64,000 nt of DNA from Diphasiastrum complanatum (taxonomy: Eukaryota; Streptophyta; Lycopodiopsida; Lycopodiales; Lycopodiaceae): contig CM055095.1 in assembly GCA_029204225.1 (NCBI GenBank), positions 69,874,966 through 69,938,965 of the forward strand, read 5' to 3'. Every line of letters begins with the position of its first letter. Position 1 is the first letter of the stretch. The position numbers and the translations under genes are program-made. Below, in pieces: positions 1 through 64,000 of this stretch. Under the pieces are notes generated by a model. It was not told where the DNA came from. It searched no databases and saw nothing but the letters and a program-made list of their open reading frames with translations.

Positions 1-678
1 TGAGTTGCAAACCCAAAGGGTGTAATATGAAAGACAATCTAAATTAAATATATCCAAAACCAGAAGAAGACTACAAGTGGAAAGTGGAAGAGAAAATGAA
101 CCCCCAAAATAATTTGACAAACAAGAAACGCACTACCGTCTTCTAAAAAGCAGCTAAGAGCAGATTATAATCCTATGGAGTTCACGACCGGCAATATGGT
201 CTTCTTCAGCTTCTGAAGATACAAAAAAGGAAATCGCAATTGTTCATTTCAGTTGATTATGTAATTATAATCATTAACAAGTATAATCATTAACAAACAA
301 TCAAATCATGTCGCCCTTTTTCATGTTCAAACGATAAATGAAAAATGCATCCTAAGACACCAGCGCATCCTGGGATTGATGTGAGATGAGGAAGATAGAC
401 AAGCACCTGAAGCGCGCCTTTGTTTGCTAATCTGAGGAACAGAAAAACACGAAGCGCCAAAAACCGAAGGAGAAGAAACAATAAGAGAAAAGAGAGAAGA
501 GAGACCCTTGCTGCTGCTGCAGCTCCAGCCTCTTTGGTTGCAGCCCTAATAGAAGGAGCAAAGCCCTTTTATGTTCGTGTCAAGACGATACGTCGCCCCG
601 TCTCAAAGGAGGGCCTTAAGTGAATTCCCAAGGCTCCACCAAGCCTTGGGAAATTTATACAAGCAAAATGTATATGAT
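1..678. other. Left flank, no gene recognised
   Basis: AT-rich flank with two short overlapping open frames (290-481 minus, 420-623 plus), neither of which I recognise. On the minus strand, 470-510 is pyrimidine-rich like a plant 5' UTR, and 539-570 holds GGGCTTT and TTAGGGCTGC boxes of the kind seen in promoters of housekeeping genes. A minus-strand gene starting near 540 and leaving the window to the left is possible but unproven. Confidence 0.3.
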
Positions 679-1042
679 CTCAAATCTTACCTAAATGGAG
701 GGTCCTTGCCCACCAACTCAAATCTTATGTTAAGGGATTGTCTGGACTTACTTTGGAGACAAGCTCAAATCTTAGGTAAATGGATGGTTTGGCCTGATTT
801 TGGGGACCAGCTCAAATATTACGTAAATGGACAGCTTGGGCTGAGTTTGGGGACCAGCTCAAATATCATGTCAATGGATGGTCTGGATTTATTTTGGGGA
901 CCAATTCAAATCTCATGTCCACGGACGGTTCGGATTGATTTTGGGAACCAGCTCAAATCTCACATAAACTGATGATCCGGATAAAGTTTGGGATAAGCTC
1001 AAATTTTACACAAACAAATGGTTTTGGATTGAGTTTGGGGAC
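679..1042. repeat. 47-bp minisatellite, about 7.5 diverged copies
   Basis: The core CTCAAAT (once TTCAAAT) occurs at 679, 717, 764, 811, 858, 905, 952 and 998. The spacing is 47 bp for five consecutive intervals, 46 for the last and 38 for the first. Each unit has the form GGGGACCAGCTCAAAT, then about 12 variable bases, then TAAATGGA and a GGTTTGG-like block. A 133-codon open frame (571-972) runs through it, but 47 is not a multiple of three, so the frame is probably accidental. Confidence 0.85.
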
Positions 1043-1676
1043 CATTACTTAATACGTAATGCCAAGCGATCTTTTTTGTGTGTTTTGGAGTCATCTTCAT
1101 AAACATAATTTGCAAATGATTTCCCAGGGTACTTCCAACCTTGCATCAAAACTCTCATGTGGACATCCAATGATGGTTAATGCCTCCTTTATCTTGGAAT
1201 GTTTCATCATTTTTTTTCCTTTTTTGGTGTGACAAAAAGTGGAGGGAGGAGGTTAGATTATGATGCATTATGACTTGAATTGATGCAAGTTTTTTGGCAT
1301 AATGTTATCTCCATGTCCAGTTACAAGGATTTTGAAAATTCCTTGACATGGGTATTAGGACCTTCAATACTCAAGTCTAATAATGTATATATCATATTAT
1401 AAAGTTTAGACATTATCATGTTATTTCTTAGAGTATACCACATTAAACAAGTTATTTGCTCATTATCCACCTAGGTGAAAACTAGATAGTCCACCGTAAA
1501 ATTAAGGGAAGTAGAAGAACTGTAACAAGTATATTGGATTTGTCCCCAAATTTAAAGAAAAACCCAAAACAATGTTATAATCTAAATGGTAAGCTTTAGA
1601 CTAGTTGCCATCAAAGAATCTACAACACACACACACACACACACCCACACACTTAGTGACCAAATGTATTAATGTG
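1043..1676. other. Spacer with AC microsatellite
   Basis: AT-rich spacer without a supportable gene. It contains a short (AC)n run at about 1623-1653 just upstream of the family A insertion. Confidence 0.5.
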
Positions 1677-1681
1677 CCTAT
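1677..1681. other. Target-site duplication CCTAT, left
   Basis: Five bases directly before the first LTR match the five bases directly after the third LTR (12751-12755). This is the usual signature of one copia integration event. Confidence 0.9.
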
Positions 1682-1965
1682 TGTGAAAAATTGTCAACTA
1701 GTAGTATTTTCCTAACTTGAGATTTTGTAGGCCTATGGCCAAATAAAAGTTAGAGATAGGTTCATACATGTATGTAGAGGCCCAAAGTATGTGTACACTA
1801 CTTTTGAGGTCACATTAATTAGAGGAGGTCGAGTGTGGAGCTCTTCTATTGGCTCATAATTTGGTGCATTCCTATTTGACCAAATTTCTAGGTATATGGG
1901 TGAATCCTATTGGACCCCAATTTTAGCCTATCATAAGACAAGTGGCCAAGAGGCACTATGGCTGC

Positions 1966-1973
1966 TATAAATA
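1966..1973 (+). promoter_or_regulatory. LTR TATA box
   Basis: TATAAATA lies 285 bp into LTR1; the same site recurs at 7174-7181 and 12382-12389. It is the likely core promoter for the genomic RNA and marks the end of U3. The transcription start would be about 30 bp downstream, near 2000. Confidence 0.7.
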
Positions 1974-2119
1974 GCCATCTCCACGAGTATGTACACATCT
2001 CATTTTCATTCTATTGAATGAATGTTATGCTCTTTGAAGATCCATCTTCTTCTCTCTCACTTTTTTGTTCATATCTTGCATTCTAGCCACTAGAATTGTG
2101 ATTTCTTTGTTGCTATGGC

Positions 2120-2133
2120 TTCACACGTGTGAA
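2120..2133. promoter_or_regulatory. G-box palindrome in LTR
   Basis: TTCACACGTGTGAA is self-complementary and contains CACGTG, a core recognised by plant bZIP and bHLH factors. Copies lie at 7328-7341 and 12536-12549. It is downstream of the TATA box, so it could act as DNA or as an RNA hairpin in the leader. Confidence 0.6.
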
Positions 2134-2334
2134 ATGCAGGTTGTAGGCTCTGAAGTACGGACAGGGACAGCAAGTTTCTGTTTGTGGAAGCTTATGATCA
2201 GATTTTGATGTTTAGTTGATGTTTAGTATGCTTAACATCACAATTTCTATCATTTTTTCAATCTAGATGTGCATAACTTCCATGGCCAAGATCTTTATGA
2301 AACTTTAGCATCTTTTGGATCTGAGTTTTTCACA

Positions 2335-2346
2335 TGGTATCAGAGC
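2335..2346 (+). other. Primer-binding site (initiator tRNA-Met)
   Basis: TGGTATCAGAGC follows the LTR with no gap and is complementary to the 3' end of plant initiator tRNA-Met, the standard copia primer. The second unit has the same site at 7543-7554. Confidence 0.9.
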
Positions 2347-2943
2347 ATTAGGCGGCCAAATGTGCAGGTTTTGCCAGATTTAGAAGAGATTTGTGGGCGA
2401 GTTTGCTTTTGTAGCATTCCAATCAAGTTTCTAGCTAAAAATCTTGTTGATTTATGTGTAGAAATTGGATCTTTGTGATCAAAACATCATTTGTATGCAT
2501 TTCAATTGAAGTAGGGCGAATTCCCTCTGTACTTATCAGAATAAGGAGACAAAAATTGTTTTGGAAAGAGGGAGATGCAAGATCCAACAAGATCCTATTA
2601 GTTTTCCATTCTAGCATATAGTTTTTTGATTCAATTTCTTGCTTCTTCATGTCAAAAACTTCAAAATTGATGTAACCCTCTGATTTTCAGTTTGCTGAAT
2701 GATTCAAGAGTGTATTTCAATCTTAGGAGTGAGGGAAAAGCAAGTATATTGAGGTTTGGTCTTGGTTTGATCAAGAAATCATAAAACTAGTGGCTAAAAT
2801 TAAGGAAAAAGTGAGGAAAAGAGAGAAAAAGTAAGGTTTTAGGTTCCAAATCTTTGTGATTTCTTCTTGTGTTTCATTTGTTGATTCAAGAGAGTGCTTA
2901 GTGCATTGGAACAGGTCAAAGATCAGAGATCAATCATTGCAAC
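2347..2943 (+). other. Family A untranslated leader
   Basis: About 600 bp between the primer site and the polyprotein start. It carries only short frames that cross the LTR junction and none I recognise. It presumably holds packaging and dimerisation signals. Confidence 0.6.
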
Positions 2944-5900
2944 ATGGCTACAAATGGAGGCTACATGTTGGAAAGCAATGATAGGCTTACCTCCCTCAAC
3001 TATTCTACTTGGAAAGTAAGGATGGAGTCTTTGCTTGAGATGAATGAGTTGATGGATATTGTTGTAGGTGTGGAGGAGAGACCTTTGGCACCTCAAGAAC
3101 AATTGAGGTATGACAAGAGGGCAAAGAAAGCCCTTCACATGATCAAGATGAATGTGACAAATGAGCTTATCAAAGAGGTTGGTAAGTGCACATCATCTAG
3201 TGAAGCTTGGGAAGCCTTGAAGAAGGTTTATGAATCCAAGTCTACTTCTAGAGTGTTGACTTTAAGAAGGCAAATCTTTTCTTGTATGCAAAAGAAGAGT
3301 GAGAATGGACATGCTTTTGTTTTGAGAGTTAAAGCATTGAATGATGAGTTAGCATGCATTAATGATGGCATAAATAATGAGGAGCTTGTTCAAGTGATTC
3401 TCAATGGCTTGTTGGATGATCATGCTAATCTTGTTCAAAGTTATGCTATCCAAAAATGTTTACCAAGTGTTGGAGACTTGCAAGAGGTCTTGTTGGCTGA
3501 AGAATTCAGGTTGCAAGCAAGAGTGGGAGCATCTTCTACATCTCAAGGAGGAGAAGAGGAGGCAATGTTCTCTAAAGGCAAGTTCAAGGGCAAAGGTAAA
3601 AGCAATTGGTCTAAAGGGCAAGACCAAGGTGAGCACTCTACTTTTGGCAAAAAGAAGGATAGATCTAAGCTAAAATGTTTCTATTGTGGAGTCAAAGGGC
3701 ATTTTGCTAGTGATTGTTTTAAGAAAAAGAGGGATCAAGGGGAAAAGCAAACCAATCTAACTATTGATGAGGGTGGGGATGAGCTTCTTTCAAATGATGC
3801 TTTTGTTATGTCATCTTGCTTGTTGGCTAATCATGGAGACATTGATCCTTGGTGGATTGATAGTGGAGCCACTTCTCATATGACATATCATAAAGAGTAT
3901 TTTTCATCTTTAATGGCATTTGATGGTGATAGGAAGGTAATCTATACCGCAAATGATGGTGAGTGTGCAATCAAGGGGATTGGCACAATTCCTATTTCAC
4001 TTTCTACAAATAGGAATATAGAATTGAAAGATGTTTTGCTCATTCCATCCATTACCAAGAACTTACTTAGTGTAAGCCAAATGCTTGACAAAGGATTCAA
4101 AGTTGAGTTTGATGGTGATGCTTGCTTGATCAAAAAGGGGTGTAGTATCATTGCAAAAGGGAAAAGGCAAGGGAAATTGTTCAAGCTTGATGCATGTGTT
4201 GTTGCTAACCAAGTTGGATGCATGGCAAATGAACAAATGTCAATTCAAGAGGTATGGCATAAAAGGATGGGACATCTCAACTACAAGGCCTTGGAGGTAA
4301 TAGCCAAAAAGGAGGTAGTAAGGGGACTTCCCAAGTCTCTTACTTGCTTGAATCATGTTTGTGAAGAATGTGCTTTGTCTAAATCACATAGATTGCCATA
4401 TACTAGATCTATATCTAGATCTAAGATGCCTTTTTCTCTCTTGCATTTGGATATTCATGGTGTTACTACAATTAGCAATGGAGGTGCTAAGATGTATGTA
4501 ACTTTCATTGATGATTTTAGTAGATTTTGTTGGGTTTATCTACTAAAGAGCAAGGATGAGGTGTTTGATGTGTTTGTCAAGTTCAAAGTTGCTATTGAGA
4601 CTCAATTTACAACCAAAATCAAATGCTTGAGGAGCGACAATGGTGGTGAATACATTTCTAACAAATTCAAAGCCTTTTGCGATGAGCATGGGATCAAGAG
4701 GGAGTACACATGTCCAAGAACACCACAACAAAATGGAGTGGCCGAGAGGAAGAATAGAACCTTGTGTGAGAGTGCAAAGGCAATGAGATTGAATGCTAAT
4801 CTTCCTAAACCTTTTTGGAGTGATGCTTTGTTGTGTGCAAATTTCCTTTGCAATAGATGGCCAAGTGTTGTATTGGAAGGAAAAACCCCTTTTGAAGCTT
4901 TGTTTGGTACGAAGCCTAATGTCAAGTTTCTAAGAACTTTTGGATGCATTTGCTACTTCAACATTACTCTTGATGATAGAACTAAGGAGGATCCATCTTC
5001 AAGAAAGGGCATTTTTGTTGGTTATAGTGAAGTAAGCAAAGCATATAGGATTTATGTTCCTTCAATCAAGAAAGTGTTCACAAGTAGGGATGTCATTTTT
5101 GATGAAAGTAACATTCCAAAAGTTGTTTCAAGTGATGATGGTGTTGTTGCAACTAATGTGCTTGATGACAATGGAGTTGATGACACATTGGATGTGGATG
5201 TTGAAGAAGCCTCTTCAAGTCAAATTCCAAGGAGAACTCCAAGGCATAAAGTGAAACCCTCAAGGCTCACTTATGATGGCAAAGGTAAGCAAGTGGTGGA
5301 TGGATCCAACTATGCTTTCCTAACTTCTTTTGATGTACCTTCATGTGTAGATGAAGCAAGGCAAAAAGAGGAATGGATCCAAGCAATGGATCTTGAGTTT
5401 GAAGCACTTATGAAGAACAACACATGGAGATTGGTGGAGCTTCCAAAGGGCAAAAGTGCAATTGGATGCAAATGGATCTTCAAGGTAAAGACAAATCAAG
5501 ATGGATCTATCAACAAGTTGAAGGCAAGGTTGGTGGCTAAAGGTTATGCTCAAGAGCATGGCATTGACTATGAGGAAACCTTTGCACCCGTGGCAAAGAT
5601 GGTGAGCATAAGAGTAATCATTTCCCTTGCAACTCTTTATGGATGGGATCTTTGGCAATTAGACATTTCTAATGCTTTCTTGAATGGTGATCTTGAAGAG
5701 GAAGTCTACATGGAGCAACCCGAGAGCTATGTTTCTCATAGCAAGCCTAATCATGTGTGTTTTCTACAAAAAAGTTTGTATGGTCTTAAGCAAGCACCAA
5801 GGAGTTGGTATGCTAGGCTTAACTCTTTTCTACTTTCTCAAAACTTCACTATGAGTGAGTATGATCATTCACTTTACTTTAGAATTAGTGCTAATGATGT

Positions 5901-6894
5901 TACAATCCTTATAATTTATGTGGATGACATTATTTTAAGTGGAGGGAACAAGGAAGATATAGAAGATATCAAGAAAGCACTAAAAAAGGAATTTGAAGTG
6001 CATGATCTTGGTCTTTTGAGCTATATCTTAGGAATAGAAGTAATTAGAACTTCTCAAATCACTTTTATTTCACAAGAGAAGTATGCTATTTCTATTCTCA
6101 ATAGATTTCATATGGTAGATGCAAATCCTATTGATACACCTATGGAATCACATGTAAAGCTAACTATAAGAGGTAATGAAAGATCCTTCGAGGACATTAC
6201 TCTCTATAGGAAGCTAATAGGTTCTCTTATATATCTAACCATCACAAGACCTGATTTATCTTATTGTGTTGGTAGATTAAGCCAATTCATGCAAGATCCT
6301 AGCATAGAACATTGGAAACTAGGAAAGAGGATCTTGAGATACATCTCGGGAACAAAAGATTTTGGCATTGTTTATAGAGGCTCATCACCTAACTTATTTG
6401 GTTTTTCAGATTCAGATTTTGCAGGAGACCTTATGGATAGAAAATCCATAAATGCACATGCTATTTTCATAGGTGATGGAGCTATCTCATGGATGTCGAA
6501 GAAACAAGCAACTATATCACTTTCTTCTAGTGAGGCCGAGTACAAAGCTTTGACATCATGCACAAAGGAGATGGTGTGGATCAAGAGGATGATTATGGAG
6601 CTTCATTTGCTGGATTTTTCAGAGAGTCCAATCATCTTTTGTGACAACCTTTCAGCCCAAAGTCTAGCAAGCAATCCGGTTTTCCATGCAAGGAGCAAAC
6701 ATATCGAGGTGGCTTACCATTTTGTGAGAGAACAAGTGTTGGCAAAAGAGATCAAGCTTGAACATGTCCCATCAAAGGAATGTGTGGCTGATATCTTTAC
6801 CAAAGCATTGGGAAAGGACTTATTTTTCAAGCATAGAACAAGTCTTGGTGTACTTTCTAAATCTATGCTAAAACTAGTTGAAGAGGGAGTGTGA
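2944..6894 (+). CDS. Copia Gag-Pol polyprotein, family A copy 1
   Basis: Intact single-frame polyprotein of 1,316 residues, the usual size for copia. In order: Gag with an N-terminal SNYSTW-like core (LNYSTWKVRM, near residue 20); CCHC zinc knuckle at 245-258; aspartic protease DSGA at 306-309; integrase HHCC zinc domain from His439; catalytic triad Asp503, Asp565 and Glu601, with 35 residues between the last two; reverse transcriptase with YVDD at 992-995; RNase H from about Asp1156 with SSSEAEY and CDN motifs. The first ATG after the leader was chosen; it opens MATNGG just before the Gag core. The stop overlaps the start of LTR2 by five bases. No frameshift separates Gag from Pol, so protease-driven processing or splicing must set the Gag excess. 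All catalytic residues I can locate are present, so the element could be autonomous. Confidence 0.97.
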   Translation: MATNGGYMLESNDRLTSLNYSTWKVRMESLLEMNELMDIVVGVEERPLAPQEQLRYDKRAKKALHMIKMNVTNELIKEVGKCTSSSEAWEALKKVYESKSTSRVLTLRRQIFSCMQKKSENGHAFVLRVKALNDELACINDGINNEELVQVILNGLLDDHANLVQSYAIQKCLPSVGDLQEVLLAEEFRLQARVGASSTSQGGEEEAMFSKGKFKGKGKSNWSKGQDQGEHSTFGKKKDRSKLKCFYCGVKGHFASDCFKKKRDQGEKQTNLTIDEGGDELLSNDAFVMSSCLLANHGDIDPWWIDSGATSHMTYHKEYFSSLMAFDGDRKVIYTANDGECAIKGIGTIPISLSTNRNIELKDVLLIPSITKNLLSVSQMLDKGFKVEFDGDACLIKKGCSIIAKGKRQGKLFKLDACVVANQVGCMANEQMSIQEVWHKRMGHLNYKALEVIAKKEVVRGLPKSLTCLNHVCEECALSKSHRLPYTRSISRSKMPFSLLHLDIHGVTTISNGGAKMYVTFIDDFSRFCWVYLLKSKDEVFDVFVKFKVAIETQFTTKIKCLRSDNGGEYISNKFKAFCDEHGIKREYTCPRTPQQNGVAERKNRTLCESAKAMRLNANLPKPFWSDALLCANFLCNRWPSVVLEGKTPFEALFGTKPNVKFLRTFGCICYFNITLDDRTKEDPSSRKGIFVGYSEVSKAYRIYVPSIKKVFTSRDVIFDESNIPKVVSSDDGVVATNVLDDNGVDDTLDVDVEEASSSQIPRRTPRHKVKPSRLTYDGKGKQVVDGSNYAFLTSFDVPSCVDEARQKEEWIQAMDLEFEALMKNNTWRLVELPKGKSAIGCKWIFKVKTNQDGSINKLKARLVAKGYAQEHGIDYEETFAPVAKMVSIRVIISLATLYGWDLWQLDISNAFLNGDLEEEVYMEQPESYVSHSKPNHVCFLQKSLYGLKQAPRSWYARLNSFLLSQNFTMSEYDHSLYFRISANDVTILIIYVDDIILSGGNKEDIEDIKKALKKEFEVHDLGLLSYILGIEVIRTSQITFISQEKYAISILNRFHMVDANPIDTPMESHVKLTIRGNERSFEDITLYRKLIGSLIYLTITRPDLSYCVGRLSQFMQDPSIEHWKLGKRILRYISGTKDFGIVYRGSSPNLFGFSDSDFAGDLMDRKSINAHAIFIGDGAISWMSKKQATISLSSSEAEYKALTSCTKEMVWIKRMIMELHLLDFSESPIIFCDNLSAQSLASNPVFHARSKHIEVAYHFVREQVLAKEIKLEHVPSKECVADIFTKALGKDLFFKHRTSLGVLSKSMLKLVEEGV
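6881..6889 (+). other. Polypurine tract
   Basis: AAGAGGGAG abuts the start of LTR2 and overlaps the end of the coding frame. It is the expected plus-strand primer. The equivalent before LTR3 is 12089-12097. Confidence 0.85.
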
Positions 6895-7542
6895 AAAATT
6901 GTCAACTAGTAGTATTTTCCTAACTTGAGATTTTGTAGGCCTATGGCCAAATAAAAGTTAGAGATAGGTTCATACATGTATGTAGAGGCCCAAAGTATGT
7001 GTACACTACTTTTGAGGTCACATTAATTAGAGGAGGTCGAGTGTGGAGCTCTTCTATTGGCTCATAATTTGGTGCATTCCTATTTGACCAAATTTCTAGG
7101 TATATGGGTGAATCCTATTGGACCCCAATTTTAGCCTATCATAAGACAAGTGGCCAAGAGGCACTATGGCTGCTATAAATAGCCATCTCCACGAGTATGT
7201 ACACATCTCATTTTCATTCTATTGAATGAATGTTATGCTCTTTGAAGATCCATCTTCTTCTCTCTCACTTTTTTGTTCATATCTTGCATTCTAGCCACTA
7301 GAATTGTGATTTCTTTGTTGCTATGGCTTCACACGTGTGAAATGCAGGTTGTAGGCTCTGAAGTACGGACAGGGACAGCAAGTTTCTGTTTGTGGAAGCT
7401 TATGATCAGATTTTGATGTTTAGTTGATGTTTAGTATGCTTAACATCACAATTTCTATCATTTTTTCAATCTAGATGTGCATAACTTCCATGGCCAAGAT
7501 CTTTATGAAACTTTAGCATCTTTTGGATCTGAGTTTTTCACA
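6890..7542 (+). repeat. Family A LTR 2, shared middle LTR
   Basis: Serves as the 3' LTR of unit 1 and the 5' LTR of unit 2. It has no target-site duplication: its left neighbour is the polypurine tract and its right neighbour the primer site. TATA box at 7174-7181. Confidence 0.95.
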
Positions 7543-8151
7543 TGGTATCAGAGCATTAGGCGGCCAAATGTGCAGGTTTTGCCAGATTTAGAAGAGATTT
7601 GTGGGCGAGTTTGCTTTTGTAGCATTCCAATCAAGTTTCTAGCTAAAAATCTTGTTGATTTATGTGTAGAAATTGGATCTTTGTGATCAAAACATCATTT
7701 GTATGCATTTCAATTGAAGTAGGGCGAATTCCCTCTGTACTTATCAGAATAAGGAGACAAAAATTGTTTTGGAAAGAGGGAGATGCAAGATCCAACAAGA
7801 TCCTATTAGTTTTCCATTCTAGCATATAGTTTTTTGATTCAATTTCTTGCTTCTTCATGTCAAAAACTTCAAAATTGATGTAACCCTCTGATTTTCAGTT
7901 TGCTGAATGATTCAAGAGTGTATTTCAATCTTAGGAGTGAGGGAAAAGCAAGTATATTGAGGTTTGGTCTTGGTTTGATCAAGAAATCATAAAACTAGTG
8001 GCTAAAATTAAGGAAAAAGTGAGGAAAAGAGAGAAAAAGTAAGGTTTTAGGTTCCAAATCTTTGTGATTTCTTCTTGTGTTTCATTTGTTGATTCAAGAG
8101 AGTGCTTAGTGCATTGGAACAGGTCAAAGATCAGAGATCAATCATTGCAAC
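7543..8151 (+). other. Primer site and leader, unit 2
   Basis: Repeats 2335-2943 at +5,208 bp, with the primer site at 7543-7554. Confidence 0.85.
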
Positions 8152-11100
8152 ATGGCTACAAATGGAGGCTACATGTTGGAAAGCAATGATAGGCTTACCT
8201 CCCTCAACTATTCTACTTGGAAAGTAAGGATGGAGTCTTTGCTTGAGATGAATGAGTTGATGGATATTGTTGTAGGTGTGGAGGAGAGACCTTTGGCACC
8301 TCAAGAACAATTGAGGTATGACAAGAGGGCAAAGAAAGCCCTTCACATGATCAAGATGAATGTGACAAATGAGCTTATCAAAGAGGTTGGTAAGTGCACA
8401 TCATCTAGTGAAGCTTGGGAAGCCTTGAAGAAGGTTTATGAATCCAAGTCTACTTCTAGAGTGTTGACTTTAAGAAGGCAAATCTTTTCTTGTATGCAAA
8501 AGAAGAGTGAGAATGGACATGCTTTTGTTTTGAGAGTTAAAGCATTGAATGATGAGTTAGCATGCATTAATGATGGCATAAATAATGAGGAGCTTGTTCA
8601 AGTGATTCTCAATGGCTTGTTGGATGATCATGCTAATCTTGTTCAAAGTTATGCTATCCAAAAATGTTTACCAAGTGTTGGAGACTTGCAAGAGGTCTTG
8701 TTGGCTGAAGAATTCAGGTTGCAAGCAAGAGTGGGAGCATCTTCTACATCTCAAGGAGGAGAAGAGGAGGCAATGTTCTCTAAAGGCAAGTTCAAGGGCA
8801 AAGGTAAAAGCAATTGGTCTAAAGGGCAAGACCAAGGTGAGCACTCTACTTTTGGCAAAAAGAAGGATAGATCTAAGCTAAAATGTTTCTATTGTGGAGT
8901 CAAAGGGCATTTTGCTAGTGATTGTTTTAAGAAAAAGAGGGATCAAGGGGAAAAGCAAACCAATCTAACTATTGATGAGGGTGGGGATGAGCTTCTTTCA
9001 AATGATGCTTTTGTTATGTCATCTTGCTTGTTGGCTAATCATGGAGACATTGATCCTTGGTGGATTGATAGTGGAGCCACTTCTCATATGACATATCATA
9101 AAGAGTATTTTTCATCTTTAATGGCATTTGATGGTGATAGGAAGGTAATCTATACCGCAAATGATGGTGAGTGTGCAATCAAGGGGATTGGCACAATTCC
9201 TATTTCACTTTCTACAAATAGGAATATAGAATTGAAAGATGTTTTGCTCATTCCATCCATTACCAAGAACTTACTTAGTGTAAGCCAAATGCTTGACAAA
9301 GGATTCAAAGTTGAGTTTGATGGTGATGCTTGCTTGATCAAAAAGGGGTGTAGTATCATTGCAAAAGGGAAAAGGCAAGGGAAATTGTTCAAGCTTGATG
9401 CATGTGTTGTTGCTAACCAAGTTGGATGCATGGCAAATGAACAAATGTCAATTCAAGAGGTATGGCATAAAAGGATGGGACATCTCAACTACAAGGCCTT
9501 GGAGGTAATAGCCAAAAAGGAGGTAGTAAGGGGACTTCCCAAGTCTCTTACTTGCTTGAATCATGTTTGTGAAGAATGTGCTTTGTCTAAATCACATAGA
9601 TTGCCATATACTAGATCTATATCTAGATCTAAGATGCCTTTTTCTCTCTTGCATTTGGATATTCATGGTGTTACTACAATTAGCAATGGAGGTGCTAAGA
9701 TGTATGTAACTTTCATTGATGATTTTAGTAGATTTTGTTGGGTTTATCTACTAAAGAGCAAGGATGAGGTGTTTGATGTGTTTGTCAAGTTCAAAGTTGC
9801 TATTGAGACTCAATTTACAACCAAAATCAAATGCTTGAGGAGCGACAATGGTGGTGAATACATTTCTAACAAATTCAAAGCCTTTTGCGATGAGCATGGG
9901 ATCAAGAGGGAGTACACATGTCCAAGAACACCACAACAAAATGGAGTGGCCGAGAGGAAGAATAGAACCTTGTGTGAGAGTGCAAAGGCAATGAGATTGA
10001 ATGCTAATCTTCCTAAACCTTTTTGGAGTGATGCTTTGTTGTGTGCAAATTTCCTTTGCAATAGATGGCCAAGTGTTGTATTGGAAGGAAAAACCCCTTT
10101 TGAAGCTTTGTTTGGTACGAAGCCTAATGTCAAGTTTCTAAGAACTTTTGGATGCATTTGCTACTTCAACATTACTCTTGATGATAGAACTAAGGAGGAT
10201 CCATCTTCAAGAAAGGGCATTTTTGTTGGTTATAGTGAAGTAAGCAAAGCATATAGGATTTATGTTCCTTCAATCAAGAAAGTGTTCACAAGTAGGGATG
10301 TCATTTTTGATGAAAGTAACATTCCAAAAGTTGTTTCAAGTGATGATGGTGTTGTTGCAACTAATGTGCTTGATGACAATGGAGTTGATGACACATTGGA
10401 TGTGGATGTTGAAGAAGCCTCTTCAAGTCAAATTCCAAGGAGAACTCCAAGGCATAAAGTGAAACCCTCAAGGCTCACTTATGATGGCAAAGGTAAGCAA
10501 GTGGTGGATGGATCCAACTATGCTTTCCTAACTTCTTTTGATGTACCTTCATGTGTAGATGAAGCAAGGCAAAAAGAGGAATGGATCCAAGCAATGGATC
10601 TTGAGTTTGAAGCACTTATGAAGAACAACACATGGAGATTGGTGGAGCTTCCAAAGGGCAAAAGTGCAATTGGATGCAAATGGATCTTCAAGGTAAAGAC
10701 AAATCAAGATGGATCTATCAACAAGTTGAAGGCAAGGTTGGTGGCTAAAGGTTATGCTCAAGAGCATGGCATTGACTATGAGGAAACCTTTGCACCCGTG
10801 GCAAAGATGGTGAGCATAAGAGTAATCATTTCCCTTGCAACTCTTTATGGATGGGATCTTTGGCAATTAGACATTTCTAATGCTTTCTTGAATGGTGATC
10901 TTGAAGAGGAAGTCTACATGGAGCAACCCGAGAGCTATGTTTCTCATAGCAAGCCTAATCATGTGTGTTTTCTACAAAAAAGTTTGTATGGTCTTAAGCA
11001 AGCACCAAGGAGTTGGTATGCTAGGCTTAACTCTTTTCTACTTTCTCAAAACTTCACTATGAGTGAGTATGATCATTCACTTTACTTTAGAATTAGTGCT

Positions 11101-12102
11101 AATGATGTTACAATCCTTATAATTTATGTGGATGACATTATTTTAAGTGGAGGGAACAAGGAAGATATAGAAGATATCAAGAAAGCACTAAAAAAGGAAT
11201 TTGAAGTGCATGATCTTGGTCTTTTGAGCTATATCTTAGGAATAGAAGTAATTAGAACTTCTCAAATCACTTTTATTTCACAAGAGAAGTATGCTATTTC
11301 TATTCTCAATAGATTTCATATGGTAGATGCAAATCCTATTGATACACCTATGGAATCACATGTAAAGCTAACTATAAGAGGTAATGAAAGATCCTTCGAG
11401 GACATTACTCTCTATAGGAAGCTAATAGGTTCTCTTATATATCTAACCATCACAAGACCTGATTTATCTTATTGTGTTGGTAGATTAAGCCAATTCATGC
11501 AAGATCCTAGCATAGAACATTGGAAACTAGGAAAGAGGATCTTGAGATACATCTCGGGAACAAAAGATTTTGGCATTGTTTATAGAGGCTCATCACCTAA
11601 CTTATTTGGTTTTTCAGATTCAGATTTTGCAGGAGACCTTATGGATAGAAAATCCATAAATGCACATGCTATTTTCATAGGTGATGGAGCTATCTCATGG
11701 ATGTCGAAGAAACAAGCAACTATATCACTTTCTTCTAGTGAGGCCGAGTACAAAGCTTTGACATCATGCACAAAGGAGATGGTGTGGATCAAGAGGATGA
11801 TTATGGAGCTTCATTTGCTGGATTTTTCAGAGAGTCCAATCATCTTTTGTGACAACCTTTCAGCCCAAAGTCTAGCAAGCAATCCGGTTTTCCATGCAAG
11901 GAGCAAACATATCGAGGTGGCTTACCATTTTGTGAGAGAACAAGTGTTGGCAAAAGAGATCAAGCTTGAACATGTCCCATCAAAGGAATGTGTGGCTGAT
12001 ATCTTTACCAAAGCATTGGGAAAGGACTTATTTTTCAAGCATAGAACAAGTCTTGGTGTACTTTCTAAATCTATGCTAAAACTAGTTGAAGAGGGAGTGT
12101 GA
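8152..12102 (+). CDS. Copia Gag-Pol polyprotein, family A copy 2
   Basis: Second 1,316-codon frame, with a predicted protein identical to copy 1 over its whole length. The short antisense and out-of-frame ORFs are also identical at +5,208 bp, which argues that the DNA is identical or nearly so. Motif order is the same: CCHC, DSGA, HHCC-DDE integrase, YVDD, RNase H. Purifying selection is not needed to explain the match; very recent duplication or assembly duplication is enough. If real, the locus carries two complete coding copies that could be transcribed from LTR1 and LTR2, or read through as a double-length RNA. Confidence 0.95.
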   Translation: MATNGGYMLESNDRLTSLNYSTWKVRMESLLEMNELMDIVVGVEERPLAPQEQLRYDKRAKKALHMIKMNVTNELIKEVGKCTSSSEAWEALKKVYESKSTSRVLTLRRQIFSCMQKKSENGHAFVLRVKALNDELACINDGINNEELVQVILNGLLDDHANLVQSYAIQKCLPSVGDLQEVLLAEEFRLQARVGASSTSQGGEEEAMFSKGKFKGKGKSNWSKGQDQGEHSTFGKKKDRSKLKCFYCGVKGHFASDCFKKKRDQGEKQTNLTIDEGGDELLSNDAFVMSSCLLANHGDIDPWWIDSGATSHMTYHKEYFSSLMAFDGDRKVIYTANDGECAIKGIGTIPISLSTNRNIELKDVLLIPSITKNLLSVSQMLDKGFKVEFDGDACLIKKGCSIIAKGKRQGKLFKLDACVVANQVGCMANEQMSIQEVWHKRMGHLNYKALEVIAKKEVVRGLPKSLTCLNHVCEECALSKSHRLPYTRSISRSKMPFSLLHLDIHGVTTISNGGAKMYVTFIDDFSRFCWVYLLKSKDEVFDVFVKFKVAIETQFTTKIKCLRSDNGGEYISNKFKAFCDEHGIKREYTCPRTPQQNGVAERKNRTLCESAKAMRLNANLPKPFWSDALLCANFLCNRWPSVVLEGKTPFEALFGTKPNVKFLRTFGCICYFNITLDDRTKEDPSSRKGIFVGYSEVSKAYRIYVPSIKKVFTSRDVIFDESNIPKVVSSDDGVVATNVLDDNGVDDTLDVDVEEASSSQIPRRTPRHKVKPSRLTYDGKGKQVVDGSNYAFLTSFDVPSCVDEARQKEEWIQAMDLEFEALMKNNTWRLVELPKGKSAIGCKWIFKVKTNQDGSINKLKARLVAKGYAQEHGIDYEETFAPVAKMVSIRVIISLATLYGWDLWQLDISNAFLNGDLEEEVYMEQPESYVSHSKPNHVCFLQKSLYGLKQAPRSWYARLNSFLLSQNFTMSEYDHSLYFRISANDVTILIIYVDDIILSGGNKEDIEDIKKALKKEFEVHDLGLLSYILGIEVIRTSQITFISQEKYAISILNRFHMVDANPIDTPMESHVKLTIRGNERSFEDITLYRKLIGSLIYLTITRPDLSYCVGRLSQFMQDPSIEHWKLGKRILRYISGTKDFGIVYRGSSPNLFGFSDSDFAGDLMDRKSINAHAIFIGDGAISWMSKKQATISLSSSEAEYKALTSCTKEMVWIKRMIMELHLLDFSESPIIFCDNLSAQSLASNPVFHARSKHIEVAYHFVREQVLAKEIKLEHVPSKECVADIFTKALGKDLFFKHRTSLGVLSKSMLKLVEEGV

Positions 12103-12750
12103 AAAATTGTCAACTAGTAGTATTTTCCTAACTTGAGATTTTGTAGGCCTATGGCCAAATAAAAGTTAGAGATAGGTTCATACATGTATGTAGAGGCCCA
12201 AAGTATGTGTACACTACTTTTGAGGTCACATTAATTAGAGGAGGTCGAGTGTGGAGCTCTTCTATTGGCTCATAATTTGGTGCATTCCTATTTGACCAAA
12301 TTTCTAGGTATATGGGTGAATCCTATTGGACCCCAATTTTAGCCTATCATAAGACAAGTGGCCAAGAGGCACTATGGCTGCTATAAATAGCCATCTCCAC
12401 GAGTATGTACACATCTCATTTTCATTCTATTGAATGAATGTTATGCTCTTTGAAGATCCATCTTCTTCTCTCTCACTTTTTTGTTCATATCTTGCATTCT
12501 AGCCACTAGAATTGTGATTTCTTTGTTGCTATGGCTTCACACGTGTGAAATGCAGGTTGTAGGCTCTGAAGTACGGACAGGGACAGCAAGTTTCTGTTTG
12601 TGGAAGCTTATGATCAGATTTTGATGTTTAGTTGATGTTTAGTATGCTTAACATCACAATTTCTATCATTTTTTCAATCTAGATGTGCATAACTTCCATG
12701 GCCAAGATCTTTATGAAACTTTAGCATCTTTTGGATCTGAGTTTTTCACA
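12098..12750 (+). repeat. Family A LTR 3
   Basis: Same sequence as LTR1 up to TTTTTCACA, then it diverges at once into flank starting with CCTAT. That divergence point fixes the LTR end. Confidence 0.95.
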
Positions 12751-12755
12751 CCTAT
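12751..12755. other. Target-site duplication CCTAT, right
   Basis: Matches 1677-1681. Confidence 0.9.
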
Positions 12756-13448
12756 AAAGATATGTAGAGGAGTAAATAAGTGGTTTAAGACAAATGGACA
12801 TGGAAGTAGCTTGACTAATGTAAGTGCTTGCCACACACGTGATGTCAAGCAATTCGGACATGTCTATACCATATAGTGCATCCCCCAACAAATGTTAGAA
12901 GATTAGGTTTGTTTTTACATTATTTTATGTAAATTCATTATAAACACATACCACAACATGACATTAGTTAAAACAACAACTAGATGGTTCCAAATATCTC
13001 TAAACAAAAGTAAACGTAAATGCAAAATCTTTTGAAACAGGTCAAAATCCTAAAAAAGAGTAAGCATTTAGTAGTTTTGTAAATTTTGCCCAAAAACATG
13101 TTTTTTGCGTAAAAATTCGCAAATTTCACAAAAATATCCAATATAAAAAGATGCATTTTGACTCAAAGAAATAGTATGCCATGTCCAAAAGATTTAAACT
13201 TTTAAATAAAAAAAACAAAAAATCGTAATTTTTTATGATGCAAACAAAATACACGAATATTTAGCTTTTCCAATAGTCTATATTAACTTTTACAAATAAC
13301 TCGTAGAATAGGTTTAAAGCATTACATAAAAAATCCAAAAACTTTTAAAAACATTGAAAATATTTTTGATATTATGTTTTTCCAATTCAAATTCCATGAA
13401 GTTTTCACTAACTCTTTTCAACTCACTGCTTGATATATTGTCAAGGCT
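12756..13448. other. AT-rich spacer
   Basis: Very AT-rich, with many homopolymer A and T runs and no gene signal I can support. It may include the 3' UTR of the minus-strand pseudogene that ends at 13449. Confidence 0.4.
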
Positions 13449-15567
13449 TTATTTTTTGGCAGATGAAATTGATGACTCATCTTCTTCATCAGAATCCACT
13501 AGTAGATTCTCAGATGAGTCGCCTTCCATTGTTAACATAAAAATTTGCATTGCGATTTTGCTTCATTGTTGCCGAGTTGAAGATGACAGTCAACCGAATC
13601 ATTGATTGGTTGTATGCATGGTTGTTCTGACATTTTGACATACTCCCTAAAATCAAATGTGCGTCGTAATAACAGCACATTTGGTTTAGGCATGTAAGAC
13701 TCCTCAATAATGCTTTGTAATACTAGCAAAGAAAAGGCCTTTCTACGTCTTAGCTTTTTAGAGAACAACTAAACATTTGGTCACTCTGATCATGACCCAC
13801 CAGTAAGAATCCTATTTTGACCTTTTTAAAAATCTTCAAAGAAACTAACATTCACAAATATGCTAACATCATTTGATTTTTGTTCTCACGAGCGGTATTG
13901 TCAAGTTGTAAGTACAAAATCTCGAGAAGACTGTCACTGAATTCAACAATTATTATGAATTATGGTAATTGTCAAGTTTGGATCATTTAGAATGTTGGGA
14001 TAATTGAAATACACTTTAGACTACAAGGTGCCATTGAATATAAGAGCCCCAACCAAATGCACCTGAATTAAATTTGCTTCATTTACTTTGTTTGGCACCC
14101 TCACAAAATGTGGCAAAAGTGTTTTTTTTTTCTGATCCATCCCATCGATGACAAGACCCAAATACTTTTGAGGAGATTCCAAACATTTTTTTCTATGTTT
14201 TGCAAGCTTTTGTCTTTCCATTGTTTGTTGTTCACGGTGCAGTTGGAGTGACTTTGTAATCTCCACTAAAAATTACACAAAAATTTGATTTATTAAATTG
14301 AAAACATTAAAAAAATCCGGCAAATTAAAGATAAGAATAAAATCATTATTAAGAATTTAAAAAATACATATTGTCAAATACCTTTTTCTTGTGGAGTTTT
14401 AGCTTGCTCTTTGAGCGCCTTCAACTGCTCACAAGTTAAACAAACAGACATTCTAGACTTTTTAGGAATTTTGACAAGACCCAAATCCCTTTTCCAAACT
14501 TTCACAAAATATGAATAACTCAAATGTGGAACATTCTTGGACAAGGCTTTTCCTTGGTCATCAAAAATATTTCTAATTTTATGAAATTGTCTAGAAGGTG
14601 AAAATATAAAGAATTTGGTAGCTTATATGCATGCACATTAATGAAATGTGTTAACCATGCTTTTCTAGTTAAGGCATCTAGAAAAATCGTCTGAACCTTG
14701 CAAAGTTGGATCTTTCTATAATCTCGTGTGGATTCAAGCAAGTCTTCAATTTCCAATCGTGTGAACTTCTTTGAAAGCATTACGACATACTTTAGTTGCT
14801 TCTAGAAAATAAGAATAACTCTTTAAATTAGGTCTTATAGTCAAACACATATAGCAATTTTGATCATCTTTTGTCCGTGAAAAAAAGTTTGTTCGAATAC
14901 GTCTGATTTCAACATTGCTCAACTTTTATAAACAACTGGAAACACAACAAACTACATTTCAAACCCTGCGAATTTCATTGGGTTTAAGTAGTAGTTTTTG
15001 GCATTCTATCATTGTGCGACTTGCTTGTAAATTTGTTCTAAATCTTTCATTGCCCTCGAATTCCACTTTGTAAGAAGAGCTTGTACATATTACACCAACA
15101 GTTGGTATACAGCATGTACATGCGACTTGTTCATCTTGCAAATATTCTCTCTGGTCTTCTTGAATCTCATGAGAAGGTTCTGAAATCTCTTCCATGTTTA
15201 AAAAAAAATAGATCTTTTTAAATTTTGTAGGTGAATGTCTCTTGGACCTTCTTGCACGTCTTAAAGGGCTCAGAGAAATATTTGCTTGACATGGAACTGT
15301 AGATTGACTAGAATCTGTAACTGTGTGTTTGCTTGATTCTGAATCACTGCAAATTTCAATTGAAGGGACTGAAGGAGAATAGTACCTTACTCGAGGCGGT
15401 ACAAGACTCAAGGATGATGATGATGATATAAACCATTCACCAAATTGTTGAGAACTTGGAGTGACTTCATGATATGCAGTACAAACCTTGGTCTCCAAAG
15501 AAAAACTGGTTTCAATTTCGTCGTAGTAAGTTGGAGCAGGAGGAACCAAGGATGAGGAGCTCTCCAT
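13449..15567 (-). pseudogene. Decayed DUF7869-family gene
   Basis: Minus-strand pieces match, from memory of the family, the DUF7869 signature in the correct order: IDGMDQ followed by a PHF motif (about 14120-14152), DPNLTITI (about 13950-13985), LYLQLDNTARENKN (about 13873-13920), GFLLVGH followed by DQMF (about 13772-13827), and a KSY/TFDF-like C-terminal part (13532-13768) with an acidic tail ending at the TAA at 13449-13451. A 116-bp intron at 14266-14381 has GT and AG ends and restores the frame. The 202-codon Ser-rich, basic frame at 14959-15567 is a plausible first exon, and ESY codons near 13690 fit the family. An in-frame TAG (14021-14023), an in-frame TGA (13852-13854) and at least two frame changes mark it as a pseudogene. 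The function of the family is unknown; its patchy, multi-copy distribution suggests a link to transposons (inference). Confidence 0.7.
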
Positions 15568-16550
15568 ATTCGAAAAACCCTAAATGTCAGGCCGACACCT
15601 AATGCCTTGTAATACTCTACTGATTTCTAGTGGAAATTAAATAGCCACTCAAAAGTCTAAGCTAGTCAGGAAGGCTATGTTGGTCATAGAGAATTATGTT
15701 GGTTAGAGGACGTAATGTGTAGCTTAGCTTCTATGCTGGGCATGGAAGGCTTAGTGGACATGTTTTAAACACATGCTCAAAATCATAGAACCAAGCGACC
15801 TTAATCATAGGAGTACATGCAAGAGCAACCACACTAAAAAAAAGAGCATTACATTGAAAATGCATTTTTTTGTGTCTCACGTCACATGACGCGTCGCACT
15901 GGACAGCATAGGCACAATTGTGGGGCAGTGCAGCGGCACGGGGTGACGCGGCCACAACCGTGCCCCGCCACCGCCATGACCCTTTGCGGCGGCCGCGCCA
16001 CGACCCTTTGTTCACATTCTTGGTTTCATAGGTGTAAGGGCATCTTGGGTTGTCTCCAACATGGTTACATATGGCCACACCCCACCACTTGGCCTAAAGC
16101 CCCCGTGGACATAATTATGTTGGCATGGTCAATAGTGGCACACATGTGCGGCATGGCGAGGCCCTCTGTTTGCATACACGATGGCTCGAGTCTAAGGGCC
16201 TCTTGAGTTGTTGCCAACATGGTTACATTGGCCTTCTTAGGCTAAGAGCCTGGCCTTAAGGCATAAAGCCCCTCCGAACCTAATTACGTTGGCATTCTTG
16301 AGTTTTTGGGCTTCACCCTTGGCTACTTAATGAGCCAAGCATAGGGATTATTCACCTTTGCCTCTCTTGTTTATGCATACTCTCGATGTGCCACTCTTTA
16401 TGTGTGTTTTATCATTTTCTATTGCATCCAGCATATGACCTTCAGCTCGTCTATGCTTAGCATAGCTTGACAGCCCGGGCGACCTTCACAAATGCTACAA
16501 GTACGTTCAAATGCAGTCTCTAGAACTACAAGTGTTTTTACACACAGTCT
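15568..16550. other. Spacer with GC-rich patch and diverged 160-bp repeat
   Basis: 15880-16010 is unusually GC-rich with many CpG and GCGGC motifs. Two diverged direct copies start near 16037 and 16195; both contain CCAACATGGTTACAT and end around AATTA(T/C)GTTGGCAT. Frames at 15731-16078 (minus) and 15886-16206 (plus) overlap each other and I do not recognise either. Confidence 0.4.
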
Positions 16551-17673
16551 ATAGAAATACACGGAGTTTGACAATGGTGTCGCATTTTTCGCCTGTCAAG
16601 ATTTACGAGTAAAATTACAGTGTCACGTTTTTCGCAGTTTAGCGACACTGTCGCCTGTCAAGAATTACGAGTAAATATGCAGAGTCGCATTTTTCAAAGT
16701 GCCTCAAATATTAAGGAAATGACTCTGGCAAAGCGTGGGGCTACCCTAAATGGGATTTAAGGGCATTGTCGGGTTTTTCGCAAAAAGTCGACACTGTCGC
16801 CTGTGGTAGTTTTAGTTCATTTCTGCAGAGTGACAATTTTAGTTCATTTATGCAGCCAATTTTCACCGCTTATCAGCAATCAATTTCTGAGAAAGAACTG
16901 GATGGATGCCAACGGACACCAGCCAACTGGCAATCACTTTTGACGACCTAATTACTTAGTATAAATCAGTTGTTCATACATCTCTTTTCAAGTTCATCAT
17001 CTGAGATCAACATTGTGAATTGTGAAAGGTTTGAGTGTTCTTACACAACGCTTCCTGCGTTCTTATCAAGCAGATCATTCACAATCAGAATGTATTGTTG
17101 TTAGCTCTCTATCAAGCTTTCAAGCTTGAACTCTCTTGAGCATTCTAGTTCAGTCTTTTAGAGATTTATTTTAGAGTTGCTATTGTGCTACTACTTATCA
17201 GCAGAGCTGCTTATTATCAGACTTATTCTCATATCAGAACTTCTATCATAGTATTAGTGCTAGATCACTATTTCCTTTATCTGAACTGCCACGGTATCAG
17301 ATCTATGATTTCTATCAAGGCATAATACTATTTCGATATCAGACCGACAGCTCTAATACTTGATATCTTTCGCGATATCCATTGTGCACATGTCTCCTTT
17401 TTCATTTTATGATCTTGTATGCAAATGTGTCTGCTATTATTCGTGTGTCTGATTCTCCCATTAATTTCAATGTCGCACATTGGTTGAATTTGTTGAATGC
17501 TGCATTAATTTATAAACGTAGATCAGCAGTGCCTGACTACATTCTGGAGGACTGTAGGAGTGATTCAGCTGGCAGTGCCCAGCGACCACATCTGAACTCC
17601 ATCCAAATTCGCAAGAGAATCGCGGTTACTTCGCTTTTGTTACTGTTTCACGATTACGACTCCTTTGTCATCA
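16551..17673 (+). repeat. Family C LTR (C1), start uncertain
   Basis: Ends in CTTTGTCATCA, next to a primer site, and is clearly related over its last 300 bp to the LTR at 61481-62468. A TATA-like TATAAAT lies at 16960-16966. The first 250 bp contain repeated blocks such as CGCCTGTCAAGA near 16590 and 16651 (61 bp apart). The true 5' end was not found. Confidence 0.55.
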
Positions 17674-17674
17674 G

Positions 17675-17723
17675 TGGTATCAGAGCATATCACCACGACC
17701 CTTCTCTTCAGTGGTATCAAAGC
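17675..17723 (+). other. Duplicated primer-binding site
   Basis: TGGTATCAGAGC at 17675-17686 is followed 37 bp later by TGGTATCAAAGC at 17712-17723, each preceded by TCAG. The second copy has one change from the tRNA-complementary sequence. Confidence 0.7.
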
Positions 17724-17826
17724 CTACCTATCTTGTCATGTTCCGACATAGCCAAGAAGCTAGCAAATCCAGGAGGCCAAGCATTCAGACAAACAACCAT
17801 CAACGAGGGAATAGACTTCAAAAGTA

Positions 17827-19015
17827 ATGGCTTCAATCAGCAGCATGCAAAGCAAGATCTGCACAATTCTTGATTCCTCTGGATCTAGCTTTCTAGCCTA
17901 GAAAGTTAAGACATCACTGATACTCAAAGGCGAAGGTTTATTCCCCTAGGTGGATGGCATAGAAGGAATGCCTACGACATCAAACAAGGAACTACACAAA
18001 TGGAGGGAGAAAAATGACAAGGCAGTAGCCTTGCTATCATCTTCCATCGAAGATAGTCTCACACTTGACCTAGCAACACTCTCCAAGGCTAAGGAGATGT
18101 GGGATGCATTGTTCACCAGATTTCAGATGAAATCAAGAAGTCAAATCATGATGTTGGAAGATCAGCTGACGAATCTACACTGGGATGGAAAAGACCTCAC
18201 TTCTTTCATGAGAAAGATGAAGGATCTGTTTCTATCACTACATAACTCTGGAGCAAAGAATGTGGGGTCAATTGAGAAGTAGTTCACGTACCTGTTGAGA
18301 GCCTTACCCAGATCATTCTAGACAACAAGAACCTTGCTCGTGAAAGATCCTACCATGAACTTCGATAAGGCGATTGTCGAGATTGAGAGGAAGTCGAGGC
18401 CAGAGAACACCTTGATCACAAAGATGGTTCTGACCACGCCCTCTATGGCAACAAAGAAAAATCCAAGAAACAATTTAGGCCTAAGAGGTAGTCAAATCAA
18501 AGGCAGGATCGTGATCAGCAAGCAGAGAGAACAAGCAAGGGCAACTGGAAGAGGAAAGGGAGGTTGAAGCAGCAAGGTGCAAACAAGAAGACTTGCAGGA
18601 GATGCAGAAGAGACGAGCATATAATAGATACATGCTGGCTCAATCCCAAGATTGAGTGTATTCACTACCACAAGAAGGGTCATGCAGCCGTGGATTGCCG
18701 CCAGAACCCGAAGAACAAATCAGCGTAGAACAGATAGGAGAACAGCAACAGTTCATCCTATGTCGAGGAGCCCGAGAGCTCGAAGATGGGCGAAGAAAGA
18801 ATGAACAGAAATTGTTCGACCGCCTATATCTGTGAAGATGTGTGTGCAGCATCAACATCTGACACACATGAGGTGATTCTGGATTCAGAAGCTACCTCAC
18901 ACTTCGTGACATCAAGACGAATAATGTTTGATTTCAGAAGTGCAGATCCTTCAAGATTCATAGTTCTTGGAGATGGATCCAAGCATCAAGTGACATGGAA
19001 TTTGGCTTGAGCATG
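17827..19015 (+). pseudogene. Family C copia Gag-protease relic (C1)
   Basis: Gag begins MASISSMQSK at 17827, nearly matching the intact frame at 62585. Tryptophan codons have become TAG near 17900 and 17950, and a further TAG at about 18280 ends the next open piece (17950-18282). Gag continues in 18334-18567. Two zinc knuckles follow (about 18590-18700): the first keeps CX2CX4HX4C, the second has its second Cys replaced by Tyr. The protease motif reads DSEA instead of DSGA (near 18885). Most identifiable lesions are G-to-A on the coding strand. Family C sequence ends near 19015 and A-like sequence begins near 19141; the 125 bp between could not be assigned. Confidence 0.8.
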
Positions 19016-19140
19016 AATTTCAACAGCTGGATCTTTTGTAGATCGAAACTCATTTTAGGTCAAAGAACTTGAGGAATTCTGATTTCACAACATACTTACT
19101 GAAAATGGCCGATTTTGGATGCATTAGGAAGGTCTCACTT

Positions 19141-20502
19141 GAAAGCTAAAGGTCTTTTATTGTGGCATCAAAGGACACTTTGCAAGTGACTGCTACAAGA
19201 AGAAGAGATATCAAGGAGATAAGCAAGGTAATCTTACTCATGATGAAGATGGTTTGGATTTTAAAATTCAAACGATGATGATTTTGTGATGTCTTCATGT
19301 ATGCTTGCAGATGATGGAGATCTAGATCCATGGTGGATTGATAGTGGTGCAAGCTCACACATGACTTTTCACAAAGAGTACCTCACTTCTTTGTTGGCAT
19401 ATGAAGATGACAAGAAGGTGATCTACACGGCCAATGATGGTGAGTTTGCAATCAAAGGGATTGGCACAATTCCTATTTCTCTCTCTATAAATAGGATTGT
19501 TCATTTGAAGGATGGTTTGTTCATACCTTCCATTACCAAAAATTTACTTAGTGTGAGTCAATTGCTAAGTAAAGGTTTCAAAGTTGAGTTTGATGGAGAT
19601 GCTTGCATGATCAAAAGGAAGGATATCTTGATTGCAAATGGTAAAAGACAACGGAAGTTGTTCAAACTAGATGCTGGTGTAACCAAGTTGGATTTGTGGA
19701 AAGTGAGCAAATACCTATTCAAGAGGTTTGGCATAAAAGGATGGGGCACCTCAACTTCAAGTCATTGGAGGTAATGGCTAAGAAGCAAGTTGTGATTGGT
19801 CTTCCAAGATCATTAACTAGCATCAATCATGTTTGTGAAATTTTTGCTTTGTCAAAGTCACATAGACTACCTTATACTAGATCTACATCTAGATCTACAA
19901 AGCCTTTTCAAGCTGTACATTCAGATATTCATGGAATTACTACAATTAGCAATAGTGGAGCTAAGATGTATGTAACTTTCATTGCTAATTTTAGTAGATT
20001 TTGTTGGATCTATCTACTAAAGAGCAAAGATGAAGTGTATGATGTATTTGTCGAGTTCAAGAATGCAAGGGAGAACCAACTTCCCACAAGGATCAAGTGC
20101 TTAAAGAGTGACAATGGTGGAGAGTACATATCTACCAAGTTCAAGGCTTTTTGTGATGAGAATGGGATCAAGAGGGAGTACACAACTCCAAGGACACCAC
20201 GACAAATTGGAGTGGCCAAGAGGAAGAATAGGACTTTATGTGAAAGTTCCAAAGCCATGAGGTTAGGTGCTAATCTTCCAAAACCATTTTGGGATCAAGC
20301 CTTGTTGTGTGCTATCTTTCTATGCAATAGGTGGCCGAGTGTTATATTGGATGGAAGAACACCTTCTGAGATGCTATTCAAGAGGAGGCTGAGTGTCAAC
20401 TTTCTTAAAACTTTGGGTGTACTTGCTATGTCAATATAACTCTTGATGGTATGACAAAGGAGGGTCCATCTTCAAGGAAAGGTATATATTGTTGGATATA
20501 GT
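19141..20502 (+). pseudogene. A-like copia relic A2, zinc knuckle to integrase
   Basis: Starts inside a zinc knuckle (YCGIKGHFASDC), then protease DSGA near 19340, then the integrase zinc domain and core. A frame change lies near 19680-19700, so two overlapping frames (19286-19774 and 19696-20439) share the coding. The integrase zinc motif has CEIF where family A has CEEC, and the catalytic Glu is Lys (VAKRKNRT where A has VAERKNRT), so the enzyme would be dead. The copy is interrupted at 20502 by nested element B and resumes at 25804 with no lost codons apart from the duplicated ATAGT. Confidence 0.88.
20498..20502. other. Target-site duplication ATAGT, left of B
   Basis: Repeated at 25804-25808 directly after the right LTR of element B. 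Confidence 0.9.
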
Positions 20503-21334
20503 TGTGCAAAAAGTACAAAAAGGACCAAGAGTGGATCCTAATCTGATCCTCAAGAGGGATTGGTTGTCAGATTACTTGATCTATCAATCTACTTCAAATT
20601 AAGATCAATCTAGATCAATTCTAGACACAAAATCCTAACAAGAACAATTATTAATTGAAGGTAAGTGTACTTTATGGTTTCACATGTGTGAAACATTGTT
20701 TGAGTACGGACTCCAACCTGACAATCAACTACACATTGATAGAACCTCAAAACAATCAAAACAAATGTAGACAAATGGAGAGAATCACTCAAAATTGCTT
20801 CCAAAACCAAGATTGGTGTCTCACATTGATTATGGCCAAATGTGGCTCTATATATACAATAAGTGGGAGCTCGTGGTACTGATCATCCCTCTGATCCCAC
20901 ATGTGTGAAGGTGCTTTGTCATATGATGATTCATCATGCAAAACTGACACTTGGACAAAACCTTCTATTTTGAGCACTTTTGGTCCATGTTTCTTCTATA
21001 TGGAGATCTACTTCGAAATCTTCTAGAGGTCAAAATTCGCCTACTTCAGCTTATTCCACACATGTGAGCTGTCCTCTACACATGGGATATGACACCTAAC
21101 CAAAGGATGTGGCTCATGCAATCAATAGATTGATGTCATGTGTCATATGTCTAGAAAACTAGTTTTTGGCCTTTTTAGCCACTAGAACTTGAATTAAATC
21201 ATATGTACAACCTATATGATTATGGTACATGACAAGTACACTATTTTCACACATGGGAACAGGTTCCACACATGTGTGTTTATCTATATACAAGATTTTT
21301 GGTCTCTACCAAGCTTATTTTTGCATTTTTCACA
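20503..21334 (-). repeat. Element B 3' LTR
   Basis: Nearly identical to 24971-25803. A TATA-like TATATATAG on the minus strand lies at about 20847-20858. It contains repeated CACATGTG-type motifs (20681-20690, about 20896-20910, about 21055-21085 and 21240-21285). Confidence 0.9.
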
Positions 21335-21471
21335 CTCCTCAAAAATCTAGCTTGGTAAATCTAGCTTGATGGAAAACATGATGATCTTGAACTTGACTCC
21401 ATGGGCTGAATTGGTCTTTGCTGGTTCAAAAGGTGTGAAGATCAGCCAATGAGCTTGATGTTGATCTGAAA
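21335..21471 (-). other. Element B 3' untranslated segment and polypurine tract
   Basis: Read on the minus strand it ends with TTTTTGAGGAG just before the LTR, a plausible polypurine tract. Confidence 0.6.
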
Positions 21472-23046
21472 TCACCATATCCATGATAGTGCTTCTTTGA
21501 TGTTGACATCTTTGATGAACTTGAGAGCTTTGCACCATCCTAGCATCTTCAAAATTGATTCCTTCCAAATTTCATGTAGATGCTTGACTTTGAGACTTGC
21601 TCCTTCTTCATGTGCATGCTCCTCCTTGAGAAAATAAAGATTTCTTCTTGACTTATTAGGATCACAAAGATCTAACATCATGTTACCATGATCTAGAGAA
21701 TTAGACTTATCCAAATTGGCAAGACTGTGCATGCTATAATAACAAAGTGTTTGCATCATATCTTCATGCTTGTTTACCATGCTAATCTCAGATCCAATGA
21801 GGCTAAATACTTTATTATGGAGATAAGTGTCTTTAGAAGATGATTCACTTACTCTCATAAAGAGCTTACAATTTGCCTCAATACAAATTTTCAAACTATG
21901 AGTGAACAAATCACTTTTGCTCTTACATGACTCAAGAGCATACATTTGATGAAATAACCATTTGCTTTCTAATTGATTTAAAATCAATTTCAACCTTTTA
22001 AGAACATCATCTATGTTCTCAAGAGAGACTTCATACTCAACTAGTATGGCTTTACTCCAATTTTGAGATGCAATGATCTCACTAAAGCAAATTGATTTAT
22101 CAAATGACATAAGAGAAGTAAGTATGTGATGTATATCACATGAGATATGCTCCTCTTTCCCTTGAAATGTGAGCCACATGGACTCAACCATATTTCTTGA
22201 GTTTCTTTTTGGAATCACAATTTGAGAAGGTCTCTCCTCAATCCTTGGCACACTTGAACCTTGAGATGACTCCTTAAGATCCTCTTCATGATGCTCCTTC
22301 TTGATGGAAAACCGAGACCTCCATGTCTCATAATGATCACAACAAGTATGACCATTCAATATGCACTTCCTATGATTATCAAGATTACTTATGCTAGAAA
22401 CATAAGTCCAAAAATCACCACAACTTGGCATGATTTTTCCAATATTGAAATCAAAAGGCATTTCCATCTCAATAAGGCTAACTACTTGCTTATGGATATA
22501 AGTGTCCACTTTGGATGCTTCACTTATTCTCATAAGAAGTTTACAACTTGCCTTTAAGATTGAAAACTTACAATTTTCATCTTTATGAATGAACACATCA
22601 TTCATGATCTTATTGAAACCAAAAGATCCTACATTATGAAGATATTTCCATTTCCTTGACTTCATAACTAATGTAAGCTTATAAGGAAAACATATTTTGC
22701 TATCTTTTAAGGCATCACACTCAACTAGTATTGCCTTAATCCACCTTTGAGATACAAACATCTCTTCAAAGCAAAATGGTTCTTCATAAGTTGACATGAT
22801 AGCATAAATGAAACTATTTTTATTTTGTGATTGCTGCTCCTTATTCTTGATTGATTTCTCTTGGATCATAACAATAAGTTTGAACTTATCTAAAGTTCCA
22901 AGCAAAATACTTTCCAAGGACATAAAATAGATCCAAATGACTTTCATGAAAGTGACATCTATCTTTGCATCTTGAACCAAACAATGCACTTCCAAATGAA
23001 AAATTTCAAAAGATTTGACATGTGTTGTGATGGACTCTTGTTGCAA
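21472..23046 (-). CDS. Long ORF of element B with internal duplication
   Basis: A 524-codon open stretch beginning at a TTG, so the true start is not set. One TGA and 18 sense bases upstream, in the same frame, lies the zinc-knuckle frame 23068-23271, so the two were probably one frame. Residues 1-60 resemble a Gag helical segment (ITTHVKSFEI, HLEVH). Residues about 81-256 and 307-481 align with each other: WIKAILVE/WSKAILVE, CKLLMRISE/CKLFMRVSE, DTYIHKQVVSLI/DTYLHNKVFSLI, KKEHHEED/KEEHAHEE. Between them, residues 262-305 (PRIEERPSQIVIPKRNSRN) look like the basic linker that joins copia integrase to RT. No catalytic motif is visible. It could be a Gag-like protein enlarged by duplication or a captured sequence; I do not know its function. 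Confidence 0.6.
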   Translation of the reverse strand: MQQESITTHVKSFEIFHLEVHCLVQDAKIDVTFMKVIWIYFMSLESILLGTLDKFKLIVMIQEKSIKNKEQQSQNKNSFIYAIMSTYEEPFCFEEMFVSQRWIKAILVECDALKDSKICFPYKLTLVMKSRKWKYLHNVGSFGFNKIMNDVFIHKDENCKFSILKASCKLLMRISEASKVDTYIHKQVVSLIEMEMPFDFNIGKIMPSCGDFWTYVSSISNLDNHRKCILNGHTCCDHYETWRSRFSIKKEHHEEDLKESSQGSSVPRIEERPSQIVIPKRNSRNMVESMWLTFQGKEEHISCDIHHILTSLMSFDKSICFSEIIASQNWSKAILVEYEVSLENIDDVLKRLKLILNQLESKWLFHQMYALESCKSKSDLFTHSLKICIEANCKLFMRVSESSSKDTYLHNKVFSLIGSEISMVNKHEDMMQTLCYYSMHSLANLDKSNSLDHGNMMLDLCDPNKSRRNLYFLKEEHAHEEGASLKVKHLHEIWKESILKMLGWCKALKFIKDVNIKEALSWIW

Positions 23047-23067
23047 GCCCTTGTGAGACTCGAAGCC

Positions 23068-23271
23068 TCATTCACCTTTCCACAAAGGAAACACCTTTCC
23101 TTCCTTGGACTTGTCCTTCTTGTGTTTGCATTTTGAACTTGAAGCTCCATCCTTCACCTCGGCCCCATTGCTTTGGTTCTCCTTGGATGGATTGGTCTTC
23201 TTTTTGTAGCATCTTGAGAAAAAATATCCTCCCTTGCCACAAAGGTTGCACTCATGATCCTTTCTTTCCAT
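23068..23271 (-). CDS. Zinc-knuckle ORF of element B
   Basis: 67 codons with CNLCGKGGYFFSRC near the start, a CX2CX4HX4C knuckle in which the His is Tyr, followed by a Lys-rich stretch. A second Cys pattern (CFLCG...C) is readable in an overlapping frame (22959-23150). Its TGA stop is all that separates it from the long downstream ORF in the same frame. In ordinary copia elements the knuckle follows Gag; here it precedes the Gag-like segment, so the interior is rearranged. The upstream frame 23154-23372 may be a frameshifted continuation. Confidence 0.5.
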   Translation of the reverse strand: MERKDHECNLCGKGGYFFSRCYKKKTNPSKENQSNGAEVKDGASSSKCKHKKDKSKEGKVFPLWKGE

Positions 23272-23372
23272 AGGACGCCACCTATTGATGCCATGTGAAT
23301 AAAAACTTGTGATATGATTCTACAAATGTAATTTGTGACTTTCAAGAGACTAGATTTGAACATCTTCAACAA

Positions 23373-24958
23373 TCTAGAAGGACCTACAAAAGATCTAGCT
23401 CACAAACCTAAGAATCAATCTTCACAGTAATGACTAGTCACTTGGAAACTTTGCTTTGATCACTAAGACAAAAGCACACAATCTTTAAATCAAATCACTA
23501 AAGAAATTAGATCCAATCTCCTATTAAACTCATCGAATACCAATGACTCTTTCTTTCAAAAGTTGAAATGGATATGAAAAACATTTGACACCTAGATTTT
23601 CTTTTTCAATTGACTAGTTCTCTCAACACTTGAGATTCTTGAACAAAAGACGGGTTTTGTTTCAAATACATGAAAATCAAACTTAATCACTTCTTTTGGA
23701 CTCACTCTTGACCCAAATAATCTCACACTTGAGATTTATAATGAATTTGATTTGATTGACAACAAACTATACCACCAATTTTTCACAAAGCTTAAAAAAT
23801 TAGACAACTAGAGATTCACAAAGATCTCAACCATGCATGAATACTCAAATATGGACTCCTCCTCATTCTAGACATCCAATGGGATCTCAAATTGACCCTC
23901 ACACTCTCACAAAGAAAGTTGAATAGAACTAATTTGAGTTTCATACATACTATGTCAATTTTTGCTCAATAAATTGAATTCAATCACTCCTATTGGATTC
24001 CACCAATTACTCTACTTTTTAAGACTTGGAATGAAATTCAAAATCAAAAGTTGTGATTTTTCTCACTAAGATATTGTGCTTCAAAGAGCTAATGCCACTT
24101 AGAAATATTTGATCACCTAGGAGAATACAAATTCTCCACCAATAACAACACAAAATGAGCTTCTAGATCTTGCCTTCTACAAAGGAAGGAACTCTTAGAA
24201 AATTGGATCTCTCTCTACACATTTGCCATAGACACCTTAATGCCTCTTTTCAAACCTCACAAACACTCAAAAAAATTGAGTAGGATTGAACAATGTGACT
24301 TGGATCTCAATCTCTTTTCTAGAACTCTCAATTTAAGCCAATCTATGTCAAATTCTACAAAAGATTTGAATAGATGCTCTATATGCACTAGAAACTCTCA
24401 AAGGTTTCACTTGGAGGACAGATCCAAAGATGTTTTCTAGCAAATTGATGCTTCTAAACTTTACCCTATCACTCTTGAACAAATCTAGAGTGATGGTACA
24501 ATGGATTTCAACCTCTCACCTTGCATATCACTCCTTAACCTATGATTTTTAGCAAAATCTCTCTCAACTTCAACATGCACTCAAAAAATCAGAGATGATC
24601 AATTAATGCACCTATTTCAAGCTTCAAATTTAATTTCTTGGCTGATCTAATCCAATAACTAATCAAAGGATTAGATTCTCTATAGAAAATGCTTGATTTT
24701 GCACCAAAAATCTCTCAAATTGGGTGTGTGAGTCAAACTGTACAAATTTTTGAATTTTCTCTGCCAAAACTGGAGCTGTATGGCCTCACACGTGTGAAAA
24801 GGGTTCCTACAGCCCACAACAAGTTCTGGTCCAAAAATTTTGAGAATATCTATCAAATCCAACTTGCTACCCAAAATTTGACTAGTTTCCAAAAAACTGC
24901 TAATTTTGGCTTTGATTTGGATTAGCCCTATCAATTTCAACAAAACCTCTTGTACTAG
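23373..24958 (-). other. Element B leader, non-coding
   Basis: About 1.6 kb between the primer site and the first coding signal, AT-rich with no convincing frame. A TCACACGTGTGA palindrome sits at 24786-24797. A long non-coding leader is typical of large retrotransposon derivatives that move in trans. Confidence 0.5.
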
Positions 24959-24970
24959 GCTCTGATACCA
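24959..24970 (-). other. Primer-binding site of element B
   Basis: GCTCTGATACCA on the plus strand is the reverse complement of the initiator tRNA-Met site and touches the LTR at 24971. Confidence 0.9.
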
Positions 24971-25803
24971 TGTGCAAAAAGGTACAAAAAGGACCAAGAG
25001 TGGATCCTAATCTGATCCTCAAGAGGGATTGGTTGTCAGATTACTTGATCTATCAATCTACTTCAGATTAAGATCAATCTAGATCAATTCTAGACACAAA
25101 ATCCTAACAAGAACAATTATTAATTGAAGGTAAGTGTACTTTATGGTTTCACACGTGTGAAACACTGTCTGAGTACGGACTCCAACCTGACAATCAAGTA
25201 CACATTGATAGAACCTCAAAACAATCAAAACAAATGTAGACAAATGGAGAGAATCACTCAAAATTGCTTCCAAAACCAAGATTGGTGTCTCACATTGATT
25301 ATGGCCAAATGTGGCTCTATATATACAATAAGTGGGAGCTCGTGGTACTGATCATCCCTCTGATCCCACATGTGTGAAGGTGCTTTGTCATATGATGATT
25401 CATCATGCAAAACTGACACTTGGACAAAACCTTCTACTTTGAGCACTTTTGGTCCATTTTTCTTCTATATGGAGATCTACTTGGAAATCTTCTAGAAGTC
25501 AAAATTCGCCTACTTCAACTTATTCCACACATGTGAGCTGTCCTCTACACATGGGATATGACACCTAACCAAAGGATGTGGCTCATGCAATCAATAGATT
25601 GATGCCATGTGTCATATGTCTAGAAAACTAGTTTTTGGTCTTTTTAGCCACTAGAACTTGAATTAAATCATATGTACAATCTATATGATTATGGTACATG
25701 ACAAGTACACTATTTTCACACGTGGGAATAGGTTCCACACATGTGTGTTTATCTATATACAAGATTTTTGGCCTCTACCAAGCTTATTTTTGCATTTTTC
25801 ACA
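24971..25803 (-). repeat. Element B 5' LTR
   Basis: 833 bp, one base longer than the left copy with scattered substitutions. It contains the perfect 16-bp palindrome TTTCACACGTGTGAAA at 25147-25162 and a minus-strand TATATATAG near 25315-25327. Confidence 0.9.
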
Positions 25804-26800
25804 ATAGTGAGGTGAGTAAAGCCTACAAGGTTTACATTCTTACTACTAATAAGGTGATTATTGGTAGAGATGTCGTTTTTTATGAGGGGAATATTCCAAA
25901 GGTGTGTTCAATTGATAATGTTGTGGATGGATCTAACATTTTTGATATTGATGTAAAGGATCCTACTTTAGATGGTGATGATGTAGGACCTTCATCAAGT
26001 CGAAATTCAAAGAGAACATCAAGGGAAAGACAAATGCTTTCAAGGCTCACATATGATGAGAAAGGTAAGCAAGTTGTTGGAGGTACACACTTTGCTTTCG
26101 TAACCTTTTTGATGAACCTACTTGTGTAGATGAAGCAAAGAACAAAGAGGAGTGGATCCAAGCAATGGATCTTGAGTATCAAACTCTTATGAAGAATGAA
26201 ACATGGAGACTGGTGGAGTTACCTAAGGACAAGAGAGCTATTGGATGAAAATGGATCTTCAAGGTGAAGACAAACCAAGATGGATCTATCAATAAGTATA
26301 AGGCAAGGTTGGTGGCAAAAGGATATGCTCAAGAACATAGTATTGACTGTGATGAAACCTTTGCACCCGTGGCAAAGATGGTGAGTATTCGAGTCATTAT
26401 ATCTCTTGCTACTCTTTATGGTGGGATCTACGGCAATGATCTTGGTCATTTGCATCACATTTTAGGAATAGAAGTGATTTGATCTTTTCAATCTACTTTC
26501 ATTTCTCAAGAAAAGTATGCTAATTCTATTCTAAAAAGATTTCATATGGTAGATGCAAAGTCTTGTGATACACCTATGGAGTAAAATGTAAAGCTAACTA
26601 TAAGAGGTAATGAAAGATCCTTCAAGGACATTACTCTCTATAGAAAGCTAGGTGGTTCACTTATCTATCTAACCATCACGAGACCAGATCTAAGCTATTG
26701 TCTTGGTAGATTGAGCCAATTCATGCAAGATGCTATATCATGGATGTCAAAGAAACAAGCCACTAATTCATTGTCATCTAGTGAGGCCGAGTTCAAAACA
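25804..26800 (+). pseudogene. A-like copia relic A2, linker to RNase H
   Basis: Continues the frame broken at 20502: linker (SEVSKAYKVY onward), then the N-terminal RT part (DGSINKYKARLVAKGYAQEH). An internal deletion near 26436 joins LATLYG directly to HDLG-like codons and removes the YVDD catalytic site. A second deletion near 26731 joins the start of RNase H to its AISWMSKKQA segment. Stops occur near 26246, 26479 and 26581. The relic ends near 26800 where minus-strand family D sequence begins. Confidence 0.85.
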
Positions 26801-28017
26801 GGCATTGTACTTGATCTTGAAGATCCATTTGCAATCAATGATATTGCAACCAATAGGAGCTTCGACTAGTGACCACGTCTGGTTCTTGATCAGAGAGGAA
26901 TACTCTCTGTCCATAGCTTCTCTCTAGAGATCAGAGTCTGGTTGGTTGAGTACCTCTTCGACTGTTGTCGGTTCCTGTATCAAGAGACATATAGACTAAG
27001 GAGCATACCTTGTGGGTTGTGTGCACACTCGGCTTGATCTTCTGAGCGGATTGACTGATGAACCACTCCTGGGACTTGTGGTTGGGTAGCAGCAACATCT
27101 TTGTCTGATTCGCTGTCAAATAGTGGGTCGTCAATGGACACGCCTGAGCCCGAAGCTCTGATTATCGTGTCAATGGTAGGTGATGAAGGTCCTTTTGGAA
27201 CAATATCCTTGTCTTTGATGTCAACGAACTGATCCTCGATAAAGATTGTATCCCATTGTACAAGACTTGCTGGGTATTGGGATCATACAGCTTGTATGTG
27301 TTATCAAATGAAGTATATCCAATCAGGATGGTCTTGAGACCTTGGAAGTCCAATTTTTTCTTTGCGTCTTTCGGGATCTGTGCGTAGGCAACACATCCGA
27401 ACAATCTTAGGTTTATCACAGAAGGCTTAGAGCCTGTTAACACCTCATGGGGTGTCTTGCCTAAGAGGGCCTTGGTTGAACATCTGTTTTGGACGTAAGC
27501 TGCAATAGAGACAGCTTCGGTCCAGAAGCTCGTAGCGATGCGTGCGCTAGCATACATTTGGCTGATTCAACCAAAGTATGGTTCTTACTCTTGGCTAAGC
27601 CATTAGACTGAGGACTGTAACGAGTGATGAATTGCTGCTCAATGCCTTGGCTCTGGCAGTATTCCTTAAACTCAGTAGAGATGTATTCTCTACCATTGTT
27701 TGATCTTAAGGCCTTGATCGTCCTTCCAGTCTCTTTTTCTGCATGCTCCTTGAAGATTCTGAAGCAATTGAAAGCTTCTGATTTCTTCTTGATAAAGTAC
27801 ACCATAGTCCTTCTGGAGAATATAAGTTATAAAATACTTTGCATCCTTCAGCGAAGAATTTTTCATCGGGCCACAAATGTCTGAATGTACATTGTCTAAC
27901 AATCCTCTAGCAGTATGCTAATGGCTTAATCTAAATGGTTTTCTATTTTGTTTACCAACAAGACAGTCTTGACAGACATGTAACTCAACTTTATCACGAG
28001 GATAGTCTAGATCAAGA
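26801..28017 (-). pseudogene. Family D copia fragment D2
   Basis: Minus-strand integrase and linker matching element D1 (about 45548-46770). It contains HSDICGP near 27880, a SNNGREY version of the core SDNGGEY motif near 27690, and TLVESAKCM near 27560, plus several stops and frame changes. It covers only the integrase to the start of RT; both ends are abrupt (about 26806 and 28017) with no LTR. Confidence 0.8.
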
Positions 28018-30899
28018 ACAAAAGCCAAGATATCAAGTTTCCTCCAAGATATATGACATAAGCACTTGTAGATTTTCGATCTGCTCTATCACTTGCAAAA
28101 TCTGAGTCAGAATAGCCAATAATAGAAAGATCTTCACTTTTATACAATAAACCAAAATCAAAAGTTGAAGATATATATCTAAGCACTCTCTTGGCCATTT
28201 TCCAATGATAGATAGTAGGATTTTGCATAGCCTGACTCAACTTATGAACACTAAAGCTTATGTCAGGTCTAGTTATTGTGAGCCAAATTAAGGAGCCTAT
28301 AAGACTTCTAAAAAGTGTGAACACGAATGATCTTTCATCACCTTTGTTAGAATCCTTTACATTTTGCTCCATAGGTGTTTCTATACTCTTACAATTCAAC
28401 ATATTGAACTTCTTTAACATTGAAAGAGCATACTTGGATTGACATACAAAAGCTTTATCTTTAAGAAAGTCAATCTCTAATCCTAGAATATAGTGAATTT
28501 TTCCAAGATCTTGCATCTTGAACTCTTTTCCAAGTGCAATCTTGGTTTCCTCAATTAACTTGATACTACTTTCTGTCAGAATGATATCATCAACATAAAT
28601 AAGAAGAATGACAATATCTTTAACAAAAAACTTGACATATAAGGAAGGATCATAGTTACTAAGATTAAATCCTAGTGACTCAAGAAAGGTGTTAAGTCGA
28701 GAATACCATGACCTTGGAGCTTGCTTTAATCCATATAAACTTTTGAAGAGCAAGAAAATTTTTTCTGTATCATGGATGAACCCAATAGGCTGATCCATAT
28801 AAATCTCTTTTTCTAGATACCCATTTAGAAATGCATTGGAGACATCTAGTTGAAGAACTTGCCAATTGAAAAAACAAGCAAGAGAAATTATGATTCCAAT
28901 TGATACCATCTTTGCAACTGGGGCAAAGGTCTCCTCATAATCAAGTCCATAAACTTGAGAAAAACCTTTAGCAGAAAGCCTAGCCTTGTACTTGTTGATT
29001 GTTCCATCTTGATTATACTTGACTCAAAAAACCCACTTGCAACCAATGATGTGCTTATTGGATGGAAGATCCACAAGCTCCCATGTCTTATTGGCCATCA
29101 AAGCTTCATATTCCTCCTTCATGACAAGGTACCATTCCTTCGAGTTGAGTGCATCATATACATCCTTAGGCTCCTCATGAGAAATAAAATAAGCATAATT
29201 AGTGGAGTTGATTTCCACTTGCTTGCCTCTATCTTCATAGGTAAGCCTTCTAGGCTCGGATCTTTCTCTTTGAGATCTCCTTGGTGAAAAGATTCGAGGT
29301 AACTCCTCCTCAATTCTTGGCCCCATCTCTCCATGATAATCTTCAAGGGTGATGATTGGAGTATCTTTGTGAGAATCTTTGAACTCGGCCTCCTCAAGAA
29401 TGTATTTTTGATCTTCATGGAATATAACATCCCTACTCTCAATTGTAGTTGATGTAGAGGGAATATAGATTCTGTAAGATTTCTTGTTGGATGCATATCC
29501 AACCATGATCCCTTTAATAGAATCAGGATCATCTCTTTTCCTTGTTTCCAAGGGCACATTAACAAAGCAAGCACAACCAATAACTCTAAGGTGATCTACC
29601 TTAGGTTTCTTCTTAAACAAGACTTTTGAGTGTATAAGCTCCTTGCAAGGATGCTCCATCAAGCTTTGATTGCAACCTATGTTCTTCAGCCAATAAGATT
29701 TCTTGCAAGTCAACCACACTTGGCAAGACTCTTTGAATGGCAATACTTTGCACAAGGTTAGCATGTTCATCTAGCAAACCATTCCACATAACCTGGACTA
29801 TTTTGCCATCTTTTATGCTTTCATCAATGCATGCTAGATCATCACTTAAGGACTTAACCCCATGCATGAGCACTTTCGCCCTCTCTTTGCCTACTAGAAA
29901 ATATTTGCCTCCTTAGAGTTAATACCCTAGATGTGGACTTTGATTCAAAGGGCTTCTTCAAGGCATTCCATGCCTCACTTGCACTTTGACTTTTACCAAC
30001 TTCCTTGAGAAGTTCATTGGTAACATTCATTTTAATGATATGAAGAGCCCTTTTAGCCTTCTTATCAAAACCTTGTTGCTCTTGAACTGTGGGTGGTCTC
30101 TCATCAGTTCTTGCAACTATGTCCATGAGTTCATTCAACTCAAATAAGGACTCCATCCTTACTTTCCAGGTAGAGTAGTTTGATGAACTCAACCTATCAT
30201 TAGTTTCTAACACGATCCCACCATTGGAAGCTAGTGAATCACAAGACTAGCTTCACTAGCTTGTCAAATCTTGATGTTTAGATGTAGATCTAAGATCACT
30301 TCACATGAGAATGTTCCTCAACCTGATAAGAACTTGAAAACACATTTGCATAATGGTTAAAACCTTTCAGAAAATGCTCCAATCAAACTACATAAGGAGA
30401 GTTACTTACATGCTCAACAAAGTACACCAAAATTTATGCAAAAGATTGCTGACAATCTGTTCACCCAAAAGGGGATCTTTCATCCAAGTGGGAGCTTTGC
30501 TCAACCTTTTGGAAAAATACAAAATCACTTAAAGAGTATTTGTCATCCACTTAAGGAGAAGGTTCATCCACTTAAGGAGAGTGTTCATCCAAAAGGAGAG
30601 TGTTCATCCACAGAAGTGGAGATTGTCAACAATAGATTTAACAGAACATCGTTAGTATTGAATATGCACAAGCCTCACAATCAACAAATGATTAGGTGTT
30701 ATGATCTAATCCAAAATAGCTTCTTCTCAGCCTCTGATATTCAATAGACCTGAAATATGCTTTTGATCCACAAGTTCAACTCACAAAACAAAGGTTAGTA
30801 AGATTTGATCAACAGTGCAATGTGTAATCATGCTAGAACTTGATCAAACATCTAAATATCACCATAAATGGAGATCTTACTAAATATAACAGCCAACTA
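28018..30899 (-). pseudogene. Family E copia, internally deleted
   Basis: From the right on the minus strand: Gag start LETNDRLSSSNYSTWKVRME at about 30213, Gag in 29613-29873, then a direct join near 29630 to the integrase C-terminus (KVDHLRVIGCACFVNVP). The zinc knuckle, protease and integrase core are missing. The linker and RT follow (29024-29770, 28007-28909) with an intact YVDD (LIYVDDIIL), then the first part of RNase H (GYSDSDFASDRADRKST), cut at about 28018 by D2 sequence. The 690-bp leader (30214-30899) holds four copies of a 19-21-bp repeat starting TCATCC at 30543, 30564, 30585 and 30604. The RT alone might fold, but the element lacks integrase. Confidence 0.85.
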
Positions 30900-30911
30900 A
30901 CTCTGATACCA
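30900..30911 (-). other. Primer-binding site of family E
   Basis: ACTCTGATACCA is the reverse complement of TGGTATCAGAGT and touches the LTR at 30912. Confidence 0.8.
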
Positions 30912-31557
30912 TGTGAAAAAAGTGGATCTTGAATGGATCCAAACTCCCAAAATACTTGGCTAAGATCTTTGCACAACAAACTACAAAAACTAGAAATGGC
31001 AAAGCATCCTAATGCTACCTTTGATACACATGAACATTACAAACATTCAAGAGACAAAAGAAGCTAATAAAAGGTACTGATGGCAGCCAAAAACAACAAC
31101 ATACCAGCCCTACAACAGTAGCCTACCACTTTTGGAAACCTCTTAAGATCATACACAAAAGCTTGAAGACAATACACAAAGCAATGCTCTCAATGGAAGA
31201 AGAAACTGTGACAATGATCTATTGATCTCTCTCAACAATACAATTGTGAAGAATAGTAAAGTTATATCTTCCTATCTCGAGTTTTGGGGCCATGACTATC
31301 TTATTTCCATTGTATGGTATGTGAAGAGCACATAACCTTCTAGAATAGGTCAAGTTTGAGTTAGGTAGATCCAATCTTGATGTCATGCAAAAGTTTAAAT
31401 TACATGCAAAGTCAATTTTCAGTCTGATGTATGTCATTGTGCTCTTGCCTTAGATTCTTCAAGTAATCTGTTCTTTGATCAATCTTGTGCAATCACAACA
31501 CCTCATTAAGATCCTGTAAGGTGTGTGGTGAAGTTCACACGTGCTAAAAACTTCACA
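30912..31557. repeat. Single LTR between two outward primer sites
   Basis: 646 bp starting TGTGAAAAAAG and ending CTTCACA. A minus-strand primer site abuts its left end and a plus-strand primer site its right end. The left end, read on the minus strand (AGATCCACTTTTTTCACA), resembles the ends of the B and A-like minus LTRs, which favours E as owner, but the evidence is weak. Confidence 0.7.
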
Positions 31558-31569
31558 TGGTATCAGAGC
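31558..31569 (+). other. Primer-binding site of family H
   Basis: TGGTATCAGAGC directly after CACA at 31557. Confidence 0.88.
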
Positions 31570-32131
31570 TTCATGCTTTGTAGAGGTGAGGGTGTATACA
31601 TCAGAATATAAGTGCTTTTGCTAGCAGGAACTCGGATTTGGAAGAGGAATCCAAACTTGCTGACAAACAAGTCACTGTCAATCATAAGTGGATCAAATCA
31701 AGCTTGATCTGCTCCAGCTGAGCCCTATACAGACAGAGATCTCACATGTGTGAAATCAGCCCTCTTTGTTTGAGTGCTACTTCTCAAGGAATGATCCAAA
31801 TTTGATGTTCTATAGCTTGTTGGATGGATATTGAAGAGTAGATTGTGTTTCTTGAGTTTCTAAATCAATTTGATTTGTTTTTAGAAGAGTTTTACGCAAT
31901 TAAAGAGTTTGGGAGAGTACTCATCTCATGTAATATGCCAAAGTGAGCATACATCAGTTCTTTTCACCAATTTCTTCAATTTTCATTATCAATCAAGTAG
32001 AATTGGATAAAAGTGAGTTTAGTGAGGTCTTAGACTTTTCATTTTACACAGATTATTGTGTCTTAGGTTGAGATAGCAAACAACATTTTTCAACTCCATC
32101 TTTGTCATTACTTGAATTTCTCATAGTGAGT
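31570..32131 (+). other. Family H leader
   Basis: About 560 bp with no gene signal. It contains TCACATGTGTGA at about 31742-31753, a one-mismatch version of the palindrome found in the A and B LTRs. Confidence 0.5.
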
Positions 32132-33722
32132 ATGTCTTCATCTGGTTCACATTTCTTGGAGCATAGTGAGAGATTGACATCTTCCAATTATGCAATGTGG
32201 AAGATTAGAATGGAATCATTATTGATTCTACAGGATGTAATGGACATTGTGAGTGGAGCTGAAGAAGAACCTACAACACCTAATGAAACTGCAACATTCA
32301 ATAAAAGAATCAGAATTGCCCTTCATTTCATAAAAATGAATGTCACAAATGAAGTGTTAAGAGAGATCAGTACATGCACCATTGCCAAGGAGCTTGGGAC
32401 ACTCCCAAGACAATCTATGAAATTAAGAATACTTATAGATTGCTTATACTTGGTAACCAAATCTTTCTAAGTTAACAGAGAGTAGATGAGAGTGCTTCAT
32501 CTTATGTAATGAGAGTAAAGGATCTTCATCAAGAGTTAGCTGGTTTTGGAGATGCTCTTAAGAACACTGAACTTGTTCAAGTAGTCCTTAATGGACTTAG
32601 AAAAGAGTATGCCAATATTGTGCAGACTTATGCTCTCAAGGACAAACTTTCATCCTTGGAGACACTTCAAGGTATTCTCATTGCTGAAGAAAGCAGGCAA
32701 GAGAACAAGATGCTGAGGATCAACAGACTTTCATTGAAAGATGGTGGAGATGACAAAGCACTCTTCACCAAGGACCAATCAAGAGACAAGGGCAAAGGTC
32801 AACAATGCTTCAAGAAGGACAAAGCCAAAGAATGTAGTGAGGATCAATCCTCACAAGCTGCAACATCCAGTGGCAAGAAGAAGCTATCAAAGATCAAACG
32901 TTTCTTTTGTGGCAAGAAAGGCCACTATGCATCAAACTGTTTCAAGAAGAAGAACCAAAGAACCAATCTAAGCAAGCTAACCTTACTAATGAGGAAGAGT
33001 GTGAGGGTGTTGAGAGTGAAAGAGAGGATTCTTTAATGATGTCTAGCTTTTCATCTTTTCCTTTCAAGAATGAAGAAATATGGTGGATAGATAGTGGGGC
33101 TAGTTCCCATATGTCTAGTTCTAGAAACTCTTTCACAAGTCTCATGCCATATCTAGGGCGCAAAAAGATCAATCTATATTGCTAATGATGTAGAGTGTAG
33201 AATTGAAGGAATAGGCAGTATTCCATTGCATGCATCATCATCAAAATCTTTTTGTTTGCATGATGTACTTTATGTATCTAGAGTAACCAAGAATCTCATT
33301 AGTATAGGACAGTTGTTTGATAGTGGATTGGATGTCAAGTTTCATGTTGACAAGTGTATAATCTTAAGAGACAATGAAGTTATTGCTAGAGGATCTAGAA
33401 TTGGAAAGTTGTACATACTAAATTCTAGGGAGAGTGCTAACATTTTAGATATTGCTTATGAGACCAAGGTTCATCAGGAAGATCTGTGGCATAAGAGATT
33501 GGGACATCCCAATTTCAAAGGCATGCAATCTATGGTCAAGGAAGGAAAAGTTGTTGGACTACCAAAGACACTGTCAAAGGATATTCAACCTTGTGAAGCT
33601 TGTGTTTTGGCAAAATCACACAGAAGGCTTTTTCCAAGATCAAGTATCAAAACACAACATCCATATGAACTCGTGCACTTTAATGTTCATTTCTCTTCAA
33701 CCAAAAGCAAAGGTGGAGTATA
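32132..33722 (+). pseudogene. Family H copia relic, Gag to integrase N-terminus
   Basis: Gag starts MSSSGSHFLE at 32132 with TSSNYAMWKIRME, and is broken between 32385 and 32490. It resumes (VMRVKDLHQELAGF) through a zinc knuckle in which the first Cys codon is CGT at 32899-32901 (RFFCGKKGHYASNC). After another frame change come protease DSGASSHMS (about 33092) and, after a frame change near 33165, the integrase zinc domain with HKRLGH and CEAC. The copy stops at about 33722 where minus-strand family F Gag begins, so there is no integrase core, RT or 3' LTR. Confidence 0.85.
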
Positions 33723-34335
33723 GAGCATGCGAGTCTTCAATGTAGGATGATGATGCACCATTTTTTTTTTCGAATATCTTGCAGCAACAGCATAGTAATG
33801 ACTCTAGATAGCGAAAGATCTGAGTGGGTGAAAAAACCATTACCCAGTTCTCATATGATGACGGTAGGCTAGATAATAAGGTCATTACAGCATTAGAGTA
33901 CTCAATGATCAAACCAATCGCTAGCATCTATGCTAATAGAGTCTTTAATTGGTTAATGTGATTCTGAATAGAATCACCTTCTGACATTCTGAGAGAGAAA
34001 AACTTCCTCCTTAGATGTAGCTTTGAAGTGACATCCCTCACTTCTTAAAGTGTGCTGAGAATATCCCAAGCTTCCTTGGAAGATTGGTCTTGTCTATTGT
34101 GTGCCTGGTATATCCAATACATTTAGAATGATTAAGGCAAAAGCCTTACCATGCCTGAGCTTCCATTTGGAAATGGCTTGCTCATCAGCACTTGGAAGTA
34201 ATTCAATGCCAATGACTATTTCCCAAAGCATCTTGGTCATCAACATGACCTTCATCTTGAATCTCCACAAATGATAGTTTGGACTTTCTAGCTTGTCTAT
34301 GATCAATAGACCAAATTTCAATTGAGGATCCATGT
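33723..34335 (-). pseudogene. Family F copia Gag fragment F1
   Basis: Minus strand: start MDPQLKFGLL at 34333 with the Gag core SPNYHLWRFKMKVMLM, then further Gag down to 33740 with frame changes (SSLPSSYENWV near 33875). The same sequence, more decayed, recurs in the plus-strand copy at 36.25-36.7 kb. Only Gag is left; the rest is lost at the junction with family H. Confidence 0.75.
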
Positions 34336-34469
34336 GAAGATTTAAAATGAGTTTATGTATATAATAGAATATTGAATCGAATGACTGAGAATGCCTATAA
34401 TATTATTAGAACAAAAGTTCTGATAACTATTGTTTCTTTAATCGAAATTAAAAAATGCTTTGATATCCA

Positions 34470-35429
34470 CTCCGATACCATACTGGAAGAATGAGGAGCA
34501 AAATGAAACGATTGGTCTTCTGTGTAATGTACTATGCTACTTAGATTTAAGTTCACAATTGATTCGAACTCTACTTGATTTGAACTTTGAAATTGTAAGG
34601 ATATATATGATTGGTTTCATAGACACACATGAATTCATTAATGCACGGAAGTAGGAATCATTAAGAGCACATCAAAAGCATTCTTTTAGCATTCACATTC
34701 AAACATACAAATTCAATCCATGAATTAAGAATCTACAAAACTGACATAACAGAACATGCACAATGACACCTATCAATATCTTATGAATATCTTAGATTAG
34801 AATACCAGAGAGTGTACAAAATAGCTTGTCTATTAACACATGTTGAAAGTGTATGAAAGCGTATATGTGCATTTTGCATCTATGTGCCTTATTTGTATCT
34901 ACAAAATCTAATTACAAGACATAATTAAAAGAATGGATTAGTTCTCAATGCCAATCGTGAGCCTTATTGTGGTTACATGTCAACGTTTGCCATATTGCAT
35001 GTACAAATTCTTTATGGGCAATGATTGTAATTGGTGGGGATCATAGCTGCAGTCATTGCCAAATCAGTTGCACAACTCAAAAACTAATTTATACAAGTAA
35101 TTAGCTTTATTTGGAGTGGGATCATGCTAGTCAACACAATTAACAATTTGTCGATTTGAGCCGACGTTGGGATAGTCGACACTTGTCCATTCGAGATAGA
35201 GTCAAGTTTGATAGTCGATAGTCAATAGTCAATAGTCGATAGTCATTGGATAGTTTGACTATCGAGACTCCATCGATAGTTTGACTCGAAAGTTTGACCG
35301 TGTAGATGCATTTTTGCAATTCCCATGTATTTTTACAGATTGTGTTACAATGTGAGTAAATATGTAGCAACATGAATGCAACTAGATTAGCTTTATGGAT
35401 TTAGGGAGAAAGAGAGAATAAATCCAATA
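34470..35429 (-). repeat. Family F LTR (F1) with decayed primer site
   Basis: The primer site TCCGATACCA (two changes from the canonical form) ends at about 34480. The LTR runs 34481-35429 and ends AAATCCAATA, where the related D LTRs end AAATCCAACA. It contains a cluster of CGATAGTC repeats at 35210-35290, comparable to the CGACTATTTGTC repeats in the F2 3' LTR. Confidence 0.65.
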
Positions 35430-35465
35430 ATGCATGGATTAAAGACGTGGAGACACTATTTATAT

Positions 35466-35625
35466 GGGAGTAAATTTATAGTGTATTCAGATTATCAACC
35501 ATTGGAATATTTCTATAACCAAAAAGTCTTGAGGGATCATCATAAATCTTGATGAGCTGAGCTAATGCAAAAATTTGGCTTTGATTTGAGATATATTAAA
35601 GGGTCTTCAAATCAGGTATATTGGC
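35466..35625 (+). pseudogene. Ty3/gypsy RNase H relic
   Basis: One frame reads VYSDYQPLEYFYNQK, then two stops, then AELMQKFGFDLRYIKGSSNQ. This matches the gypsy RNase H pattern (TDH-PLEYF, then W-ELL---F-I-Y--G--N-VADALSR). It is the only gypsy coding trace I found in the window. Confidence 0.65.
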
Positions 35626-35671
35626 CTAAATTGACAATTAACCAGTTCAAACTAGTTGACAATTTCTCACA
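35626..35671 (-). repeat. A-like LTR end relic
   Basis: ACTAGTTGACAATTTCTCACA is, on the minus strand, close to the first 21 bases of the family A LTR, and the preceding TTGGCCTAA...GACAATTAACCA is shared with 41430-41485. No partner was found. Confidence 0.55.
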
Positions 35672-36130
35672 CTTTACGCTCATGTACTCTACTTTTATTA
35701 ATCAAAGAGTGCATTTTTGTCTACACTACTAATTTGTTCATTTTTCCATTATTATGGATTTTATTACATCTTGATTCTTGTTGGTATGCTGACACACTTC
35801 TGATCCACAACTATTTGTTGTAAGTTTTTGTTGCTAGTATCTCGATCCAGATTTTAATTTTGGACCTATATCTTGGAACCGATTTTCGATTCCTATTGAG
35901 ATACTAAGTTCCAATCTTGTTTCTGCTACACCCACCAATTTTTGACACTTTTGGAACTAAACTATAAGTTAATCTACTTCGTTCATGTCTACGGATTCCA
36001 TTGTATCGATCTAGTGACTTCAAAGCTGTGACCAAGTAGAGCGATCATTGATTGGTCGAGGTCATCTCGAATCTGATAGATGTAGATCCATGCACTGAAG
36101 ATTCTTCTATCCCCAAACACGATTTTTGAC
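35672..36130 (+). repeat. F2 5' LTR, truncated
   Basis: Only the last 180 bp clearly match the 3' LTR at 49730-50640 (both contain GTAGATCCATGCAC near the end). The 5' portion is missing or too diverged to see. Confidence 0.65.
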
Positions 36131-37264
36131 ATGGTATCAGAGCTGATATAGAGCTTATAGTATCAGAACAATTGTTCTGATACAAAGTAAACACTTATTA
36201 TAATTGTTTCCAGTCATATAATCTACCATCTACATACACTCATCTCAAACTTCCAAATGGATTTGCAATCACGTAGACAAACTTGATGATTCGAATTACC
36301 ACTTATGGAAATTTAAAATGAGGGTAGTACTGATGGCCAAAGAATTGTGGAAAATAGTCACTGGAACCAAACTAATTCCTAGTGTTGATGAGCAAGCCAT
36401 TTTCAAGTGGGAGCTCAAGGATGGCCTTGATCACCCTTAACATATCCGGCACATAGATTGGCGACATTAGACAAGCCCAATGTTTGAAAAAAGCTTGGGA
36501 CATATTGAGTACACTTTACGAAGTGAGAGATGTCACTTAGAAGCTGCATATAAAAAAGAAGTTCTTCTCACTTAGAATGTCAAAAGGTGATTCTGTTTAG
36601 AATCACACCAATCAATTCAAGACTGTGTTAGAGCAAATGGCTGCAATATGTTCAGTGATCGAAGATTCAGACATTGTCATGACCCTATTGTCTAGCATGT
36701 CATCCTCTTATGAAAACTGAGTAATGATGATTTCTATTCACTTAGATATAACTTTATCTAGAGTCATAATTATGCTGCTGCAGGAGGAAACTCGAAGGAA
36801 TGAGCATCCTTGTCCTCCATCAATGATTCTTAGGCTCTATTCTCCAAGAAGAACATGAAAAAATATCAAAAGAAGATAGCTGTCAAACAATTCTACAGCA
36901 ATCAAAAACAATCATAGAGGCAAGGTCCCCGACCCGGAATCCGTAGACAAGAAGGCCATTTAAGTTGAATCAAGAACATATATCTAAAGACTTGTAGATT
37001 TTGTACAAACTGATATATGTGGTTTGATGCAGACACCATCACTGCTTGGTGCAAAGTCCTTTATTACATTTATTGATGACTAAAAGAACTACTGCATATT
37101 TTATGAAGCACAAATTTGAAGCTTTCCAGTTCTTCAAGAAATACAAAGAGCATGCTGAGTTGCAGACATGCAAAAGAATCAAAACTCTCAGGAGTGACAA
37201 TAGTGGTGAATACATCTCAAATGAATTCAAGGAGTACTGTTCAGCTCCTGGCATCAAACAATAG
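36131..37264 (+). pseudogene. Family F copia relic F2, Gag to integrase
   Basis: A primer site TGGTATCAGAGC at about 36125-36136 follows the LTR. Gag is readable from about 36258 (SNYHLWKFKM-like codons) with many stops. A jump near 36960 leads to integrase codons (VQTDICGLMQTP near 37005) and the core segment at 37046-37264 (LRSDNSGEYISNEF, which keeps the second catalytic Asp). The frame is lost at about 37262 (GIKQ then stop), where the inverted-repeat patch begins. Downstream parts of the same copy are at 41486-42350 and 49590-49729. Confidence 0.78.
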
Positions 37265-37266
37265 TT

Positions 37267-37677
37267 TGCTCGCTCCACCTGCCTTCAGTATGGTGCAACA
37301 CGACGCCATATGTCCGTGGACACGACCTCAAGTTTCCCCCCCACTTCATTTTGAATTTTAGTGTAATAGTTTATTTCACAAGTGGTTGCCCAAAATTGAA
37401 CTTGGGCAACCACCGTTACGGTCCAGCCCACATGGATACACACCATTGGGCCATGTGGACATAAAATCTTTGAAAAGTAAAAAAAAACATCTTAACAAAA
37501 GGCCCTTTTGGATTCAAGAGTTTCTCTAATGGTGATCATGCATTTGGAAGACTCGACTAAGGTCCTACTCTTTCTTTCGGCCAGTCCATTCAAAATGAAG
37601 TGGGCGGAAAACTTGAGGTCGTGTCCTCATGCATATGGCATTGTGTCGCACCATACTAAAGGTAGGTGGAGCGAGCA
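37267..37677. repeat. Inverted-repeat patch with hairpins
   Basis: About 90-bp arms at 37267-37357 and 37587-37677 (TGCTCGCTCCACCT... and its reverse complement, roughly 85% alike by eye). Between them is a perfect 12-bp hairpin GTGGTTGCCCAA with an 8-nt loop (37382-37413), a second CCACATGG/CCATGTGG hairpin (about 37428-37462), and minus-strand integrase codons NGLAERKSRTLVESSKCM at 37515-37605. Those codons should follow GIKQ in F2 but are inverted. Confidence 0.75.
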
Positions 37678-37778
37678 CATGTGGAGGGGGAGGAAAACAA
37701 CTTTCTTAGAGTAAAATAAGTGTAGCATCTCTCTATATCATTGCGTAGAGCATGAAAAATTGCACACTTTTTCTTTTT
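37678..37778. other. Short unassigned link
   Basis: AT-rich sequence between the two inverted-repeat structures; nothing recognised. Confidence 0.3.
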
Positions 37779-38094
37779 GGATCGCTTCAATCTAACACAC
37801 GATTAAAAAGTTATGGCAGTCTAAATACCCTACCTGATATCAAAACCGAGTGACTATGACATGTTCTCATTGAACATAATGCTCTGGTCGTGTGGTTGAG
37901 ACATTGACCCTACCTGATATCAGATCCAAAGACCTATGACCTGTTCTAATTGAAATTAATGTTCTGGTCTGTGGCTGAGATATCTTAACCACGCGACCAG
38001 AGTATTATGTTCAATGAGAACTTCGATATTAGGTAGGATATGAATCTTCAAACTGCCATAACTTTTTAACCGCGTGTCGAATTGCCTTGGATCT
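37779..38094. repeat. Fold-back element with ~110-bp arms
   Basis: ATTAAAAAGTTATGGCAG (37802) on the left pairs with CTGCCATAACTTTTTAA (about 38056) on the right, and pairing extends through CTCATTGAACATAAT and CTGGTCG on both sides. A third, direct partial copy of the arm (CCTACCTGATATCAGAT) lies at about 37911-37980. No coding capacity. The long arms with a short middle fit a fold-back or hairpin MITE. Confidence 0.8.
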
Positions 38095-38840
38095 TCCCAA
38101 GAGCCAATCTTCCATTGCCCTTTCCTTCACAAGAATCCCTCTTAATGATTGTGTCATAAGGCATAGAAACCTCTTGAACATTATAAGCCATGAAAAAAAT
38201 GATTATTACCTTCAACATAAGGATGATTGAAGTACTCTTTTTTTTCCAACAAGAACTTCTACTCAATGATTTAGGTAATGACTTATAAGATAATTATTCT
38301 TCCTCACTATCATTCACGATGACATTATTTGAAGTACATCCTACTTTGAATACTTCACATACTTCTCTTCTTTTTGACTTGTGACTATCTCCCTCACCAA
38401 ATCTCATGATAGAACCATTTGATCTAATCTCTTTATGAAAACATGTGACACCGCTTGTTGCACAAATGACTTTCTTGGAATCATAACAAAGAAATGTAGT
38501 CTAGGCACCTCCTTCATACATGCACCTAGCAACATCTTTTTTTCCATATGATCAAAGAAATGATTAGCAATAACCTTTTTCAAGGAAGAACCTTCACCAC
38601 CTCCTTGATGAAGTTAGCTCTTTCCTTACCTTTTGCATGCTTGCACTTGCCATGAAAAACCATTGAAGGGCCATCATTATCCTCATTATAGCCAAGTTAG
38701 CACAAAGATGAACATCTCCAAGAAGCATATTAGATGCTAACCTAGATCTAGCATAAGGAAGCTTGTTAGACTTGCATAAGATCCACCAATCTTATTGATA
38801 ATAAAAGGGAACTTTGGAAAGTTGACACCAATCTCCTTTT
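38095..38840 (-). other. Unassigned segment between fold-back and A3
   Basis: Reads through several broken minus-strand frames and I do not recognise it. It replaces the integrase and RT expected downstream of A3 protease, so it is either foreign sequence or very decayed Pol. Confidence 0.35.
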
Positions 38841-40213
38841 CCATTCCATCCTTTTTGTTAGCCATAACAAAAGCATCAAGCTTGAAAAGTCTACCTTGTC
38901 TATTGTCCCTAGCAACCAAGATTTCTTCCTTTGTAATGAAACAAGCATCACCACCAAACTTTACCATGCATCCTTTCTCTATAATTTGACCAACACTTAG
39001 CAAATTCTTTGAAAGTGAAGAAATGTAAAGAAAACCATCAAGTCTTGCTTTCCTATTAGTAGAAAGACAAATGGGAATTGAACCAATACCTTCAATCACA
39101 CACTTTCTTGGCTCCATCATAAGTGACCAAAGAAGTAAAGAGCTCCTTGTGACTAGTCATGTGTAAATCACTTTCGTGGCTCCATCATAAGTGACCAAAG
39201 AAGTAAAGAGCTCCTTGTGACTAGTCACGTGTGAACTAGCTCCACTATCAATCCACCATGAATCTTTGTCACCTTCACTTGATATTGGACTTGAAGAACA
39301 CATCAAAATAGAATCACAACCACCTAGATCCTCATCATTAGTAGTAAAGTTGATTTGCTTGCTACCTTCATCTCTTTGCTTCTTCAAACACTCATTAGCA
39401 AAATGCCCTTTGATGTGGCAATAAAAGCATTTTAATTTGGATCTATCTTTCTTTTTTCCAAAAGAAGAAGTCTCACCTTGATCTTGCCCTTTAGACCATT
39501 TTCTTTTACCTTTGCCCTTGAATTTTCCTTTCGTGGACATGGCCTCCTCTTCATAATGAGATGTTGACATAGATCCACCTCTTGCTTGAAGCCTAAACTC
39601 CTCATTGGCCAAAATCTCTTGCAAATCCACAATCCTTGGCAAGGTTTTTTGAATAGCAAAGCTTTGAACAAGGTTAGCATGATCATCCAACAAGCCATTA
39701 AGAACAACTTGAACAAGTTCTACCTCCTTAATGCTTTCATCAATACATGCTAGCTCATCGCTGAAATGCTTTAACTCTCAACACGAAAGCATGAGCACTC
39801 TCTTCATTCTTTTGCATACTTTGAAATGTTTGCCTTCTAAGAGTAAGTACTCTTGATGTAGACTTGGATTCATAAAGCTTCTTCAAAGCTTCCCAAGCCT
39901 CAAAAGATGATGTGCACTTACCAGCTTCCTTGAGAAGCTCATTGGTAACATTCATCTTTATCATGTGTAGAGCTCTTTTAGCTCTCTTGTCATACCTCAT
40001 TTGATCTTGTTGTGCCAAGGGCCTTTGTTCCGCTCCTACAACAATTTCCAACAACTCATTCATCTCAAGGAAAGACTCCATTCTCAACTTCCAAGTAGAA
40101 TAGTTGTTTGAGGTAAGCCTATCATTGCTTTCCAACATGCCTCCAAATGTGGTTGCCATGTTGCAATGACCTGATCTTCTATCACTCTCTTGAATGTCAA
40201 CAAATGAGCTCAA
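38841..40213 (-). pseudogene. A-like copia relic A3, Gag to protease
   Basis: Minus strand from 40213: Gag (LESNDRLTSNNYSTWKLRME), frame change near 39760, rest of Gag (39157-39693), zinc knuckle CFYCHIKGHFANEC and protease DSGASSHVT. A 68-bp tandem duplication (about 39101-39236; AAGTGACC at 39121 and 39189) sits inside the protease codons and brings in a stop. The post-protease region ends at about 38840. It is close in sequence to family A but several lesions disable it. Confidence 0.85.
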
Positions 40214-40731
40214 TAAGAAATCACAAAGATATGGAACCTCACAAATCTCTTTCTTGCACCAAACCCAGCAAAATCAACACATAGAATGGAAGATACTGGA
40301 TAACGCATGATCAACAAAGAATCTCATGAAATTTTGTACTTTATAAACTTGAAACACACTCTTAGAAGGTCCAGCAACCTCAAACATAAGAGATCCAAAC
40401 AAATTTGGGGTTTTGACAAAAATAAAAAAAAAAATTAATCTTGCAAATTCTACATGCAAATGCTATAAACTTGATATGAAATCTTGTAGCCTTCAATGAG
40501 ACCTTCCTAATGCAATTAAAGTCACCCAAATCTAGTAAGTGAAGTGTGAAATCTACCTACTACCTTCTTCAAGATCACAACCCTATATTGAGTTTTTATT
40601 TATAAAAAATCAATTCTACACATAAAAAATGCTTGATATTTGAGTAGAAATCAATCTAGCACACTCTGGAATTGGTAACTCCTCCAAATCCTTGTTAAAG
40701 ATGGCTGATCCTTCAATAACCTGTACCGAAA
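40214..40731 (-). other. A3 leader
   Basis: About 520 bp between Gag and primer site with no coding signal. Confidence 0.5.
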
Positions 40732-40743
40732 TCTCTGATACCA
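40732..40743 (-). other. Primer-binding site of A3
   Basis: TCTCTGATACCA, reverse complement of TGGTATCAGAGA, touches the LTR at 40744. Confidence 0.85.
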
Positions 40744-41485
<742 letters not shown>

Positions 41486-42350
41486 TTCTTCTAGCGGAAT
41501 GTATCGATTGTACAATATTGAAACTTGCAAAGTTTTTACTAATAGGGATGTGACTTTTATTGAAGATCATTTTATTGATTTGAAGGACAAGGACAAGATG
41601 CAGTCTATAAATTTTGCCCTAACAACTGATATATATCAAAATACTATTTTGATTTCTTCAAGTAGTCAGCTTGTAGAGTCATATTGATAACGATATAGAA
41701 GTTTCAACTCAGGAGCAGTTGACACAAAGTCGAATTTCATAGAAGCTTCAACCAGATGATCAACAAGAATTCAAACTCAGCATGTTTAATACACTGATGA
41801 GTTTGCTCACTACTCTATTCAAGAGCCGACCACAGTTGAAGAAGCAATGTCGCAGGCCGTCTCCGGTGGTCAAGCATACTTCAATTGGACTGCTACTATC
41901 ATATGCTGCTGCAACAAATCTTGAGGTACACCAGATGGATGTACAAACAACATTCCTCAATTAAGTTATCGAGGAGGACATCTATATGATCCAGCTAGAA
42001 GGTTATGTCCTTAATGGTCACAAAGACCAAGTATGCAAACTCCATATCTGAAACAATCATCCAGAGTAAGGTTCCATCGAATCAACACATTTAGGATCAA
42101 TCATGGATCTGAATCAAGCGCTGTAGACTGTAATGTTATTTCAAAGCTATCAAATATTTTTTTGTCATCATCACACTTTATGTAGATGATACACTACTAT
42201 TTAGCAACAATTTCGAATTGACAAAGGACACAAAGAGAATGCTATCCCGAGAATTTGAGATGACAGATCTAAGAGAAGCACATGATTGTCTCGGAATTTA
42301 GATCCATAGAGATAGAAGCAAAAGGCTTATCTACATCACTTTGCAGAGGT
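41486..42350 (+). pseudogene. F2 relic continued, linker and RT
   Basis: Plus strand: MYRLYNIETCKVFTNRDVTF (integrase end and linker), then RT codons YAAATNLEVHQMDVQTTFLN near 41900-41965 and a YVDDTLLFSN site near 42180, followed by REFEMTDL, with many stops and a missing N-terminal RT segment. It ends near 42350 at ITLQR, where the family G LTR starts. Position and orientation fit F2. Confidence 0.75.
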
Positions 42351-42909
42351 AATTTTCATGTGCTGCATGTAATTAGCCCATGAGCTTACTAATGAATTGC
42401 AAATATAGCCATGGAGCTAAATTAGATTAGAACTAGTCAATAGGACAGTTAATAAAGTGGTTCAAACAACCTCACTATAATTGAGAATAGCGGAATTGTA
42501 ATAATGGTTGTAAGGCCCAATTTAACTAAATAAGGCCCCAAACTTATAGTAGAGGCACAAATGATCACTATAAATAACTGAGGTCGTGCTAAATTTGGAG
42601 GCTATTGTTCATTTTGTAATTTTGAGTTTTAAGAGATCTTGGAGCTTCTCTTGGAGAGCTTTCTTGATGAAGAAAGTGATTCATGTGTCTAAAATCACAT
42701 GAGAGCTATGATCATGCTCTAGAATCAGGCCCTATCTTGTGAATGATCAATAATCATGAATAAAGATACCTTATTTTGCCTATTTTGGTGAAGTTTTAGC
42801 TATCTTCTTGATTTTTGAATAGTTTCTTGATTTCTTGCATGTCCATTGTAATTTGATGTTTAATGAATGGATTAGATGTTTGAATGCTAAGGTTGGCACA
42901 TGACAATTT
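42351..42909 (+). repeat. Family G LTR
   Basis: Ends just before a primer site at 42910. TATA box TATAAATA at 42569-42576. The left end, near 42355-42362, is inferred from where F2 RT similarity stops. No second copy of this LTR was found in the window. Confidence 0.6.
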
Positions 42910-43025
42910 TGGTATCAGAGCATTAGATCCTTTTCCCATCAGATTTGGTGGATTTTGTTAAATTTGGTAGAGTTTCTTGTTCTAGTTTTCTTGTTTTTTT
43001 CAATTTCCAGCAAGTTTTGATTGAA
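42910..43025 (+). other. Family G primer site and leader start
   Basis: TGGTATCAGAGC at 42910-42921, then a T-rich leader interrupted at 43030 by element D1. Confidence 0.7.
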
Positions 43026-43030
43026 TTTTT
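43026..43030. other. Target-site duplication TTTTT, left of D1
   Basis: TTTTT also follows the right LTR at 48273-48277. It is low in complexity, but both LTR ends agree (TGTTGG at left, CCAACA at right). Confidence 0.65.
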
Positions 43031-44110
43031 TGTTGGGAGAGAGGGAGGAAGAATAAATGACGAACACAAACGAGAAACGAACTCGGACAAGAAACGAACG
43101 AGAAGCAAACTCGAACAGAAAATGTTCGTGCGCAGCGGAATGAATTAAATGACTCTCTCTCTAAGCATGACTACGCCTATCAGAATGAACAAAACTTTAG
43201 TGATAGAAATCACAATCATTCTAGATTACGTAGCCAAACATTTAAATGGATGAAGCGCTAGATGAATAATTTGTCGTGAATTGCAAGACAAATTATCTGT
43301 CGCAAATGATTCGCGAAGAGCTAGACTGTGCTCGACTGATAATTAGTCGCAAATTATTTGCAAAAGACAAGACTAAAAGTTGATCGTCTATTACCAGAAA
43401 GAGCAACAAGAAAGATCAGACAGAATGAAGAATAAGCATAGCAATATTGACAGGTCTAAAACGCAGAACAAATGAACTGTGTCAGATTAAGTATATCAAG
43501 TATACAAGTCAATTATGCGGTAGAGCACAAGACTATAGCAAACGAAATGGCGTACCCTACAAAGCTTATTTCTATTTGTAATGAGGAATGAAACCTCTTC
43601 TCTTAGTCTCTTCTTCACTCACTTGATCATCTGATAATCATCATCATCATCAAAATACGCAGATGGTATCCAATATATATACATAATATTACAGGTGTGC
43701 ATATGCGAAAGTACAGAGTGGATATGCTGTCTGTAGGAGATCGTGGGTGGTTGCAATTGTTGTCCAATCTGTTAGCGCAACGAGGGTGAAAAGGGTGCGG
43801 CGTCAGCCAGTACTGAAGTGAACATTGGTGATGACGCAAAAGTGCATCACTCTTACGAATGGCTTTAGGATAAGATTTACAGGGTGCCTTATCTGTTAGG
43901 GCACTTTTGCTTCAGTAAGGTAGTGTCCCCTTTTCGCTTGTCACCATGACTTGTGTAAGAACACGGTGTCATGATTCATTCGTCTTTTTTTCGTCCGTGC
44001 GAATTTGCGTGTAAAAATGCAGACTACGTGACAACGTTAGAAAAATATGCAGCATGAATGGAGGCAGATTAAAATTCGGATTTAGGAGAATAGGAGGAGT
44101 AAATCCAACA
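43031..44110 (-). repeat. D1 3' LTR (1,080 bp)
   Basis: TGTTGGGAGAG...AAATCCAACA on the plus strand. Its last 500 bp match 47720-48272 closely (ATCATCTGATAATCATCATC in both). Confidence 0.85.
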
Positions 44111-44123
44111 CCACCCCCCTCTT
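44111..44123 (-). other. D1 polypurine tract
   Basis: CCACCCCCCTCTT on the plus strand is a polypurine tract on the minus strand directly before the 3' LTR. Confidence 0.8.
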
Positions 44124-47100
44124 AATCTGGATTCGTGAATGCCTTGATCTTCAGACTTAGCAATGCACAAAATTTGTTGTGTGCATTAACACTGAGTGCT
44201 TTCATAAAAATGTTTGCAACCATGTCCTACGTTCTGCAGTACATTAAGCTCACCTCTCTGTCGAGAACCTTGTCCCTGATGTAGTGATATCTTATCTCAA
44301 TGTGCTTACTCCTAGAATAAAATCTAGGGTTGTCCGATAAGGCAACAGCACTTTGGTTATCACAAAACAAATTTGTAGGGCTGTACTGATACAGATTGAT
44401 GTTTGATAGCAAATTTCTCAACCAAAACGCTTCCTTAATAGATTGAGAAGCAGCAATATATTCTACTTCAGTAGAAGAAAGTGCGATAGAGGTTTGCTTA
44501 CGACTGTTCCACAAAATAGGATCGCCATTGAAGAAGAATGTAAATCCAGATGTGGACTTACGATGGTCTGCATCTCCTCCCCAACTTGCATCAGAATATC
44601 CACTAAGCTGATGAAGATTGTCGTTGCTGACATCTCCATAGCAGATGCACTGGTCCATGGTAGCTCGAATATATCTCATGACTCGAATAAGAGCCTTCCA
44701 ATGGGTAATTCCAGGATTAGCCATGTATTGGTTGAGTGAGCTGACAGCAAAAGAGATATCTGGCCTTGTACAGACCATTGCGTACATGAGAGATCCAAGT
44801 ATCGATAGATACGGGTATTCTCTCATCTGCTCCTCTTCCTACTTTGTCTGGGGACATTGGTCCTTTGACAAACGCAGGCCTGGATCCATTGGTGAGTGAG
44901 CTAATTTACAATTCATCAAATTGTATCTGTTAAGAACATTATGAAGATACCTTTGTTGAGTGATGTAAATCAGTCGATTTGCTCTATCTCTGTGGATTTG
45001 AATTCCAAGACAGAAGTGACCTTCGCCCAGATCAGTCATGTCGAATTCTGAGAACAGCATCAGTTTTGAATCCTTGACCATATTGGCATTGTTGCTGAAG
45101 AGCAACTTATCATCAACATACAAGGTGATGATAATGAAGGATTGTTGCATTGACTTTGAATAAACGTTGCAATCAACAGTGCTTGGTTTAAATCCTTGTT
45201 CAATGAGGAATGTGTTGATCCTCTGAAACCAAGCTCTGGCAGACTGTTTCAAGCCGTACAGTGCTTTATGGAGTTTACAGACATGATTCTTCAAGCCTTC
45301 CAGAATGTATCCTTCGGGCTGGATCATGTAGATATCTTCTTGTATAACTCCATTCAGATAGGCTGTTTGTACATCGAGTTGATGTACTTCGAGGTCGGCA
45401 GCTGCAGCATAAGACATGAGCGTTTGGATTGACGAATGTTTGACGACTGGACTAAAAGTCTCACTGTAGTCGACATTCGGGATCTAGGTGAATCCTCGTG
45501 CTACCAGTCTAGCCTTTCTTCGATCAATTGCTCCGTTGGCGTTATATTTGATCTTAAAGATCCATTTGCAATCAATAATATTGCAGCCAATAGGAGCTTC
45601 GACTAATGACCATGTCTGATTCTTGATCAGAGAGGAATACTCTCTGTCCATAGCTTCTCTCCAAAGATCAGAGTCTGGTTGGCTAAGTGCCTCTTCGACT
45701 GTCGTCGGTTCCTGCATTAAAAGACAGGCAGACTCAGGAGTATACCTTGTGGGTTGTGTGTGCACTCGGCTTGATCTTCTGGGAGGATTTGATTGATGAA
45801 CCGCTCCTGGAATATGTTGCTGGGTAGCAGCAATATCTTTGTCTGATTCGTTGTCTCGAAGTGGGTCGACGATAGACATTCCTGAGCAAGAAGCTCGGAT
45901 TGCCGTGTCAATGGCAGGTGATGAAGGTTCTTCTTGAGCAATATTCTTGCCTTTGAGGTCGACAAACTGATCCTCGATAAAGACTGTATCCCGGCTATAC
46001 AAGATTTGTTGGGTATCAGGATCGTACAGCTTATAGGTGTTATCAGACGAAGTATATCCGATCAGGATGGTCTTTAGACCTTGAAAGTCCAATTTCTTCC
46101 TTGTGTCCTTTGGGATCTGCGCGTAGGCAATGCACCCAAACACTTTTAGGTTCTTCAAAGAAGGCTTGGAGCCTGTCCACACCTCGTGGGGGGTCTTGTC
46201 TGAGAGGGCTTTGGTCGAACATCTATTCTGGATATAAGCTGCAGTGGAGACAGGTTCAGCCTAGAACCTCTCGGGCAACGATGTATGTGCTGACATACAC
46301 TTAGCAGATTCGACCAGAGTTCGGTTCTTCCTCTCAACTAAACCATTAGACTGAGGACTGTAAAGAGTGATGAATTGCTGCTCAATGCCTTGGCTTTGGC
46401 AGTACTCCTTGAACTCGACAGAGATATATTCTCCACCGTTATCTGACCTTAGGGCCTTGATCGTCCTTCCAGTCTCCTTTTTTGCACGCTCCTTGAAGAT
46501 TCTGAAGCAGTTGAAGGCTTCTGATTTCTTCTTTATGAAGTACACCATCGTTCTTCTCGAGAATTCGTCAATAAAGGTTATAAGATACTTGGCTTCCTTT
46601 AGCGAAGGATTTTTCATCGGGCCACAAATATCTGAATGTACAACATCTAGCAATCATTTAGCAACATGCTGATGGCTTTACTTAAATGGCTTCCTAGCAT
46701 GTTTTCCAACTAGACAGTCTTGACAGATAGGTAGTTCGATTGTTTCGCGAGGATAGTCGAGATCAAGAACAATAGATTGTCTAGACATTCGTTGTACAGC
46801 AGCATAATATGACCAAGTCTATAATGCCAAAGTAAACCTTTATTTGATTGAATTGAAGTATTGAGAGCCTAACTAGAGGCAGAAAAGCAATTACTTAATT
46901 TATACAAGTATCTATGCCTCTTTCCGAGTGCTAGGATCTTGCTTGTCCTATCAACTACTTTACATTGATCACATTCAAATTCTACTCTGTGTCCTAGATC
47001 TGTGATTCTGCTTACAGAGAGCAGATTCGTGGATAACTTAGGTACATACAGAACTTTGGAGAGTAGCTTAGATTGATCATTTGCAAAGCATAATCTTACA

Positions 47101-47228
47101 GTTCCTTCACCTTTAATAGTTTGTGTGCTATTGTCACCAAGGTGAACAAATTTCTGGGTACTGTAAGGTGTATAGGACTCGAAACAACCAATCAGGCTAG
47201 TCATGTGCTGAGTGGCTCCGGAATCCAA
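44124..47228 (-). pseudogene. D1 Pol region, protease to RNase H
   Basis: From the right on the minus strand: protease (DSGATQHMTS at 47228), integrase (46261-46653) with HSDICGP, SDNGGEY and NGLVERKNRT, so all three catalytic acids are present; integrase end, linker and RT start (45484-46182); RT (44839-45417) with LYVDDKLLFS; RNase H (44227-44826) with GYSDASWGGD, SSTEVEY and CDNQSA. The frame is broken by a frame change in each of the 46653-46870 and 46182-46261 stretches, by in-frame TAG codons near 45484 and 44839, and by loss of frame near 44227. Few lesions mean a fairly recent copy, but without Gag it cannot be autonomous. Confidence 0.88.
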
Positions 47229-48272
47229 TCAATTAATCGCGTGCGCGAACTGTTCATTTCTAGACAGAAGTCCTCAACAACTTAAGTCCAATTTAATGGT
47301 TAAAGAACACGAATAGTTTTAGAGCACGTTAGAAACTTATGTCAATTACAATCAAGAACACAAATCAAAGACTCAATTCTTCAGACAGGGACTGTCATCT
47401 CATATGTATACATACAGCTTTATTCAATGAACGTGCTAGACTATACCAAAGATAGGCGTTATTCAAGTGCCGAAAAGAAAGTATTCACAATAGACGAATA
47501 AGATGGTTTTAAGACAGTTCTTTAGAGCATGTTTTACGGATACACAGCAAACGACTGCAATGCGCTAGAGAGTCTGTCTGATTAGAGAGTAGTTCATGTA
47601 ATGCATTAGAGATTGCTAGTAGACTCAAGATCACTCACACTCAACAATGCGGAGAACAGAGATAAGGGAGAATAACTCTCAGCGCTCTATTCACTTCTTC
47701 AACCTCCTTACATATGCATAAACTATCTGTAATGAGGAATGAAACCTCTTCTCTGAGTCTCTTTGTCACTCACTTGATCATCTGATAATCATCATCATCA
47801 TTGAATATGCAGATGGTATCCAATATATATACATAATATTACAGGTGTGCAGATGCGAAAGTACAGAGTGGATGTGCTGTCTGTAGGAGATCGTGGGTGG
47901 CTGCAATCGTTGTCCAATCTGTTAGTGCAACTGCATGGGGTGAGGGTGAAAAGGGTGCGACATCAGCCAGTTCTAAAGTGAACATTGGTGATGACGCAAA
48001 ATTGCGTCACTCTTACGAATGGCCTTAGGATAAGATTTACAAGGTGCCTTATCTGTTAGAGCACTTTTGGCATTCAGTAAGGTAGTGTCCCCTTTTCGCC
48101 TATCACCATGACTTGTGTAAGAACACAGTGTCGCAATTCATTCGCCTTTTCTTCGTCTATGCGAATTTGTGTGTAAAATTGCAGACTGCGTGACAACGTT
48201 AGAAAAATATGCAGCATGAATGGAGGCAGATTAAAATTGGGATTTAGGAGAGTAGGAGGAGTAAATCCAACA
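47229..48272 (-). repeat. D1 5' LTR, truncated at its 3' end
   Basis: Homologous to 43031-44110 but joined to protease codons with no primer site. The exact junction was not resolved. Confidence 0.7.
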
Positions 48273-48277
48273 TTTTT

Positions 48278-48700
48278 GACCATCTAATCTTCATTATTTG
48301 TGTGATTTCTTATTGTATATTAGTAGATCTTTTGTTTAGCTTTAGAGCTATAATGACCAAGTTATGGCCATTTTAGTGTTTTCATTCCAATTTTAGCTAG
48401 TTAAGTTTTTGTAGTCTGTTTCTCTTCATTTTTGGCTATACTTTTGGCCAAACTTTGTGCTGTATTTCTATAGGATTGTAGATCTTTGTCTTAGTTAGAA
48501 TTTGAGCCAATTTGCAGCCAATTTGATTGAAAATTGAGAGAGATATGACAATTCTTGTGAAGGAGGTCTAAAACTAGTTTTTGGTGGAAATTTGGGAGAG
48601 AATCACTTCAACCTTTCATTTTTGAAGTTGTGGTTCTTTGTAAATTTCTTTTCACTTTATTCATTTTGAGGTTTTGCAGGCTTTTAAGAAAAAATTGACC
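48278..48700 (+). other. Family G leader continued
   Basis: T-rich sequence resuming after the TTTTT duplication; no coding signal. Confidence 0.45.
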
Positions 48701-49024
48701 TAACCCTACCCTCGCATGACCCTAACCCTACGTTTGCAATTTAGGGCAAAAAAGTGCAAAATAACCAAAGAAAAATGCTCCCAAAAATTTTAACCCTAAT
48801 TTTGAGCTTAAGACCTAAAAAAAAGAAGAAGAAAAAAAAAAGCCCTAAACCTAACCCTTGCTCGCGTCCCTCCATAGGCCCTGCCCCATCCTCTCTCTCC
48901 TTCCAGCCCGTACTCCTCCCTCTCTTCCACGCGACGCCTCCCTCCTCGCGACGCCCTATCTCTCTTCTACGTCTCTCTCTCTCCCTCCTCGCGACGCCCC
49001 CTCCCCCGCCCCCCCCCCCCCCCC

Positions 49025-49060
<36 letters not shown>
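48701..49060. repeat. Low-complexity C-rich and CT-rich block
   Basis: Holds CCCTAA-like words (48704-48860), an 18-base C run (49009-49026), CT repeats and CGCGCGCG. Long frames here (48754-49200, 48858-49250, 48741-49028) are Pro, Ser or Gly strings and are not credible genes. Confidence 0.75.
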
Positions 49061-49066
<6 letters not shown>

Positions 49067-49589
49067 AACTCCCTCACGGCCCAGCCCTGCGCCTCCCTCC
49101 GGATTTTCGGAATATTTCAAAAAAAATTCCGTTAAAAAAATATTCTTTAAATCTTCTCTCTCCTTTTCATTTTTTGCTTACGGTGTCCAAATGCTTTTAA
49201 CGGTCCGAGTTTCTTTCTCGAGCACATGGGAGATTTTTCCAAATAACTGACATTAAAATTACTGTTGAATTTTAGGATTTTTTACGGCTTCGTTTTTTTG
49301 CACAGTCCAATGCTTTAATGAGACCAAATTTTTTAAAGTAAAGGCCCCTTTCTAAGTTGTTAATTCCCCTGTCTTCGTGTAGCCTTAACTTTTGCGTTTA
49401 ACGTCGACATTTAGTGCATTAAGAATGAAAATTGCTCAGTTCACTACGTTGAGTACAATAGTCATCATTATGTATTTCTTGTTTTTAATTTTATCTTAGG
49501 ACCCTTTGTCCTAAGTTGTTTACACCTTATGTTTTATCCAAAGGATTCACGAGACATGGCTCTCAACAAAGGACTACATAGTCTTTATT
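49061..49589. other. Unassigned segment before F2 3' end
   Basis: No gene seen. It should contain the far end of the family G insertion, but I could not find a second G LTR. Confidence 0.3.
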
Positions 49590-49729
49590 TTTTAAGGCAA
49601 AAATGCTTAAAGTAGGAGGAGTCAGCTGACATTTTTACAAAAGGATTAAATCAGGAAGCACACAAGAATTTCTATGCTATCTTAAATCTTAAAGTCAAGG
49701 CATTCAACGATCCAGATTAAGGGGAGAAA
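49590..49729 (+). pseudogene. F2 Pol C-terminus and polypurine tract
   Basis: Codons for ADIFTKGLNQEAHKNFYAIL, the last part of copia Pol, then a stop, then AAGGGGAGAAA (49719-49729) abutting the LTR. The upstream RNase H is missing. Confidence 0.8.
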
Positions 49730-50640
49730 TGTTAGATTTCTATCCTCTCCATCCCTTATCTCACTACTAATCTAGATCCATTCATTTGTTGCATGTAAAT
49801 ACTTATACAGTTGAGCACTCTGTAGAAATACACTCGTTTCCTAACAGTCTGCAAAAATACAAAGGAATTGATGACAGTGTTATGTCGACTCAGCCAATAT
49901 CGACTATTTGTCGGACATCGACTATTTGTCCCGACTATTTGTCTGACATCAACTATTCGTCTTACATCGACTGTTCGTCTGTCACCTGCACTCACCAACT
50001 CTAATAGTTGACTCAAACATTCAGCGGCTCAACAGAATCTTCATCACGTTCGGACAAAATCTCTAATAGAATTAGAATATGTCTGAAAGTGACTGGTAAA
50101 GTACAGACTAAGCATTCTTTTAATTTGTTAGCCATGTGTATATATACAATGACTTATCAGTTGCTCGATTACATAAAGTCGATTGAACATCCAGAGTGCA
50201 ATTTATTTGTCCTTTCTCTTTGTTATCATAGATTATTGTTTTAGAAAGAACGTGACTCTGTCTTCGTTCAGACTTGTACTCCCTATGACTACATAATCTA
50301 TGTTCTAGTAATCTAAGTCGTGTACATTGTGTAGAATGCTCATTTATTCATTTTTGATCGATTCGTGCCATGCAGATGAAATTATTTGTAGTTGAATTTA
50401 TTCATATGACTGATAATCTGTGTCGTTCGTAATGCTCTAAATTACGCACTATTACACTTCCGCAACTAAACTACAAATTAATCTACTTCGTGCATGTCTA
50501 CAGAATCGACTGTATCAATCCAATGACTTCGAAGCTGTGATCAAGTAGAGTGATCATCGATTTGTCGAGGTCGTCTCGAATCCGATAGACGTAGATCCAT
50601 GCACCGAGGATTCTGCTATCCCCAAGCACAATTCCCAACA
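49730..50640 (+). repeat. F2 3' LTR (911 bp)
   Basis: TGTTAGATTTC...ATTCCCAACA, with TATATATACA near 50140. A block of five CGACTATTTGTC-like repeats lies at 49905-49985. Its last 180 bp match 35950-36130 and also 60030-60200. Confidence 0.82.
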
Positions 50641-52914
50641 AAATGTGTCAAAATACATTTTCTATTTTATAATTGAAAATTTCCAACCTATCAAACCTGT
50701 AATGTATCCACAAAAATACAACATAAATCTTAAAAGCATATAATGTTTATGATAGTGATAATTTGATACTTGAATTGCCACATAGACTACACAGTTTGGT
50801 ACTTGCATTATCACATAGAATATACAATTTGTTTACATGACAAGGCTGAATGGTTGTGAAAGATTCACATGATACAATGGCTCATGCCATTTTATCCAAG
50901 TCTTTTGTGGTACTGGAAAATGAAAAGCCAATTTTAATATGTGACAAAAAAGAAAGTGGACATAATACTATAGAAGGACGATGTGCTAGAGATTGTCATG
51001 ACACCTATCAAGGGACATTGAGAGGATTCTTAGTAGTACAGAGTGGAGACAACTAGTGTCACTTCCAAAGTTATCTCACATTGAGGTCCTCACAAGCTAC
51101 GTGTTTGTTTACATTGAAATCCATTGAAATTTTTGCATATAGTTAGTATCTTCTTGTAGTTAGAGACAAATTGCAATTAGTATTACATGGCATGCCATGT
51201 GCTACATAGTCAATGAACCATGGGTAGAATGAAATTCACAAAACTCGCAAAAAATTTAGTTGCAACTGTCTAAACTTGAATGTGTTTGGATATGCATTGA
51301 CAAAATGATATTGATGTTTCCAATTAGTTAATAAGCTTGTATATTTAGATAGGAGTGATTATGTATGAGAGATGAGATAGCTAAGCCTTTGTGTGACAAC
51401 TAGGTGAATGTTGTTATTGTGGTGTGGTGTACCATTTTTATGGTGATAAGTGCCTTAGGATTCCAAGGTGGAATAGCTTAATAGTAAGTGGATCCATTAC
51501 ATAAGAACATGATGAATTGCAACATAAACCAAAATGAAAGACCATCTTCATGCTACTCCGTATATAATATACACATGCAAAGATGCTTGAATAGGCTACA
51601 TGAACCACAGATGGACATGTGTTGGAAATTGTAAATTGAGTCCCAAACAGTGGCATATAGTTAGCCAACATATATGAGCACCTATACAACTTAAGTTCAA
51701 GATAGTTGTACTTCCTTGACTATTGAAGTTGGGTTTATCAAAAGTATGTTGCACATGCTTGGCTCGCGATTACCTTTGTCATCTTTCTAAGAAAGTCTTG
51801 AAGTGATACCACACGCTTTTGAAATGAGGAAGAACTACAATTTTTAAGTTGGGACATTTAAGGATGACATAAGGGGTGCCATGCCAGGAGTTGAAGAGTT
51901 TATATGGAGCATAATGATATTTTTACATTGGGAATGTAGTTGGTCTAAAAAAGCCTCTTGAAACACACAGATTATGGATGGAAACACATTGGATTGCACC
52001 ACAATGAGGTGACATGGTCGGTAAGGAGCATTGTTGTTGTTGCACCATAGTTAGTTTGCACTAGCAACATTTTATGTCAATAAACATCCATGGGAATGTC
52101 AAGCTAAGTTTGGAGCACAAGGCTTCCAGGTATCCCTATATTGCAATAGGATTTGAGCCTCCGTCAAGGAGGACACAACATCAACACTTACCCAATTTTG
52201 CTACTATAGGGGATAAGGAGCATTGCAAAATCGTAAGGATTGGAAGTCTAATGTTCTTGAGACAAAAGGATTAATATAGTAAATTGTATTAAAGTGTGAT
52301 ATAATAATGTCAAATATAGTTCTAAGTAGCTTGTGAACAAGTTTTTATAGAAAGTAATACGTGTATTGTAACAATGTTCAAGTCTCATTTGACTATACAG
52401 ATGCATGAGGTCTAGAGTAAACACTTAGCCACGTTAAGAGGACATGAGAAAACAAAGAGATCGAGATGTTGATGTGACAGTGTCGGCACCCCAGACACTT
52501 CCACTTAAAGAGGGAAGTGATTACAAGAAACACTTCCACTCAAATATTCTCTCAAATTTTTTGACTAAGGTCCCCTTCATAAAGGTCAATTAGCCAATAA
52601 GCCATAAAGGTCCACAAACGTAAATGCTCATGTCCATTAAGATTTGATATTGTTGGTAAAAGTTTTGAATCAATAATTTAGTTTCCCAAGAGAATGATGC
52701 TCTATGTAGTCATGAAGCATATGCTCAAAAGATCACTTCGCTTTCTTCCTCAAAAAGTAATGGATTCTTGGTGCTTGGTGATTATTATGCCCCTTTTTTG
52801 GACATATGTGTCATTGCTTTTTTTTTAAAAAATTTAGTGCACATTCTAGCCTACGCCTGATGCCTGACGGGTAGGTTGCCTGCCACGTGGCAACATCAGA
52901 TTGGTCAAAAAAAA
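50641..52914. other. Spacer, no gene recognised
   Basis: Low-GC sequence with two short frames (50850-51056, 52074-52274) that show no family signature, no flanking promoter and no codon pattern I would trust. Confidence 0.4.
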
Positions 52915-53092
52915 GTCCAAGTATCCTCAAGCAATGGAAGGTGCTTGGCCACAGGCCATTCTGCCCGGTTCGGCTTTTCAAAAAAATTTAGGCGAGGCCC
53001 GGAGTCCAAGTATCCTCACGCAATGAAAGGTGCTTGGCCACAGGCCATTCTGCCCGGTTCGGCTTTTTAAAAAAATTTAGGCTCGCCCCCTC
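52915..53092. repeat. 89-bp tandem duplication
   Basis: GTCCAAGTATCCTCA starts at 52915 and 53004. Both copies contain TGCTTGGCCACAGGCCATT and CGGCTTTT followed by an A run. They differ at only a few positions, so the duplication is recent. Confidence 0.88.
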
Positions 53093-53510
53093 CGGGCCTC
53101 GCCCAAAAAATTCTAAAAATCCTTGCCGATCAAAATGGATGTGCCCCGGGCTCCTTCCATAGTATGTTATGAATTCTCTCAAGTATGTGAATACAACATT
53201 GAACTTCACAATATGAGCTTTGAAACTCACTTCACCTTATTTTTTTGCATATTATGAAATTTGATATTGACCTCACCTATTTTTTCGGCTTATTATGAAA
53301 TCTGAATTCCAAAAAAAAAACTCATAAGAAGATGGTGCTCACAAGAGGGTTGTAAAGAGATTTGAGAAGATATATTATTATTCATAAGAATGCATAATTG
53401 AGACTCATAAAAAAAATTCAGCCATAAATAGGGGCCTTCCTCACCGTCGGATCTTTTTAGTGACCTTTACACCCAGTTCAACGGATGTTTAGTTATGGCT
53501 TCGATTGAGA
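53093..53510. other. Spacer
   Basis: No gene seen; GC-rich at the left end, AT-rich after 53160. Confidence 0.35.
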
Positions 53511-53790
53511 GCTTTGCCATGGTTTTACGACAATTTTACCTTTGATGGTCAACTATGGCTTTGGCTAATGACCCTGCCATAATTTTATGATCGTTATATT
53601 GGGTGCAAGGGTCATAGAGAAGACCATTCCCTTATACCAAAAGCACACTCACAATAGTGGCAGGTAGGCGAAAAATACAGCCTTGCCATAAATTTATGGC
53701 CATTTTGCTGGGTGCAAAAGGTAGTGCTCTAAAAGATCATTTTCGAGTACTTAAAGCACATGCACAATTGTGGTGGGTAGGACCAAGTAT
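53511..53790. repeat. Diverged ~115-bp tandem repeat
   Basis: Units near 53577 and 53690 share GCCATAA-TTTATG, GGGTGCAA and CACAAT-GTGG-GGTAGG. A more decayed unit precedes them at about 53513. Confidence 0.6.
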
Positions 53791-53883
53791 GTAGATCTCA
53801 AGGAAATTCTCACATCACAAATTTGTAAGCATGTGCTTCATCTTTCAAAGCTTACATAACGGAGTAGGAGCTCTTGGTGCTCG

Positions 53884-54025
53884 GATAACTTTTGAAGTTA
53901 TTTAGTCTCGAATAATCTTCAAAGTTAATTAGTCTCGCTCTGATAATTTTCAAAGTTCTTTAGTGTCAAATAAGCTTAGAAGTTAGGTCATGCCAGATAA
54001 TTTTCGAAGTTAGGCAGTCTGGGCT
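53884..54025. repeat. ~28-bp tandem repeat, five copies
   Basis: Units of the form GATAATTTTCAAAGTTATTTAG start at about 53884, 53911, 53942, 53968 and 53996, with spacing 26-31 bp. Confidence 0.7.
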
Positions 54026-54049
54026 CTTACCATTCAACTTCTTCTCAAG

Positions 54050-55450
54050 TGACCATTGCCACCCCCAAAGGTCAGCATTAATGCTTGGGTTGGGTGGCGA
54101 GAAGGAAGGAAGGTGGGGGGCGCTGGTTGGGGGTATAATAGAGTGATTGCATATGACATTGGCGGAAGCAGCGCGCTTATGCTTCAGCTATTGACTTGTA
54201 GTGGCTGGGCCTATATTCTCGCCAAACCTGGCCGCCAAATTTGTCACCAACCTGGCCTCCAAATTTGTCCGGACATCCATCCGCCTTCAAAGTTCACCTT
54301 CTCCCCGCGGGAGTAAAGTTACCGCTGCTCCTTTTCTGTGCCGCCAAATTTAGGTGCCCCGCTAGGTTTAGCTACCCCAAAAATGCTGCGTGTCTAACTG
54401 ACCAACAACAGAAAGCGCCGCGATTCAAATCCCTTAGTTCGCGATCCGTTGGATCGCAATTTTCAGTCGCATCGTCACCCACCTGTGTAAATCTTCACTC
54501 GCCAGCTCCTGCTGCAGCGCAGCGACTTCCACGGAACTGACCGAATCTTCTTACGAAATCATAAATTTCTGGGGTTTGATCTGCAGTTTTTTCTCTTCTT
54601 GTTGCTGCTCCTCATCGACGTCTTCTGCTGCTGCTGCTGCTCCCAAGGATGTCTGCATGAGATTTGGTGCTGGACTATAGCTCCAGAGCTGGCATAATTT
54701 GACTGTTCCTGTTAGTATCAGTACTGATTGATGATGGCTGCTTCTGGCTTTGGGAAGCGTTAAGAAGTGTAATGCTATCATCTCCTGAAATAATTTTGAT
54801 TATGGGTTGTTTGAGAGAAAGAGAGAGACAGAGAATGCATTGCACAATTTCGCAACATGTATGGTGACTTGTGTTGTGGTTAATTCAATTGTAGACAAGG
54901 TTGGACTGCAATCAACCCGATAGATCGATTGCTTAGTTTTTAGTATAAACGTTTCCTTGCAGACAACTTAGCTGTGGGATAGAAGCGCAGAACTGAGGCT
55001 CAAATCCGCAAGTTCTAAAAATAAAACCATGGCAAGGGCTACATGCTCTACGTGCACAGTCTGTATGAATGGAGCATACGTTCGCCATAGTCACAGCAGT
55101 GAACATATTATTTGTGATTACATGTTCTTATGGAACCATAACCTTTTTTGTTTTTCCTGACGTAAAGCCATAATCTGACTAAATTCTTCCGGCTTTCTAA
55201 ATTAAAGGATCTTCGCTCAATCAGAAGCGTAGGTGATTCGATACTTGACATTTGTAAATTCTCAGTTAACTTCCGCCAATAGACAATGTTGGGAGCCAGT
55301 GCTTTACTTCTGTACCGTCTTACTTATATGAGCTTAAAACTTTAGATTCTGAACTAGTTCTACGTGGATGACAGGTCGTTCTGGTCTTGCAGGATTCGGA
55401 GTAAAGCTGAACCACGTTAAAGTTCAAGTTATAGTCAAGTAGCCGATGCC
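54050..55450 (+). promoter_or_regulatory. GC-rich promoter and 5' UTR region of DUF7086 gene
   Basis: 54060-54660 is much richer in GC and CpG than the surroundings. A TATA-like TATAATAG lies at 54133-54140. Pyrimidine-rich sequence and CTGCTG repeats at 54590-54645 look like a transcribed leader. TCTTGCAG at 55385-55392 is a good 3' splice site 58 bp before the start codon, so a 5' UTR intron is likely; its donor was not fixed. The frames at 54056-54540 are not convincing proteins. Confidence 0.5.
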
Positions 55451-56104
55451 ATGTCTGATTCGGAAGAAGATGAATCTTTGAAGCTTTCGCTTTCCCCTCC
55501 TGGGAAACGAAGTCAAAGTAGGGAACAAAGCTCTCAAGCGTCTAGTGAAGAACCAGAAAGGAGATACAGGAGGAGTCGACAAAGTTCTGCAGATCGCGCT
55601 ACTCCCTCCAGACCAAAGGAGGAAAGCATAAATCCTCCCTATCCGTGGTCCACAGACAGGCGAGCTGTTGTCCATTCTTTAGAGTGGCTGACAAGTTACG
55701 GCATCACAAGCGTTCATGGAGAGGTGATTTGCAAGCGGTGTGACGGCTCACAAATGGCGCAGATAGATCTGCAATCATCATTTCTTCAAGTAAATTCCTA
55801 CTTCCTGGCAAATCGAGATGTGCTCCATGATCGTGCACCCAAATGCTGGACATCGCCGAGATTGCTAGATTGCACTATGTGCCAACAGAGCGATTGTGTG
55901 AAGCCTGCGATCCACGCAAAAAAGAGAAACATTAACTGGTTGTTCCTACTACTCACACAAACCTTAGGCCTATGCACTCTTGATCAGCTTAAGTACTTTT
56001 GCAAGCACACTCGCAGGCACAGGACTGGAGCAAAAGACCGAGTTCTGTATTTGACTTACGTAGGCTTGCTCAAGCAGCTTAATCCAGCTGGTCCTTATGA
56101 ATAA
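55451..56104 (+). CDS. DUF7086 domain protein
   Basis: 217 residues, complete. The N-terminal 60 residues are acidic then Ser/Arg-rich and include LKLSL at 10-14, an LxLxL pattern like the plant EAR repression motif. From about residue 63 (PYPWSTDRRAVVHSLEWL) to the end it matches, from memory, the plant DUF7086 domain: CKRC at 94-97, HDRAPKCW near 126-133, Cys141, Cys144 and Cys149, NINWLFLLL at 160-168, and LKYFCKHTRRHRTGAKDRVL near 180-199. The paired cysteines suggest a zinc-binding fold. The ATG at 55451 is the first in frame after a likely splice acceptor. The function of the family is not established; a nuclear role is inferred only from the basic N-terminus and LxLxL. It is the only intact non-transposon gene here. 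Confidence 0.85.
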   Translation: MSDSEEDESLKLSLSPPGKRSQSREQSSQASSEEPERRYRRSRQSSADRATPSRPKEESINPPYPWSTDRRAVVHSLEWLTSYGITSVHGEVICKRCDGSQMAQIDLQSSFLQVNSYFLANRDVLHDRAPKCWTSPRLLDCTMCQQSDCVKPAIHAKKRNINWLFLLLTQTLGLCTLDQLKYFCKHTRRHRTGAKDRVLYLTYVGLLKQLNPAGPYE

Positions 56105-56743
56105 CTCTCAATTAGAGCAAGCGCAATTGTCGCCTCGCCCTAGGAGCAATTATGCTTTTAAGAAGCTATTACTCCTGCTATCGCTAGAGCTGCTCTGAAG
56201 GTGTACAGCAGGTATGAAGAAATCTCTAGTCTGTTTTGAGCTCTGCCATCTTGTCTTCGGAAGAAAGATTGAGGGAGCGAAGACGACATACTTTTTGTTT
56301 CTTGTTAATGTTGCAAAATGCAAACTCGCCATTGTGTCAAATTTAGGTGTCTTATGTGCTGACATTGTAATTGACATTCACTTATACGTTATTAAGTTTG
56401 TTGTAGGCTTTCATCTTGAAAATTTTAAACCAGTTTTAGTGATAAATTTGACATGAAGAGGTTTATTCCAGTGTTTGAACTATTGAAGTGATTGATATTT
56501 CTTAAAAGTTCAGCTTGAAATTTGCTTAGGAAAACTGGTGATCAGGATGGAGCTAAATTTCCTTCACCCCTTAAGTGAGAGAGTGGCCATAGTGTTCTGC
56601 ATTGCCATACCTATGATTTTAGGCCTGAAGTGGCCTCTGCGCACCAGCTCAAGCTGGGATCAACCTCCTGGTAAGCATAGAAACTCTTGTACTCAGATAG
56701 ATTACCTTCAGCTCAGGCTGTGACTCACAGAGAAGCATCCGTC
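56105..56743 (+). other. 3' flank of DUF7086 gene
   Basis: Likely 3' UTR then spacer. A 61-codon frame at 56538-56723 has a hydrophobic stretch and a GGTAAGC inside it, but no recognisable family. I do not call it a gene. Confidence 0.35.
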
Positions 56744-57045
56744 CACCCAGGCATTGGAGCTCTGAACTCTGAACTCTATAATAGCAGTTGGTTCTGCTCT
56801 TTCTTTACAGCCTTTTGAGCTTGTCAGTTCACCAATTTTGAAGATATCCATCACTCTGGAATCACGATGTTTTCACAAATCTCCCTTGCATCCATATTTC
56901 ACCCAGGCATTGGAGTTCTGAACTCTAGTGTGATAATGGCAGTTGGTTCTTTACAGCCTTTCGAGCTTGTCAGTTCACCAATTTTAAAGATATCCATCAC
57001 TCTGAAATCATGATGTTTTCACAAATCTCCCTTGCATCCATATTT
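56744..57045. repeat. 156-bp tandem duplication
   Basis: CACCCAGGCATTGGAG starts at 56744 and 56900. The second copy is shorter by about 10 bp and has scattered changes. Confidence 0.85.
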
Positions 57046-58920
57046 TCTTTCCTGCATCCAGTTCTGTTTTCTCATGTGCCCATATTCGCCAGAGCTCAAG
57101 AAGAGGAGGAAAGGAGCTGAACACCAAAGCTACTTATTTTTGGAAGAGTAATTACAATTTTTGTTCCTTTGTCAAATGTATGTAGCTTTTAATGCAACCC
57201 AACAAAAACTTTACATGTTGTTAATAAAAAATAAATGTGGTTCATCACTTGTTAATGCTTCACAATAAGTGTTCCTATGCTCTCATTACAAGTCCCAACT
57301 ACACCCTTCCCCATATAACTTCTCGCAAGCACGAATGTGAGATTGTCCGAGTGTTTCCCTAGGCAACTACATTTACGGGGTCTAGAACATCTAGAGAGGC
57401 TGGTTTGGGGGAGCAGGACGAGTACTCGGCCCACCTAGTTAACACTATTCGACCCACCCACCCACCCCCAAGATGATGATGATTACTTGTTGACTATGAT
57501 GTGTATATTCTCTCATCTAATGTCACCTCAAATTACCTTAAGGTGTATACTCTCTCATCTAGTGTCACCTCAAACTACTTGACTAGAGTCCTATCATGCA
57601 TATGTCTATTCATTGAATGTATGTTTTGTCTAGACCTTATGCACTTTGGAGGACTTACACCCTAATAACATACACTCAAATATTTCTTACTATGAACTTC
57701 TAACCACTCAACTACTCAATGTATATTTATCATGGATAGAAATGGAAACCAAACAAACCTGTACCATTTCTTACATTGAAATTGCCAACATACGCACTTT
57801 CATGACTAGAGCAACACACACCATGCATGCTTCATGGACTTTAAAAAGATGTTCTTTTATTTGTTGTATAACATCAAGTCTAGTTCATTGCCTTAGCATT
57901 TGTGCTCTAATGTAAAAATATATTTATGATAATAACTACCGAGATTTCTCTCATAAGAGGATGGATTAACCCGATAGCCATATAGGAACCCTTGACTTAG
58001 GAAAGGGCCCTATAAGCAATGTTCAACGCTAGTTGAGTTCATGTTCACATTATGGGAGTTTGTGCCTAGGCAACCATTTTGACAATTAGCAAGTTTATAG
58101 GTCAATAGCGTGCTTTCTAGACCTATCCGATGGGCAAGTAGAGTCTATGTTGACATTATGCGAGTTACTCACTCTGTTGCATTGAGGTCGATTTTTATTG
58201 TTCCATATGGATGTATAAATGGAAGACTCAAAGTGAAAGGGCCCTTTTAGAGTTGGGAGTTCCTCTGATGCACACTATTATACAACCTCATGCAAATTAT
58301 CAGACACTCAATCCTTTGTCACTCTCAATTGAGCTCCCTTTTATGATCATTTTTGCTATCAATATGCTTGGCAGATTCACCAAGTAAGATCATTTCTTGT
58401 GGACTATGTTTGATTGAGAACCCCACCCCCACCCCCACCTCCACCCCCACCTTGGTATTCCTCTTGTTGCTCATCTTTCCCAATCTCACGGTTATCTAGT
58501 GACTTCCATGTCTTCAAGTTTTTCAGCTCTTGAGGAGAGGTGATAATTTGTGCCATATTTCTCATGTAACAGTTATGATCATAAATATGTCACATGCCAT
58601 TGTGGCTATATACTAGGGTTCTCATTTCTAGAAGAAGCTCATCATATATATAAAATTTTATATCTCTTTTCATAGGTTCACCTAACTTTTGGGGTTCAAC
58701 ATCACAATATTACCAAAAAAAAGCCAATATATAGTAGTATAGTGTATTGTTGCCAAAACATGAATGTAACCAAGTGCTCATCCTATCCATGTTGTGGGGT
58801 TGCATTGGCCTTCACGCAAAAATTGTCCTTGATCATTTACGTAAGGTGTTCCACTATCTCATCACATGGAGCTCAGCTCACATTGTGTTCTACATTAATG
58901 TCATATTCATGACATTTGGC
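57046..58920. other. Spacer with C-rich tract
   Basis: No supportable gene. (CCCA)n at about 57452-57470 and a CCCCCA-type tract at 58421-58451. Overlapping short frames at 57646-57915 and 58747-59031 lack family signatures, apart from the RT codons that begin near 58925. Confidence 0.4.
58421..58451 (-). other. Potential G-quadruplex tract
   Basis: On the minus strand it reads as five G5 or G4 runs separated by single T or A bases plus a GGAGG step, which meets the common four-run G-quadruplex pattern. Confidence 0.6.
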
Positions 58921-58924
58921 TTGG

Positions 58925-59410
58925 AATCAAATTTCCCAATGGATTCGACCCGAGGGCTACATCAAATAAGGTCAAGAAGAAAAGGTGTGTTTCTTGAAAA
59001 AGAGTCTTTATGGACTCAAGCAAGAACCTAGTGGTACTCTAGGCTTAATGCATTTCTAAACTCAATAACCTTTAGATTGAGTTCTTGTGATCCTTCATTG
59101 TCATTAGAATGAATGATAATTTAATCATCATTCTTGTTTTGTACGTAGATGATATCATATTGAGTGGCAATGATGTTGATGGAATTAGAGATGTCAGAAT
59201 TCCCTTATCAAAAGAGTTTAGAATGCTAGATCTGGGCTTTCTTCATTTCATTCTAGGCATAGAGATCTCTAGAGGAGTTTCATTTGTCAATCTAAATATG
59301 CATCTACTATCTTTGAAAGATTTGGAATGAAAAATTATAAAGATAGATACACCAATGGAGCACACGATCGGGCAGAATCTTCAACAAATTGAGATTCTAG
59401 CAGATGGCAA
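58925..59410 (+). pseudogene. Copia RT relic
   Basis: Frames read VCFLKKSLYGLKQEP (near 58985) and then, after frame changes, IIILVLYVDDIILSGNDVDG (near 59115-59175) and KEFRMLDLGFLHFILGIEIS. The YVDD site is intact but flanking parts are missing. The family could not be assigned. Confidence 0.75.
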
Positions 59411-60200
<790 letters not shown>

Positions 60201-60224
60201 TAGTATCAGAATGTAATTTGGTAT

Positions 60225-61480
60225 TATTTGTCTGATCACCATTGTCACTCCTTAAGCACTTGATCCTTGTGGAAAATTGATTCTCCCTTGCATTCTTGAA
60301 CTTGATAAAGACATCATACATTTCATCCTTGCTCTTTAGTAGATAGATCCAACAAAATCTACTAAAATCTTCAATGAATGTTACATACATCTTAGCTCCA
60401 CTATTGTTAATTGTAGTAAATCCATGAATATCCGAATGTACAAATTGAAAAGGCTTTGTAGATCTAGTATAAGGTAGTCTATGTGACTTAGACAAAGCAC
60501 AAGATCACAAACATGTTTGATTCCACTTAAGGAACTTGGAAGACCTATCACAATATTATTTCTAGCCATTACCTCCAATGACTTGAAGTTGAGGTGTCCC
60601 ATCCTTTTATGCCAAACCTCTTGAATAGGTATTTGCTCCCTTGCAACACATCCAACTTGGTTAGCAATAACACAAGCATCTAGTTTGAGCAACTTTCCTT
60701 GTCTTTTACCTTTTCCAACCAAGACATCCTTCCTTTTGATCATACAAGCATCTCCATCAAACTCAACCTTGAGGCCTTTACTTAGCATTTGACTCACACT
60801 AAGCAAAATCTTGGTAATAGATGGAATAAACAAGACATCCTCCAAATGAACATTCCTATTTGTAGAGAGAGAAATAGGAATTGTGCCAATCTCTTTTATT
60901 GCACACTCACCATCATTGGTCATGTAGATCACCCTCTTGTCATCTCCACATGCCAACAAAGAAGTGAAGTACTGATCTTTGTAAAAAGTCATGTGTGAAC
61001 TTGCTCCACTATCAGTCCACCAAGGATCTAGATCTCCTTCATTAGCAAGCATACATGAAGACATCACAAAAGCATCATCATTTGCATCTTGAACATCCAA
61101 ACCATTCTCATCAAGAGTAAGATTACCTTGCTTGTCTCCTTGATCTCTCTTTTTCTTGTAGCACTCACTTGCAAAGTGTCCTTTGATGCCACAATATAAG
61201 CATGTGAGCTTTGATCTATCCTTCTTTTTGCCATTTGAAGAAGCCTCCCCTTGATCTTGCCCTTTAGACCACTTACTTTTGGTTTTGCCCTTGAATTTGC
61301 CCTTTGTGAACGTAGCCTCCTCTTGAGGTGTCGATGTAGATCCACCTCTTGCTTGAAGCTTATATTCTTCATTGATCAAGATCTCTTGAAGATCCATAGA
61401 ACTTGGCAAAGTCTTTTGAATAGAAATACTTTGAACAATGTTAGCATGAGCATCCAACAACCATTAAGAATCCCTTGAAC
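60225..61480 (-). pseudogene. A-like copia relic A4, Gag to integrase
   Basis: Minus strand: Gag C-terminus from 61460, zinc knuckle CLYCGIKGHFASEC, protease DSGASSHMT, integrase zinc domain with HKRMGH, all in one 359-codon frame (60381-61460). A frame change near 60500 leads to the integrase core (60136-60495) with HSDIHGF and RSDNG, where it ends at about 60240. At the right edge it is cut at 61480 by the family C element, between codons for LVQ and the rest of Gag. Confidence 0.88.
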
Positions 61481-62468
61481 TGAAGAAACAAAATGTTTTT
61501 GATTACAAAGCCTTGCTAGCTTTCAGCCCTTCGCCTAACGAAGATGTTCATGAACTCGAACATCTGGAGACATGAAACACGAAGAGTTTCGCGAACACGA
61601 AAGTCAATGGAGACAAAGACGAACGGTTCGCGGACACGAAAGATCCACGAACGAGATTCATTCGCGGTCCAGTACGGAAGAAGGCAGACGAGGTAAACGA
61701 AACTCGTTCAGCGCTCACGCTCCAAGGAGTACCACCAAAGATCACGCAAGTACCCAGAAGTACAGTAATCTGATATGATGGCATGATGTCAGTAGATACT
61801 CCCTAGGTCGTGGTTAATCTGCCACTCTTGTAATTCTCTGGTTAGTTGTAGATGCTTAATCACACTAATCTTAGATTTACACAAAGGGACTGTATCTACT
61901 GGATTATACTTGACATGTAGATCAGAATAGAATACACATAGTGTAATACACAGAAGTCTGGTGCTAGTAAACAATCAAGATAAATTACAAAAAGCAACTC
62001 CGCCTGCGTGCGAGAAGAGCTCTATGTCTAGGATCAGAAGATCCAACTGTCCGCTAGTGAAGTGAGCCTATTACTCGTGAGAGAACCGTGTTTCTCTCAC
62101 GCCAATGCACTGCGTGGATTCGCATGCAGTGCTTGAAGAAATTCAGAAGAGAAATCAATATAGATGATTTTTTTATTGTATCTAATCTTGAATGCGAATG
62201 CATATGCTACTTATTTCATATGTCTGAGTTTTCTTGTTTTTTTGAATTCCGCACTTTGGTTGAAATTATGTCGAATGTTGTATTAATTTTGTGAACATAG
62301 TCCAGTGGGCAGAAGATTCGAAAAGCGTTGTAGTGACTGACTACACTCTGGAGACTGTAGGAGTGACTCAGCTGGTAGTGTCCAGCGGTCACTTCTGAAC
62401 TCCATCTGAGTCCTGGAAGAGAAACACGATCCGCGATCGAGATGGTTTTGTGAATTCTCCTCTCATCA
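61481..62468 (+). repeat. C2 5' LTR (988 bp)
   Basis: Ends CTCTCATCA one base before the primer site. Compared with the 3' LTR it has about 39 extra bases near 61605-61650, bounded by repeated CACGAAAG. Confidence 0.85.
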
Positions 62469-62469
62469 G

Positions 62470-62481
62470 TGGTATCAGAGC
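62470..62481 (+). other. Primer-binding site of C2
   Basis: TGGTATCAGAGC one base after the LTR; the family C relic at 17675 has the same spacing. Confidence 0.88.
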
Positions 62482-62584
62482 AAATTATCTTGTCATATTC
62501 TGACATAGCCAAGAAGCTAGCAGATCCAGGAGGCCAAGCATTCAGGCAATTAACCATCAACAAAGAAACAGACTTCAAGAAGCA

Positions 62585-63277
62585 ATGGCTTCGATCAGCA
62601 GCATGCAGAGCAAGATCTGCACTATACTTGATTCTTCAGGATCTAACTTTCTAGCCTGGAAAGTTAAGACGTCTTTAATACTCAAGGGCAAAGGACTCTT
62701 CCCCTGGGTGGATGGCACAGAAGAAATGCCTACAACAACAAGCAAGGAGCTACGCAAATGGAGGGAGAAAAATGACAAGGCAGTAGCCTTGCTATCATCT
62801 TCCATCGAAGATAGCCTTACACTTGACCTGGCTACACTCTCCAAAGCTAAGGAGATGTGGGATGCACTGCTCATAAGATTTCAGACGAAATCAAGAAGTC
62901 AGATCATGATGCTGGAAGATCAGCTGACAAATCTACAATGGGATGAAAAACACCTCACCTCCTTAATGAGAAAGATGAAAGATTTGTTTCTATCTCTACT
63001 GGATGAATTGGGCAAAACAAAAAATGAGCCTCTGGTCTTGCAGATGGACAACACCTCTGCAATACACCTGACGAAAGATCATGTGTTCCATTCCAGATTG
63101 AAGCACATTGCGATCAAGTATCACTTGATCAAAGATCTGATTGAAAAGAAGATGATGCAGACCACCTTCATAGGAACGAAAGACATGGTTGTTGACATCT
63201 TCACAAAGGCCCTGAACAAAGGACTCTTTGAGAGGCAAAGAAGCAGTCTCGAGATCGTAAAGCTATCACGCTTTTAG
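62585..63277 (+). CDS. Gag-Pol-tail fusion ORF of C2
   Basis: Intact 230-codon frame. Residues 1-138 are the family C Gag N-terminus (MASISSMQSK, NFLAWKVKTSLILKGKG, WREKNDKAVALL), the part that is full of stops in C1. From about residue 140 the frame switches to the end of copia Pol: QMDNTSAIHL (153-162), the LKHIAIKYH motif near 172-180, and VDIFTKALNKGLFERQRSS near the end. Zinc knuckle, protease, integrase, RT and most of RNase H are gone, so it has no enzyme activity. The in-frame join means a protein can still be made; it could be a truncated Gag. The polypurine tract TAGAGGGAGC directly follows the stop. The element would need enzymes from another copy. Confidence 0.85.
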   Translation: MASISSMQSKICTILDSSGSNFLAWKVKTSLILKGKGLFPWVDGTEEMPTTTSKELRKWREKNDKAVALLSSSIEDSLTLDLATLSKAKEMWDALLIRFQTKSRSQIMMLEDQLTNLQWDEKHLTSLMRKMKDLFLSLLDELGKTKNEPLVLQMDNTSAIHLTKDHVFHSRLKHIAIKYHLIKDLIEKKMMQTTFIGTKDMVVDIFTKALNKGLFERQRSSLEIVKLSRF

Positions 63278-63284
63278 AGGGAGC
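63275..63284 (+). other. C2 polypurine tract
   Basis: TAGAGGGAGC spans the stop codon and abuts the 3' LTR. Confidence 0.75.
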
Positions 63285-64000
63285 TAAAGAAACAAAATGT
63301 TTCTGATTACAAAGCCTTGCTAGCTTTCAGCCCTTCGCCTGACAAAGATGTTCGCGAACTCGAACATCTGGAGACACGAAACATGAAGAGTTTTGCAAGC
63401 ACGAAAGATCCACGAACGAGATTCCTTTGCGGTCCAGTATGGAAGAAGGCAGACGAGTTAAACGAAACCCGTTCAGCGCTCACACTCCAAGGAGTACCAC
63501 CAAAGATCATGCAAGTACCCAGAAGTAAAGTAATCTGATCTGATGGCATGATGTCAGTAGATACTCCCTAGATCATGGCTAATCTGCCACTCTTGTAATT
63601 CTCTGGTTAGTTGTAGATGCTTAATCACTCTAATCTTAGACTTACACAAAGAGATTATACCTACTGGATTATGCTTGACATATAGATCATAACATAATAT
63701 ACATAGTGTAATACACAGAAGCCTGGTGCTAGTAAGCAATCAAGATGAATTACAGACAGCAACTCCGTCTGCGTGCGAGAAGAGCTTTGTGTCTAGGATC
63801 AGAAGATCCAACTGTCCGCTAGTGAAGCAAGACTATTACTCGTGAGAGAACCGTGTTTCTCTCATGCCAACGCACTGTGTGGATTCGCATGTAGTGCTTG
63901 AAGAAATTCAGAAGAGAAATCAATATAGACGATTTTTTTATTGTATCTGATCTTGAATGTGAATGCATATGTTGCTTATTTCGTATGTCTGAGTTTTCTT
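63285..64000 (+). repeat. C2 3' LTR, cut by window end
   Basis: 716 bp of an expected ~950 bp. It begins TAAAGAAAC where the 5' LTR has TGAAGAAAC. Confidence 0.85.

Follow-up and report, generated by a model that had tools for sequence, protein, structure and literature searches.

Our analysis of a 64-kb stretch of DNA (the window) suggests that the sequence at 20503-25803, here called element B, is probably a young, non-autonomous Ty1/copia LTR retrotransposon with a single ORF derived from Pol; we consider this explanation likely as a whole, including mobilization in trans and a frame that was long kept open. The ORF would have descended from a copia Pol in which the protease, most of the integrase, the RT core and the RNase H are gone or unrecognizable, and the remaining parts would be a relic of the zinc knuckle, the N-terminal stretch of the integrase, the integrase-RT linker and the N-terminal segment of RT. 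The unit headed by this RT segment would have been duplicated in frame, and the source copies would have kept the frame open long after the catalytic parts disappeared.

The nested copia elements of the window suggest plant DNA, and only one copy of B was seen. It has two LTRs with TG..CA ends, a 5-bp target-site duplication, a PBS and a short PPT read by eye, as is typical of LTR retrotransposons:

20498..20502, unstranded: left target-site duplication, ATAGT, the same as 25804-25808
20503..21334, minus strand: 3′ LTR, 97.96% identity to 24971-25803
21335..21340, minus strand: putative PPT, the short purine tract GAGGAG located 5′ of the 3′ LTR (by-eye reading)
24959..24970, minus strand: PBS, TGGTATCAGAGC, an exact match that adjoins the 5′ LTR
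24971..25803, minus strand: 5′ LTR, 97.96% identity to 20503..21334
25804..25808, unstranded: right target-site duplication, ATAGT, the same as 20498..20502

B reads leftwards, because TGGTATCAGAGC, which we take to be of the tRNA-iMet type, adjoins the LTR at 24971 on the minus strand. An intact copia at 1682-12750, with a complete gag-pol of 1330 codons, shows GAAGAGGGAG at the position equivalent to the GAGGAG tract of B. Between the two LTRs of B, 16 of 832 aligned bases are mismatched, 13 by transition (K2P 0.0195), which at substitution rates of 1.3e-8 or 7e-9 corresponds to an age of about 0.75 or 1.4 My, respectively. B is inserted in another copia, whose halves (19143-20502 and 25804-26437) flank it and both match the intact copia.

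The coding part of B is a minus-strand frame of 615 codons (23319..21472) with one TGA only, organized as follows:

23320..24958, minus strand: long leader with no recognizable gag or long ORF, its three minus-strand frames being full of stops
23071..23319, minus strand: 83 upstream codons in the same frame, with the zinc knuckle (around 23209-23250)
23068..23070, minus strand: single in-frame TGA, codon 84 of the frame
21472..23067, minus strand: long ORF after the TGA, 531 codons, Pol-derived according to frame, tblastn, shuffle and profile tests
22300..22827, minus strand: duplicated unit 1, residues 81-256, from DNA and protein self-alignment
21625..22149, minus strand: duplicated unit 2, residues 307-481, from DNA and protein self-alignment

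The first-pass annotation had described a frame of about 600 codons broken by one TGA; its size and its stop (at 23070-23068) hold, but the end given at 23271 falls short of the true frame, which reaches 23319. The longest stop-free run in the interior of B is 531 codons, whereas no run exceeded 217 codons among 500 mononucleotide shuffles or 210 among 500 second-order Markov sequences, and each of the remaining five frames across the 531-codon part contains 30 to 70 stops. From the LTR divergence we expected 0.56 new stops per 615 codons since insertion, with one or more stops in 44% of 5000 simulations; therefore, one TGA is compatible with a fully open source copy. LARD and TRIM elements are defined by having no coding capacity, and the 615-codon frame with one stop sets B apart from them.

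Using tblastn against the window, the ORF matched the Pol of the intact copia in frame (E 1.1e-6), and the reverse search with the copia Pol retrieved 22236-21952 (E 1.2e-5, 28.4% identity). In alignments with Pol evaluated with 1000 shuffles each and a Gumbel fit, the whole ORF scored 115 versus a shuffle maximum of 82 (fitted p 1.3e-7), whereas the reversed ORF scored 43. By parts, the fitted p was 3.2e-7 for residues 257-400, 2.6e-5 for residues 1-80, and 4.8e-4 for unit 1 alone (81-256; score 65, matching the shuffle maximum), while unit 2 alone (307-481) was weak (score 65, shuffle maximum 73, p 1.9e-3) and residues 400-531 gave p 0.08. Homology to Pol is thus clear for the linker-RT stretch and, for each of the remaining parts by itself, no more than suggestive. 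Codon-position identity between the ORF and Pol was left out of the evidence, because an alignment guided by protein biases this measure.

Profiles were built from the copias in the window (3 to 7 rows each), with neither element B nor the second, identical copy of the intact copia among them, and were compared with decoys from 2000 shuffled ORFs and, later, with six-frame decoys from 300 leader shuffles. The following matches were obtained:

22810..23058, minus strand: decayed integrase N-terminal stretch, residues 4-86; 12.6 bits, 0/2000 shuffled ORFs as high, decoy maximum 7.4
22705..22839, minus strand: RT N-terminal segment, copy 1, residues 77-121; 10.9 bits as second domain of the linker-RT profile, decoy maximum 7.2
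21940..22257, minus strand: integrase-RT linker plus RT N-terminus, copy 2, residues 271-376; 27.0 bits, 0/2000 decoys as high, decoy maximum 7.2
21682..21960, minus strand: possible, uncertain RT C-terminal remnant, residues 370-462; weak, 6.8 bits, 3/2000 decoys as high

Under six-frame decoys the linker-RT match stayed clear (26.5 versus a maximum of 1.8) and the integrase match became marginal (12.1 versus 11.4). For the possible RT C-terminal remnant, a narrower profile gave 3.6 bits, with 14/2000 decoys as high, and a targeted alignment of residues 396-440, a region picked after the match had been seen, was equalled by none of 2000 shuffles. A two-row profile of the units aligned both of them to the RT N-terminus of a Pol profile, with scores of 36.8 and 34.3 versus a maximum of 25.7 in 200 column shuffles; the corresponding HHalign probabilities were low (28% and 17%) despite E values of 6e-4 to 1.4e-3. 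The RT N-terminal segment occurs twice in the ORF, once at the head of each unit, and by these alignments the repeat is a sequence that begins with the copia RT N-terminal segment, in the same frame as in Pol.

Upstream of the TGA, the 83 codons aligned with the copia knuckle with a score of 66, reached by 0/2000 shuffles against the knuckle region (maximum 64); against the whole Pol the score was again 66, with a shuffle maximum of 81 and a fitted p of 1.7e-3. The zinc knuckle reported earlier is present as a motif, CX2CX4YX4C, at about 23209-23250, although its metal-binding His is replaced by Tyr. The remnants follow the copia coding order, in frame (knuckle, integrase and linker-RT, the integrase link being marginal in one control), and it is because of this ordinary order that the knuckle lies ahead of what had been taken for a Gag-like part; this part is better described as decayed and rearranged Pol, since it matches Pol and no Gag profile beyond decoys. 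Likewise, the earlier statement that the interior has neither integrase nor RT did not stand, as the ORF matches the N-terminal sequence of the copia integrase as well as the linker between integrase and RT with the RT N-terminus. Among the observations named as speaking against a novel protein was a repeat clearly homologous to ordinary copia Pol in a shifted frame; such homology was largely found, but in frame and with no more than 28.4% identity in its best stretch.

Conversely, the catalytic parts of Pol are lost or unrecognizable. Profiles for mid-RT (Pol 880-1000), RNase H and the C-terminus found nothing in the ORF, in agreement with the absence of RNase H noted previously, and those for the pre-integrase and the RT core (Pol 980-1060) gave no match beyond decoys; the protease profile did no better (2.4 bits, 54/1601 scoring decoys as high). 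The Y-x-D-D motif is absent from the ORF, and two aligned aspartates, catalytic in integrases, are replaced (D to E and D to Q). The C-terminus of the ORF seemed by eye a plausible counterpart of that of copia, but 1486/2000 shuffles aligned as well. It is very unlikely that the ORF protein is an enzyme. Ty1/copia elements are recognized by functional protease, integrase, RT and RNase H, and with these parts lost or unrecognizable B is therefore a Ty1/copia derivative and not an autonomous member.

The internal duplication of about 175 residues, proposed from inspection of the sequence, is real. At the DNA level, 21795-22097 and 22470-22781 are 68.9% identical over 322 columns (E 6.7e-22), and the proteins of units 1 and 2, with 60 identities in 181 aligned codons, gave a local score of 181 versus a maximum of 61 in 1000 shuffles. 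Neither unit contains a stop, which supports the earlier reading of an old duplication kept open in frame.

Neutral drift would hardly leave such a frame. When 183 Pol codons were drifted to 26% identity, they accumulated a mean of 10 stops and 0/400 runs were stop-free. As an internal control, the copia enclosing B retains 78% DNA identity to the intact copia, yet it is split over three frames. Second codon positions of the ORF, for which values are given below, also have a coding look. It is safe to say that stops were kept out of the frame; selection on the frame and a function of the ORF are what we infer from this single copy of B. As for that function, we tentatively favour an accessory or adaptor protein that would touch the Gag-Pol or the particle of the partner and so favour the RNA of B itself. 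The more ambitious proposal, that a dead Pol has turned into a new, duplicated, non-enzymatic protein, a retrotransposon pseudoenzyme selected for steering or interfering with the particles of the autonomous copia on which B depends, we hold to be doubtful.

Rather unlikely, too, is that the frame was kept open for translation itself, for the sake of RNA stability against nonsense-mediated decay or of access to the particles of the partner, with the amino acids left to drift. This would account for two units with zero stops that differ almost equally at the three codon positions (79, 68 and 79 of 181) and whose dN/dS is about 0.9 (Nei-Gojobori, 0.88; bootstrap interval 0.58-1.28), a value with which residue-level purifying selection is not demonstrable. 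It would also account for the outcome of drifting one unit to the observed divergence, which left at most 0.15% of 2000 runs stop-free (P 0.0015 or less) under two substitution models. However, the composition of the ORF is Pol-like (amino-acid correlation of 0.81 with Pol and 0.64 with a stop-free model), and its second codon positions deviate strongly from random stop-free sequence of leader composition (p 5e-7; first, p 0.049; third, p 0.81), a result that is model-dependent, since with the composition of the ORF itself the values were p 0.0014, 0.66 and 0.028 for second, first and third positions. Additionally, the 1.6-kb leader between the PBS and the ORF contains 14 ATGs, which speaks against simple cap-dependent translation and makes efficient translation of the ORF doubtful without splicing or another device.

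We consider improbable that B is a plain fossil, copied passively and with an open frame that is a leftover of Pol not yet decayed. Its catalytic parts are indeed lost and no residue constraint was seen between the units, and there are known cases of non-autonomous copias whose coding regions have decayed, such as RLC_Angela of wheat (PMC9744471). Nevertheless, the ORF has diverged from Pol far too much to be a leftover without stops, as the drift runs indicate, the copia around B is already split over three frames, and the decay of wheat Angela shows numerous frameshifts and stops (PMC9744471).

That the copia knuckle was joined to a captured host gene or to an entirely new protein is very improbable, even though well over half of each unit lacks a significant relative. 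Searches of the ORF and its parts against Pfam gave no match above curated cut-offs, and Pfam and PDB sequence searches together yielded nothing useful, their one sub-threshold match (UPF0122, E 0.089) being taken as chance. An ORF scan of viral contigs and a search with the two-unit alignment found no relative; a scan of prokaryote genomes returned a single match, of 43 columns to a Lokiarchaeota contig, judged to be chance because it has a stop codon inside and was picked by a shared 8-mer. The linker-RT match of 27 bits and the second match heading unit 1, in copia order and frame, point instead to Pol, and the suggestion of captured host sequence is not supported, given that the repeat begins with the copia RT N-terminal segment in frame.

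The least probable reading is a Gag-bearing element of the TR-GAG type with a much diverged capsid domain: B does have a single ORF, no enzymes and intact LTRs, but its ORF matches Pol, and a Gag profile (7 rows, from the copias in the window) reached -1.9 bits over the region of the ORF and -0.2 bits over the leader, where 10/276 scoring decoys were as high. None of the seven profiles run on the leader exceeded decoys, so that Gag was rejected for both leader and ORF, and the enlarged structural protein of the first-pass annotation is not supported.

To return to a Pol-derived element that depends on a partner, B and the intact copia have in common the start of the LTR (TGTGAAAAAT), the PBS, colinear Pol segments and a palindrome in the LTRs:

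25148..25161, unstranded: palindrome TTCACACGTGTGAA in the LTR, shared with those of the intact copia, from a motif count

The palindrome has 17 strand-wise matches with at most one mismatch in the window, versus 0.08 expected. The PBS alone is weak evidence of partnership, because the window contains 8 exact occurrences of these 12 bases. The two elements differ in that the intact copia has its complete 1330-codon gag-pol and in the 3′ ends of the LTRs, TTTTTGCACA in B and TTTTTCACA in the intact copia. A wider similarity between their LTRs was sought and discarded: beyond the termini there is one 15-base match only, which contains the 14-base palindrome and was equalled by score in 1/200 shuffles. 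The shared LTR start, PBS and palindrome make it likely that B was mobilized in trans, probably by the enzymes of a copia from the same clade as the 1682-12750 element, in line with the earlier view of a trans-mobilized LTR element without enzymes.

Several non-autonomous LTR elements invite comparison with B. Morgane of wheat is one such element, with a degenerate gag-pol region. For RLG_Quinta of wheat, identical PBS and LTR termini were among the criteria that pointed to the partner RLG_Cereba, and Quinta resembles B in keeping an ORF, which includes a domain of unknown function; however, Quinta has a clear GAG and pairs with a centromeric RLG (gypsy) element (PMC11302176), whereas B is a copia without recognizable Gag and with an ORF that appears to be a dead Pol derivative. 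TR-GAG elements are also LTR elements that contain one ORF and are believed to depend on the enzymes of another element for their movement, but they encode GAG (PMC8704663), which was not detected in B, whose ORF is apparently Pol-derived. Non-autonomous RLC_Angela is, like B, a copia whose coding region has decayed, and autonomous relatives with matching LTRs are inferred to mobilize it; it differs in its numerous frameshifts and stops (PMC9744471), while B, although far more diverged, has an open frame with a duplication inside it. In the cited papers, non-autonomous plant LTR elements either retain Gag, as TR-GAG and Quinta do, or carry a coding region in decay, as Angela does. Our literature search found no element with an open, duplicated and catalytically dead Pol, although one may still exist in print. 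If our explanation is true, parasitic elements are able to make new proteins out of their own polymerase, with a dead Pol rearranged, duplicated and kept open, and B would make it possible to test how such an element interacts with its helper at the protein level.

Some minor features of the window are worth recording. The G-box-like palindrome TTCACAYGTGTGAA is repeated far more often than chance predicts, at 2120, 7328, 12536, 20679 and 25148, and with one mismatch at 21246, 24785, 25715, 31741 and 40946; these sites lie in LTRs, both those of the intact copia and those of B, and once in the leader of B (24785), with 31741 and 40946 outside assigned elements, and TTCACAYGTGTGAA is possibly a shared LTR regulatory site. 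The 1682-12750 region is an LTR-internal-LTR-internal-LTR tandem of copies that are 100% identical, each with a 1330-codon gag-pol ORF, and a single CCTAT target duplication surrounds the whole array, which represents either a recent unequal exchange or an assembly duplication. Finally, in a self comparison, 59571-59801 and 41073-41176 match in opposite orientation at many two-base shifts, and are apparently simple dinucleotide arrays.
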